DNA from: Tomocerus qinae
Taxonomy: Eukaryota; Arthropoda; Collembola; Entomobryomorpha; Tomoceridae
Assembly: GCA_020055645.1 (NCBI GenBank)
Contig: CM034546.1
Span: forward strand, 104,987,812-105,051,811
Reading direction: 5' to 3'
Length of the DNA: 64,000 nucleotides
Position 1 is the first letter of the stretch, and every line of letters starts with the position of its first letter. The position numbers and the translations under genes were made by a program. Of the stretch, positions 1-64,000 are shown one piece after another. The notes under the pieces were generated by a model. The model saw only the letters and a program-made list of their open reading frames with translations. It did not search any database and was not told the DNA's origin.

Positions 1-2883
1 ATTGACATATTATTAGTCAATAATCGCTTTAAGTTTATGTTTATGTCGTAATAGTACGTCTAATCCTTCTTCAATATCAGAGTCTATATTAAAAATTATA
101 TAAATAATGATTTAATCTGCTTCTACTTTTTACCACATACCTAATTTAGAAAATTCGGGAATGAAAACCTTGTGAAAGTATAAGTTGGTATTTTAGATTT
201 GATAATAGTGGTGGAAATACTGACATCTTTTTTGTTGTGCCAGGCAATATTATGTGACTCACAATTTTAATTACCAATGTTAATTAAATTTGAATTTTTA
301 ATTACAAAATATGTTGTTAATAATTGTTAGATTGCTTAATTTCAACTCAGCATTGGCAACGTGAATTTATGCATATGATGCTTTCGATTCTCTATATTTT
401 TTAAGGAATATAGAAAAAGCGAGAGTCTTTTTGTTGTTGATATAAAAATTGAATGAATCAGTATTGACATATTATTAGTCAATAATCGCTTTAAGTTTAT
501 GTTTATGTCGTAATAGTACGTCTAATCCTTCTTCAATATCAGAGTCTATATTAAAAATTATATAAATAATGATTTAATCTGCTTCTACTTTTTACCACAT
601 ACCTAATTCAGAAAATTCGGGAATGAAAACCTTGTGAAAGTATAAGTTGGTATTTTAGATTTGATAATAGTGGTGGAAATACTGACATCTTTTTTGTTGT
701 GCCAGGCAATATTATGTGACTCACAATTTTAATTACCAATGTTAATTAAATTTGAATTTTTAAATACAAAATATGTTGTTAATAATTGTTAGATTCTTTA
801 ATTTCAACTCAGCATTGGCAACATAAATTTATTTGTTTGATGTTTTCGATTTTCTAGATTTTTATATAGAAAATAGAAGAAGCGAGAGTCGTTTTGTTAT
901 TGAAATAAAAATTAAATGAATCAGTATTGACATATTATTAGTCACTTCATTATTAGAGTCAATATTAAAAATTATATATATAACGATTTAATCTGCTTCT
1001 ATTTTTTAACACCTACCTAATTCAGAAAATTCGGGAATGAAAACCTTGTGAAAGTATAAGTTGGTATTTTAGATTTTGATAATAGTGGTGGAAATACTGA
1101 CATCTTTTTTGTTGTGCCAGGCAATATTATGTGACTCACAATTTTAATTACCAATGTTAATTAAATTTGAATTTTTAATTACAAAATATGTTGTTAATAA
1201 TTGTTAGATTCTTTAATTTCAACTCAGCATTGGCAACATAAATTTATTTGTTTGATGTTATAGATTTTCTAGATTTTTATATAGAAAATAGAAGAAGCGA
1301 GAGTCTTTTTGTTGTTGAATTAAAAATTAAAAGGAATCAGTATTGACATATTATTAGTCACTTTATTATTAGAGTCAATATTAAAAATTATATATCAAAC
1401 GATTTAATCTGCTTCTATTTTTTAACACCTACCTAATTCAGAAAATTCGGGAATGAAAACCTTGTGAAAGTATAAGTTGGTATTTTAGATTTTGATAATA
1501 GTGGTGGAAATACTGACATCTTTTTTGTTGTGCCAGGCAATATTATGTGACTCACAATTTTAATTACCAATGTTAATTAAATTTGAATTTTTAATTACAA
1601 AATATGTTGTTAATAATTGTTAGATTCTTTAATTTCAACTCAGCATTGGCAACATAAATTTATTTGTATGATGCTTTCGATTTTCTAGATTTTTATATAA
1701 AAAATAGAAAAAGCGAGAGTCTTTTTGTTGTTGCTATAAAAATTAAATGAATCAGTATTGACATATTATTAGTCAATAATCGCTTTAAGTTGATGTTGAT
1801 GTCGTAATAGTACGTCTAATCCTTCTTCAATATCAGAGTCCATATTAAAAATTATATAAATAATGATTTAATCTGCTTCTACTTTTTACCACATACCTAA
1901 TTCAGAAAATTCGGGAATGAAAACCTTGTGAAAGTATAAGTTGGTATTTTAGATTTGATAATAGTGGTGGAAATACTGACATCTTTTTTGTTGTGCCAGG
2001 CAATATTATGTGACTCACAATTTTAATTACCAATGTTAATTAAATTTGAATTTTTAAATACAAAATATGTTGTTAATAATTGTTAGATTCTTTAATTTCA
2101 ACTCAGCATTGGCAACATAAATTTATTTGTTTGATGTTTTCGATTTTCTAGATTTTTATATAGAAAATAGAACAAGCGAGAGTCGTTTTGTTATTGAATT
2201 AAAAATTAAATGAATCAGTATTGACATATTATTAGTCACTTCATTATTAGAGTCAATATTAAAAATTATATATATAACGATTTAATCTGCTTCTATTTTT
2301 TAACACCTACCTAATTCAGAAAATTCGGGAATGAAAACCTTGTGAAAGTATAAGTTGGTATTTTAGATTTTGATAATAGTGGTGGAAATACTGACATCTT
2401 TTTTGTTGTGCCAGGCAATATTATGTCACTCACAATTTTAATTTCCAATGTTGATTAAATTTGAATTTTTAATTACAAAATATGTTGTTAATAATTGTTA
2501 GATTCTTTAATTTCAACTCAGCATTGGCAACATAAATTTATTTGTATGATGCTTTCGATTTTCTAGGTTTTTATATAGAAAATAGAACAAGCGAGAGTCG
2601 TTTTGTTATTGAATTAAAAATTAAATGAATCAGTATTGACATATTATTAGTCACTTCATTATTAGAGTCAATATTAAAAATTATATATATAACGATTTAA
2701 TCTGCTTCTATTTTTTAACACCTACCTAATTCAGAAAATTCGGGAATGAAAACCTTGTGAAAGTATAAGTTTGTATTTTAGATTTTCATAATAGTGGTGG
2801 AATTACTGACATCTTTTTTGTTGTGCCAGGCAATATTATGTGACTCACAATTTTAATTACCAATGTGAATTAAATTTTAATTT
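1..2883. repeat. Higher-order satellite of ~463-bp and ~415-bp units
   Basis: Head-to-tail copies of one AT-rich unit begin at 1, 463, 926, 1342, 1757, 2220 and 2635, each with ATTGACATATTATTAGTCA. Spacings are 462, 463, 416, 415, 463 and 415 bp, and the last copy breaks off near 2883. Long units (L) carry about 48 bp, with AATAATCGCTTTAAG, that short units (S) lack. The order is L-L-S-S-L-S-S, so an L-S-S block of about 1294 bp repeats. Units are nearly identical, which fits recent unequal exchange. No coding potential is seen. The array may continue to the left of the window. Confidence 0.95.
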
Positions 2884-3211
2884 TACCAACCGAAGAACTC
2901 AAGGAGGAATTTTACTTCTGTGATATATACATGGTAATTTAAAAACTACTCCATAAGCTTTAAGGGGAAATTAAGCAAAGTCTTCTCAAAGATCCGGCAT
3001 TACAAGAATAAAACCAACAGCAAGCCGTAACAGAAGCTCGCCTGAGTAAATGGGACCGTGTGCATATTTTGGTTGTGATAATAATAGAAATAAATTTATT
3101 TTGATTATTAAAGTAAGCACTAATTCAAACTAGATTAATATAATTCATAATCTATACTATATTATAATTTGCGGGAGTATGTATGTCTATATGTCCACCC
3201 CTATTTTACTT
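2884..3211. other. Spacer of repeat fragments between satellite and minisatellite
   Basis: No gene. About 2890-3010 resembles dispersed sequence near 37,545-37,590 and 37,985-38,005. Positions 3014-3060 carry the terminal motif GCAAGCCGTAACAGAAGCTC of the fold-back family whose other ends are at 5398, 8745 and 12,715. The satellite therefore ends against older repeat debris. Confidence 0.6.
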
Positions 3212-3752
3212 ATTTTGACACTTCTAGAAGCAGTTAATCCCTTGGTGACACTTCTAGAAGCAGTAAAACCTTATGTTGACACATCTAGAAGCAATAGAAA
3301 CCTATGTTGACACTTCTAGAAACAGTAAACCCTATGTTGACACTTCTAGAAGCAGTGAAACCCTATGTTAACACTTCTAGAAGCAGTAAAACCCTATGTT
3401 GATACTTTAAATATCAATAAAACTCTATGTTGACACTTCTAGAAGCAGTAAAACCCTATTTTGACACTTTTAATAGCAATAAAACTCTATTTTGACACTT
3501 CTAGAAGTAGTAAAATAATATGTTGACACTACTAGAACCAGTAAAACAATATGTTGACACTTTTAGAAGCAGTAAAACCCTATGTTGTCACTTCTAGAAG
3601 CAGTAAAACCAAGGTGCATGTAGTGAAACCTTATGTCGACACTTCTAGAAGCAATAAAACCCTATGTTAACACTTCTAGAAGCAATAATACTATATGTTG
3701 ACACTTCCAGAAGTAGTAAAACCCTATGTTAACACTCCTAGAAGTAGTAAAA
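3212..3752. repeat. 31-bp minisatellite
   Basis: About 17 diverged tandem copies of a ~31-bp unit whose core is GACACTTCTAGAAGCAGTAA. Unit length and sequence vary, so this is an older array than the satellite to its left. A small ORF that reads through it follows the repeat and is not a gene. Confidence 0.9.
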
Positions 3753-3800
3753 TCATAATTTGTCATATATTTTGTTATATATTTATTTATTTATTATATA

Positions 3801-5176
3801 TTTTTAGCTCGCCTGAAAAGGCAGCTTATAGAATCGCACAGTCCGTCCGTCCGTCCGTCCGTTTACACGATAACTTTTGAAGACATTCATGGATTTCAAC
3901 TAAACTTGGCAAAAACATTGCCTATGGACCTGTGACAAAGCCTATTGAAAATGGGCAACATTGGTCCATAGGTTGCTGAGATGCCGCGCGCTCACTTTGT
4001 CTTCATTTTAATAGTCAAAATGAAAATGTAACATTAAATGGACATTAAAAGTTCAAATGTGCTTCCTATGGATTGTTAGGGTATAGTACAAAATATTAAA
4101 TGCCGCTTCAACAAAATTTAAGGTTTTATAATAAATTCAATAAAACTGGAAAATACGTATTATAGGACGAAAATAAATCTATTTCGCATTTATATGCAAA
4201 TAGATAGTGAAAATAAATTGATGTTGACTATCAAAATAAACAGCAAATCAAATTCGATTTCAAGCAAAATAGATTGATGTTGACTATGAAAATCAACAGA
4301 AAATCAAAACTGATTAATGTTAACTATGAAAATCAACCGAAAATCAAAATTGATTAACATTGAGCATTAAAATCAACCGAAAATCAAAATTGATTAATAT
4401 TGAGTATGAAAATCAACAGAAAATCAAAACTGATTAATGCTGACTATGAAAATCAACAGAAAATCAAAATTGATTAATGTTGACTATGAAAATCAACAGA
4501 AAATCAAAACTGATTAATGTTGACTATGAAAATCTACAGAAAACCAAAATTGATTAATGTTGACTATGAAAATCAACAGAAAATCAAAACTGATTAATGT
4601 TGACTATGAAAATCTACAGAAAACCAAAATTGATTAATTTTGACTATGAAAATCAACAGATAGTCAATCTTGATTGATTATGAGAATTAAAATCTACAGA
4701 AAATTAAAATCGGTTAATAATGATTATCAAAATTTAAAGCAAATCAAAAAATTGAAAATTGACTATAAAATTGAATAAAAAGCCAAAATAGATTTTTTTC
4801 CATCGTCTAATAGTTATTTTACAGTTTAATTTGCTTTATTATAAAATCTCAAATTTGGTAGAAGCGGATTGAAATATTTTATACTATCCCGCTAACAATT
4901 TATAGGAAACGCCATTGAACTTTTCAATGTCCATTTAATGCCAAATTTTCACTTTGACTATCAAAATGAAGACAAAGTGAGCGCGCGGTATCTCAGCAAC
5001 CAATGGACTGATTTACCCCCAATTCAATAGGGATCGTCAGTGGTCCATAGGCATTGTTTTTGCCAAGTTTGGTCAATATCCATTATTGCTTTCGAAAGTT
5101 ATCGTGGCGACGGACGTACGGACGTACGGACTGTCTGTGCGGTTCTATAAGCTCGCTTACTCAGGCGAGCTAAAAA
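3801..5176. mobile_element. Fold-back element A, complete copy
   Basis: The ends are inverted copies of TTTTTAGCTCGCCTGA (3801; complement ends at 5176). Each is followed inward by a GTCC or GACGG run and then ~350-400 bp of diverged inverted arm, including CAGCAACC and GAGCGCGCGG segments. The centre (about 4215-4770) is a tandem array of a 40-bp unit containing TTGACTATGAAAATCAACAG. This layout, long inverted arms around a minisatellite, is that of FB/Galileo-like elements. No ORF is present, so it would need enzymes in trans. No clear target duplication was found. Confidence 0.8.
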
Positions 5177-6783
5177 GGGCGCACCTTGCTAGAAAATACT
5201 GAGAATGTTTAAATATCGTTTATTCGTAATTAATTTATATTACAACAAGCCGTAACAGCAGCTCGCCTGATTAAAAGATTACCGTGTACACATTTTGGTC
5301 GACGAAAAGTACTCGCACGTAACACAAAACCGAGCGCACGGATTTTGACAAAACTTTCAGAATTGAGTCTTTATAATATATATATCTACGACATATTAAA
5401 ACCTACAGCAAGCCGTAACAGAAGCTCGCCTGAGTGAAGGTTACCGTGTACACATTTTTAAGGACGAAAAGTACTCGCACGTAGCACAAAACCGAGCGTA
5501 CGGATTTTGATCAAACTTTCAGAATTAGGTCTTTATAATGTAGCTATTACATATTAAAAATTCAGACATTGATATTATAAGGAAACGAAGCTATATTATT
5601 TGAAAAATCACCAAAAAACCAAAATTGATTAATGTTGACTATGAAAATCAACAGAAAATCAAAACTGATTAATGTTGACTATGAAAATCTACAGAAAACC
5701 AAAATTGATTAATGTTGACTATGAAAATCAACAGAAAATCAAAACTGATTAATGTTGACTATGAAAATCTACAGAAAACCAAAATTGATTAATTTTGACT
5801 ATGAAAATCAACAGATAGTCAATCTTGATTGATTATGAGAATTAAAATCTACAGAAAATTAAAATCGGTTAATAATGATTATCAAAATTTAAAGCAAATC
5901 AAAAAATTGAAAATTGACTATAAAATTGAATAAAAAGCCAAAATAGATTTTTTTCCATCGTCTAATAGTTATTTTACAGTTTAATTTGCTTTATTATAAA
6001 ATCTCAAATTTGGTAGAAGCGGATTGAAATATTTTATACTATCCCGCTAACAATTTATAGGAAACGCCATTGAACTTTTCAATGTCCATTTAATGCCAAA
6101 TTTTCACTTTGACTATCAAAATGAAGACAAAGTGAGCGCGCGGTATCTCAGCAACCAATGGACTGATTTACCCCCAATTCAATAGGGATCGTCAGTGGTC
6201 CATAGGCATTGTTTTTGCCAAGTTTGGTCAATATCCATTATTGCTTTCGAAAGTTATCGTGGCGACGGACGTACGGACGTACGGACTGTCTGTGCGGTTC
6301 TATAAGCTCGCTTACTCAGGCGAGCTAAAAAGGGCGCACCTTGCTAGAAAATACTGAGAATGTTTAAATATCGTTTATTCGTAATTAATTTATATTACAA
6401 CAAGCCGTAACAGCAGCTCGCCTGATTAAAAGATTACCGTGTACACATTTTGGTCGACGAAAAGTACTCGCACACTCGCACGTAACACAAAACCGAGCGC
6501 ACGGATTTTGACAAAACTTTCAGAATTGAGTCTTTATAATATATATATCTACGACATATTAAAACCTACAGCAAGCCGTAACAGAAGCTCGCCTGAGTGA
6601 AGGTTACCGTGTACACATTTTTAAGGACGAAAAGTACTCGCACGTAGCACAAAACCGAGCGTACGGATTTTGATCAAACTTTCAGAATTAGGTCTTTATA
6701 ATGTAGCTATTACATATTAAAAATTCAGACATTGATATTATAAGGAAACGAAGCTATATTATTTGAAAAATCACCAAAAAACC
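4466..6783. repeat. Tandem segmental duplication, ~1.16 kb
   Basis: Sequence from about 4466-5620 is repeated almost base for base at about 5621-6783. The offset is 1155 bp up to position ~6470 and 1163 bp after it, because copy two carries eight extra bases (a repeat of ACACTCGC). The duplicated block runs from inside the 40-bp minisatellite of element A, across its right end (5176 and 6331), through two family-B end motifs and back into the same minisatellite. Both breakpoints lie in identical minisatellite sequence, which suggests unequal exchange. Confidence 0.9.
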
Positions 6784-8745
6784 AAAATTGATTAATGTTG
6801 ACTATGAAAATCAACAGAAAATCAAAATTGATTAATGTTGACTATAAAAATCGACATAAATTCAAAACTGATAATGTTGACTATGAAAACCAACACAAAA
6901 TACAAAATTGATTAATGTTGACTATGAAAACTAACAGAAAATCAAAATTGATTCATTTTTACTATGAAAATCAACAAAAATTAAAAATTTATTAGCGTTG
7001 ACTATGAAAATCTAAAGAAAATCAAAATCGGCCAATATTAATTATCAAAATCAATAGAAATTGGAAAAATGCAAGTTTGACTATAAAATTGAATATAAAT
7101 GCGAAATAGATTTATTTCCGTCCGCTAATAGTTATTTTCCTGTTTTATTTGTTTTATTATAAAATCTTAAATTTGGTAGAAGCGGTGTGAAATATTTTAT
7201 ACTATCCCGCTAACAATTTATAGGAAACACAATTGAACTTTTTATTGCCAATTTTTCACTTTGACTATCAAAATGAAGACAAAGTGAGCGCGCGGTATCT
7301 CAGCAACCTATGGAGCGATTTGAACAAAAATCAATAGGGTTCGTTACCAGTCCATAGGCATTGTTTATGCCAAGTTTGGTCAACTTCCGTCTTTGTTTTC
7401 GAAAGTTATCGTGGGTACGGACGGACGGACGGACGGACGGACGGACGGACGGACAGACTGTGCGATTCTATAAGCTGCCTTATTCAGGCGAGCTAAAAAT
7501 GATTTACACGTATTTTGATAGTCTTTTGAATTTTTCAAATCGTATATACCGGACGCTTAGTGGTAAAATTGGCAAATTTTAGCGATTGATTAAACAGCTG
7601 GAGTACAGATACACTAGATTTTTAGCTCGCCTGAATAAGGCAGCTTATAGAATCGCACAGTCTGTCCGTCCGTACGTCCATCCGTCCGTCCGTCCGTCCG
7701 TCCGTCCGTCCGTCCGTACCCACTATAACTTTCGAACGCAAAGACGGATATTGACCAAACTAGGCAGAAACAATGTCTAGGGACCACTGACGATCCCTAT
7801 TGATTTTGGGGCTAATCGGTCTATTGGTTGCCGAGATACCGCGCGCTCACTTTGTCTTCATTTAGATAGTCAAAGTGGAAAATGGGCATTAAAAAGTTCA
7901 ATTGCGTTTCCTATAAATTGTTAGCGGGATAGTATGAAATATTTCACTTCGCTTCTACCAAATTTAAGATTTTATAGTAAAGCAAATAAAACCGGAAAGT
8001 AACTATAAGAGGACGGAAATAAATCTATTTCGCATTTATATTCAATTTTATAGTCAAACTTGCATTATTCCAATTTCTATTGATTTTCATTATTAATATT
8101 GACCGATTTTGATTCTCTTTAGATTTTCATAGTCAACATTGTTCAATTTTGGTTTTATGCTGATTTTTATAGTCAACATTCATCAATTTTGACTTTATGT
8201 TGATTTTCATAGTCATCATTCATCAATTTTGATTTTATGTTGATTTTCATTGTCAAAATTATTCAATTTTGAATCCCTATTGATTTTGGGGCAAATCGGT
8301 CCATTGGTTGCTGAGATGCCGTGCGCTCACTTTGTCTTCATTTTGATAGTCAAAGTGAAAAATGGGCATTAAAAAGTTCAATTGCGTTTCATATAAAATC
8401 TTTCACTCCGCTTCTACCAAATTTAGTTTGAATTTATGTTGATTTTCATAGTCAACATTAATCAATTTTTATTTTCGGTTGATTTTTCAAATAATACAGC
8501 TTCGCTTTGGTTGCGTTATAATTGTATTAGTTAAAGATGACGTCAGTTTTGATATATCCTTATAATATCAATGTCTGAATTTTTAATATGTCGTAGCTAC
8601 ATATATAAACACTCGATTCTGAAAGTTTGATCAAAATCTGTACGTTCGGTTTTGTGTTACAACGGGCGATTACTATTCGTCTACCAAAATGTGTACATGG
8701 TAACCTTTACTCAGGCGAGCTTCTGTTACGGCTTGCTGTAGGTTT
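5398..8745. mobile_element. Fold-back element B, composite
   Basis: Inverted ends begin AAACCTACAGCAAGCCGTAA (5398; duplicated at about 6560; complement ends at 8745) and continue with matching arms containing ACCGTGTACACATTTT, a CGGTTTTGTG-type segment and AAGCTATATTATTTG. Inside lie the 40-bp minisatellite in plus sense, an A-type right end (to 7499), a 119-bp spacer, an A-type left end (from 7619) and the minisatellite in minus sense. The whole interval is therefore a large imperfect palindrome. No coding region is present. Confidence 0.75.
7619..8440. mobile_element. Fold-back element A, left arm plus inverted minisatellite
   Basis: Starts with TTTTTAGCTCGCCTGA and a run of eleven or so GTCC units. 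It mirrors the right arm at about 7085-7499, including the segments around CACTTTGTCTTCATTT and CTATAAATTGTTAGCG. It then enters 40-bp minisatellite units read on the opposite strand. The matching A right end is the one at 7499, so the two A ends face outward from a short spacer. Confidence 0.75.
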
Positions 8746-8864
8746 AAGTTTTAAAACTTTATTTTCTATGAAATATTTCAAATTAGCCCCTTAAGGGAAG
8801 CGTATGTTGGCAACCGGCAAATTATTCTGACTCATATTGCCTCTTAACTTTTTTTGCACCAAAG

Positions 8865-9142
8865 GAATCAACTCAAAAACCAAAAGAGCTACAACAAAGT
8901 TTAAATAGGGAAAAAGATGCTCAATAACCCACAGCATTTGGCTCCGAAAGAATATTTTAAACTTTTCTCTGTAGTTGCGATTAATTGCAAATTCCGCACG
9001 AAAACGTTTATACCTCCAGATTGGACCAATATGTTTGAAATATTCTTTCGGAGCCAAATGCAGGGGATTGTGGAGTATCTGCTTGCCTATTTAAACTTTT
9101 TTGTACGTCTATTGGTTTTTGAGTTGATTCGGTTGCTGTAAA
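8865..9142. repeat. Small inverted repeat (MITE-like)
   Basis: Imperfect arms of about 105 bp (8865-8970 and 9040-9142) share GAATCAACTCAAAAACCAA and TTTGGCTCCGAAAGAATATT. About 70 bp of unique loop separate them. Short ORFs run through both arms on both strands, as expected from a palindrome, and they show no protein similarity that I recognise. Confidence 0.75.
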
Positions 9143-9179
9143 GGAAGTCGGATGTAATCTGTATTATATGTTCTTCATG

Positions 9180-9960
9180 ATTGGGCCTTGGCGGAGCCAG
9201 GCATAAGCAGTGTAGTGCTTATGCCTGCTTGCCGTGCTTCTGCCTTCTACTACTCTACTCTCGGGCTAGATAGCTTTGGCAATCGATATGATTTTCGCGC
9301 AAATTTTGTATTTACTTTTCCGTGTAACTTACTATAGTTACTAAAAGCCGATTTATCCTGAATAAAGTACAATACTGAAAAGATACACCGCAAATTTTGG
9401 GGGAATATGAAATCGATTGCCATACCTTTCTAGTGAAGGAGCCCAGCTTAAAATGGGCGGCTGTTTGTTTCCGCGTGACACATGTATTAAGAGCCAAGTG
9501 GATGAAATCCTCCGGAGGATTTTATCCACTTGGCTCAAATACATTGAAGAGAAAAATTTACATGAGGGGGGATTCGTCGTTTTAAAAGTGTCATTAATGT
9601 GTATCATTTCCAATAGATGCCTTTTGGTATGACTTTTGCAACTATTATCCCCTCGCGGTTGCTGGAAGCATCAACGTAAATAAGATCTCTTCTTATTTAC
9701 GTAATAAATCAACTAATACCTTTCTAGCCCGAGAGTACTCACTCGGCACTCGCACTCGGCTGCTGGCTGGCTAGACTGAGATGAGAAGACAAGCACTCTG
9801 CTTGCCTTCTCATCCTTGGCGGAGCCAGGTATAAAGCAATGCCTGCTTGCCGTGCTTCTACCTTCTACCCTACTCACTCGGCTGCTGGCTGGACTGAGAT
9901 GAGAAGACAAGCAGAGTGCTTGCCTTCTCATCTGATTTCTTTCGTTCGTGCAAGCCATCC
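9180..9960. repeat. Dispersed GC-richer repeat around a hairpin element
   Basis: Segments at 9184-9290 and 9815-9960 share CTTGGCGGAGCCAGG and TGCCTGCTTGCCGTGCTTCT, and a related piece with GAGATGAGAAGACAAGCA occurs at 9775 and 9896. These are more GC-rich than their surroundings. Between them lies a hairpin element (9455-9712). No gene is supported. Confidence 0.6.
9455..9712. mobile_element. Hairpin MITE, rearranged copy
   Basis: Contains the 46-base near-palindrome centred at about 9516 (GAGCCAAGTGGATGAAATCC against GGATTTTATCCACTTGGCTC). It also contains a second hairpin near 9677-9704 built on CGTAAATAAG and CTTATTTACG. The same blocks in a different arrangement form the element at 38,150-38,340, so they are two copies of one family. 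Confidence 0.75.
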
Positions 9961-10019
9961 TTGCACCAACTTTTAATTTTTGCGGCATCTGCCAAAAAAA
10001 TTACGTTTCATCGTGTCTA

Positions 10020-10812
10020 CTGTCTATGACTGCATTATGGTGGTTGGTGGTTGATGTCGTTAGTGGCTGTTCTTCTCTGCATGTCGCATCTCTACCTATT
10101 GTTGTCCTGTCTGGCTGTCATTAGTCATCTCTGCGTCATCTCTGCCTGCCATCATCATTGGTCATCTGCCTATCATTGGTCATCTGCCTGTCATTAGTCA
10201 TCTGCCTGTCATTGGTCATCTCTGCCTTTCTTCTTTGTCATCTGGACCAAACTAACTAAGTAAGTGTATTTTTTTTTAATTTCTGCAAAGGCAGAGATGA
10301 ATAACATACACTTTGACCTAATCAAGATTTCCTGTATTCTATTCTTAGAGAATGAAGAGTCTGAGTCTATTGTTTTGAAAATCACCTTACCTACGACGTG
10401 GTTAGTGGTTGTTGTCGTCATTGGCTGTTCTTCTCTGCCTGCCTGTCACATCTCTACCTGTTGGCCTGTCATTGGTCATCTGCCTGCCATTTGTCATATC
10501 TGCACGGTTATTGTCATCTGGACCAAACTAAGTAAGTGTATTTTTTTTAAAATTTCTGCAAAGGCAGAGATGAATAACATACACTTTGACCTAATCAAGA
10601 TTTCCTGTATTCTATTCTTAGAGAATCAAGAGTCTGAGTCTACTGTTTTGAAAATCACCTTACCTACGACGTGGTTAGTGGTTGTTGTCGTCATTGGCTG
10701 TTCTTCTCTGCCTGCCTGTCACATCTCTACCTGTTGGTCTGTCATTGGTCATCTGCCTGCCATTTGTCATATCTGCACGGTTATTGTCATCTGGACCAAA
10801 CTACTGAAGTAA
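10020..10812. repeat. 273-bp tandem repeat
   Basis: Two nearly identical 273-bp units (about 10,264-10,536 and 10,537-10,812) follow partial, more diverged copies from 10,020. Because 273 is 91 codons, both units stay open in one frame and produce a 182-residue ORF. Codon use and composition are repeat-like, and the conceptual product (hydrophobic, Cys-rich, internally duplicated) matches no family I know. I treat it as non-coding. A related ~85-bp piece lies in intron 9 of the UBE2O-like gene. Confidence 0.85.
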
Positions 10813-10825
10813 GTGGGGGGGGGGG

Positions 10826-11250
10826 TATTTATTTCAACACTGAACTTTGAACTACAGACATGTGATAGGAAAATACGGACTAACACTTTTAGCATCATCG
10901 CACAATAATACACCGTACCAACTCTATGATGTAATTAAAATTATATTGGGAAATTTGTCAATGATTTTCGTAAATCCTCCCCAGGGGAAATATTTATTTC
11001 AACACTGAACTTTGAACTACAGACATGTGATATGATAGGAAAATACGGACTAAAACTTTTAGCATCATCGCGAACTAATACACTGTACCAACTCTATGGT
11101 GTAATTAAAATTATATTGGAGAATTGATTCTGATTGGTGGATGCATTTTTAAAATTGGCCAATGATTTTCATAAATCCTCTCCAGGGGAAATATTTATTT
11201 CAACACTGAACTTTGAACTACAGACATGTGATAGGAAAATACGGACTAAC
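10826..11250. repeat. 165-200-bp tandem repeat
   Basis: Three copies begin at 10,826, 10,991 and 11,192, sharing TATTTATTTCAACACTGAAC and GACATGTGATAGGAAAATAC. Unit two has a 36-bp longer spacer, and unit three is cut short by a fold-back A end. A G run of about 11 bases (10,815-10,825) sits directly before the array. Confidence 0.85.
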
Positions 11251-12715
11251 ACTCGGACGGACGGACGTACGGACAGACTGTGCGATTCTATAAGCTGTCT
11301 TATTCAGGCGAGCTAAAAATTCTGACATTGATATTATAAGGAAACGAAGCTATATTATTTGAAAAATCAACAAAAAATCTAAATTGATTAATGCTGACTA
11401 TGAAAATCAACAAAAAATCTAAATTGATTAATGTTGACTATGAAAATCAACAAAAAATCTAAATTGATTAATGTTGACTATGAAAATCAACAAAAAATCT
11501 AAATTGATTAATGTTGACTATGAAAATCAACAAAAAATCTAAATTGATTAATGTTGACTATGAAAATCAACAGAAAATCAAAATAGGTAGTTGCTGAGTA
11601 TGAAAATCTACAGAAAATCAATCAAAATAGGTAGTTGTTGACTAATGATTTTCTGTTGCTTTTCATGGTCAACATTAATAAATTTTGATTTTCTGTTGCT
11701 TTTCATAGTCAACACTAATCAATTTTGATTTTCTGTTGCTTTTCATATTCAACATTAATCAATTTTGATTTTCTGTTGATTTTCATAGTCAATATTAATA
11801 AATTTTAATTTTCTGTTGCTTTTCATAGTCAACATTAATCAATTTTGATTTTCTGTTGCTTTTCATAGTCAACATTAATCAATTTTGATTTTCTGCTGAC
11901 TTTCATAGTCAACATTAATCAATTTTGATTTTCTGTTGGTTTTCATAGTCAACATTAATCAATTTTGATTTTCTGTTGATTTTCATAACAACTACCTATT
12001 TTGATTTTCTGTAGATTTTCATACTCAGCAACTACCTATTTTGATTTTCTGTTGATTTTCATAGTCAACAACTACCTATTTTGATTTTCTGTTGGTTTTC
12101 ATAGTCAGCAACTACCTATTTTGATTTTCATACTCAAAAATTATTTATTTTGATTTTCTGTTGGTTTTCATAGTCAACAATTATCTATTTTGATTTTCTG
12201 TTGATTTTTATACTCAACAATTATCTATTTTTTGAGTTTCTGTTGATTTTCATACTCAAAAATTATTTATTTTAATTTTCTGTTGATTTTCGTAGTCAAC
12301 AATTATCTATTTTGATTTTCTGTTGATTTTCATAGTCAACAATTATCTACTTTGATTTTCTGTTGATTTTTATACTCAACAATTATCTATTTTGAATTTC
12401 CGTTGATTTTCAATATCAATCTTCATCTATTTTGATTTTCTGTTGATTTTCATAGTCAACGTTAATCTGCTTTGATTTTCTATTGCTTTTGATGGTCAAA
12501 ATTAATCTATTTTTATTTTCTGTTGATTTTCATAGTCAACGTTAATCTGCTTTGATTTTCTATTGACTTTGATGGTCAACATTCATACATTTTGATTTTG
12601 ATACTCAATATTAACCAATAAATATGAAAATAAACCTATTTCTATTATTTTACTAAAACTGTGTACACGGTCCCCTTTAATCAGGCGAGCTTCTGTTACG
12701 GCTTGCCGTAGGTTT
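11245..12715. mobile_element. Fold-back composite: A end, B arm, minisatellite, B end
   Basis: An A-type right end (GACGG run, CAGGCGAGCTAAAAA to 11,319) is joined directly to a truncated family-B left arm (from TTCTGACATTGATATTATAA). Then come plus-sense 40-bp minisatellite units (about 11,370-11,640), minus-sense units (about 11,641-12,600) and a family-B right end finishing at 12,715. The minisatellite flips orientation near 11,640, giving a hairpin centre. Confidence 0.75.
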
Positions 12716-13528
12716 TCAAGTGAAATTTATTGAAATTTTTGAAATAAATGCCGTGCACCCTATCCTATTTATTTCCTTTATTTCAATTATTTCATTTTTC
12801 AAGGAAGAGGGTGAAATATTTAGCGAAACGTTTCAAAAATTTCGCCTTTTTATTTTCGAGAAATATTTCAAGTGTCAAGTCTGGTTATGTTTACTGAAGA
12901 ATTAAAAACTTTGTGTGATATCCTTCAATCGTCGGCTACATTTTACTTTGGCTAGTGGGTAATTTAAAAATATTATATCATTTAAGGTATTTCTATATGG
13001 TCCACACCAAGCATTAAAATATCAATTGCGGACGTCAAAAAAACGGTCAAGTTTCGAATAGAATGAAGCCATAATTAGCAACTTACTGCGGTCATCCACC
13101 AGGGTCACATTTTTGACTCTGGGTGTAGAGGACAGTTAGAATGATCCGCCATTATGCATACTTACGCCAGATTTTCGGGTATTTTGTATTTCAAAATTTT
13201 ACATAAAATTGAAATCTAAACTTCTTCATCTATAGCAACTTCAATTTGTAAATTGCAAACTCCCACACTGACTAACCTCCTACCACAGAGGTACAGTTTC
13301 TGTAGAAACCTTGATTAGAATGACATAAATTAATGAGGGTGAATTTCCCCTAATTTCATTTACTATACATCTTTAATGTGTCGTTAGTTTAAAAGATGCG
13401 GGTTTCGGCTAACATTAGAAACATACTTTGTTTTCCGAAATTCGAAACTTTTTTCAGGATTGTCAGAGGAACCGGACCCTTAAAGCGCTGTATTAGATCA
13501 TGTGATAACAAAGCCACACCAAGCAAGG
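12716..13528. other. No gene recognised
   Basis: AT-rich sequence with short ORFs only. No protein similarity, tandem repeat or inverted repeat stands out. Confidence 0.5.
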
Positions 13529-13997
13529 ACGTATTTAGGGATGGGCTTTACGGGCTGAAGCCCCCCCCCCCCGAAATCCAAGAAAAAGGGAATTTTTTTC
13601 TCAAAATAGCAAAAAATTTCGCCCCCCGCGCGATTATTTGCCATTTTTGACTCATTTCCTTCAAAAAATGCCATAAATTTTCGCGCTATGCGCGAATATA
13701 TATACTTAAAATATCTATTGGAAATCTAGCCCCCTCCGAAACTCAGTTCTGCATACGTGCTTGACACCAAGGTCCTAAATCGGCTGTTTAGCAAATGCAT
13801 GGGTGCACATTTACAGGAGGGGGCTAACATGCAATAAAGATGTTTCTATTATATATGCGAAAATGTTTAGACGAAAATGAGTGTAAAATAGCTAAAATTG
13901 CCAAATAATCGGGAGAGCGTAAATTTTTGCCATTTTTAGAAAAAAAAATTTTCTTGGATTTTGGGGGCGGCAACCCATAAGGCCCCCTTCAATACGT
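13529..13997. mobile_element. Inverted-repeat MITE with C-rich/G-rich arms
   Basis: Arms of roughly 130-180 bp are inverted copies: ACGTATTTAGGG at 13,529 against AATACGT ending at 13,997. They share AAATCCAAGAAAA, a C run of about 14 bases opposite a weaker G run, and GATTATTTG. The arms are diverged, so the insertion is not young. No ORF of interest is present. Confidence 0.65.
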
Positions 13998-14224
13998 CAT
14001 GTTCACCGTAGTTCAAAGTATTTTAATGGAAAATATCTAAATGTTTAAATCGTTACGTGCACAAGAAACTTGAAATTTAAATTTTTAGACCCCTACGTTC
14101 TCGCTATTTTGTGCTGAGAGTGGTCGGTGGTTTCATTTGGTTGTTGGTAAGTTCATTGGGAGGGGTAAATTGTTGAGCGTTGGAAAATTTGAAGGCTGAA
14201 TTTAGGCAGCGTGGATTCACCCCC

Positions 14225-14358
14225 TTTTTGTCAACACTAAAATTTCAACAGAGCCAAAAAAATCAAAAAACCTTTTTGTCAACACCGCTTTCTTTTTTGT
14301 CAACACCACTTTCTTCTTTGTCAGCAGCAATTTCCCTTTTTGTCAACACCACTTTCAT
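14225..14358. repeat. Short tandem repeat TTTTTGTCAACACC
   Basis: Five or so irregular copies of TTTTTGTCAACACCACTTTC occur just left of the first Helentron end. There is no sign of coding. Confidence 0.7.
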
Positions 14359-14381
14359 AGAGATTTATTTCTGGCATATGA

Positions 14382-16228
14382 AATAAACTGTTGGCAACAG
14401 GCGTATACGCAGGATCGAAGCGGGAGATTTAAAAAAAATTCTGATGGTCTGGTTGTCCTTCGATAATAAAATGCACGCATATTTTGGAACGACATAACTT
14501 GTTTCAAATCTGCTTTTTGCATATGATAGCACATGTATTCAGCCACAATCAGTTACCATTAGAATCAAGGCAAATAGACAGATTCCCGCCCCTTCCTCCC
14601 GCCTTCCCCTGCCCGTATCAGCTGGGTTCTGTAGAGAAAGTCCTATAAAATAGTTTGAAATTTTATATGGGACTTTCTTTTGAATTAGTCCCATTCCGGA
14701 ATCCCATTTCTGTTCCAGATCAAACTGCTGGTAGTCATGAATATCCACCCTTCAGGAGTCAATTAACACCAAGCTAAATAGTGATATCTTGTCGATTTTA
14801 TAGATTCCACGATAAAATGTTTATTCCAAATAGTGAACTTCAATTCTTCACCATGTGTCAACATGCAGAACTCAATCAATTCCTAGTAGACTGTAAAGCT
14901 GGAAAGAATGGAATATGTCATTTAATAATGAGTAGGGATGCATTCGGCAAGTCAGCTGGAAATACAAATTCAATATAGTAACGTGACATAAACAATACCT
15001 AAATAGTAATATCTTGTTGATTTTGTAGAATCCACTCACTACGCCATCTAAAATCTAGGGTTACAGTAAGAGAGTCTTTGGTCCAACAGTCTGGGCGGGA
15101 GTTAATGGTATTCGTATTAGAGTATTCATACAAGTTTGGAGTCAACATGCAGAACTCAATCAATTCCGCACCAGGTGACTGTAAAGCTGGAAAGAATCGA
15201 GTATCACGATTAGGTTTATACCCGAATAATAATTTTTTGGGTTTCAATACAAATTGAATATAGTATTATGATTTAAACAATACCTAAATAATGATTTGTG
15301 ACAACTGTAGTTAACTTCACTCACCACTGATGAATCCCACACGTGTATTTATAATGTAGTGACGATGGACGACCATTTCCATTATATTTTGACAATTTTT
15401 ACGATAAAATATTTCAAACTAATCACAACCCAATCAATTCCGCACCAGGTGACTGTAAAGCTGGAAAGAATCGAGTGTTACGATTAGGATTATACCCGAT
15501 TAATAATTTTTTGGATTGCAATACAAATTAAGTGTAGTATTGTGATTTAATACCTAAATAGTGATTTGTGATAATTGTAGTTAACTGCACTCACCACTGA
15601 TGAATCCCACACGTGTATTTATAATGAAGTGAAACCATTTCCATTATATTTTGACAATTTTCACGTTAAAATGTTTCAAACTCTTATATTTTGACAATTT
15701 TTACGATAAAATGTTTCAAACTGTATTTAACTAATCACAATGGACAAAAATCCTCTTCTTTAGCCAATTTTCACTTTTGGGTTACAATGCACAATGCAGT
15801 GACAATATTGTTGCAATGAAACGAAAATTGTATTCAACTAATCGTTGCACTAAAGAGATTTTATATTGCATTTGTCTCCCGCAGTTTCAGAGCATGTTAA
15901 TACCAGCGCGGTGTGTAGTCAGTCCTCTATGCTACTACGCCGTCTGTCTCACCTGCCGTACTATTACTGTCTGCCTCACCTTCTGTATTTATATAATTTC
16001 CACAAACCAGGGGATGCATCAAATTTGAATTCTAATGATAACTAGTTGCTCCTGAATACATTTGCTACCATATGCAAAAATCAGATTTGAAATAAGTTAT
16101 GCCACTGCAAAAATATAGTTGCTCCTTTTTAATAGTGGACGACCAGACGACCAGACACCCAGACGATCGGACAGAGTGACGGCGACAAATTCATAAGGAT
16201 ACTAAGCAAAGCTTCGATCCTAATAAGT
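14382..16228 (-). mobile_element. Non-autonomous Helentron
   Basis: Its ends match the coding Helentron next door. The left (3') end is AATAAACTGTTGGCAACAGG, then the palindrome GCGTATACGC, then AGGATCGAAG. The right (5') end is CTTCGATCCTAATAAGT. The AGGATCGAAG/CTTCGATCCT pair is an asymmetric subterminal inverted repeat. On the minus strand it lies about 9 bases from the 5' end but about 30 bases from the 3' end, the layout known for Helentrons and DINE-1. The flanking bases are A on both sides, that is, insertion between T and T. The inside has three diverged tandem copies of a block with GACTGTAAAGCTGGAAAGAA (about 14,890, 15,175 and 15,447) and no Rep gene. Confidence 0.85.
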
Positions 16229-16233
16229 AATCA

Positions 16234-16275
16234 AATAAACTGTTGGCAAACAGGCGTATACGCAGGATCGAAGTG
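16234..16275 (-). other. Helentron 3' terminal hairpin region
   Basis: Two adjacent palindromes, CTGTTGGCAAACAG (stem CTGTT/AACAG) and GCGTATACGC, lie between the element end and the AGGATCGAAG half of the asymmetric terminal repeat. A hairpin close to the 3' end is the replication-termination signal in Helitron-class elements. Here that role is inferred from position and family. The same structure is present at 14,382-14,424. Confidence 0.75.
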
Positions 16276-16641
16276 GAAGATTAAAAAAAAATTTCTGTTG
16301 GTCTGGTTGTCTTTCGATAATAATATGAACACATATTTTTGGAACGACATAACTGGTTTCAAATCTGCTTATTGCATATGGTAGCACGGTAGCACATGTA
16401 TTCAGCCACAATCAGTTATCATTAGAATTCAAATTTGATATCAACCTGACAGTTGATATCTAAATATCAGTAAACCACGGGCTTGCTTGGAATCATTACA
16501 ATAAATAAAATTTTATTAACTTTATAGGTAACACATTATAGGTAGGTTTTTAGTAATCGCGTTATTCAATTATTAGTAAATGAGCTGCATTATTATTATT
16601 TGTATGTAGAAATTATATTTTCAATAGAGTTAACTGACTCA

Positions 16642-19600
16642 TCATTGTAATCCAGATTTCGGCCACACAATACAAATTGCCTTGTGGTAGCTATAATATC
16701 CTTCATAACACCAAGCTGTTAAATCATCAAAGTTAGAAAAGCAAATATCAATGTGACTCCCTCCATCGGTAGTAGAGTTGGCTGTATCCAGATTACTTGT
16801 TAAATTGTATTTACGGAAAACATTTAAAATACATTCATTCTGATCTTGGATATTTATGTTTACATCGCCAAATACGACGACTTTCTCAGTTATAGTAGAT
16901 AACAAACCATCCAGCCTAGATACAAACTTTGTCTTTGAATACTTAGGAGATTTATAGGTCATAATAAGATTTACACCAGACGCATTCCATTTTACAAAAA
17001 TGCAGTGTCCTCGTTTTTCAGTAATATCCGTTATTTTCGTAAACGAATTTGGAAGCATCAAGGTTTTTGAAAAAATAAGCGCGCCTTCAGAGTTTCTTCC
17101 GTGCTCCGAATCAGTTCTATGAACACAGTGGTATGTTGGGATATTCAAGTGGTCAGTTGAAACTGTATGTGGTTCCACGAAAGCAAGAATATTACTACTC
17201 ATGGCACACTGATCTCCCGTAATGTCCAAATGATGTGCAATAAAGGACTGGATATTGTGAAAGAATATTTTTTCATATTTATCATCATAGTCTTGCAAAA
17301 ATTGCAGAGAAAACTTCACTGGTTTAGTTCTTAGTCTTTCCATTTCTAAACTCACTGGATCATTATGACGAGGCGCATTAGGGGTTCAAATTTTCCATCA
17401 ATGAATAGACCAGCTAAAGACATTGCTCTACTGCAGGCAACATAAAGCCATTCTCTTCTAAGTCTTCTTCTTGGACCAGGACGAACGTCAACAACTACAG
17501 TGGGAATAGAAGACCCTTGTGATTTTGTTATTGTCATCGCGTTTGCACCCACTAGAGGTATTTGTGTCCTTATAATTTGGAGACCACCATGATTTCGGTT
17601 ACGACTAAGATTACGAGAAATTCTTTTAATTGAAACCCATTTCGGATCAATGTTTTTACGTAATTGATAGGATTTGGTTTTTGCTCTACTGGCACTGCCA
17701 ATTAAAGGATTTCGGAAATCCATCCATACACATGTTGGGACACGAACATTCTTAGCAGTAAGACCGTATTCGATCATTTTCAAATTACCAGTTGAACCAT
17801 TAAATAGCCCATCTTGAACATCTATGTTTGTGGTGACAAAGTACTCAGCTCCTACTTGAAGTCGAGTTTCATATGGTAATCCATCCGTTTTATCCCTTTC
17901 TAGAGTTCTGGCAAATTCTTGTTGCTTTTTCTTTTGTGCCTCACTTCCATAACCTATAAATTATGTTTTCAAAATTATATAAATCGTTTCACGTCAAATC
18001 TTAAAAAATAAATAAAATTGGTTTCACTTCAATTAAATCGTTGCACGTTAAAATCTACAGATTAAAAAATGTATATATTATTGTATTTGCAGCAAGATAA
18101 AACTACATCACCTTCTATTTTGTCATATGCAGTGGATATTGTCCATTCAGTATTAAGCGATTCATAAACAACCGAGTTATACTTTTGGCATGCAGCATTA
18201 CTTTCAAATAATCTTATTGCATCTGGAGGAGGTTGGTTGTCGACACTAATTTCTCTGGACCTCAACAGGGCTATATCTTCTGGGTCCATACAACCTTCGG
18301 CCATATTATTTAGTGCTTTACAGAAGTCAAATTCCCCTTTCTGGCGCATAATTTCATCGATTTCGTACAGTTCAATTTTGTTCCATAAATAGTTACCAAC
18401 ACACAATCCCATAGGAGACTGTTTTGGTATTGTAAATACAGGAAATGCTAACACTGGGGGTAATTGACGAAAATGACCAACAACTATAATAGATCTACCT
18501 CCGAATGGTTGTTGTGGATGAAATATTTGATTTAGTCGTTGATCAATTTGATAAAACTGCCGAACGCTAACCATTGAAATCTCATCGATAATAAATAACT
18601 TTGTTCCAATTAACTTTGCCTTTAATGTGCTAGCTTCATCAGCATTAAGGTCGCACATCATCTTTTCATTGCTTGACTGGTTAGCTGGTAGATGAAATGT
18701 GCTGTGTAGTGTCATTCCAAAGACATTAAACGCTGCTTTACCAGTTGGTGCAGAAACTAAAACACAAATCTCGTTTGGATTAGTGGTAGGAAATTGGGCT
18801 GTATATCTTAAGAAACTCTGCACCAAAGCTGTAATTGCATGACTTTTTCCAACTCCAGCTCCGCCACTTAGGAAATGATAAAATGGAGTATCTGACGTCT
18901 TCAATAGATGTAATGCATTCAGAACAAATCGGCGCTGCTTTTCATTTAATGTCCTCATGATCTTCAGGTATTTCTGTTCTTCAATCATGCGTGGAGGAAG
19001 AAAATGTTGCACTCTTTTATTGGCTGTAAATAAGTCTTGTACTAAATTTTCTCCTCCCAAATCTTCCACTATTAGACCTTCGAGATCTTCATCGACTAAC
19101 GCCTTGTTATTATCATCGTTTTCATCCATCATATCATTTTCTATTTCATCCGTTATTGCACGTAGCGCATTGTCATCTACATCTCGGAGTGCAGTAAAAG
19201 GTGATGCATTTTGCAAAATGATTTTGTTCGTAAGCTGTAAGTTTTGATTGGGGTCAATCTCAAGCAAATCTTTTTCTTCATCCCGCCAAGGAACGAAAAG
19301 CATTAATCTTTCACGGTTATAATTTAACAGGTCTTCAGTTTTGCTATAATGACGAAATCTAATTATTTTCCTATTTCTTCTTTCTTTTGCAAAGCCATTT
19401 GAGTCCATGAGTTTAAAGTATTTCAATTTGCCAAATGTTTCAACATCTTGCCCTACGTCTTCATCACAATGGGCGTCCTCTATAGTACAAACATAAACAT
19501 TTACACGTGAAATTGGTAAAAATTTAAGCATTGAAAACTTTTTTTGTTTACATGCCAATTTAATATTATGAGAAAATAGACGTTAAAATATTAAAAATAT

Positions 19601-22600
19601 ATTTATTTTACCCTCTTGTCTTTCATTGTCTAAGTTAGCATTTCCTTCAGTGGCAGTCGTAGATAATCCTCTTTTTGTTTTGGAGACATCGTACATTGAA
19701 GCAAACTCAGCGAGGCATATATTTTCAAGTTCATCTGGCCGTTTAGTATAGTAATGTAAAAGTCCTTTAGCAAATATGTCTTCTGAATCGTCTTCAAGTT
19801 TATCTAAATCACATTGGGGTCTTAAAATCTTGACTCTTTCATCTGGAAGTCCCGTGTTAATGAAAACATCTTGCTTACTGCAGTAAGTATTTGGGATTCC
19901 TAGTAAAAATGCAACTGCTTCTTGGGCTGAAATTTCGGATCCATTAATTAAAATACTTGCAAACTGCTTCAATTTATTTTGTACAGTAGAGTCCTTTCTT
20001 CGGGCGTCAACTGAAGCAGCCTGCAATAGTTTTGATACACCTCCTTCAGATTTCAAAATATAGCTAACGCAATATTTAGCACAAGCGTACGTATCCACTA
20101 CAAATTGTACATCAATATTAGCACCCCATGCTTCCAAAAGTTTCCGATTGTAAGGGTTGACAAAAATGGAACTCGTATCACGCTTCAAAAATACTGTAGT
20201 CCGTTTAATGGAAGACCGGACAGCTAATATGTAATCATTGTGATTTGTATCCAAAGATCCCAAAAATGTCTCATATTCTATGTTTTCTTGAAATTTTCTG
20301 CTTAATGAATCTAATTTTTTTTGAAGAATAAGGAAAAGGTCTTTTGCTTTTATCCTTATTTCTTCATCCAAATCTTTTTCTAAAGGGTCAAGAATCATTG
20401 TTTCTTTCATCGGCGGCTTCGGAAATCCAAAACGACATTTCTTACCACCCTTGAGTCTTTTAACACAAGTATGTGAATGATTATGGATTTGATAGCCTAT
20501 TAATGTATTCATAACTCCTTCCTCACACCTCTCACAGGTAATGAATTTATCGATAAATTCAACACAAGCCTTTTAGACTCAGGATTGTCTTTGTCATAGA
20601 TTGGTGCATCCTTGATCCAGTATAAACCATGGGAATGTGGTGATCCCCTCATTTGAAATTCTATACGACTGAAGTAGTCTTGCAAAGCATAGGGGGCAAA
20701 CATCCCACATTCATGTTTAAGAATTAGACTCAATAATGCTCGATATCTATGGTCAAAATGTCTCATACAAGTGACAGGGTCACTTCTTAACAATTGTAGA
20801 ATTTGGTCAGATGACAGTTTTGTCACATCGTATTCTGTAATATCCTTATTATTGACAATTTTCATTAGCATCATTATCAATTCTTTCCACTTCGTCTCTG
20901 CTGCGGATAAAGTAATGAAAAAAGTACTTTCCTATTTGTCGCACCATAGCAAGAACCTTTTTTGATTTTTCTTTCCAATAAGATGGCGAGGATCGCAAAT
21001 TTTTGAAAACTGCATATCCATCATCTTGACGCAAAAGTTTCTCCAGAACTTCTGGATTTCTTGCAGAGGACGCTGTCAATTGCATGTCGTTATTGGTTTT
21101 TTGTCTGAGACATATTTGTATTGCGTTGCCAACTTTTTCATTAAAAGAGCGTTTGAAGGAGTACAAGATTTTGGTTGGGACACATGCTCGTCGGTCATAT
21201 CTTCGAAGTTCAGATTTAGCAATGTCGGTATACGTAATTCGGTCACTTTTATCGAAATTACGTACTTTTCCACAATATATAGTAGGAAAGGACATTTCTT
21301 CTGCTTTCGGGTCAAAATGTAGATGTTTTGGTGTATGAGCTTCGCCTGGAGCAATCTGTACTCCACGAATACCTCTTTCATTAAACACTAAAGTTTCTTC
21401 TGCCCCGATGTTTTGTACGTTTTCTGGTAGATCAAATGCGGCAAGTTCCTCTAAAATATTAAATTAAAAAAGATTTTGACGTGAAATGTGCAACAGAAAA
21501 CAATTGCAACCATATAGTTTTAAAAATTTTGACGTGCAATGCACAATAGAAATTAATTGCAACCATATAGTTCACTTGAGCTGTTTATTTATTTGTAACT
21601 TACCAGCTATTAAATCATCATCATTAGTTGGTACAGTTTGTGCCACTCCATTCTCCGCACATGTCGATTTTATTGTCGATTCTAGGGAAATTATTTACTT
21701 ATAATTCCCATCCAAAATAAAAATTAACTTCAATAATTTATATTGTTAAAGTAGTTTTACCTTGTTGTGTTGCTTCAATATTTTCGTGCGATTCCTCATC
21801 CGGTGCAATAAAATCCATTGTTTCCTCTATAGAAAGTATAATTATAATTTCACAATGTATCACAAAATATAACAATAATGCATATACATTGAGCGTATGG
21901 TTCTACCTTCAGTAAATCCTGACCAATTCTCTGACAAAACCACGTTTTCTAACTGATACAATTCTGTCGTCATAAGGTATTTGGCAGCCATGTAAACTTT
22001 ATATGGACGAATTATTTCGTGCATGTAAGGACGCTCGTAGTTCATTCTTCTCATAAATCGAACTTGAACTGTTGATGTTTCCTTAAACGACCTCGGAAGA
22101 ACTTGTGCGCATATATCCAAGTCATTTTCAACGTTGACAACATTGCCTCGAAGGGCTGATTGTTTGTCGAAACCCAGTGGTCGTATTTGCATGAAAGGAA
22201 TTCTTAGAGCCACTAATCTCTCTTCAAGGGGCGATAAATTCTATAAAGTAATAATAATAATGTAGTTATTATGCATGAATTGATTCGCGTTTAAAATATT
22301 ATAAATTAATTGTAATACAAACAACAGATTCTAAATATACCTGTAATTCCTTCGGAATAACCGGAAAATCCAACCCTTTCGAGAGGCAGAGTCTGGGAAC
22401 ACGTTTTTGATTAACGTTCCTTCTACAGGTGGAACACAATAAATGTTTTTCTTGAGGTACATGTAAAATGCGTTTAATGTCTTCATCATTAAATCCTTTC
22501 TGTTGAAGAACTTCCTTAGTGATAGACGATGTTGATTCTTTATACCAAAGGCTACCGCAACATGAGCAAATAAACGAAGGTGATTGACGAATCTTTTGTT

Positions 22601-23789
22601 TGTATTTATCCAAATTATCCTCGTACGATGATTGGAATAGTCTTCGTTTTTTCCTTTGAAGTTCCGCATTTTTTATTTGAACATCTCTTTTGTGGTCTGA
22701 ATCAGTCATCATTTTACGTTTTCTTTCATTGTCTTTTATTTTCTCTGGGGTACGGTAAATGGGATCCTGTCTTGCCAGACTCCGAGAAGCATTATTAACA
22801 GCCTGATCCTTTTCCTGTCGTTGCGGATCCTCTCTGATCTTCTGTTGAGATATGCTTTTGACTAAACGATCTCGTTTCGCTTTTTCTGGGTTCTGTCGAG
22901 CTTGACGACGTAGATCTGTGTCAACGGTTTGTTTCTCTTGTCTGCGCTGTGGGTCCTCTCTGATCTTTTGATGAGATATGTTTCTGACAACACGGTCCCG
23001 TTCCGCCTTTTCTGGGTTCTGTCTAGCTTGCCGACGTAGAGCAGTGTCAACGGTTTGCTCCTCTTGTCGCCGTTGTGGGTCCTCTCTGATGTTTTGATGA
23101 GAAATTTTTCTGACAACACGGTCCCTTTCGGCCTTTTCTGGGTTCTGTCTAGCTTTACGACGTAGAGATGTGTCAACCGTTTGTTTCTCTTGTCTGCGTT
23201 GTGGGTCCTCTCTGATCTTTTGATGAGATATATTTTTGACAACACGGTCCCGTTCCGCCTTTTCTGGGTTCTGTCTAGCTTGACGACGTAGAGCAGTGTC
23301 AACGGTTTGTTCCTCTTGTCGTCGTTGTGGGTCCTTTCTGATCTTTCGGTGAGACATTTTTTTGACAACACGATCTCGTTCCGCTTTTTCTGGGTTCTGT
23401 CTAGCTTGACGGCGATAAATAGTATTAGCAGCTTGTTGTCTTGTTGATTCCTCTATAATTTTTGCTCCAGAAGCAGCATTAGTGGCTTCATCTTCTCGTT
23501 GTTCTTCGTCCCCATTCTTTTTAGCGTTTTGAACAATCGAGTTTCTTACTGCATCCGTGGCTTCATCTTCTCGTTGTTCTTCGTCCCCATTTTTTTTAGC
23601 GTTTTGAACAATCGAGTTTCTTACTGGTATAGCTGGAGTCTGTATACTTTCAGGAGGAGAATCAACAATTTCACCGTGATCTTCGTCTGTTTTTGTGACC
23701 GACTGTGTAAGCCTAGCTTTGTATTCACGATTTGATTTTTGTTTTAATTTTTGCTTTTGAGCAGCACTTAGCCTTTTTGTTCTCGGCAT
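16642..23789 (-). pseudogene. Helentron Rep / Pif1-like helicase / endonuclease gene, frameshifted
   Basis: Seven exons join in phase: 23789-22341, 22240-21907, 21826-21761, 21681-21604, 21450-19612, 19479-18112, 17953-16642 (about 2,150 codons). Exon 1: basic N-terminus, two 25-residue repeats, five 42-residue repeats (see separate entry), then a C-x2-C / C-x2-C zinc-ribbon-like region; exon 2 continues as DUF6570-like sequence. Exon 5: Rep with RGSPHSHGLYWI (HUH region) and AKYCVSYILK (catalytic Tyr pair). Exons 6-7: helicase with GGAGVGKS, FIIDEIS, GHFRQLPP (usually GDFRQLPP), ITKSQGSS and VACSRA. The C-terminus is an endonuclease/exonuclease/phosphatase domain with VFGDVN and GSHIDICF; expected ET reads EP and the SDH-type motif reads SYH. 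Single-base frameshifts lie near 20,920, 20,573 and 17,383; in each case the family sequence continues in the next frame. Confidence 0.9.
22860..23420 (-). repeat. 126-bp coding repeat (42 residues) in the Helentron N-terminus
   Basis: Five full units and a partial sixth encode a highly charged 42-residue module with the cores RRQARQNPEKAERDRVV and KIREDPQRRQE. It is predicted to be helical. A second, 25-residue repeat (NSIVQNAKKNGDEEQRED, two copies) lies just upstream at about 23,500-23,620. Units differ mainly at a few positions, so the array expanded recently. Other Helitron-type proteins have Arg/Glu-rich N-termini; the unit count here may be particular to this copy. Confidence 0.9.
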
Positions 23790-23814
23790 GTCAGCTGTGA
23801 TAACTAAGATACAT

Positions 23815-24420
23815 CACAATTAGGTTTATGCACGATCAATACTTTTTTGGTTTACAATACACATTCGTGTTTAAATACTCACCTGCCGTATTTTATGATT
23901 TCCACAAACCAAAGGATGCTTCAAATTTGACACAATTTTCACGTAAAAATGTTTCAAAAGTCAATCTATTCCGCACCAGGTGACTGTAAAGCTGGAAAGA
24001 ATCGAGTATGCCATTTAATAATGAGTAACAATGCATTCGACATGTCAGCAGTTACTTCTAACTTATATTAGACAACTTCACGTTTTAGGTTTTTGCTCGA
24101 TCAATACTTTTTTGGTTTACAATACACATTCGTGTTTAAATACTCACCTGCCAGATTTTATGATTTCCACAAACCAAAGGATGCTTCAAATTTGACACAA
24201 TTTTCACGTAAAAATGTTTCAAAAGTCAATCTATTCCGCACCAGGTGACTGTAAAGCTGGAGAGAATCGAGTATGCCATTTAATAATGAGTAACAATGCA
24301 TTCGACATGTCAGCTGTTACTTTTTATATTAGACAACTTCACGTTAATATGTTTCAAACTGTATTTAACTACTCACCTGCCGTATTGATTTCCACAAACC
24401 AAAGGACGCTTCGAATTTGA
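23815..24420. repeat. 265-bp tandem repeats in the Helentron 5' region
   Basis: Two full copies and one partial copy of a 265-bp unit carry ATTCCGCACCAGGTGACTGT and CCACAAACCAAAGGATGCTT. A following 45-bp repeat (GAAACGAAAATTGTATTCAA, at 24,516 and 24,561) lies closer to the end. Subterminal tandem repeats are common in Helentrons and DINE-1. They lie upstream of the transposase start and may hold its promoter, but that is inference. Confidence 0.85.
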
Positions 24421-25012
24421 CACAAGACAAAAATCCTCAATGACAATATTGTTGCAATCCTCTTCTTTAGCCAAATTTCACTTTTGGGTTACAATACAGT
24501 GACAATATAGTTGCAATGAAACGAAAATTGTATTCAACTAATCGTTGCACTAAAAATAGTTGCAATGAAACGAAAATTGTATTCAACTAATCGTTGCACT
24601 AAAGAGAAGCTATTTTATATTGCATTTGTCTACCCGCAGTTCAGAGCATGTTAATACCAGCGCGGTGTGTAGTCTCTTAGATAGCTCAGCTCATCCACAG
24701 TCCTCTATGCTACTACGCTGTCTGTTTCACCTGCCGTATTACTACTCTCTGCCTCACCTTCTGTATTTATATAATTTCCACAAACCAGGGGATGCATCAA
24801 ATTTGAATTCTAATGATAACTAGTTGCTCCTGAATACATTTGCTACCATATGCAAAAAACAGATTTGAAATATGTTATGCCACTGCAAAGATATACTTGC
24901 TCCTTGCCAATAGTGGACGACCAGACGACAAGACGACCAGACGACCAGACGATCGGCAGAGTGACAGCGACAAATTTATAAGGATACTACGTAAACTTCG
25001 ATCCTAATAAGT

Positions 25013-26443
25013 ATGATGTAACAAATCAGATAAGTACTTGTAATGTTCTAAATAAATAGTTAAATCAGCAGATGCACATAGGAAACTCGAAGTTGGGAAG
25101 TAGGGACATTTACACTACACAGCAGAGTACAGAACGTTTCCATTCCCGCTCGAGCTTAACAACGCAATTCCCTACTTAAATATTTCCAATTGGTTTTTGA
25201 TGTATGTCAATTCGGCGCAACGCAATGATATATGCATAGTTAGAACCGTCTCGTCGAAATTGACAACACATGTAAGTTAGAAGAGGAGACGACCGGAGAT
25301 GCTCCCGTTATAGCTAATTGAAATTCGCATATTTAACATAGATATGGTAGGTACTATGGAAGCTATGCTCCGCCCCCTCTTAGGGCCCTCTTGCTATTGA
25401 TATACACCGTTCTTTGGCTTAAGCCGTCATAATATACCCACGACTCCTAACTCCCACTGGCTTACCTTATAGTACCAGGTAGTTCACGTTTAGGGATCTT
25501 GGCAATATGAAACTTCCCCACGTTTACGCAAGGACATAGACATAGCTGCAACTTCCTTATTGGTTCCTACCCTTGGCTATTGTTTGTTACCCTTGGTTAT
25601 TGGTTGCTACCCTAACACGTGGGTATATAAACTGCACCATGGGGATAATACGTCAATAGCAGTCTTATGTACAGGGACATGTTTTAGTCTATGACGCAAG
25701 GATAATTAACTAACTCTAACAAACAACACACTCATTCGCCCAAGTAGGAAGCGCGCCGCCCATACTACGGGTAGAGACTACGACTCTTGGCAATGCCATT
25801 ATACTTTTTGCCTCATGCATATTAATTAATGCACATTAATTATTATATTATTAGTTTATATGTGACCTTCTAGGGGATTTTATACCATCGGCGAAATATT
25901 ATAAAATTGAGTTTAGGCCATACTCTTCCTATTCCTATTAAAAAATTGTTTGCAATGAGACATGACGTCATTTTGACGTCACCAAGCATAATGATGATAG
26001 GGATAGGATGAGTCTAAAGTGGCCTTTAGCGTTATCAAAAAAGCTTGAAAAATTCTCTACGTTTAAAAAAATCTGTTTTCATTTTTTGTCATTCTTTCTA
26101 TTTTAATGAGCACATAAATGAAAGCAATCTAGATAGACGCTCATTATTTTTGTTACCTTACGATAACTTTTGTGTACAGGAGAGACTGCAGACTGTCACC
26201 TGTACTCGGTGTGATAAGTTATACAGCCAAATTCTATATCGCGACTCAGACTGCACTTCAAATCTAACTTTATTAAGGGTTGATTCAAGTCAAGTTGAAG
26301 TCCAAAGAGGGATGGTATTCATGAAGCTCACTTGACGAAGTTAGACTATTTTGTATTGAAAATTGAAAGTCAAGTACCAAGGTAAGTCTGGGAAGGATTC
26401 ACTCCCGAATAGTCAACACTATAACCTTTTCTAACTTAACCAT
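25013..26443. other. No gene recognised; promoter-like segment
   Basis: This interval is less repetitive and locally more GC-rich around 25,350-25,800. TATATAAA at about 25,623 follows ACACGTGGG and precedes a C/A-rich stretch, resembling a core promoter. No downstream coding exon could be tied to it. Around 26,150-26,190 is a 40-bp piece that recurs inverted at 28,530-28,570. Confidence 0.4.
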
Positions 26444-27816
26444 AGGTGAATTCAAATTCCGTTTGTTATAGCCATGTTATAGCGTTAAGCTCGTTATTTA
26501 TGTTAAGATAACGAAGTGTTATGGCGTGACGTCACATCTCCTACTCTTTTACACAGTTATATTTTAACGCATTATCATAACATTTTAACCACCTAGGAGG
26601 GCATGTTTTTTCTATAACAAATTCGTTATATCCTTTGACAGAAGCGCCAAGAAACAAAAGTCTGTCAAATTGTTAGTTCACTCACTACTCGTATTACTTT
26701 TTTGTTTTTTAATGCAAATGATTTGTTGGGCAATTCAAAAACCAAAATGAATTTTGATGGACGTAATTTTTACATCAACGACTTACAACAACATATGAGA
26801 AACTTGAAAGCCTGAACAAACCAAAATAATTCAGCCATCAAAAGACGTGGAACCAAAAAAGAAATTCAGTGAAATTGGACATTCAATCCAAAAAAGAGCA
26901 TCTCGATTTTGAAAGACTGAAATGGAAAGAAGAATTAGAACAGCGAAAAGTAGCCGAAGATAGGAAGCATGAATTGGAAAAATTAAAACTTCAAAATGAT
27001 GCTGAGTTGGCGAAAATGAAATTTTAGATTTTAGATTTTATTACTGTTATCAAATGATATTGATAATTGCCCAATAGACACAGTACTAGTGATTAAAAGT
27101 TTTTTAACAAAAGCAACAAAAAACAAAAGATTAACAATTACCATGATAAGAGTATCAGTATAAAATTATCAATATAAAATTATGGATTGTTGTAGTGATA
27201 AAGATGATTTTGTAAAATCTTGCATGATCCTTTTAGTACAGAAATGACAATAGATTTTACAAGCTCCTTTGGAAAGCCAAATCTTTTTCTGAAGTCATCA
27301 AAGAATTTCGTAATAGTACCCCTTGCTCCTATCATCAAGCTCAAGAGTTTGAACTCGAAAAACTTCGTATGCAGATGTAAATTAACTAATTATTTTTATT
27401 TGTTCACTCATATGTGGTCATCGTCCATTTATCCAATTAAATAAATCTCTTCTTCGCTCTTCCCCAAGATTACAATCTTATCTATAATATTGTTCTGCTT
27501 CGTCGTCACCGTCCACTTCATCTAGTGGACCAATAGGTCTAGTATCTAGTTCTGGTAGTTGCCCATAGTATATTAAAAATTCCGTCGTAAAATACTTTTT
27601 CAATCAGTTTCTTACGCTCTGATCTTCGTACCATTTTGAGTTTTGCGATAGAAAAAGTTGAAATTACAATTTGACTAAATATTAAATTTCGCGGTGCTAT
27701 ATAACACTAAAACTAAAAGGTTTATTTACTCCAGCAGAGGGGTCTTCAAATTTAAACGGTGTTAAACTGTTAAATGATTAAAGCTTAACAAATAACAAAA
27801 GAATTTGAGTTCACCT
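26444..27816. mobile_element. Harbinger-like DNA transposon remnant
   Basis: Inverted ends AGGTGAATTCAAATTC (26,444) and GAATTTGAGTTCACCT (ending 27,816) are flanked by CAT on both sides (26,441-26,443 and 27,817-27,819), a likely short target duplication. A plus-strand remnant at about 26,880-27,026 encodes FERLKWKEELEQRKVAED then a Lys/Leu-rich end, like the tail of MYB/SANT-type accessory proteins of Harbinger elements. A minus-strand remnant at about 27,640-27,400 begins MVRRSERKKLIEKVF and continues in another frame with acidic sequence, possibly a transposase N-terminus. Most of the transposase is absent. Family assignment is tentative. Confidence 0.55.
27220..27365 (-). pseudogene. Possible reverse-transcriptase C-terminal fragment (LINE-like)
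   Basis: On the minus strand this stretch reads MMIGARGTITKFFDDF then FPKELVKSIVISVLKGSC. It is reminiscent of the extreme C-terminus of some LINE-type reverse transcriptases (GARGTI and a final VLKGS). It is only about 45 residues, sits inside the Harbinger-like remnant, and the likeness comes from memory of the family. Treat as tentative. Confidence 0.3.
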
Positions 27817-28318
27817 CATGTATAAATCTGTTGACACAGAGGTGTTGACAATTTGGAGTGATCCCTAGACTGGAAAACCAACTGCATATTCTGTTCCCTC
27901 AACTTAAACGTTAGCACATATTGGAGTCAGTCCCCGCCTTCTTCGTAGCCGATTGAGCATTGAGTGTCACCTGACGCCAATCAGTAATAATGTTTAAGTT
28001 GATGGAGGAGAATTTGCAGTTTAGTTTTCCAGTCTGTCAGACTGGTCTCCTGAGGGGTACCTTATAACTTGACTTCATAAGTCATTACTGGAGTGAATCC
28101 TGAATACGACTTGGGACTTGAATAGCAAGTGAAGTCTGGATTGAAATCTGAGTAGCGATGAAGAATTCGACTTTTAAAACTGTCGAATTCGTTAACGGAG
28201 TTCAGTTATCCCTTTCATAGTAACTGTTACGTTACTGAAACTGTATAAAACTAAATAAAACTGATTAAATTTGTCAGTCTTCCTTTAAGTTTACCAATTT
28301 GATCTGTTTTTCACAGCC

Positions 28319-28570
28319 CTAAGGAAACATTCTAGAGATCACATCGAAAATGACTTTCCCATGTGGCAGAAGTGCATGACATAGCTCACACACGTTAAAA
28401 TCACTTTTAACACACACTTTACGGGCGACTGATCTGACTTCGACTTTTTCAGTTACTGTGGAAGGGATTACCGACGTAGTCGCTCCGTTAATAAATTCAA
28501 CAATTTTAAAACTTACCACAGCGAGTATAGATCGCAGTCTCTCCTGTACGCAGAAGTTATCGTAAGACAT
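28319..28570 (-). CDS. Hypothetical 83-residue ORF
   Basis: ATG-initiated, 83 residues, starting MSYDNFCVQERL, with a VCELCHALL segment near the C-terminus. I do not recognise it. The first ~12 codons (YDNFCVQERL) also occur inverted at about 26,150-26,190 within a different ORF, after which the sequences diverge. The ORF therefore probably belongs to a repeat or transposon rather than a host gene. No splice partner was identified. Confidence 0.3.
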   Translation of the reverse strand: MSYDNFCVQERLRSILAVVSFKIVEFINGATTSVIPSTVTEKVEVRSVARKVCVKSDFNVCELCHALLPHGKVIFDVISRMFP

Positions 28571-28680
28571 TGTTGGTCAAACTTTATTAGTAGTTTTTAA
28601 TTGAATAATTGGTCACTTAAAATTACAATCTTTATATCCGCCTAATTGTTGGTCAAATATACACCGCTAATTATTGTTGG

Positions 28681-29028
28681 CAAGGAACAAAAAAGCAATG
28701 CCTTTTTTACATAAAGGTACCTTTTTATTAAAAAGGGTTCCTATTTTACCTTTTTGCTTTTTTACCCATGCATAAAGACGTAGTCAGTCTAAAACTACTA
28801 CGCAAACCAATCAAATATAAAACATTTGTAGTGTGAAATAGTGTTTTAAATGAATAGAACACTAATCTAGAAACTTCGGACTACAAAATAAGACATCTTA
28901 TTTATTTTTTTGCAACTTTTAGAAACGTAAAAAAGCAAAAAGGTAATCTTTGTTACAATTTTGCACTAACCTTTTTTACAAAAAAGCAAAAAAAGGAAAA
29001 AGCAATAAAGATCCTTTTTTGTTCCTTG
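28681..29028. mobile_element. hAT-type MITE
   Basis: A 348-bp element with inverted ends CAAGGAACAAAAAAG and CTTTTTTGTTCCTTG, continuing with mirrored CCTTTTTGCTTTTTTAC segments. It is flanked by ATTGTTGG (28,673-28,680) and ATTGTTGA (29,029-29,036), an 8-bp target duplication with one mismatch, as expected for hAT. No ORF is present. Confidence 0.8.
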
Positions 29029-29442
29029 ATTGTTGATCAAATGTACACCGCCTAATAGACATTTCCCACAATTGGTGACCGGTCACTAAATTAACATGAA
29101 TAGGTATTGAAATGACTACAGTACCTGCCTGTGTTATCCTGGAATTGTGGGAAACGTCTATTGTTGGTCAAATTTACACGGCCTAATTAATGATCAATGC
29201 TCTAAAATTAATAAACCGGACAAAGACTGTGTTCCCTGGATTTGGGTGAAGAGCTCCTAGTCGTGATACGTAGTGGCCGCGGCGGCTGGAAATTTTGGGA
29301 AAAACGGCGGCGGCTGGCCGTCTTGGCTGGAGGCTCTGTTTGGGTGTGAGAAGTAGGGGAATTTGGTGTGATGGCCTTACTATATCACATTCAATTTCAG
29401 GCAAATCCCTCTAGAATCCTGTCGTACGAATTTATTCGCATT
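29029..29442. other. No gene; short repeated motif
   Basis: Copies of TTGTTGGTCAAATTTACAC or a near match occur at about 28,650, 29,030 and 29,162, spaced by unrelated DNA. A small GC-rich patch lies at 29,270-29,330. A 73-residue minus ORF here has no recognisable features. Confidence 0.45.
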
Positions 29443-30435
29443 TTTGTTAAGGGCCGTGTTCCTTTATTAATTCGAAATTCGAAATTTTTAAATATTTCAA
29501 AATTCAAATAAAAATATGCTTCTAACGGTAGCCGAAACCCATAGCCCTACTAACCGAAAAACTAACTGGAGATAACCACACAATCGCAGTATTCGACGCT
29601 GGGCAGTATATTGCAATACTTCAAAATAACAAAATTGAAAGTTTCCAAGGAAGTTCCTAATTTTGAATGGTATGTAGCTATTTAACACAGGGAGCCAATA
29701 GCAACAGCAATCTGCACTGCAAAATCTTCATCCAATGTGCACAAGAATTTGTTCATGCCATGAACTGGCTACATTTGGATGTAGAGGCACATTTGCATTT
29801 CCACACATTATTTCGAGTATTGCACTGCTATCTCTTGGGTGGGACATCAGTAACCATGGGATCGAATTACTACTGACTGTAATCAAGCAATGACACTATG
29901 AAAATTATGACACCATCAGCGTTGGCATAGAGAAAAAGCTCAATGCTCTAGCTCATGTCAAGTTGATATCAGTCCATTGCTTCAATGTCGGATATTCTAT
30001 GACTTGCACATCCGGTCAAGTATGAGGCAGTTTACATTTCAACCTTTTTTATGAAACTCTCTTTGCTATTTTTGATATAACTTCCAGAGTTTTACTCCGA
30101 TTTTCTAATGATGTACATTTTCGGAAAGGCAAACGCATTGGCTAGGATTTAATTTGGGAAAATGTTCGATTATTGCCTCAGTTTTTATACATGTCACACT
30201 TTAATGATGACATCTGGATAGAAATTCGCATAAAATTTTGAACCATTGCTACTGCTAAATAATCAAAAAAATCGAAAATTTTCCCAAATTAAATCCTAGC
30301 CAATGTTTTTACCTTTCCGTAAATGTACTTCATTAGAAAATCGGAGTAAAACTCTGGAAGTTATATCAAGAATGGCAAAAAATTTTAACATGTATTTTGA
30401 TAGTCACCAGAGATTCCCAAATCGTATACACAGTC
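29443..30435. repeat. Dispersed repeat R, intact-looking copy
   Basis: Starts AAGGGCCGTGTTCCTTTATT, a motif repeated 990 bp later at 30,436 where the next copy begins. Internal landmarks also present in the split copy are GCCGAAACCCATAGCCCTAC (29,532), GGGAGCCAATAGCAAC (29,689) and AAAGCTCAATGCTCTAGCTC (29,935). It contains a smaller palindrome at 30,076-30,365. It has no credible ORF, and its class is unknown. Confidence 0.7.
30076..30365. repeat. Palindromic insertion within repeat R
   Basis: Arms of about 88 bp (30,076-30,164 and 30,278-30,365) are near-perfect inverted copies, sharing CTTCCAGAGTTTTACTCCGA and AAATCCTAGCCAATG. About 113 bp of loop separate them. One diverged arm occurs at 45,130-45,225. 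Confidence 0.85.
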
Positions 30436-30890
30436 ACCTTAAGGGCCGTGTTCCTTTATTAATTCGAAATTCGAAAGTTTGAAATATTTCGAAATTCAAA
30501 CAAAAACATGCTTCTAATCAAGGTTTATTAAAACCATAGCAGCAGCGCCACAATAGGTTATTTCATGCTCAAAATCACCAGTTTTCTAGACACACAGATA
30601 TTTCAAGCCCTAATCTATCACATGAAGTTTTAATAGCATTTTAGTAGGATGTTTTCTCCAGCCATCCTTCTAGTAGGTCAAAGGAAATAAAAATAGACTA
30701 ATGTACATGCTTTCAATTGAGTTTGGCTTTAAATAATGTTCATTTTGACTACTCTTTTATATATTGTTTCGTTCAAACTGAACATTAACAATAAGTTGTT
30801 CCAAGTAAATTCTAAATCATGCCATCTTGTGCCGTTTACAATTGCTTAAATTCTTAACAGCAATTGAGAAATTCCAGGAGAACTGCGTAA

Positions 30891-31668
30891 TTTAGATCTG
30901 TGACGATGGATAAGTGGAAGAATATTGAGTTGGAGAAAATGAAGGTAGGTGCAGTTAATTTTATGTTAAACTATGTCCAGGAATATTTCTAAGCCTCATT
31001 GTTAATCCATATTCCATATTATAATATCACATTTAGGTTGGAGGAAATGGAAAGCAAAAGAACTTTTGGAATCATATTCAGATTGGGACGATAATTCGTC
31101 TCTGCAGCAGAAATATAATACCAATGCAGCTGTGTTATACCGCGAAAAAGTAAGTCCCATTAATTACCCTCATTATAAACATAAAAGTCTATGCACATTA
31201 TTTCCCTAAGTACTTGCAATTCTTGTACCGACTCACTTTTGGACTGTACTGACTTCAGGGAAATTTAATGATTAATTATGGATTTTAAAAATAGTTTCAG
31301 ATTTTTACCATACCATTTCAAGGTAGAACATAGAGTGAATCACAAGCGAAGAAAAGTGTGGCTAGTCTACCTGCTAATTGATCAACGAGGTCGTCAAACT
31401 CTACTAACAATAACTCGTCTAGCCAAGGGTTTACTAAGAGTACTTCGACTCCAGCATTCTCCAAGGGCAATAATAGTACTGGTTCGTACTGTTCGTCATC
31501 TACTGCTTCTTATCAAAATAATGATTATTCGTCTGGGTCCGAATATTCAAGTTCGTACCAAAATGGACCTACTGGTGGAATTGGTGGAAGTCTTACTTAT
31601 GCAGAAAAGAAAAAATTGGAAAATTCTACTCGATCTGTAGATCAGTTTCCAGCTGATAAAAATTATTA
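30891..31668 (+). pseudogene. Captured ArfGAP1 gene fragment inside the P-element
   Basis: Exon at 30,891-30,944 encodes FRSVTMDKWKNIELEKMK. It is followed by a GT-AG intron (30,945-31,036) and an exon (31,037-31,149) that after one single-base shift reads KELLESYSDWDDNSSLQQKY then NTNAAVLYREK, ending at a GTAAGT donor. This is the second half of the ArfGAP zinc-finger domain of ArfGAP1 (GTPase activation of Arf1 at the Golgi). A further stretch to 31,668 is Ser/Asn-rich and ends LENSTRSVDQFPADKNY, similar in position to the ENxTR region of ArfGAP1; it contains one stop. The zinc-binding cysteines of the domain are missing, so no active GAP can be made. Retention of the intron means capture was at the DNA level. 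Confidence 0.85.
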
Positions 31669-31938
31669 ATAAATATTATATTAATTAATGTTATAATTAT
31701 TAATAAAAAATTAACCCAAAAAGTAAAATCTTACGAGGAGTTGGATGGATGTAATACAAATGGTCAAGTGCAGATATTTACTAAACTTAGTCATTTCAGA
31801 ATGTTTATTAGATGAAATGCAGGGTTCTACAAGAGCATTAATGTTACTGGATATGCAACTAACTATATTTGATGATCTCTAAAATTTAAAGTTACAAAGT
31901 TACTTAAAAGTAAAACATCATTCACAATCATAAACTTC

Positions 31939-34900
31939 CTATTCATTAGATCTGGGCAAGCGCTCAAAGTACTTAGTTTGACTTCGTCTTTGCTTGATCA
32001 TCTTATTGACAAATTGAATCCTGATAAATGTCCTTGTTTTTACGAAAACCTTTATAATATTCTCCGGTATTTCAGGAAATTTCAGCACCAAAGCCTCAAC
32101 TAGCAATCTTATTACTCCATCACATCTATTGATATTCCACTTGTCCCCGGTTTCGTGAAATTTTATGAAGTAAGAGTTCAATCTACGACATAAGTTTAAA
32201 AGATTGTATGATGGCGTGACTAAATTACCATGTGATAAGGTTTGAGTCCAACTTTTGGGATTTCTCATTCTCTGGGATAATGTCAATTCCAAGTCGGGAT
32301 ACTTAGCCTTTAGTTTTTTTGCGACATAACCACACAAATACTCCTCCCCTCCAAATTCTCAATTTTCTTTAACAGTCATTGACTCGTTAATAGTTGTCCA
32401 ATTATCTTCAGAAATTTCTTCGGGGTTAGATTCATAGTTTATAACATCCGATACAATTCTACTTTCAATAGCTTCTTTGGCCCATTTATCTTCACATGAC
32501 TCAGTAACTCGACTTTCCATCAAATACTCCAATATTTCATTTCGGAATGATGAATCTACCCAGCTGTCCTCTGAAGATACCGAGCAACTTTTTGGAGACT
32601 TCAGGCACTTTGACAAGACAAGGGCTTTTAATCTGTACATGCACTCAATAGGGGAAGGGTTTTGATTATAAACACCCATGCCACGTATCGAACTGAAAAT
32701 GTTTTCAATGTAGTCTTGATTTAATCTGGACGTTAGTAAATATTTAGTCTTCTTTCCCTTAGTGTTCAGTTGATTAAATAATCCTTTCAAAGATGCTATT
32801 GCAATTAATAAACCTTTTTGAAAGGGCAAGGAAGCTTTCTTTGCTTTTCCATCAGCTTTTAACGGCCGCATTGTTCGAATTTCATTTGCAAAGTTGTCTA
32901 GTATTCTATTTTGATCATTAAGGAACAGGCCATACGCTGCTTTAGTAGGTTTCTTTTCGTTTGGAATTCGTGAGTTCATCACGTCACATGCATCATTAAA
33001 TAAACGAATGAACTCCGCAGCGTGTCTCTTTTCTGGAAAATGTTTTTCCATGGACATTCCTGTTGTCTCAGAAAGTAGTTCGAAAGCCCATGAAACTTTC
33101 ATTCGATCTTTACCTTTCACTTCTAAACATAGTTTCGGATTTTCCCATTTCCCACCTCATTTTGATAGCCAGTTGGGAAAAGTGGGAAAAGTTGGAAATA
33201 CGGGAAAAGTGGGAAATTTCTGGGAAATGAAAAAAAGTCACGTGAAATGATATGATTCGCTGCGGTAACCTAGGGCGGCTGTTCTTTTATGCTACAAATT
33301 ACCAACCAAAAACAAAAGTAAATAATTTTGTAATTCCACAATCCAGATGACAAGGACTGCCAATTCCATACTCTAAATTTTACTTTGGTTTATTTTCTGC
33401 TTATTACGATCACGTAAATTATGACAAAGTGAATAAAAATTTGGAATACTCGGCAGTTGCATTAGTATTGACATGTGAAGTGAGTAATACAAGTATTTTG
33501 ATTTAATAATCACATTTTGTAATTTGGGCTATGAATTTATACAGCGGAATAACGTCACTGCATCTGAAGCACAGTGCGCAGTGTTTTTATTTTAATATAC
33601 ATTAATCTGTTGCATTCATTGCATAAGGCAACACAGGTAACGATATCCCGCTGATTAAAAGCCCTAAATTATTGTAATTATTATTACGTTTACCTACGTT
33701 AAAGAAAAAAACTTCAATGCAAAATTTTTTATTACATCTACAAACAACTCTTAGTAACTTACGAAATGTAAACGAGCAAGGATGACTTGAAGAGCACTAA
33801 GGAAGTCTCGTCTCATATGAGACTGCTAGGGAGCAGTATTTATACCTTCTGTGTACTAATGTTTCATTTCCCAGTCATTTTTTTCATTTCCCATTTTCCC
33901 ACCCACTAAGCCATTTTGATTCCCACTTTTCCCACTGGGAAAATGGGAAGATTCCACTTTTTGATTTCCCACCCGAAACCTTGCTTCTAAATGATGCTGA
34001 TTTAATTTGAATGTAGTATTTAGTTCAGATGAATTTGCATCGATTACATCTTGAAAATCTTGTTTGGTGACTGTCGCACCGTTACTCAGTATAAAGCCAT
34101 GGTCGACCACATTATTCCTTGTAAGTTTGACTAAATGAGAAAAGTCAGGCGAGACCCAGATGTTTTCACCGGTTACTGGGTTTAAAAAGTATGATTTCTC
34201 CTCAGTAATTCCTCCCAGCGCATTGAATAGGCCTCTATTTGGAGTTGCTAAATCACTAGTCATTGCTAACCAAAAGTTACAATTTTATCGCAAAAAATAA
34301 TTATAAACAAAAGATAATGTTCTAAAATACGAATCTCGGATTTTACCTACGACACTAAGACCAGCTTCTTGTACAGCAGTAATTATGAGAAAGAAAAGTT
34401 CTTTTGTAAGTTTCACATCAAATCCATAAAAAACTGGCTGTTTCCACGGCGGATGTAGTCCCCTTACAGCAACCAGAAGAAGCTTTTTATAAGGTCCCAA
34501 AATCTTATCATGTTTCGAGTCATATGAAACGCAAAAATCTATGGACATTTCGTCGTATCCAATAACACATTCCTTTTCCCAATCTGAAGCATCCTCAAAG
34601 TTTTCTTGTAACATGTTTAACACTGGAGCAATCAATCCAGGTTTAAAATCAATATCAGACATCGACCTAAGATTCATAATTCGGAATAATTGTAGTATTG
34701 CCAAGAACGAATCTTTTTTAGGAAATCAATACACAAAATGATTTTATTACCTCAAAATAGTACTTCGACTAGGGAGAGGAATGTGCCAGTCGTCTCTAAT
34801 TATATCATAAGCCTTCGCAGATACTACTCTTAATTGAATAGCTTTAGATATTTCCTCGGAAGTCCAAACCGTTTTTGTATTATTGTTAAGCATCATTTTT

Positions 34901-35408
34901 ATTTGCAGGGGGCTGAACACTTTTTGCATAGCTTCCTCGTAAGATTTTACTTTTTGGGTCAATTTTTGATTCTCATTTTCCAATACTTTGATCCGCCTTA
35001 TCATTGAAAATATTCTGTTTGTAAGCGAAAAATCTTTGTGTTTAGCTGAAATGTAATGTAAAGTTAAACATTAGTGACAAATATCTCTATTTACTACATA
35101 CATATTTACTAGGCATTTATCTATATTGGAATTCACTATACCGGGAAGCCTAATAGAAGGAATTGCAGTGGACAGTAGTGTTTTCTTGTTAGCTCGATTG
35201 TTAAAATCTTGAGCCGAAAAATGAATTGAACAAATTCTTGCGTTTTGAATTGAATTTCCTGCCTTCAAAGACAATTTGCATTTTTCCATCCATTTCTTAT
35301 GCATGACTACATTTTTTGGGAATCTGTGTGGAAAGAGATATCAGTTCTCCTGGAATTTCTCAATTGCTGGTAAGAAGTTAAGCAATTGTAAACGGCACAA
35401 GATGGCAT
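31939..35408 (-). pseudogene. P-element THAP-domain transposase, interrupted
   Basis: Parts in order on the minus strand: THAP zinc finger (from ATG at 35,408, starting MPSCAVYNC; then KKWMEKC and ARICSIHF supply the remaining C2CH residues, with a small frame break near 35,325); coiled coil (IRRIKVLENENQKLTQ) and KVFSPLQIKMML at 34,747-35,004; catalytic RNase-H-like region with IGYDEMSID and VRGLHPPWKQPVFYGFD at 34,349-34,708; VVAMTSDLATPNRGLFN and NVVDHGFILSNG at 33,984-34,265; C-terminal LLTSRLNQDYIENIFSSIRG at 32,360-33,120; and GYVAKKLK at 31,939-32,337, after an in-frame stop near 32,357. Several GT-AG introns are visible (for example about 34,268-34,344). The hAT MITE at 33,128-33,983 splits one exon. 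It would cut and join P-element ends; this copy is inactive. Confidence 0.88.
33128..33983. mobile_element. hAT-type MITE, copy 1, in the P transposase
   Basis: An 856-bp element with ends CATAGTTTCGG and CCGAAACCTTG and subterminal runs of TTTCCCA/TGGGAAA. It is flanked by the perfect 8-bp repeat CTTCTAAA (33,120-33,127 and 33,984-33,991). Taking it out restores the transposase reading (HHLE joined to VKGKDRMKV). A second copy is at 40,064-40,939 in the opposite orientation. No ORF is present. Confidence 0.9.
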
Positions 35409-36340
35409 GATTTTGGATTTACTTGGAACAACTTATTGTTAATGTTCAGTTTGAACGAAACAATATAAAAGAGTAGCCAAAATGAACATTATTTAAAGCC
35501 AAACTCAATTGAACGCATGTACATTAGTCTATTTCTATTTCCTTTGACCTACTAGAAGGATGGCTGGAGAAAACATCCTACTAAATGCTATTAAAACTTC
35601 ATGTGATAGATTAGGGCTTGAAATATCTGTGTGTCTAGAAAACTGGTGATTTTGAGCATGAAATACCTTGCTTCTAATGTTATCCGAAACCCAAAGCCCT
35701 ACCAACCGACAAGCTAACTGTATACGGAGATATGCAAACACTCGACAGTAGTGCAATACTAACAAAATAAAATAACAAAATGTTTACACCCAAGCTACTG
35801 TCCAAATAATCTATTCAGACGCATAAAACAGACTTCTTTTGTTCTCATCCGGCCACGGGATTGGTTAACATTTTTCAAAATTCGACATTTTATTGGTTAT
35901 TTCCATGGCGAAAATTCTATAGGTGACAACTATTTTTTGGAAAGGGATGCATTTCACAATTCATTGTTGCATTGAGCAGACAATGAAGTATTTTGTAAAC
36001 TAAATCACACTTTGATTTTTATTATATTATTGTTATCAAAGTTCATTTAACAGTTGATTACTATTTACCAATGAGTTATTTCTATGAGTTATTTCTATGA
36101 TTCTGTAACTTATTTATCACTAATTCACTAAAACTAAGATGACTTCTTATCAAGTATTATATTATCATGGTTTAGAAAAGTTCATCTTTTCTGTATACGA
36201 ATGCTATTTTTGTTTGCTGTCTATTTGTATTTTTTTGTTTGGTAATTATAGTAGTACGAGTAAGGTTACCCGTCCTACGGACGGGGTTAATAACAGGGCG
36301 CTTGAATGTTCAAAAAAAAATTTTATTCAAAATTTCAAAA

Positions 36341-36951
36341 CTAATTGGAAATGAAATCACTCCATTGCATCTTCCACAGCAACAGGGACCACCTTTTTTT
36401 CGACATAAGTAAAGATTCTCGAAGCTTTTCATCTTCCTTTTTCAACTTTTCACGCAAGTCATCTACCTGCTTTTTATGCTCAGCATGAGCTGCAAGAAGT
36501 GTCAATCCAGCGTCGGTGGGTGTATTGCAGATCATGCAACACATAAAATTAGTTCTCACAGGGGCGACATGACACCCTTCACACCATGACCATTCTTCAT
36601 CATCTTTTCCAACCAATTCCGGCATTTCGTGTTCAATCACATAGTTACATCTTGCACACTTATCTGAAATTATAAAAATACATTTCAGTTTCCCGAAGTC
36701 TTAATTCAAATTTAAACGATTTAAATATATCCAAATCATAAACTGCATTTACCCACGGTGTAGTAGTCTTGAATGCAGAGCCGACATTTTGGGTAAAACC
36801 TTTTGAATTTTGAAACAGGCAGTTTCCCCATATCGGTTTGAGGTGAATTTAAACATGGACTGCATTGGGTGGACGCTTGGCTTTGACTGCTACACGATGA
36901 ACTACTTCCATTCATTGATTTATCACTTTTGAATTTCCTTTTCGAACTCAT
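36341..36951 (-). CDS. Two-exon Cys-rich (zinc-binding) coiled-coil protein
   Basis: Exon 1 (36,951-36,754) encodes MSSKRKFKSDKS, a Ser-rich stretch and FKRFYPKCRLCIQDYYTV. After a GT-AG intron (36,753-36,664) exon 2 gives KCARCNYVIEHEMPELVG, WCEGCHVAPV and CCMICNTPT, then a charged coiled coil (HKKQVDDLREKLKKEDEKL) to the stop. Four CxxC pairs suggest at least two zinc sites. About 170 residues in all. I do not recognise the family. Its place next to the arm of an unclassified element suggests an accessory DNA-binding protein of that element. Intact as far as visible. Confidence 0.6.
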
Positions 36952-37044
36952 TATCTGTCAAAAAATATTGGCTATCAAAATCAAAATGAAATTAAAATCG
37001 TTTACTATTGGTTACTAATTCAATTAGCCTGGGGCCTTTTCCCT

Positions 37045-38790
37045 CATAAGAACGATTCCGTAATTGTACCTTGCAAAGCTATAATCTTTGTGTGCATCCT
37101 GTGTATAATATAATATTCATATAGTGTATTGTATTTTGTAGTAAATTGCAAAGTGTTGCTAAAATTCCCCCATCTGGGGAATCTATAAAATATTCGAAGT
37201 ACTGTTGATAACTAATTGCCTTAGTACCAGCATGCCGGAGTTGCACCTCAATACGCTCTCTGATTGGCTGAAATTTTTTGAAACTTAGCCTTCTGATTGG
37301 CTATTGCTATAAAGAATATTTTATAGATTCCCCAAATGGGGACATCTTAGGAAAATTTTGCAACTATTACAAAATACGATACACAAAATGCACCCAAAGG
37401 CTTTTCCAGGTGGAAAGTAAAACGGAATCATATTATTATGAATCATTTGGTCACACTAGTAAGTAAACATTCGTTTTGCAATACGACTTTAAACAATGAT
37501 TGCACATTCGGTATTCTTATACTTTGCGAGCTAATTAAGTTTTCTTTTTTCTGGAAATTAAGCAAAGTTTTCTCAAAGCTCCGTCATCACCAGCATAAAA
37601 AAGGGCGCACCTTACCAGAAAATGCTGAGAATGTTTAAACATCGTTTATTCTTAGTTAATTTATATTGAAAAATACCTGTCGTTCGTTTGTTCTATCAGT
37701 ATTTTACTTTTATTAATTTGCAGAATGGTACAATATTAGGTCTCAATGCGTTATTGTATGTTATTATTGTAACATTAATGGTTAAAGTTAATTCTGCTAA
37801 TTCGGTATAAATATTGCCTTTATTTCAGTGTAATTGGTCTAGCTATCTGCTATAATAAATGTAGAACAGTACTACCATAATTATGTGTGCATTTTGGGTC
37901 TTTTGTGAATCATAGACAGTTAGTATATTTGTAGAAAAGTCATTAAATAATTTCCATTTCATAGTTTTAATTACTTTGTACATATCACAGAAGTAAAATT
38001 CCTCCTTGTGTTGTTTAGTTAGTAAATGATTCATAATAATAATAATATGACTCGGTAGGTACTCCGTTGTAGCTCGCAAAGTAAAAGAATACCGAATGTG
38101 CACTCATTGTTTAAAGTCGTATTGCAAAACGAATGCTTACTTACTAGTTGATTAATCATACGTAAATAAGAAGAGATCTTATTTATGTTGATACTTCCAG
38201 CAACCTCGGTGACCACGTGATACATGTATTAAGAGCCAAGTGGATGGAGGACTCCATCCACTTGGCTCTTAATACATGTATCACGTGGTCACTTTTTTCA
38301 AAATTTTCTCCGCGAGGTTGCTGGAAGTATCAACTACTTACTTACTAGTGTGAGCAAATGATTCATAATAATAATATGACTCCGTTTGTCGTTGTTTAAA
38401 TCGTATTGGAAAACGAATGTTTATTTATTAGTGTGACCAAATGATTCATAATAATATGATTCCGTTGTACTTTCCACCTGGTAAAGCCTTTGAGTGCATT
38501 CTGTGTATCGTATTTTGTAATAGTTGCAAAATTTTCCTAAGATGTCCCCATTTGGGGAATCTATAAAATATTCGTTACAGCAATAGCCAATCAGAAGGCT
38601 GGATTTCAAAAAATTTCAGCCAATCAGAGAGCGTATTGAGGTGCAACTCCGGCATGCTGGTACTAAGGCAATTAGTTATCAACAGTACTACAAAATACAA
38701 TACATGAATATAATACACAGAATGCACACAAAAAATTAATGTTGCAAGGTACAACAACGGAATCATATTCATTCTACTTTTAATAATTTT
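37045..38790. repeat. Large imperfect palindrome (fold-back MITE, copy 1)
   Basis: The left arm (about 37,045-37,530) and right arm (about 38,050-38,790) are inverted copies sharing GGAATCTATAAAATATTC, CATGCCGGAGTTGCACCTCA and CATTCGTTTTGCAATACGA. The right arm is longer because a hairpin MITE (38,150-38,340) and a partial internal duplication (38,341-38,460) interrupt it. The central ~500 bp include GGGCGCACCTTACCAGAAAA, related to 5175-5240. Confidence 0.75.
38150..38340. mobile_element. Hairpin MITE, intact-looking copy
   Basis: Inverted arms are centred on the GA at about 38,251 (TGGATGGAG against CTCCATCCA). They extend without mismatch through AGCCAAGTGGATGG, ATACATGTATTAAGAG and GTGACCACGTG. 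They then resume as CAGCAACCTCG against CGAGGTTGCTG after about 20 bases missing from the left arm. An outer hairpin CGTAAATAAG/CTTATTT is also present. It is flanked by direct CTTACTTACTAG. The family copy at 9455-9712 carries the same blocks. Confidence 0.85.
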
Positions 38791-38804
38791 AAAACCGATT
38801 CAAA

Positions 38805-39070
38805 CATTAACAAATGACTCCGTTGTTGTACCTTGCAAAGTTATAATCTTTGTGTGCATCCTGTGTATAATAATATTCATATAGTGTATTGTATTTTGTA
38901 GTAAATTGCAAAGTGTTGCTAAAATTCCCCCATCTGGGGAATCTATAAAATATTCGAAGTACTACAAAATACAATACATGAATATAATACACAGAATGCA
39001 CACAAAAAATTAATGTTGCAAGGTACAACAACGGAATCATATTCATTCTACTTTTAATAATTTTAAAACC
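38805..39070. repeat. Fold-back MITE, copy 2 (short)
   Basis: Inverted copies of the same ends as in the neighbouring palindromes: GTTGTTGTACCTTGCAAAG at 38,821 against a complement ending near 39,035. Little more than the arms is left. A third copy begins only a few bases to the right. Confidence 0.75.
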
Positions 39071-39363
39071 GATTCAAACATTCATAAATGACTCCGTTGT
39101 TGTACCTTGCCAAGCTATAATCTTTGTCTGCATCCTGTGTATAATATTCATATGGTGTATTGTATTTTGTAGTAAATTGCAAAGTGTTGCTAAAATTCCC
39201 CCATCTGGGGAATCTATAAAATATTCGATGCAGCAATAGTTAATCAGCAGACTGGATTTCAAAAAATTACGCCCAATCAGAATGCATATCCAAGTGCAAA
39301 TCCGCAATGGGCAATACCATTCCAGCTGGGACTAACAGTAGTACAAAATACAATACATTAATA

Positions 39364-41302
39364 CCGTATTAATCGATTTAGTTCCCCATATCGCAATAAT
39401 TCCCCAGTTGGGGAACTAAATGAATAAATATGGAAAAATATGGCTCTCCAAATGTTTAGTTCCCCATATCGAAATAGTTCCCCACCCTAAAATCCTAAAT
39501 TAAAGGCATAAGAACCAATATTATTATACAAATCAAATCAGTGAATCTGCACTTAGCCAGTGCATCTGTATCCAGTCAGTGCATATGTGCCAACCAGTGT
39601 ACAAAATACTAATTACCACTTATGATTGGTAAGTGGTTTTTAATGGTATTTAATGTTATTACCACCACCTAAACATTGGTGGTAAATGATATCATTGGTA
39701 AGAAATGGTAAAAAATAGTTTTATTTAAATTACGTACAGAGTTTTGAATAAAATTCGACACTAATACATAAAATACCGTTGAAGCTGACGATTGTTGTCC
39801 CAAAATTGCTCAACTTAATGTGTGTTAATTAATCCAAGAAAGGGTCAACTAATTGGGACAAAATCATCCTTACTAACTTATTGAATAATTAATTTTAATT
39901 AAATGAGTACTTTTTCTAATTAAATGAAAGTTGACTGTATACCAAGCGAATAATTACGTTTAAATGACTGATTCACTACTTCAGTGAACATTCAAATATA
40001 AATCTTAATTAAAAATATTTTAGAGAAAATAGAGCATGAAAACTTATTTTAATGTGTCGTTTGCAAGGTTTCGGGTGGGAAATCAAAAAGTGGGATCTTC
40101 CCACTTTTCCCATGGGAAAAGTGGGAATCAAAATGGCTTACTGGGTGGGAAAATGGGAAATGAAAAAAATGGCTGGGAAATGAAACATTAGTACACAGAA
40201 GGTATAAATAGTGCACCGAAGCAGTCTCATGTGAGACTGCATTTAGTCAGTATCATATGAGACTCAAGTCATCCTTGCTTGTTTACATATTTCTATTCTC
40301 GGATAAACCAAAAATTCTGTAATAAATAGAAAAGTGATACAAATATTTCTTTTTTACTTTTAGAATAACGAAATAAATACAATCGTCGTTGCCTTCAGCC
40401 TTGTTGCCTGCAGTGTTACCAAATTGATATATACTTCTATTAATATATATTTGTAGCCTTCAGCTTCAGAAGCCAACGAAGCAACAAATCCCCCGTACCC
40501 TAAATTCATCCCGATTTTTGATACTAATTATTAATTGCAATTACTGATTGTGTTTATAGTACTCACTTGTCAACGTTAAGTGCCCTACAACTCTATACGA
40601 TCAAATAACTAGGTTCGGTTAATCATAATTTATGTGATTTTAAAGAAAAACCACACAAATCAATCTAAGTTTGGCATTGAGCTAAGAATATGGCACTGGC
40701 AATGATATTATTTATTATCTACTGAGTTGTTCAATCAGTAATGCAAAAATATCTACATACTTGTTTTTGGCTGGTAATTTGTGTTAGATGAGAATAGCCA
40801 CCCTAGGGTGCCACAGCCAATCAAATCATTTCACGTGACTTTTTTTCATTTCCCAGAAATTTCCCACTTTTCCCATATTTCCCACTTTTCCCAAGTGGCT
40901 ATCAAAATGAGGTGGGAAATGGGAAAATCCGAAACTATGGCGTTTGTGATCTCTGCTAAGTATTCACTATAATTTACCATTTTTACCATTAAATGCATTT
41001 TTACCACTGTGATGGTAAAAAAAGCTAAAAAGTGGAAAAGTTTGTAAAGTAGAATGACGATGATGACGAAGAAATGGATGTTGATCTAACCGAAGTAATG
41101 GATTTATCTCTATCCTCTGACGACGACGCTAAAATCTAAGTCTAAATAAAAAAATTTGAAATTAAAATTTTTTAATTTGCCATTCGAAATATAGTTCCCC
41201 ATATCATAATAATTCCCCATGTGGGGAACTATAACAATATTTTTGACCAAAAAATGGTCTCCAAATGGGAGTTCCCCTGGGGAACTAAATCGATTAATAC
41301 GG
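39364..41302. mobile_element. TA-inserting (pogo/Tc1-like) element with nested hAT MITE
   Basis: Inverted ends CCGTATTAATCGATTTAGTT and its complement lie directly inside a TA duplication (39,362-39,363 and 41,303-41,304). Removing the element restores the surrounding MITE sequence AATATAATACAC. Subterminal AGTTCCCCATATC copies occur at both ends. Near the right end, about 41,055-41,140, an acidic reading (DDDEEMDVDLTEVMDLSL) ends in a stop, like the acidic tail of pogo-type transposases. The rest of the gene is lost. A hAT MITE sits at 40,064-40,939. Confidence 0.7.
40064..40939. mobile_element. hAT-type MITE, copy 2
   Basis: An 876-bp copy of the element at 33,128, in the opposite orientation, with ends CAAGGTTTCGGGTGGG and CCGAAACTATG. 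The flanks GTCGTTTG and GCGTTTGT are near-identical and fit an 8-bp duplication with one change. The two copies share their outer ~150 bp best and differ in the middle. Confidence 0.85.
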
Positions 41303-41740
41303 TATAATACACAGAATGCACACAAAAAATGAATGTTGCAAGGTACAACAACGGAATCATATTCATTCTACTATGAATAATAATTTTAAAACCGATTCAA
41401 ACATTCACAAATGACTCCGTTGTTGTACCTTGCAAAGTTATAATCTTTGTGTGCATCATGTGTATAATATTGATATCGTGTATTGTATTTTGTAGTAAAT
41501 TGCAAAGTGTTGCTAAAGTTCCCCCATCTGGGGAATCTATAAAATATTCGATGTAGCAATAGTCAATCAGCAGACTGGATTTCAAAAAAATTACGCCCAA
41601 TCAGAATGCATATCCAAGAGCAACTCCACATTGGCAATACCACTCTTTGCTAGGACTATAACAGTACTACATAATACAATACATGAAGATTAGACACAAA
41701 ATGCTCAATGCATTTAAAATGAATAATAATTTTAACAACC

Positions 41741-41837
41741 AATTCAAACAATTACAAATGACACATTCCGTTTATTGTACTCGGTTTTCTTGCCCGAGTA
41801 CAATAAACGGAATGTGTCATTTGTTATTGTTTGAATC
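41741..41837. repeat. Near-perfect 97-bp palindrome
   Basis: Arms 41,754-41,784 and 41,794-41,824 are perfect 31-base complements (TGACACATTCCGTTTATTGT inside) with the 9-base loop TTTTCTTGC. With one mismatch they extend to about 44 bases. Such a structure could extrude as a cruciform. It appears to be a collapsed MITE end. Confidence 0.95.
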
Positions 41838-42308
41838 GGAATTACCAATGACAACTGGGATGAAAATCACCTTAGTTATGACGTTTTTTAATTTGAAATC
41901 CGGCAAATGGTCCAACGGCAGCACTTGGTCAACAGAGAATAGTTGACAGCAGATAGGAGAAGATACCAGAAAATTTCAGTCAATCAGCATGCGACAACAG
42001 ACTGGAGCAGAGACAGAGATAGATCAAGCCAAACTACGCTTGATTTAAATCTGGCTCTGCCAGGTTGAAAATTGTTGTTCGCTCAAAATCCGTTTGATGC
42101 CACTCCTTTGCTGCTTCGAGAGAGAAGAGCAGCAAAAAGTGGAATGAGCTGAGATATTATTATTGTATTGTGTGACTTGTGTGTGTTGAGAGCCTGGAAT
42201 TATTTGTAACATTCCAACGCCACTGAGCCAAATTCAGGCTCTGAAATGTTAACGGACGGACACAATTTACAAAGATCTTATGTATACTGATGATTGTTCA
42301 TGTCTGGA

Positions 42309-42470
42309 GTATTACTTCACTTGGTTCGCCGTAAATTGAAAGGGTCACAAAAATTAGCAGAAATACTCAAAATGATTAGCCCTGAAAGTCGAAAAGGCTA
42401 CACGCTACTTGAAGATCCTACAGCAGCATCAGCAACTAGTGATAAAGATACTTCTAAAGTGAATATTTAA
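42309..42470 (+). pseudogene. 3' end of an unrecognised element ORF
   Basis: An open stretch of 53 codons without a visible start reads VLLHLVRRKLKGSQ, then KLAEILKMISPESRKGYTLL, and ends in a stop at 42,470, just before the right arm of the 7-kb element. Codon-like composition suggests a real C-terminus. I do not recognise the protein. Its upstream part is absent or replaced by MITEs. Confidence 0.4.
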
Positions 42471-43155
42471 TGTTTTAATCAATATTAGTGATAAATAAGT
42501 TACAGAATCATAGAAATAACTCGTTCGTAAATTTTTGTAATCAACTGTTAAATGAACTTTGATAACAATAATATAATAAAAAGCAAAGTGTGATTTAGTT
42601 TACAAAATACTTCATTGTCTGCTCAATGCAACAATGAATTGTGAAATGCATCCCTTTCCAAAAAATAGTTGTCACCTATAGAATTTTCGCCATGGAAATA
42701 ACCAATAAAATGTCGAATTTTGAAAAATGTTAACCAATCCCGTGGCCGGATGAGAACAAAAGAAGTCTGTTTTATGCGTCTGAATAGATTTTTTCCGAAT
42801 TTTGAATGGGATGTGTAGCTGTTTAACAATGGGAGCCAATAGCAACCGCAATCAGACAGAATTTTCATAAATGTACCCTCTTACCACTTTTGGTGAAGTC
42901 ATTTTGTTTTGTTTCGCTCTCCTTCTGCAGCCAGTTTGAATAGGATAAAACCAAAGGGAACGGTGCATGGCTGTATCCATGACCACGGGCTTCTCCCAGC
43001 TAAAAGTTAACTGAATATCAAACAGGCTGTACAAAAAAGGCTGAATTGGCCACGATATCACCTTGGTGCACATTTCCACTCATGTAATGTTATTTCGAGT
43101 TGTCGTATTGCACTTTGCACTCTCCTATGGGACAGTATCCGTAACCATGGGTTCG

Positions 43156-44930
43156 AATTGAGCATGTCAATTGAAAAAGTAACAGTTTCGATGGATTGCT
43201 AATATTGTCATGGAAAATGCACATAAGGATTAAAAATAGTCCACTCCTTTGGAGCCAACCGACATAGTCAGAGGTGTTCTGAAACGTACCAACAAGGCAA
43301 CAAAACAACTTTCATAAAAAATTATGGCTGCGATAGCGCTTAAGAACGCTCATCGCACCTGCATAGCAACCCCATGGGACCATCTAAATGCGCGTTAAAA
43401 TTTTTAATCCCTCTGTCTCTATTCCTCTCGGATGATAAGTCCGATTTTTACAGGACTTACTTTTTGGAATTGTGGATCATCAAGGAATACACGAGGGCGG
43501 TCGTTGCTTTAAATGCTTTAAAATTGATGTTTTTGCACCATATCCTTCGAGAAGAATAGAGCCAAAGGTAAAACATTTATTAACATGCATTTTGATATTC
43601 CCAGGTGGTTGTTATGCTGGCGCAAGAGCAACTTTAACATGTGTATACAGAATAGAATTTCGGGATGAATTAATGTGTTTAAATAGAAGTTGAGTGTTTT
43701 ACTATCGCAGGTGAGGAGATTGTGTAACGGAATGTGACCAAACCAAAGTTTGTGATTTAATTAGCCGAAAGCGGGAGCAGCACTATATTTAATATTTATA
43801 ACTCCGTTTCAGGGGAATGCTGCAAGGCAGGTTTGACGTTGTATACGGAAAATAATAAGCCAAACTCCCACGAAACGCAAAATGTTTTCTTTTTTAGGAA
43901 ATGGGTCAAAAATAGCCTTATAAAACAATATTATTCAAAAAATCTTTTTTCAGAATTTCGAGATGGGGCTGAAATCCATATTACTCCTCCCTTCAGTGGT
44001 GGTCAGAAGAGTCATCGAGAACATAGTTTTCGTGGTATAATTATACAAAAGTCATAGCAGAGTGGATTTTTAAGTCCCAGACTCAGTTCTAAAACCTCCC
44101 GAGTAAAATTTTGAAACCGTCTCAGCGATATGCTGAGATTTAGAAGAGACATTTAAATGTTACGTAACCGCTTTTTGTAAATGAGTAAACGGACAGACTG
44201 ACGGACTGTGCGGTTCTATAAGCTGCCTTATCAGACGAGCTAAAACCAAATATGACTACCTAAATTAATTAAAATTTAAAGTAAATCCTTATCAATATTA
44301 ATTGATAAGGATGTGGTCAATTTACCAAATTTTTGAAGGATAATATTTGAAAAAGTAAATAATCTGAACTTTTATTTGCAGCGAAAATTAAAAAAAGTTT
44401 ACGCCTTCATTTTCAAAGATTTGTTCAAGTCATGGTCTCTCTTTTGAAAAAATAGGCTTATTTGAATCCCTAAAATACTTATTTCTAAATGACAGTTCCA
44501 AAAGCAAGGTTTTTCAAAACATTTCAACAACTAGTTGGTTTAACTTTTCTTTAGATGGCTAAAACAGCACAATTGATGGAGCTGAAGCCAACCAGCCGGC
44601 AAATTATACCGTTATTTTACGTTATTGCTTTTTGAAAAATTTTTGTCCAGGAACTCAGCACAATGAGATAAAGTTTTGGAAGCGCACCTGGCCACGAAAA
44701 TTTATTTGAATACCAATTTGCACTTTGCATCGGTTTCCACGACCTTAGGAGGTTTTACAGTTGAGTAATAAAAATTTAAAAGTGCGTGTGCAAACTGTAG
44801 AGCAACGGTGTAATGTGTAATAGATCCCAGCCAAGTTGGTCGGGTCCATTGGAGTTAGCAATTGCGAATAATAATAAATGAAAAATTCAGCCGTTTTTCG
44901 AAACTTTAACTTTTTCAACTGACTCGCTCA
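43156..44930. other. Unclassified insertion in repeat R
   Basis: About 1.8 kb has no counterpart in the intact repeat R copy. It contains a fold-back A right end (GACGG-type run and TCAGACGAGCTAAAA at 44,190-44,245) and a small palindrome, ATCCTTATCAATTAATTGATAAGGAT-like, at about 44,286-44,312. No gene is recognised. Confidence 0.5.
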
Positions 44931-45420
44931 ATTACTGTACTGTAATACAAGCAATGACACGATGAAAATTCGCAAGGCAAATTGACTACAACTGCGATGG
45001 CATAGAGAAAAGCTCAATGCTCTAGCTCCATCGCTTCAATTTGTCGGATATTCATGACCTACACATCCGGTCATGTTCAATGCAATTTACATTTTACACT
45101 TTTTCATGAAACTCTCTTCGCATTTGCTTCAAAATTGGCGAAAGTTCTAGCCCGATTTTCTAGTGTAGTACACGGTCGGAATGGCAAACGCATTGGCTAG
45201 GGCTGTATCCGAGAAAATTTAGGATATTCCTTCCAGTTTTTAAGCATTTTAATATTTTAATGTTAAAATCTTGACAAGATTTGGACAACTTTTTCAATCA
45301 TTGCTGATGCCGAATCATTTAAGAACTTTAAAAGTAAACGGTAGATGTCGTGTTCAGTGTCCACTACCCATATAACCACCAAAAATTACATCTCCTTTGC
45401 CCCACTACCAAGACAAAGGG

Positions 45421-45527
45421 TTAAAATTCATGTAATAGATTGGTACTTGAAATATCTGTGTCTAGAAAACCGGTGATTTTGAGCATGAAATAACCTAATG
45501 TTTACTGCTATGGTTTTATAAACCTTG
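45421..45527. mobile_element. Isolated P-element end
   Basis: Matches the outer left arm of the P-element at 30,519 in complement: GGTGATTTTGAGCATGAAAT, then CTATGGTTTTATAAACCTTG at the terminus. No transposase is nearby. It is either a solo end left by deletion or part of a second, truncated copy. Confidence 0.75.
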
Positions 45528-45535
45528 GTTCGGAC

Positions 45536-45960
45536 ACTACTGTTCAAGTCAAAATAGAAGACCCCTGGCAATTCTGGGTAGGTTACGAGAAATGGCAAAT
45601 TGTAATTTCGTATCTATCAAGGAGTGTCAACAGTTTCAACAGGAGGGTTCAGCTAGGCACTTTGCGTGAATATCTATAAGGGACAAATCCTACCAGTTGT
45701 CATTGGCAACAATCGGATAAGGGACGGCTGCCTAACTGAACCCTCCTTATGAAGCTTTAAAGCTCCTTGGTATCTATGAAGAAACAAAAATTTTAGCAAA
45801 CTTCTGAACTGTGGCTTCAGAAGCTGGTACTTTAGATGAAAGATAATTGTCGCCTTGGCATTTTATTAATAAATTTTATGAAAGTTTCAGAAAATCTCGC
45901 ATTATTCGTCAATGTAATTTTTGGCTCCCAGGGGTCTTCTATTTTGACTTGAACAGTAGC
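45536..45960. mobile_element. MITE with 31-bp inverted ends and inner inverted repeat
   Basis: Ends CTACTGTTCAAGTCAAAATA (continuing GAAGACCCCTGG) and the exact complement finishing at 45,959. A second inverted pair lies inside, GGAGGGTTCAGCTAGGCA (45,645) against TGCCTAACTGAACCCTCC (45,730). 425 bp, no ORF. It lies directly beside the isolated P-element end and is the last element before host gene sequence. Confidence 0.85.
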
Positions 45961-46204
45961 TGTTATTTTTATCGCCAAGGGTCACCCGTGTCACCCCCGA
46001 GGAGAGTAGTACGTAATTTCCATGTAAACTCCCTAAGTATGACTTCCGGTGACGTCACTCGAAGTCTATCAATCTCGTGTAATGTTCCCACAAACTCCAC
46101 CAACCTTTCAGTTGCATAGGTGATGTCCACGGGTTGACGTAAAATCCAATCAAATCAACGAAATCAACTTCATGGGTCAAAATTGCTCGTCATAATAAAA
46201 TTAC

Positions 46205-46262
46205 CTATTACATCTCCCACAGTGTTACTATGGGAGATGTAATATTTCAATTGCTATAATAG
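46205..46262. repeat. Short hairpin upstream of the UBE2O-like gene
   Basis: ATTACATCTCCCA and TGGGAGATGTAAT pair around an 11-base loop, within a wider CCTATTA/TAATAGG pair. It is about 240 bp before the start codon, so it may lie in the promoter or 5' UTR. It could equally be a small MITE. Confidence 0.55.
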
Positions 46263-46494
46263 GTATATTTGTTTGTTTTAATTTTCTCGGAATTCTGAAG
46301 AGATGATTGATGAATCCGTATTCCAGAATTCGTCATCCTGCCAAGAAGTGTGAAAATCACTAACAGCTGGTAAACTGAAAACAAATTGATCCGAAAAAGT
46401 GTGTTGGAAGAATTAATTTTTCTATAGCTGCATATGAAAATCTGAGTGTTAATTAATTAGTGTTAAATGGTATTGATTGAAGAATCCTAGAAAC

Positions 46495-49400
46495 ATGTCA
46501 GTTGAGGTGCCAAATCAAATTAGCAGTCGCACTGAAAGTTTGCATACAGAAATTACCATTGAAGATGTTCGGTCAGATAACCAGCCTGGTACCCAGACAG
46601 AGAAGCCGAGGAGATTGTACACTGGAGATATCATAGTACGGGTGGGTAAAGACTTTGCAGATGGAAATCCTATCTACGGGACCGTTCTCGCTGGACCTGC
46701 TGACTCCGAAATAAACCGGTCAGCTGATGGAGGAAGCTCTTCTGAGGTTTTGGTACATTGGGACTCTTCAAATAAAGTAGACATGACCAAAGTGACTGAG
46801 GTAAACGCTAAATAATTATTTCCTATCTTGTGATTTATGAATTAAAAAGTATATTTCATAAACCATCTGCAGACATCTGTACCATAATATCATGAGCGAC
46901 AATTTATCTTAAAAACTTTAGGTAGCGTTGGTTGACCGGATGTTGATGAGGGGTCAAAGAGTTAAGAATGAGGATGGTGTATGTGGGACAGTTACAGTAT
47001 ACATGAACAAGGCTACCGTTAATATCGTCGGCACAAGTCATATCGTTGAAAATGTTATGACAGATCGCTTGGGGCCCGTTTCTGTAATAATCTCGATTTA
47101 CTCTTTGTTTTCACTGAAAATCTTCAACCAAATTTAGTGATATTATAAAATTTGTATTATTTGATGGCCAGGCATACGTAAGGGGCCAGGAAGTTATCTA
47201 TCGCGAATGGGTCGGAGTGATTACCAATATTAAGCGAAATGTTTGGTTCCAGTTGGACGGAGCAGGCAGATCTTTTTATATCGAAACTTATGAATGTAAG
47301 TCAAAACGTAAAGTTTGTTAATTATTGTAATGTATATATAAGTCAAAAATCGATGTTACTTCACTTTTGTTCATCGTAGAAAGTATTGAGATAGATTGTT
47401 CGAAAACAAAAAGTTTCAGTAACACTGTTACACAGAAAGTGGATTGGGATCAATGGTCAAAATTCACTCAATTAATTTAAATCTGTCGGCAGTTTATTAT
47501 TATTTTGTCTGACAGTTTTCATAACTGAATAGCTAGCAGATGATCTAGTGCATTATATGTTACTAATTTGTATATTATTATGTTTAAGCGGACGGATTTA
47601 TGAAAAATGATCCATATTGGGGCATAGGAGTCTCTTGTCCTGGTGTTCGCACTCATTTTAGCCTGAGTATGCTGAAAAAAGCCAAATGGGCTGGATCATC
47701 AATGCGATTCTTTTGGAAGTGGATTCCATTTCTTCCTTACTTGTATTCGTTTTACTCAGCAAAAACTACAAGAACAGAAGTACTGTCATTTTTAAGTATT
47801 ACGGGTTAATTATTGAAGTAATTTTTTGGATTTGTATTATTGTTCGTGTATTTATCTGTCCAGGTTACTCAGCTAACTATCAAATGGTTATACATTGCTC
47901 CTTACAAGAAGAATGCAGAGATAGAACCTCCTCCAGAAATACTTACACAAAACGAGATGCGTTTCCTCGAGTTAGTTGGAGTACCCAGCACTGAAACAAT
48001 TGGTTTCAACAGTGTTCGCATATATCGATTAAAACCACAAGATTCAGTTACAAGTCACACTCTGTGGTTATCTAAGTTTCGCACTAACTACATGAAAATG
48101 GATGATAAAAATTCAAAAGAAATTCGAAGCCCAGTCAATCCTCCTCTTTCAATTCTGGTAAATTTTCTCTATAATCCAAAGGTGATTTGGGTTTAGTGAT
48201 TGAGTTAAGTATTTAGAGTATTATTATAAGGAAATTAATGATTGATCACTTTTTTCCGTCTGCAGTCTTCCGTTAAAGGATACGATCTACCTGTGAAAGT
48301 TCTACTGCGGCAAAATGAAGTTGAAGTCGAGTGGGATGTAAGAATGTGACTGAAAATAGCTTTTAAACCCACATTGTTTGATTCACTAAATAGTTTTTTG
48401 ATTTAGGATGGAACAAAGCAAATCATGTTATCAATTGACGTTCCATATCTTCAAAAAATTTCCGAAGATCCTGACTATCCCTCAGGAGTTGTGGTTGCAC
48501 CCATTCACAAAACGACTATGGACTCTGAGATTTATGGCATTGTTCAAAATAGCGAGAAATTCTGTAATGATTACATACATAGTAATTTTGTCTTTTAGTT
48601 TTCTGACATTTATAATCCCAATATTCATTTACCACGCAGATGCGGACAAAAACAAAATTGTTCCAGTCCGCTGGATCCACATTGATGGTGAAAGCATAAG
48701 GGATTTGGGAATCCATGATGAATCAGTCTATGATATCAAACTCCATTCTCGTTATTGTCTCTACGTCCGAGGCACAATTGTCTTTGCAAAGAATCCACTA
48801 AAAGAACGCTTCCGAGCTGGTACTGTTACTGATATTGATGTCAAGTCAGGGAAAATGATCGTACTCAACCCATCTGATAATAGCATACACTACATGCTAC
48901 CACATTCCATTATCCCAATGTCCAAGAGGTGTTACTGGAATTTCTTTTCGCGGAAATGGATTGAAGGTATGCTCAGGTGTAAATTATGATTTTTTTCAAC
49001 CCAAATTAATACATCTTTTCAATATCCACATCCAGATGATTTAATTCCTCCTTCTCATCAACTGGAAATGGAATTTGATCCTGAAAAGAATATCGCTGAT
49101 GCGACCAACGACACACTTCTAAAATCTCTGTACAGTGATAACAATAATTTGTTGTCCCGAGAAGAAAATAGCATTTGGGATGAATCTGCTTTTAAGATGT
49201 TGGACGAAGCTCCTGAGAATCATCGCTTTTATCCTTTTAATTCCGATATTTACACCAATGCATTTGCAACGATTTTCTCCGCAGAACGGAAAGTGTTGAG
49301 CGATAATGTACCACAGGGGATTTGGATTCGAATGTATCAAGATAGAATGGTAATAATCAAGACTTCCTGTATTCGTTTCTTATTATTTCATAATAAGAGA

Positions 49401-50867
49401 ATCAAGAGTCGGAGTCAAATTTTTGAAAATCACCTTAGCTACTAGCTAATTTTAATTTAAAATCCCTCTCCTTCCTCTTAGCATAAAACTGTACACTGTA
49501 GGTACCAAAGGCATCAATTCGGTGTATTATCATACTTTGGTTGTTGGTGTGCCAATTTATGCGAAGAGGTTGTTGAGGGGAAAATGGAGTGAGGTGCTGG
49601 AGTGAGGTGCTAAATTCCGACTCCGACCCCAGACTAGAATGGTAATAATAATGCATTATGCCGTCATTAATAAAAAATTTGAACTCTTATTTCCTAATTT
49701 TTAGGATTTGCTATCAGTGCTGATGTTGGGACCTACAAAGACTCCGGTATGTCAATTATTTCATCCTGCTATATATTACTGTATGTTGTTATTAAAATTT
49801 TGCTCATTTTACTGACAGTATGAGGATGCCCTTCTTCTCTTTGATATGCAACTACCGAAAGATTTTCCAAATAGTCCCCCACGGACCAAGTTTATCTCCT
49901 ACGTTTCCCGTGATATTAATCCTGTTCTCTCTAGTGATGGAAACTTTTGTGTGAGTAGTATTAAGTGGGAGCCTCCAGCTTACGAAGAGAATATTTCCAA
50001 TGTTTTGATATTTGTTGTCAAAATCCAAGGTATAAAATTAATTTCAATGAAAATTTTATTTTCATTATTCAAGGATTCATTTGATATTTTATCTCCTGTT
50101 TGTAGAACTGGTGTTTTCACCTGAGCCATATTACGCCATGATGAAACATTCTGATGTAGTAACAGGATCTAGCATTCGCGACTCCGTCGAATATAATGAG
50201 GGTGTGATCATCAATATGCTCGATTCTGGTTTCAATATGATCCACAAGCCATGGGCACCTTGGTCCTCCCTCATTCGTAACCACTTTGTATCTACCTTAC
50301 CAGAGTAATTATTTATATTATTTTTACCATAATTTTATTTAGATATTCGATAGTTAAACATGTTTTCTATATTTAATTGCAGCCGAGTAAAAATGGCGAA
50401 ATCCTTATTAGCAGCAGCGGATTCTGTTTCGGGTTATTTTAAATTTCAAATTCTTATGTCTCTAATCAACATAATTTGATTTTCCTAATGAGCATTTTCA
50501 TACAGAGCCGGAACCCGAGGAAAGCAGTTTCCCAATTTCACCAATGTCTCAAGGATTTAAGAAGGCATTACTACCGCGGTTGGAAAAGATGGAGAAACTA
50601 TTAGTGTCACTTACCGAGACTCCTGAAATATCTGTAGATTCAGAAAAGCCTTCTACCTCAATAACCGAAGAGCTGACCTCAATTAAAGAAGAGATCAATG
50701 TGACTCCAAGCGCCACTTTGATCAACGGTAAAAGTCAGGAGAAAGTCACTTCTAAGGCTTCTAGAGACACAATGAAGAATTTCTTGGAGAATTCAACAGA
50801 TATCGTGGACCAATGTGAAGAAGTTAAACCTTCTGAAAATCAGGAAGCTGAAAATATCACTGTTTAA
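46495..50867 (+). CDS. UBE2O-like E2 ubiquitin-conjugating enzyme
   Basis: Fourteen exons join in phase: 46495-46800, 46922-47083, 47172-47295, 47589-47779, 47864-48157, 48266-48337, 48407-48563, 48640-48966, 49036-49349, 49705-49746, 49819-50029, 50106-50304, 50383-50432, 50506-50867 (2,811 nt, 936 residues). Known role of UBE2O: a large E2/E3 hybrid that transfers ubiquitin to basic or orphan proteins. The N-terminal two-thirds contain SH3-like beta modules (VEHWD-type strands; RGQEVIYREWVGVITNI; ESVYDIKLH then FRAGTVTDI). QGIWIRMYQDRMDLLSVLML, GPTKTPYEDALLLFD and DGNFCVSS are the UBC core, with the likely catalytic Cys at residue 707 (49,948-49,950). A coiled coil (FKKALLPRLEKMEKLL) and acidic tail follow. 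The usual NPNLY-type motif reads INPVLSS and the GTW-type segment is altered, so it is diverged and shorter than the ~1,290-residue human protein. The start is the ATG after GAAAC; upstream in-frame sequence lacks another ATG. Confidence 0.88.
49352..49660. repeat. Repeat-derived sequence in intron 9 of the UBE2O-like gene
   Basis: CAAGACTTCCTGTATTC, AGAGAATCAAGAGT and GAAAATCACCTTA match, in the same order, the 273-bp tandem unit at 10,315-10,390 and 10,588-10,665. The intron (49,350-49,704) is longer than its neighbours because of this insertion. This links the repeat-rich half and the gene half of the window. Confidence 0.7.
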
Positions 50868-52293
50868 ATTACACGAACTCTTATACTGAACTCTGAATTG
50901 TTACCTTAAATAACTTAAGTTTATATCATTTTGTGCCAATTTGATAGTATTGTACCAAAAAATTAGCAATAGCAACGATGTATTATTTGATAACTACTAA
51001 TGTCCACGATGCAAATAAGAAATACATGGATTGATTAGCCTAAATAAATATTCTGAAACGTTAGCCATTGATTTGAGGTATTATTTGTATCATTCCCTTT
51101 TATTTTGTATTTTAATGCATTACATTTTTCATCCATTGTCAATTAAAATCACTGTTAAAACGTGTAAAACTCTTTTGCCTTTGTTCAATTCGGAAGCTGA
51201 AGTACCTATTAGAGTCTTTGTATTTATGTATTACTGCACTACACACTAGCTAACAGCATCAACACATACATATACGTTATAAAATAGAGTAAAACTTGTC
51301 AGTCCCAGTTCACACGCGACAAGTTGTCACAAAATACGTTTGCATTTGCAAATTAATTACTTACCTTAATGAACTTAATGATAAACTCACAGCAACCTAT
51401 TTACAAAAAAAACTAGAGAACATACTTAATGAGTGATTCATAAAATTGACACACTAAATAATATTATCTTACTATCTACTACTAGGCACTTGTGCTTGAA
51501 TTTAAGCATACAATAACTTTGTTAACAAGCGCTTGAAATTGTTCTGTACACACTGTTACATACATGCATAATACATTATTGTGACATTATTAAAAGGGAA
51601 AGGATATTCTATGCGCTGTTTATCGTTAAATTGACGGTTACGATTACATTCTAAATTCTAAAAAGTACTAAAGGTACCTAGTCTAACTTTTGTTTTGCAT
51701 CTTAAAATGAATACATACATACAATTTGTATGAGCCTTAAAGTAAGCTGTGTTCTGTTATGTAGTAGTGTATCTCACGTAAATATTATGTACTAGCAGTC
51801 CACTTGAATGTATATCAGTATAACATATAGTCTAGTGTAACACAACTAACCTCCTCTGTTAATTTTTAAATTGCTTAGAACACCTATTATTTAAGCAACA
51901 TCAAACACGGCTCGTCAACAATACAGTTACATTATAAAAATTATCTATTTACATTTACACATTATTGATACACAAAAGTTCCTGCATTATCTGTGCTCTT
52001 AAGGTTTCCAGAAGTAATAAGATATATCAAGCTGTAAATGAAAATTTTACGCACATTCGTTATAAACAGTTCAGTGAAAGAAAACCTCTCAGTATCACCC
52101 TAATTAGTATAAAGTTAATTTTTAACTGTCAGAAATACATAATTGATAAGAAAAAAAGGATTTACATGTTCCAGAGAGGATTTTACAATAATTACGAACA
52201 TGGTCTTCTACATTTTGATTTCCACCCTACCTTCTCTAACTAGTAACTACAGTACAAACTACTACATTAAGGTATTTAATACAACATAGCTAA
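50868..52293. other. Convergent intergenic region (two 3' UTRs)
   Basis: The plus-strand UBE2O-like gene ends at 50,867 and the minus-strand glycoprotein gene ends at 52,294, so this 1.4 kb holds two facing 3' UTRs. AATAAA on the plus strand at 51,043-51,048 is a fair poly(A) signal for the first gene. On the minus strand AATAAA is found near 51,098, and ATTAAA near 52,272 lies just past the stop. No ORF or repeat is supported. Confidence 0.6.
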
Positions 52294-55200
52294 TTATCTC
52301 TTATTGTTGTGGTCAACATAGACTCGAACGACTTCTCCCGAGTATTTCCTTTGAGATGGCATAAAGTAAAAGTCGGGGTTGTGAGTTGCGGACGTTCCTC
52401 CGCCGACACCACTGCTTCCGTTATGGCGCATGGATTGCGATTGGTGTGCATGAGTAGATTGGTGAGAAGAATGGTTTTGTGGACGAGGGAGTGACATGTT
52501 GGGAGGTCCATGCTGACTATAACTATTACCATGGCCATTGGAATTATGACTTAGACTGTGGTGACCATTAGTATGGGGATGGCCATTGCCGTGGCTGTTG
52601 CCGTGACTGTTGCCGTGACCGTGACCATTTCCATTTGGGTGATGTTGAGGCGCTGCTGTCAATGGCATTGCGTTATGTCCCAAGTGCTTTTCATCGTAGG
52701 CGTCGTAACCATAATTCGTTTCTGAATAATCTCTCCATTGCATTCCTGATCCACTGGAAGGAGAACCCTGAGAATACAAACACGAATTATTGTCATCCTT
52801 CACATTTCATATCTTTAAAAAATACATGCAACTGCAATTTACTATGTACAAGGTAAACATTCATTATAATGGTAAAAATAATAGTTTCTCAGGTAAGCGA
52901 AAATGCGCTGTGCTACTTATTGCGTGAGCACCTCAAGCTAAAGGGCCTATAAACTTACCTACGTTTTGATAAATAGAGTATTTAAGTGCACGAAATAATA
53001 CATCTATATGGTACTGTATAGATATGTGGATTGACTATATGAACTAAACAGGAGTAATGTGCATGAGATTAATTACAGCTTTAATTATAGTAATGGCCTT
53101 AAATGCAATGCAAAAAAGAACGCAGAAACGAAGAGATTAAAAAGAAAAGAAAGATAAAAGGATAAAAAAAGTTCAGATCATTAATCATTACTATAAACGT
53201 TAGTGAATACTGGAAGGTGCTGATTGTCGCCAACCTTGACAGGATAATATGTATATGTGATATTAATAGAAGTTTTAAGAAGATTTTGTCAATGAAGATA
53301 GGAGAAGTGAAGACTGTCAAAGAAGATCATGATCATATTGCAGGTTTAGCCCCTCCCATTTCATTCCCGTTAGGAACAACCTTTTAAAAGAAATTCATTC
53401 ATTCTACAACAGCTTGTAACTACATACAGTTTCCATAAGATTTGGCACTTACAGAGGCATTGCTATACAATCTTAATTATTCATACAGTACAACTTTTCA
53501 CATTTTGCTTTTTTTCTGTCATCGCATGATAATAATTAGTTAACGTGGGAAAAGGAATGATAATATTACCTTGTGGGAGGAAGTTTTACCGGAGATTTTG
53601 TAAATGGTCAAGCCAGCTTGAAGAAGGGCTAAAAGAATAAGAGCGGCAACGCAGCCGAGAACAATCCATAATCTTTGACCTCCAAATGCAGATGTTGTCG
53701 CTATTACATTAGAATCTTCATCTTCCGCAGCACGGAACTCTGGAGAACTTAATTCCAAGTATTGAGGATCCAATTGTAAAGCTCCAACGCGGCCATTTGC
53801 AATTGTTTCTTTAAGAGCACGTTCTACTCGATTTTTATCAGCTAGCTCTGAATTGGGTTGTACCATCAGTTCTAACTTGGCCAAGGCTCCTTCTCCATCC
53901 CTATATCATTACCGAAAAACAATAGTTTTATTTTCGATCCTATCTTCCAAAATATATGCATATTAAATCACAAAAATCTATTTTATCGTACCTGGTAATA
54001 TCTGTAAGTCCTAATCGGTTGAATCCCTGAATGTTCTTAAGACCAGAGCTTAGGTCAGTTTCGATACGATTTCCTAATAAGTTGAAATCTTCAGAACCCT
54101 TCTTCGGTGCTTTCCAATTGTCTCCTAAACCACCGGTTAGCTTAATATCAAATTGATAACGAATCTCTTGAGGCTTAACCACTTTCACTGGTCGACATTT
54201 ACGGGGAATGCAAATCTTTTCAGGAGAAGCAATTGGAGTTTGGTCATGCTTTCTAATCTTCTTGGATACTGCATTGTAAGTTCCACCTTCCACAGGGAAC
54301 AGGAAGAATCGACATTCATCCAAGGAAACATCTTTCAAGTTATCATTTGTATTCACTTTCCGTAAGAATGACAGTTGAACAATGCCGTCTCGATATTTGC
54401 CAGTCATATTAGAAATATCCTATGTTTATAAGTAAATTACTTAACATTCATTTTACATTTTACACAATTTAATACAAATCCTGAACAGAATAACTTTCAA
54501 GTACCTGATATTGATCCAAAATAGGTGCTGTGTATGAGGTCATGAAAGTGTCCATGATAAAAAACTGTCCTGCTGAATTTACCCATCCAAGAATAGCATC
54601 AGAATTTCTCATATCAGGACTGTCGCTGAAGCCAATGCCCGTCCACTTATCAGTTTTTCTGGTTTCAATTGTAAATCTAATAGAATCCAAGCTAGGAATG
54701 TATCTCCAAGTGGCATTATAACTGCAAGGTTTTGAACTGTCGGCATTAGAGCAACCCGGAGGATGAGCCCAGTTATTTTCGCAGTCACCTTCTGTTGTCT
54801 TTTTGCTGCCAGTTGCTGGGAAAATGAAATATTATGAATATTTATTTAAGATAATTATTCAGGTTACATTTCCCCATAAAATATTATCTGGTAATACCTT
54901 GTTGATTTAAGAAGTCAATTCGGGTAATACCACGCTGAGCACCGTGTCCATGATATTTAATCTCATCGGGAGCATAAAAATTAGGAACGGATGGAGTCTC
55001 CTTTTCAATTCCAGAATGGGGTTTGTGCACGTATTCACCTGACTCTTGACCTCTGGCCCAAATTACATGCATTTCTCCGTCAATGGTATGATCAGGACCA
55101 TCTGTCGAACGGATTTTTCTGCGGAAAATAAGGACAGTTTGGTTGTCTTTCTCCCATCCGGCTGCTGATGTAATATCTTCTTTTCCTCCCCAGAATGTGT

Positions 55201-57801
55201 CCAGTCTTGGTGTAGATCTATCCCTTGTGTAGTAATCCCTAATTCTGGAATAAATCCCTCGTGCACCGCCCATTACCAAATCGATGCAGTCCATAGCATG
55301 AAAATCTCCTTTTGGTGCCCACTGAAAATGTTAATTATCAAATTATTTGTGGGTACTAAAGGCTTGTAGAACTAACTAATTACGTAGCGTTCATATCTAA
55401 ATATCACGGACATTTAGCTTTAATTAGACGATAATTTTACCTCAGATGGTTTCAATTCCTGATTTGATGGATGAGGTGAGCTTCCACTTGCGCCTGGTTC
55501 TGCCTCAGCTTCAGGTTCACTTTCAGGATGTGGCTCGGCTTCTGACTCAGGTTCAGGTTCACTAGCTGTAGATTCCGGTTCAGATTCAGGCTCAGATTTT
55601 GGTTCAGACTCAGGTTCTGACTCGGGTTCTGTTATTAGAACAATACTTAATAATAATGTACAAAAATTAAGATGAGGTTAAGTGTATTTTAACACTAACC
55701 AGGCTCTGCCTTGGAATCCTCAGGTTCGGGTGATCTCTGCCTTCTTGAGCTTCGACTTACAACGATAGAAGATGTTTCTACCTTCACTTCTTCGTTTCCT
55801 TCAGGCGCTTTGGAAGATCTAAGTTTGGCTCTCAATTTACTAGCGCTTGAACTTGTAGTTGACACGGTTTTAACGGTGGTTTCCTTAACTTCAGGTCTTG
55901 TTGTAACTTCCGGCTCTGGCTCAGACTCTACAATAGTAGTATTAGTACAATTATAAATTGCATCGATCATGCACATATTCAATTTGTTGAAAAAATCCTT
56001 CAAAATACCTGCATGTGGTTCAGCATGGGTTTCCGGTTCAGCATGACCATCTTCATGTTTTGGTTCGTACTTATGTTCATGTTTAGATGTTGGCTCTGCG
56101 GAAACTTCTGGCTCCGAAGAAGCACTTTCAGCACTGGGTTCTGTTTCCGCCGCTGGTTCCGGCTCAGCCTTTCCAGTTTCATGCTTATGCTTGTGGTCTG
56201 AAGCTGAAGATTCTGGCTCTGGTTCCGATTCAGCTTTAGGTTCCGATTCGGCAACGGGTTCACTAAATGAATTCAAACAATATAGGTCATTCAAAATTTC
56301 AAATAAAGATGGTACTGTATATTAGTTGATAGTGGTATTACTTCATAAATGTCTGTACACAATTTTATATTTAACTTACGAAGGAGCAACTTGCAACTTT
56401 GCATTTTTGCCTTGACGTTCCGTGGTTGAATTCTGAATAAATGGCCATCTCTTACAGGTTTTGTCAAAACCAGCCGGTCTCCATCCAATAGCTCCATAAG
56501 AAGTACCGTCAATTACAAGGATAAACTCGATTTCCTTATTTTCTTCCTTTTTAGCAGGAATAATCTATGAATTTTAAGAGTAGTGAACATCAGTTATCTC
56601 CTTTACAATAATAAAATGTTGTTTCATTTGAGTATTTTTTAGATAAGGCAATTTAGTAGTCGTACGTTGTAGTAAAGGGTCATTCGATCCGATAAAACTT
56701 GTTTGGTGTGCCGAGAAGTATCAAGGGGCTGATTAGAATCGGGCATTTTAACCTTATTCCTCTTACGACATTTTTCACCATGAAATCCTGGAGCGCAAAA
56801 GCATTGTTTACGAGGTAGAGCCGTTCCACCGAGAGCAATACATTTTCCATTGCTGCCACCACACTCGGAGTCCGTTTCACACTCATCTTCATACTGACAT
56901 CTTGCTCCCCAAAATCCTATTTACAACAGAGAGAAAATAAATTAGGATGATATATAAACACAAAGTTAACTTGCTAACATGTGGGCATTACAGAAGAATA
57001 CTAATACAAGTCCCTTTTCCTGTTACGTTCATTGTATCCTTTCTTTACTATACATTAGAATGTAAATATATATACTTGTAACAAGACACAAAATTAAAGC
57101 ACAGTTCGTTTTCCTTCCCTGCTTGACACGTACCAACACTAAACGCTAATGGTCCATAATTTAGCACGGACGAAGCATTGTTCCAATCCACGGTCAATTT
57201 AATTACACATCCGAATTATTCATGCTACTCTGGTCGCTTACAAGCCCTAGTTATTTATTTGACGTGAGTTTAAAGGTTCTTAAACATTTAACCTGTATCA
57301 TGTAATGTTTAGATAATACCTACTCCATATAGTGCCAACCATATCTACAGTTTCTACCTAAGCTTTGAGATTTCATGATCATTACGCACCAGTCACGGGA
57401 TGGACACGGAAGATACAAAACCTCTTAAACTATTATTTCATGTATCCATACACATTTTACATATGCACGTACGCGCATATAATTTGGATAATACCTACCA
57501 AAGAAAGGTACCATTAATAACCATTTAGATAGGGAACTCTCTTAAGCACAAATCACAAATGTAAGTATATGTATCTAAAACGTGTACATTTAACACACCT
57601 TTATTACAGACGCAACGTCCAACTACAGGGCGGCCGTGCCCACTGCAAGTTTCTTTATATTTCCGGGGTTCCACGATGTCCACATCGGCACATGACCAAA
57701 ATCGGTAATTATTTGCCCATTCAGACGCCTGTCGGAGCAAACGAATAGTGCAATCGTCACAGGTGAAATTTGTCGGTAGTTTTATTTCATGCCACTGCGC
57801 T
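52294..57801 (-). CDS. EGF/DOMON/SEA single-pass membrane glycoprotein, 5' part missing
   Basis: Eleven exons join in phase: 57801-57599, 56916-56666, 56564-56380, 56262-56009, 55927-55700, 55628-55441, 55321-54898, 54815-54505, 54419-53992, 53900-53570, 52767-52294 (about 1,091 codons). Order: Cys-rich segment (LPTNFTCDDCTIRLLRQ, FWSCADVDIV), reminiscent of the end of LPMO-like domains; two EGF-like modules (CSGHGRPVVGRCVC; CETDSECGG); first half of a DOMON domain (EFILVIDGTSYGAIGWRP); a Glu/Pro/Ser/Ala-rich stretch of about 220 residues; second half (MDCIDLVMGGARG, DYYTRDRSTPR); a second DOMON-like domain (TGIGFSDSPDMRNSDAILGW); a SEA-like domain; a transmembrane helix (LWIVLGCVAALILLALLQAG); and a His/Gly/Asn-rich cytoplasmic tail ending GEVVRVYVDHNNKR. 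DOMON domains bind heme or sugar; the function of this protein is unknown to me. Earlier exons with start codon and signal peptide are not seen. Confidence 0.85.
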
Positions 57802-60800
57802 CTGTAAACACAAAAAATTCATGATTTAATTTTTATTTTCAAATTCACAGCTAAGTTATTTCAAACAAGAAAAAAAAAGTTTAAAAAACCTACATAATCT
57901 GTATAAAGATTTATAATTAGTTCTCAAATAATGTTTAGCAAGTCCTTGAAATAGCATAAAGGCAAAAATTCCCAATTATGCAATGGCTTAATATGATCCA
58001 CTAAATTACGTTTTCTGTTGGGTTCTTCATCGTAAACATTCAACCGTAGGAGGCGACAAGTAATGGTAATGTTACCTTACAAACTATGAATCGTAATGTC
58101 ATCGAAGTAACAATCTCTGCAATATGACAACCTTCGATGAAGAAAATTGTTCTGAATAAATTATTATTATTATCTCTGAAGCGTATAATGACAATACAAA
58201 TCTAAGGATAATAGTAAGGCAGGGTTATATAACATTATTACACTAGTAAAGTGCATACTAATGTAAACTAATGGTTCTTCCCATTCCTTATTTGAGTCCA
58301 AAAAGTAAAAGTGTGTAAACACAAAATATATACATAGAGTGCATGTTAATAAGCATAGTTGAATGTATCAGTACCAAAAATTCGTGCTTCATGACGCAGT
58401 GCGTTTACTCCTCATACAATTGTGCATGAATCTATACATCAAAATACAAACATGAGTCTAGCTACAAAAGTAAACAAACCTATCTGAACATCGAAAGTTT
58501 TTGTATCACTTTCTGTAGGATATCGTATCTGCATGGTTTCGATTGACAATTAGTGACATGCAATTAGGCATGCAAAAAAGCTTCGACTTCGATCTAGTTC
58601 ATATGTGCGTTGCATACAAAATTGACATGACTTGGTAGTAAACAATTTTATTGACACAAAGGCACAAAATTACTATTCATACATATTAGGCAGTTAATTT
58701 CCCAATTGGGTCACAACCAGTCCTCTATCACGTGCCCTACAAAATGACAAACAACTCGGTGGGTTTAGTTCGTTTGGATCTTTATGTCAATGTTTAGAGG
58801 AAAGCCTTAGAAAAGGTAATAATGGATACCAATAACATTAAGTTTAATAGATAAATGAATGTGGAATGCATTATTTTTGTTTCGCTTTCATACGAAGGAC
58901 CTTGCATTAAAGTAGGGCTGGTGGGCACAGCATTGCTCTTTACGGAATTTGTGATAGCCAAACTTCGCAAAGTCAAGAATGTTATTTTCGTTTGAATTGC
59001 TGATTGGACACGGAATGCAGAATATACAGAGCACAATGTATACAGCACTCGATGACTAATAAGGCTTAGTTGAACTGTCTCTAAGCGGCTTTTATTATTA
59101 TTTAGCGTGACTACGAACATTATGACATAATATTATTTTCTTATTTTAAGTGTGCTAACGTTCTGTAACGCAATGATATCCTATAAGAACACTTATCTGT
59201 ACATGCAAATACGAAGAAACATTTGCTATAGGCATTCCCTGCAACAGTCAAGCTTAATTTACTAAAAGTGAGTCGAAGGTGATAATTTTTTGCGTATTCT
59301 TACATGATTTCTAAGTTCGTAGCCCCCTTCTTTCGCACGTTGCCATTTCTGTGTATTCACACAACTCTGCATTAATTTTCAAAATATATGCACACGCTAT
59401 TATTACACCTTAACAACTAGCTCACAAATTGTATAAATTTATTTCACTATTGCTACACCTACTAGTACTTCTCCTGTCATATCAATATCATTCCACAGCA
59501 TAATATCTGCTCCTAATATTGATTAGGAAAACATTGTAGGTTTTATTACAAATCAATTGATGTGTCCTATTTTGCTTCGCCTTTCGCCTGGCTTTCAACC
59601 TTTAAGATTTAATAAGGCGACATCAAATCTTAGAATCAAAAATTGTGTCCATAGTTCACTTCGTATTGGAGATACGAAGTATGATAAACTACTTGGCATA
59701 CACTTACTAAACAATAGCATTAAAGTTAGTATTTACCGATTGCAGGCTAAGAATTTTCAGAAAGGAAAAAACTCTATTCAGGATGAAGTAGTAGTGTGTA
59801 GTATAAACACTGACACATGTAAGTAAATTATTTAAGGTTGGCATTTACAGGCATACAGTCTACAAGATAAAAATCTGTCACTGAAGTAATTTTGACAGTA
59901 TAAGCCAATCTTTGCCATTTTTCTCATTACTATAGGTATACAGTAAAATGTTGAAACAATCTCTCCTAATCTCTACCTTCGACTTTCATATGAAGCATTT
60001 CTTGTTTGGACTGAATTGGACCGAATTCGTTGGAATTGCGCCAAGGTGGACAAAATTGTACTCCATAGTACCGAATTAGACACAGTTGAGAAGAATTGGA
60101 CTGAATTGGACGAAATCGTGCCCGTTCAACAAACAGACATAGATTCGTACATCCATGTAACAACAGAACAGCTTTATTTATTGTGATATGAAGACACTCG
60201 TAAAACTGTAATGTAAATGTTGGAATTGACAGTTTGGTGTCATATGCATACACTTATACTACTTGTAGATACATTCCATCGCTAGATTAGATTTAGGTCC
60301 TATAATTTAATGAGAAACAATGTCAGATGAAAAAACTTTGACAATATAGTAACTAAAATGAATGTCTTCACGTCAACAGCAGCGTTTCACAGCTCTCTTA
60401 TCTGCCCAATATAAATTATTCAATTCCCTAAAGTGTATTGCATTTGTAGATGGTTTCCGCTTTGCTACTTTTATGTGATATTACCATTTTCAGAATAGGA
60501 ATTACACAAATCGCTATTAAGATACATGCAATCAATATAGAATTGTTTCAATCGTCATGACCACTAGTTTGTACTAGCTAGTATTTACAACAAACAGTAT
60601 GGTAAGGAAACATTTTGCCGATAATAATATAATAATTTAAATGTAAAGGTTGTAATAAATTGGTAGATTGGCACATGTCAGAAAAAAACATTGTAATAAT
60701 AAAAGAAGTGTATATCAAGGTCTATTCTGAATCAGAATATACCTCACAATATACCGCTGACTTGTAATGAGGGCTAATAAGAAATGGCAGTGAAATGTAG

Positions 60801-63800
60801 GTGTAGTTTCAGTCCAATAGCTAAACATAATGATAGGATAGCTTCCTACTTCTAAAAAGATCAAGTGGCACGCATGGTGGAGGTAACAACAAAGGAGACA
60901 CAGTAGCCAGTGCAAATAAAATGAGATTAATCAATAGTTTTGGTCAATAAAGTCCACAGACGTGCGTTTCACTGTTTTTGCATATTACAATTTAGGTACA
61001 GGCAGAAGTCAATTCTGTGGTATGCAGACTCGAGACCAGACTTGATTCATTGAAGTAGGCAATCTAGTCCATATCTCTGGCCAATTCGCTTGTACTGCCA
61101 TAAGTTGCATGTAGACTGGATATCAGACTTTCTTAAGTGTTTGCAAATGGAACAAAGTATAATAGCCAACTCGTGTATGTAGTAAGTTCTATACAGTAGT
61201 TGTAGATATCGACTGGGGTGCATTCAAAGTTGACTTACACTACATAATAAGTTACCACGCACAAGGTGCAGAAACCATATGCTTAAATATTTGACTAAAG
61301 TACCAATCTCTGTCTTGCATGCTCTGTTCGGTGTGTGATACACAGAATTGAGACTGCCAAAACGCGAGTCCATTAGCATTTGCAGGTGTACTTTAGTAAT
61401 TTATACCTGCTGATATTTAGAAAAGGAACATTGCTGAATTTTCACTTTATGCTGCAACGAATTTACATTAATTCGAAATTCAAGGTTTCGGCAAAGCTAT
61501 CCTGTCTTATCATCTTGAGTATTGGCTTTCTAGCAAAGTATCACCTTGTATATGATCTGGCTAGTGTGATCTCAACTGAACTGATTAGAATCCTAATGGG
61601 TAAACTATTGTTCTCTCTTGAAATGCTTGACCATGTCTTCTGAATGAAATGGTAGGAGATAATCAGAGAATTTCACGATTTGCAATTTGGCATAAACGTG
61701 CTACGCAAGAGCTGTCCATTTAAAAGTTAATGGGACATATTTAATTTTACAAACCTAAACCTTTTCTATTATGTATTGCTTAATGCATGTGTCCTAATTA
61801 ATAAACAATACAATACATTGTACTCTGCACTCAATTAATTATTATTCAATAAATTGTGTGCTTATCACATAACGCTGATAATCATAGATTGTTTAATATA
61901 TTAATGAATAAGCCTGCAAGATTCTTTAACCCTTTTAATGCAAAAGGAACTACGCACATCCCATACTGTATCTTATAGTATATAATTTTGCACAACAGAT
62001 ACGCGAAAAGACCCAAAACTCTGTTAATATAGATCATAAATAGCACCCAGCTAATAATTGGAAAAAATGGACGTAAATTTGAGAAAATGGTAACAAAATT
62101 TAGACTCGAGGGATTCTGAAATGCCCAAACCTCGTAGATAATCATAAACCGTATTTCTGTCAAAAATTCATATCGATGGCCATTTAAGAGGCAATTTTCC
62201 GAATTAGATTTTTTTAAATTACACTATTACAATTGATGATTATCTGTTTTGAAATATTTTAACAAAGATTAAACAGACAGGTGACACAGTATATGACGTC
62301 AAAATGTCTTAAAAATAAATATTTGTTCCATGCATTGGTATATTTACTATTTCGTCTATGTCTGGACTTTCTAGAAAAGGATCAAGTTGTTAATTCGTCC
62401 CTATGTATAATTTGCATAATAATTGTGCATACTTGCAAAATAAATTACATTACAGGTTGATTTTATTTTTCTAATGACATGTCTAATTACATCGATAACA
62501 CGCTTTGTATAGTAGTAAGCGCATTGATTTTAACTTAGTAAAAATGCGTAAGTAGGTAGGTATATAGCAGTTAAGGAAATTGACCTAAATATCAGTGAGG
62601 TTGCTCTTCTGGTTAAGAAAATAGATACCTACGTCAGTAAATAATGTGAATGAATTAAAGTAAGTTATTATTTGTTTGACACATTGTATGTGTATAGTAG
62701 AGTGGCTGGTGTATGTAAAACGGTACCCGCACTAAGTACTACTAGCAATAGTTGCGAATCAACATGCAAACCTTTTCAGAGTAATAAAAATACCTCTGCG
62801 TACGATTGCCCTTAGACAGGTGCACAGATACATTTCTATATAACTATAATATGTGCTAATTTAACGGTAAGGTGAGTGAATAATTTACGTTCAACTGACT
62901 GTATAATCAATCTCCTGTGCTTCGTGTATACTTATTACAACAGCAGGTTGTGCGAGTAGACTAATAACAAATAAACAGATGAGTCCATTATACACAAGTT
63001 GATGACAATCGTTCATTCAACTATAGAAACTGCACTTCCTATGTTATTCCCTCAAGATTTATTTACTTGCCCCTTCCTTTTACATCCTGTTCCTTTCTAT
63101 TGCCATTTCTGCTCAATTCCATTGACATACTGCATCACAATAATTTGTGTCCCTCATCCTTGGTGTACAATAAAAAGACATTTCTAACCACAGACCAAAG
63201 AGAAAAAGGTAACCCCCTAAGTCCGAACCATTAATTAGTTTTAATTATATCTTGCAGCTTTCTTATTAGCACAGATAAATCCCATTGTCTATGATTAAAC
63301 GAAGAAACTGCACGCTATCATAGGCGTTTCTGTTGCATAATTACTTGCAGTTGTAAGTTAAGAGGACTACGAGGAGATAAATAAACAAAATTTGCTCAGC
63401 AAAAACTAGCAATGTAAAAATTGTTGTTTTCAAAACGAAACTAATGAAGAGGTATCCATATTTATAAGCTTTTAACAGTTTCCTTAATCATGAATCATTC
63501 TTTACGACTTCTATACTTGTATGTATAAGCATCAAAGAAATTCTCGGAGTACTAAATGCATTTTTAATCATTCTATTTAAGTTACACATGAGTTTTCCCA
63601 TGCACTATAATTTACTACCTCCGTATTTGTTTTCAGATACAATTTATTATGTAGGTGTTATAACGAAGGCAATGTATTTCTTGGTACCGACATTACATTG
63701 TATATATCTCCGAATGACACCCACAAAGCAACCTTCGAGTCCAAGAGAATGATAGGGAAGTGTGACAACGTAATAGCAGCAAAGGAAAAGTTATAAACAC

Positions 63801-64000
63801 ATCCTATATACAACCCAAAGTCAATGCAGACATAAAAATAAATGTTGTAGCTCAGAAGAGGGATTGAGTTGTGTTTGTACCTACTTATTGCTATATTTAT
63901 TTCTATGTTATGGGAAAAGTTTCTATATTAGTTTCCCTATTAGTTTCTATTGTTTGTCCTCCCTCTTGTAATTTACAAAGACAAGAGCAGGTGGCAAATT
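57802..64000. other. Long intron or upstream region, no exon recognised
   Basis: The first visible exon of the glycoprotein gene begins at an acceptor (CAG, 57,802-57,804), so further exons must lie upstream, beyond or within this 6.2 kb. I found no stretch with matching coding signal on either strand. ORFs at 59,557-59,826 and 61,380-61,643 look like chance. A degenerate GAATTGGAC-type repeat lies at 60,009-60,110. The sequence is otherwise unique and lacks the element families of the left half. Confidence 0.55.

Follow-up and report, generated by a model that had tools for sequence, protein, structure and literature searches.

How does a piece of a host gene come to lie inside a transposon, and what has become of it there? 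This question is raised by the 64,000-nt stretch of Tomocerus qinae DNA analysed here (the whole of which we call the window), in which a sequence resembling ArfGAP1 follows directly on the left arm of a P-element. The first-pass annotation, made from the letters alone, had described this arrangement and had suggested that an intron-containing fragment of the host gene was captured at the DNA level. The ArfGAP1-like sequence behind the left arm was confirmed: positions 30886-31663 align with the ArfGAP1 gene of the same genome at 86% identity, gaps counted, with an E-value of 2.3e-271. The coordinates of all features of the element are given in Table 1.

Table 1. Features of the P-element copy in the window and of its ArfGAP1 cargo.
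Feature	Position	Strand	Basis or remark
8-bp target-site duplication CTTCTAAT, left	30511-30518		Comparison with sibling copies
Left terminal inverted repeat (TIR), 367 nt, begins CAAGGTTTATTAAAACC	30519-30885	+	Repeat search and sibling comparison
Copy of transposase start codon in left TIR (MPSCAVYNCL...)	30819-30821	+	Stop at codon 13 in window copy
Captured ArfGAP1 segment as aligned	30886-31663	+	Clear homology to ~31655
ArfGAP1 intron 2 tail with acceptor TTTAG	30886-30895	+	2-nt microhomology TG with arm at 30884-30885
ArfGAP1 exon 3	30896-30944	+	
ArfGAP1 intron 3, GT...AG	30945-31036	+	
ArfGAP1 exon 4	31037-31149	+	1-nt deletion relative to parent
ArfGAP1 intron 4, GT...AG	31150-31300	+	
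ArfGAP1 exon 5	31301-31655	+	Two stops in parent's frame; parent donor GT reads AT
38-nt filler	31702-31739	+	Inverted copy (36/38) of transposase gene 34934-34971
Fragmented P transposase gene, THAP start at 35408	31939-35408	-	Broken by THAP frameshift and insertion 33157-33980
824-bp insertion in transposase	33157-33980		97% identical copy within cargo of E5
Right TIR	35342-35670	-	Repeat search and siblings; ~35 nt deleted near outer end relative to siblings
8-bp target-site duplication CTTCTAAT, right	35671-35678		Comparison with sibling copies

The sequence from 30519 to 35670 is a single P-element. The repeat search detected inner arms at 30559-30885 and 35342-35665, and comparison with sibling copies showed that the element extends 40 nt further out than the left inner arm and 5 nt further than the right. 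The inner 327 nt of the left arm have at least 37 matches in the genome. The transposase of the window copy is damaged, with the THAP frame shifted and the gene split by the 824-bp insertion. Two of its pieces were scanned and one of them scored above the RNase H and GTP-binding cut-offs; the last piece reached 17.1 bits against the P C-terminal model, below the cut-off of 22.6. The domain names used for this gene are taken from sibling copies. Sibling E2 has four open transposase exon frames, and its reading contains a THAP domain (3.1e-18) and a P-type HTH (2.1e-5), while E9 contributes the TNP RNase H and GTP-binding insertion domains and has the P transposase 6p5a as its best relative among solved structures (3.5e-42). 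An 8-bp target-site duplication is a hallmark of the P superfamily. Judged by this duplication, by its terminal inverted repeats and by the THAP, P-type HTH and RNase H domains with GTP-binding insertion in siblings E2 and E9, the window element is a P-superfamily DNA transposon.

Several other features were observed in and around the element. The insertion at 33157-33980 has inverted ends of the type GGGAAAT and is perhaps a separate short transposon. A 79-nt direct repeat (94%) occurs at 30439-30517 and 29447-29525; as the target-site duplication sits at the end of one of its copies, the P-element seems to have inserted into a larger repeat. A lone P TIR piece, corresponding to the first 75 nt of the inner arm, is found at 45421-45492 (C1:105033232-105033303, C1 being the contig of the window). 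The P-type RNase H domain has at least 157 matches in the genome, which is thus rich in P-superfamily elements. Furthermore, the window contains minus-strand ORFs at 16642-23813, one with a PIF1-type helicase domain (3.1e-25), which we take to be perhaps a Helitron; nested direct and inverted repeats at 37051-39309, with 300-nt arms at 95% and a 102-nt family present three times; and DOMON-domain ORFs on the minus strand at 53940-55330, one above the cut-off and one below.

A host ArfGAP1 piece of 770-778 bp forms the cargo; it has the left arm on one side and the 3' end of the transposase on the other. It starts inside intron 2, at ~30884-30886, and comprises the last ~10 nt of that intron followed by exon 3, intron 3, exon 4, intron 4 and exon 5. 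The GT-AG structure noted earlier is present, but there are two complete introns and not one. The earlier protein reading FRSVTMDKWKNIELEKMK also has to be amended, as its 'FR' is the acceptor TTTAG read as codons and exon 3 only starts at 30896. Likewise the segment, previously delimited as 30891-31668, loses its ArfGAP1 homology at ~31655, where the GT donor of the parent reads AT. The loss of 1 nt close to the beginning of exon 4 and the two stops in exon 5 break the reading frame. Without exons 1 and 2 and with its frame shifted, the piece has neither the complete ArfGap domain nor the open frame by which an ArfGAP1 gene would be recognised. The window cargo is a pseudogene and cannot encode an ArfGAP1 protein. 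We rejected a live chimeric gene in the window copy, whose spliced reading is interrupted at codons 13 and 24 by stops, and also a 122-aa ORF (the long shifted frame of exon 5) as coding sequence, which is not in the frame of ArfGAP1 and is kept only partly in E2.

The search for an intact gene, proposed as a check at the outset, found one elsewhere in the genome. The parent lies on the minus strand of another contig (C2:18325518-18327400), has 7 exons coding for 358 aa and contains an ArfGap domain (1.5e-35); its best solved match is Arf GTPase-activating protein 1 (3dwd, 1.5e-62). The other ArfGAP1 exons are on this contig and not around the window copy, where they would lie if the window held a complete gene. 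Parent and cargo share their intron sequence. For the window cargo we counted 467 identical bases among 502 aligned in the exons (93%; exon 3 45/48, exon 4 108/113, exon 5 314/341) and 203 among 223 in the introns (91%; intron 3 85/92, intron 4 118/131), and for the cargo of E2 444/477 in the exons and 223/248 in the introns, gaps being uncounted in all these figures and the last base of exon 3 tallied as intron. As the match to the parent is almost as close in the introns as in the exons, the cargo was copied from DNA and not from mRNA, and the argument from intron retention made in the first-pass annotation holds. The similar divergence of exons and introns is what DNA-level capture and subsequent decay would be expected to produce. 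Two further observations concern the surroundings and relatives of the parent. A repeat near the gene (L003, ~3353-3615) is also found in the right arm of E6 (89%) and in the left arm and flank of E12 (72-84%); apparently this is a different repeat family, without connection to the capture. Two ArfGap-domain matches of equal score lie 67 kb apart at C3:33437637 and C3:33504913, perhaps a recent duplication of another ArfGAP gene.

In order to follow the cargo through the 334-Mb genome we used an 815-nt query, of which the last 37 nt are P sequence; the resulting counts are lower bounds. Among the 22 matches listed, one is the window copy (E1), one is the parent and 20 fall into 11 further elements with the same arms, so that the other proposed check, a count of P copies sharing the cargo, also came out in favour of capture. 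The length of cargo retained varies among the copies: nearly all of it is present in E2 (C2:45.26 Mb), 324 nt in E3, parts in E4, E5, E6, E11 and E12, 78 nt of exon 5 each in E9 and E10, ~22 nt in E8 and ~6 nt in E7, which is too short to count alone. The listed match ranges of E7-E10 are overlong, as the last 37 nt of the query and the 8 nt before them are not ArfGAP1. Both ends were read in 12 elements (E1, E2, E4, E6-E13 and E15); E3, E5, E14 and E16 were left out because an end or both were missing or unread, E5 having been read in its middle and right end only. Perfect 8-bp duplications, all different, flank 11 of the 12, and E12 has no matching duplication. At least 22 nt of ArfGAP1 are present in 8 of these 11 elements (E1, E2, E4, E6, E8, E9, E10 and E11) and at least 78 nt in 7.

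The left breakpoint is the same in all copies that retain that junction (E1, E2, E3, E4, E6, E11 and E12). The intron tail is kept in E1, E3 and one arm of E12, the other E12 arm differs, and a 9-nt deletion at the breakpoint is common to E2, E4, E6 and E11. The common breakpoint speaks for one capture followed by spread. Host sequence of a known parent thus lies inside the TIRs of a transposon, with its introns kept and in multiple copies with distinct duplications, which is what defines a Pack-TIR. We therefore consider it very probable that the window element is one copy of a P-superfamily transposon turned multicopy Pack-TIR. The order of long-TIR formation and capture would follow from the shared breakpoint, as the search turned up no copy that both lacks cargo and has its 3' end intact; E14 (84% transposase) was considered as a cargo-free ancestor and rejected as rearranged. 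A 1.85-kb part of E15 matches E14 at 68-86% and contains no gene known to us by eye.

In the foldback-like copies E4, E6, E11 and E12 exon 3 sequence adjoins both arms. The inverted match between the ends of E4 covers the host exon (473 nt at 85%), and that of E11 extends over 1406 nt at 91% (in 1400 nt compared) and includes a 146-bp satellite. As these inverted matches cover exon 3, the host exon is now part of the TIR. Inverted arrays of the ~146-bp satellite fill the P copies E11, E4, E6 and E5.

The same family has also captured part of a second host gene. A piece of ~1.3-1.4 kb from an AAA-ATPase gene is present in E8, E9, E10 and E15, and E13 contains a remnant of 98 nt; on one side of the piece is an arm, or in E8 the remnant of the ArfGAP1 cargo, and on the other a 5' end of the element. 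All five elements have perfect 8-bp duplications. The reading of E10 contains the AAA domain (8.7e-28) and the AAA lid, with VCP- and Msp1-type ATPases among the best of the 60 structures covered out of 273. For E9 the 5' reading of the AAA-ATPase piece had no match to AAA among the domain models. The donor is found at C1:99368391-99376960 and is 92-96% identical; more distant paralogues (74-77%) lie at 99.39 Mb. The donor is interrupted by ~7.2 kb (C1:99368968-99376171) with the short repeated flank ACTAAG at both sides; judging from the edges, this may be an LTR-type insertion that postdates the capture. The distance between the donor and the right end of E5 is 1.3 kb, and a random point would be as near with a chance of ~1.3e-4, given 16 elements.

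There are several possible routes by which ArfGAP1 could have entered the element. At the left junction the arm ends with ...GAACTG and the ArfGAP1 intron tail starts with TGCGTAATTTAG, with an overlap of 2 nt, and the cargo begins at the inner edge of the long left arm, which itself repeats the element's 5' end in inverted form. On the right side the 38-nt filler is what template switching would leave; a motif search of the stretches examined found it in six copies (E1, E2, E7, E8, E9 and E10). The right junction is different in the satellite-type copies E4 and E5. From these scars we infer gap repair, which the first-pass annotation had offered as an example, to be the favoured mechanism: ArfGAP1 was probably captured once, while a break in a P copy was being repaired. 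The repair strand would have copied the 5' end of the element inverted as far as THAP codon 22, giving rise to the long left TIR, and would then have switched at the 2-nt match into ArfGAP1 on another contig. A second switch would have led through the 38-nt inverted transposase piece before the strand returned to the 3' end of the element. Later deletions would have trimmed the cargo, which may now be a passenger. No source was found for the AT-rich sequence at 31656-31701, between the end of the cargo and the filler, which counts against this chain of events.

A template switch at a replication fork would leave the same marks as gap repair. According to the fork stalling and template switching model (FoSTeST) of Tan et al. 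(2021), the chimera would have been made in replication and mobilised afterwards, and a break made by the transposase would be unneeded. The element is multicopy, the window on C1 is far from the parent on C2, and the short match on the left and the filler on the right are much like those of the multicopy Pack-TIRs in the portions of that paper used here (PMC8277862). The same portions state the gap-filling model for P-elements as proven in Drosophila, and nothing in our data separates the two; on balance we regard an origin by FoSTeST as rather unlikely. End bypass or composite transposition, in which a P copy in or near ArfGAP1 left with flanking DNA, finds some parallel in the AAA-ATPase capture, which is partly of this look: the gene piece of E10 is situated beyond an inner arm from which only about the outer 30 nt are missing, and the donor is close to the right end of E5. 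The ArfGAP1 cargo, however, is internal, is flush with the inner edge of the arm and has the filler on its opposite side, and no P part was matched in the 4.0 kb read at the parent locus, so that this route is highly improbable for ArfGAP1. The degenerate state of the window cargo would also agree with a P-element inserted into a decayed ArfGAP1 duplicate without any mobile capture. Yet several copies with different duplications hold the same cargo with the same left breakpoint, which refutes this explanation and leaves it practically no chance. Our preferred reading is a single capture by gap repair.

A separate question is whether the captured exons are expressed. The TIR includes the ATG of the transposase with its first 22 codons (MPSCAVYNCLTSYQQLRNSRRT), which are thus present at both element ends, and a second, inward-facing start precedes the captured exons. 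Both arms of E4 and the left arms of E6 and E11 give the reading MPSC...RRTASVTMDKWKDIELEKMK or one very close to it, which stays in frame through all of exon 3 as far as a GT donor that has been preserved. For E9 and E10 the reading is MPSC...RRTGGSLTYAEKKKLENSTRSVDQLPADNNY, which reaches the end of exon 5 in the frame of ArfGAP1 itself. These in-frame joins raise the possibility of a functional THAP-ArfGAP1 chimera expressed from the second start codon. The join is broken, however, in the window copy, in E2 and E3, in both arms of E12 and in the right arms of E6 (which has no ATG) and E11, and exon 4 is frameshifted in E1, E2, E3 and E4, though not in E12. Exons and introns are alike in their identity to the parent, as under no constraint, and the 39-aa join scored an E-value of 0.021 against the ArfGap model, below the cut-off. 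Moreover, each such event has a 1 in 3 chance of joining in frame, a single deletion is common to E9 and E10, and the pattern was recognised post hoc. On the sequences at hand a functional chimera would seem improbable. The wider idea, that the family might act as a natural gene-fusion device in which satellite-type copies with the host exon in both TIRs could yield a chimeric protein joining the THAP start to ArfGAP1 (possibly to other genes), is similarly doubtful, if slightly less so.

P-elements are among the best-studied cut-and-paste transposons of animals, and their gap repair is a classic. Gene capture by P-elements has hitherto been known mainly from laboratory experiments, and the titles and abstract openings of the open-licence PMC papers found in our searches yielded no description of a natural multicopy P-element with a piece of a host gene. 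The earlier remark that capture is unusual for P-elements agrees with the portions of Tan et al. 2021 used here (PMC8277862), where it is cited under artificial transposase activation. The family described here records two captures from two host genes, with template-switch scars and with host exon sequence in some TIRs; the mechanism of capture can thus be read from natural copies and is testable in Drosophila.

In those portions of PMC8277862, Tan et al. report 370 Pack-TIRs with a median of 224 bp in 100 animal genomes, of which 323 are hAT (208) or Tc/mariner (115), the other 47 being outside this comparison; none was present in the insect reference genomes scanned, and one family, Ssk-FB4, occurred in fly populations. 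The elements described here share with animal Pack-TIRs the non-TE sequence between the TIRs, the short breakpoint matches, the multiple copies with distinct duplications and the distant parent. They differ in belonging to the P superfamily, in the length of the cargo (~775 bp), in its three exons and two introns and in its position beside a transposase gene. With gap-repair capture by the Drosophila P-element, as presented in the same portions (PMC8277862), they share the type of element and the internal filler made by template switching, but capture there followed artificial activation, whereas here it is natural, has diverged from the parent and has spread. Ssk-FB4 of Drosophila melanogaster likewise amplified a host gene by means of an element with long TIRs; FB4 is, however, placed near MULEs in these portions of PMC8277862, and it carries an almost complete gene, for which there is support from peptides, and not a fragment as here. 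Galileo of Drosophila, as described in the parts of PMC2775673 drawn on, resembles our family in its membership of the P superfamily, in its long TIRs of up to 1.2 kb and in its foldback-like copies. Its duplications are of 7 bp with the consensus GTAGTAC, whereas the duplications here are of 8 bp and varied, so that the elements fall outside Galileo by this family criterion. Our family, whose TIRs contain the transposase start codon, is further set apart from Galileo (PMC2775673) by the host exon sequence that some of its copies have in their TIRs.
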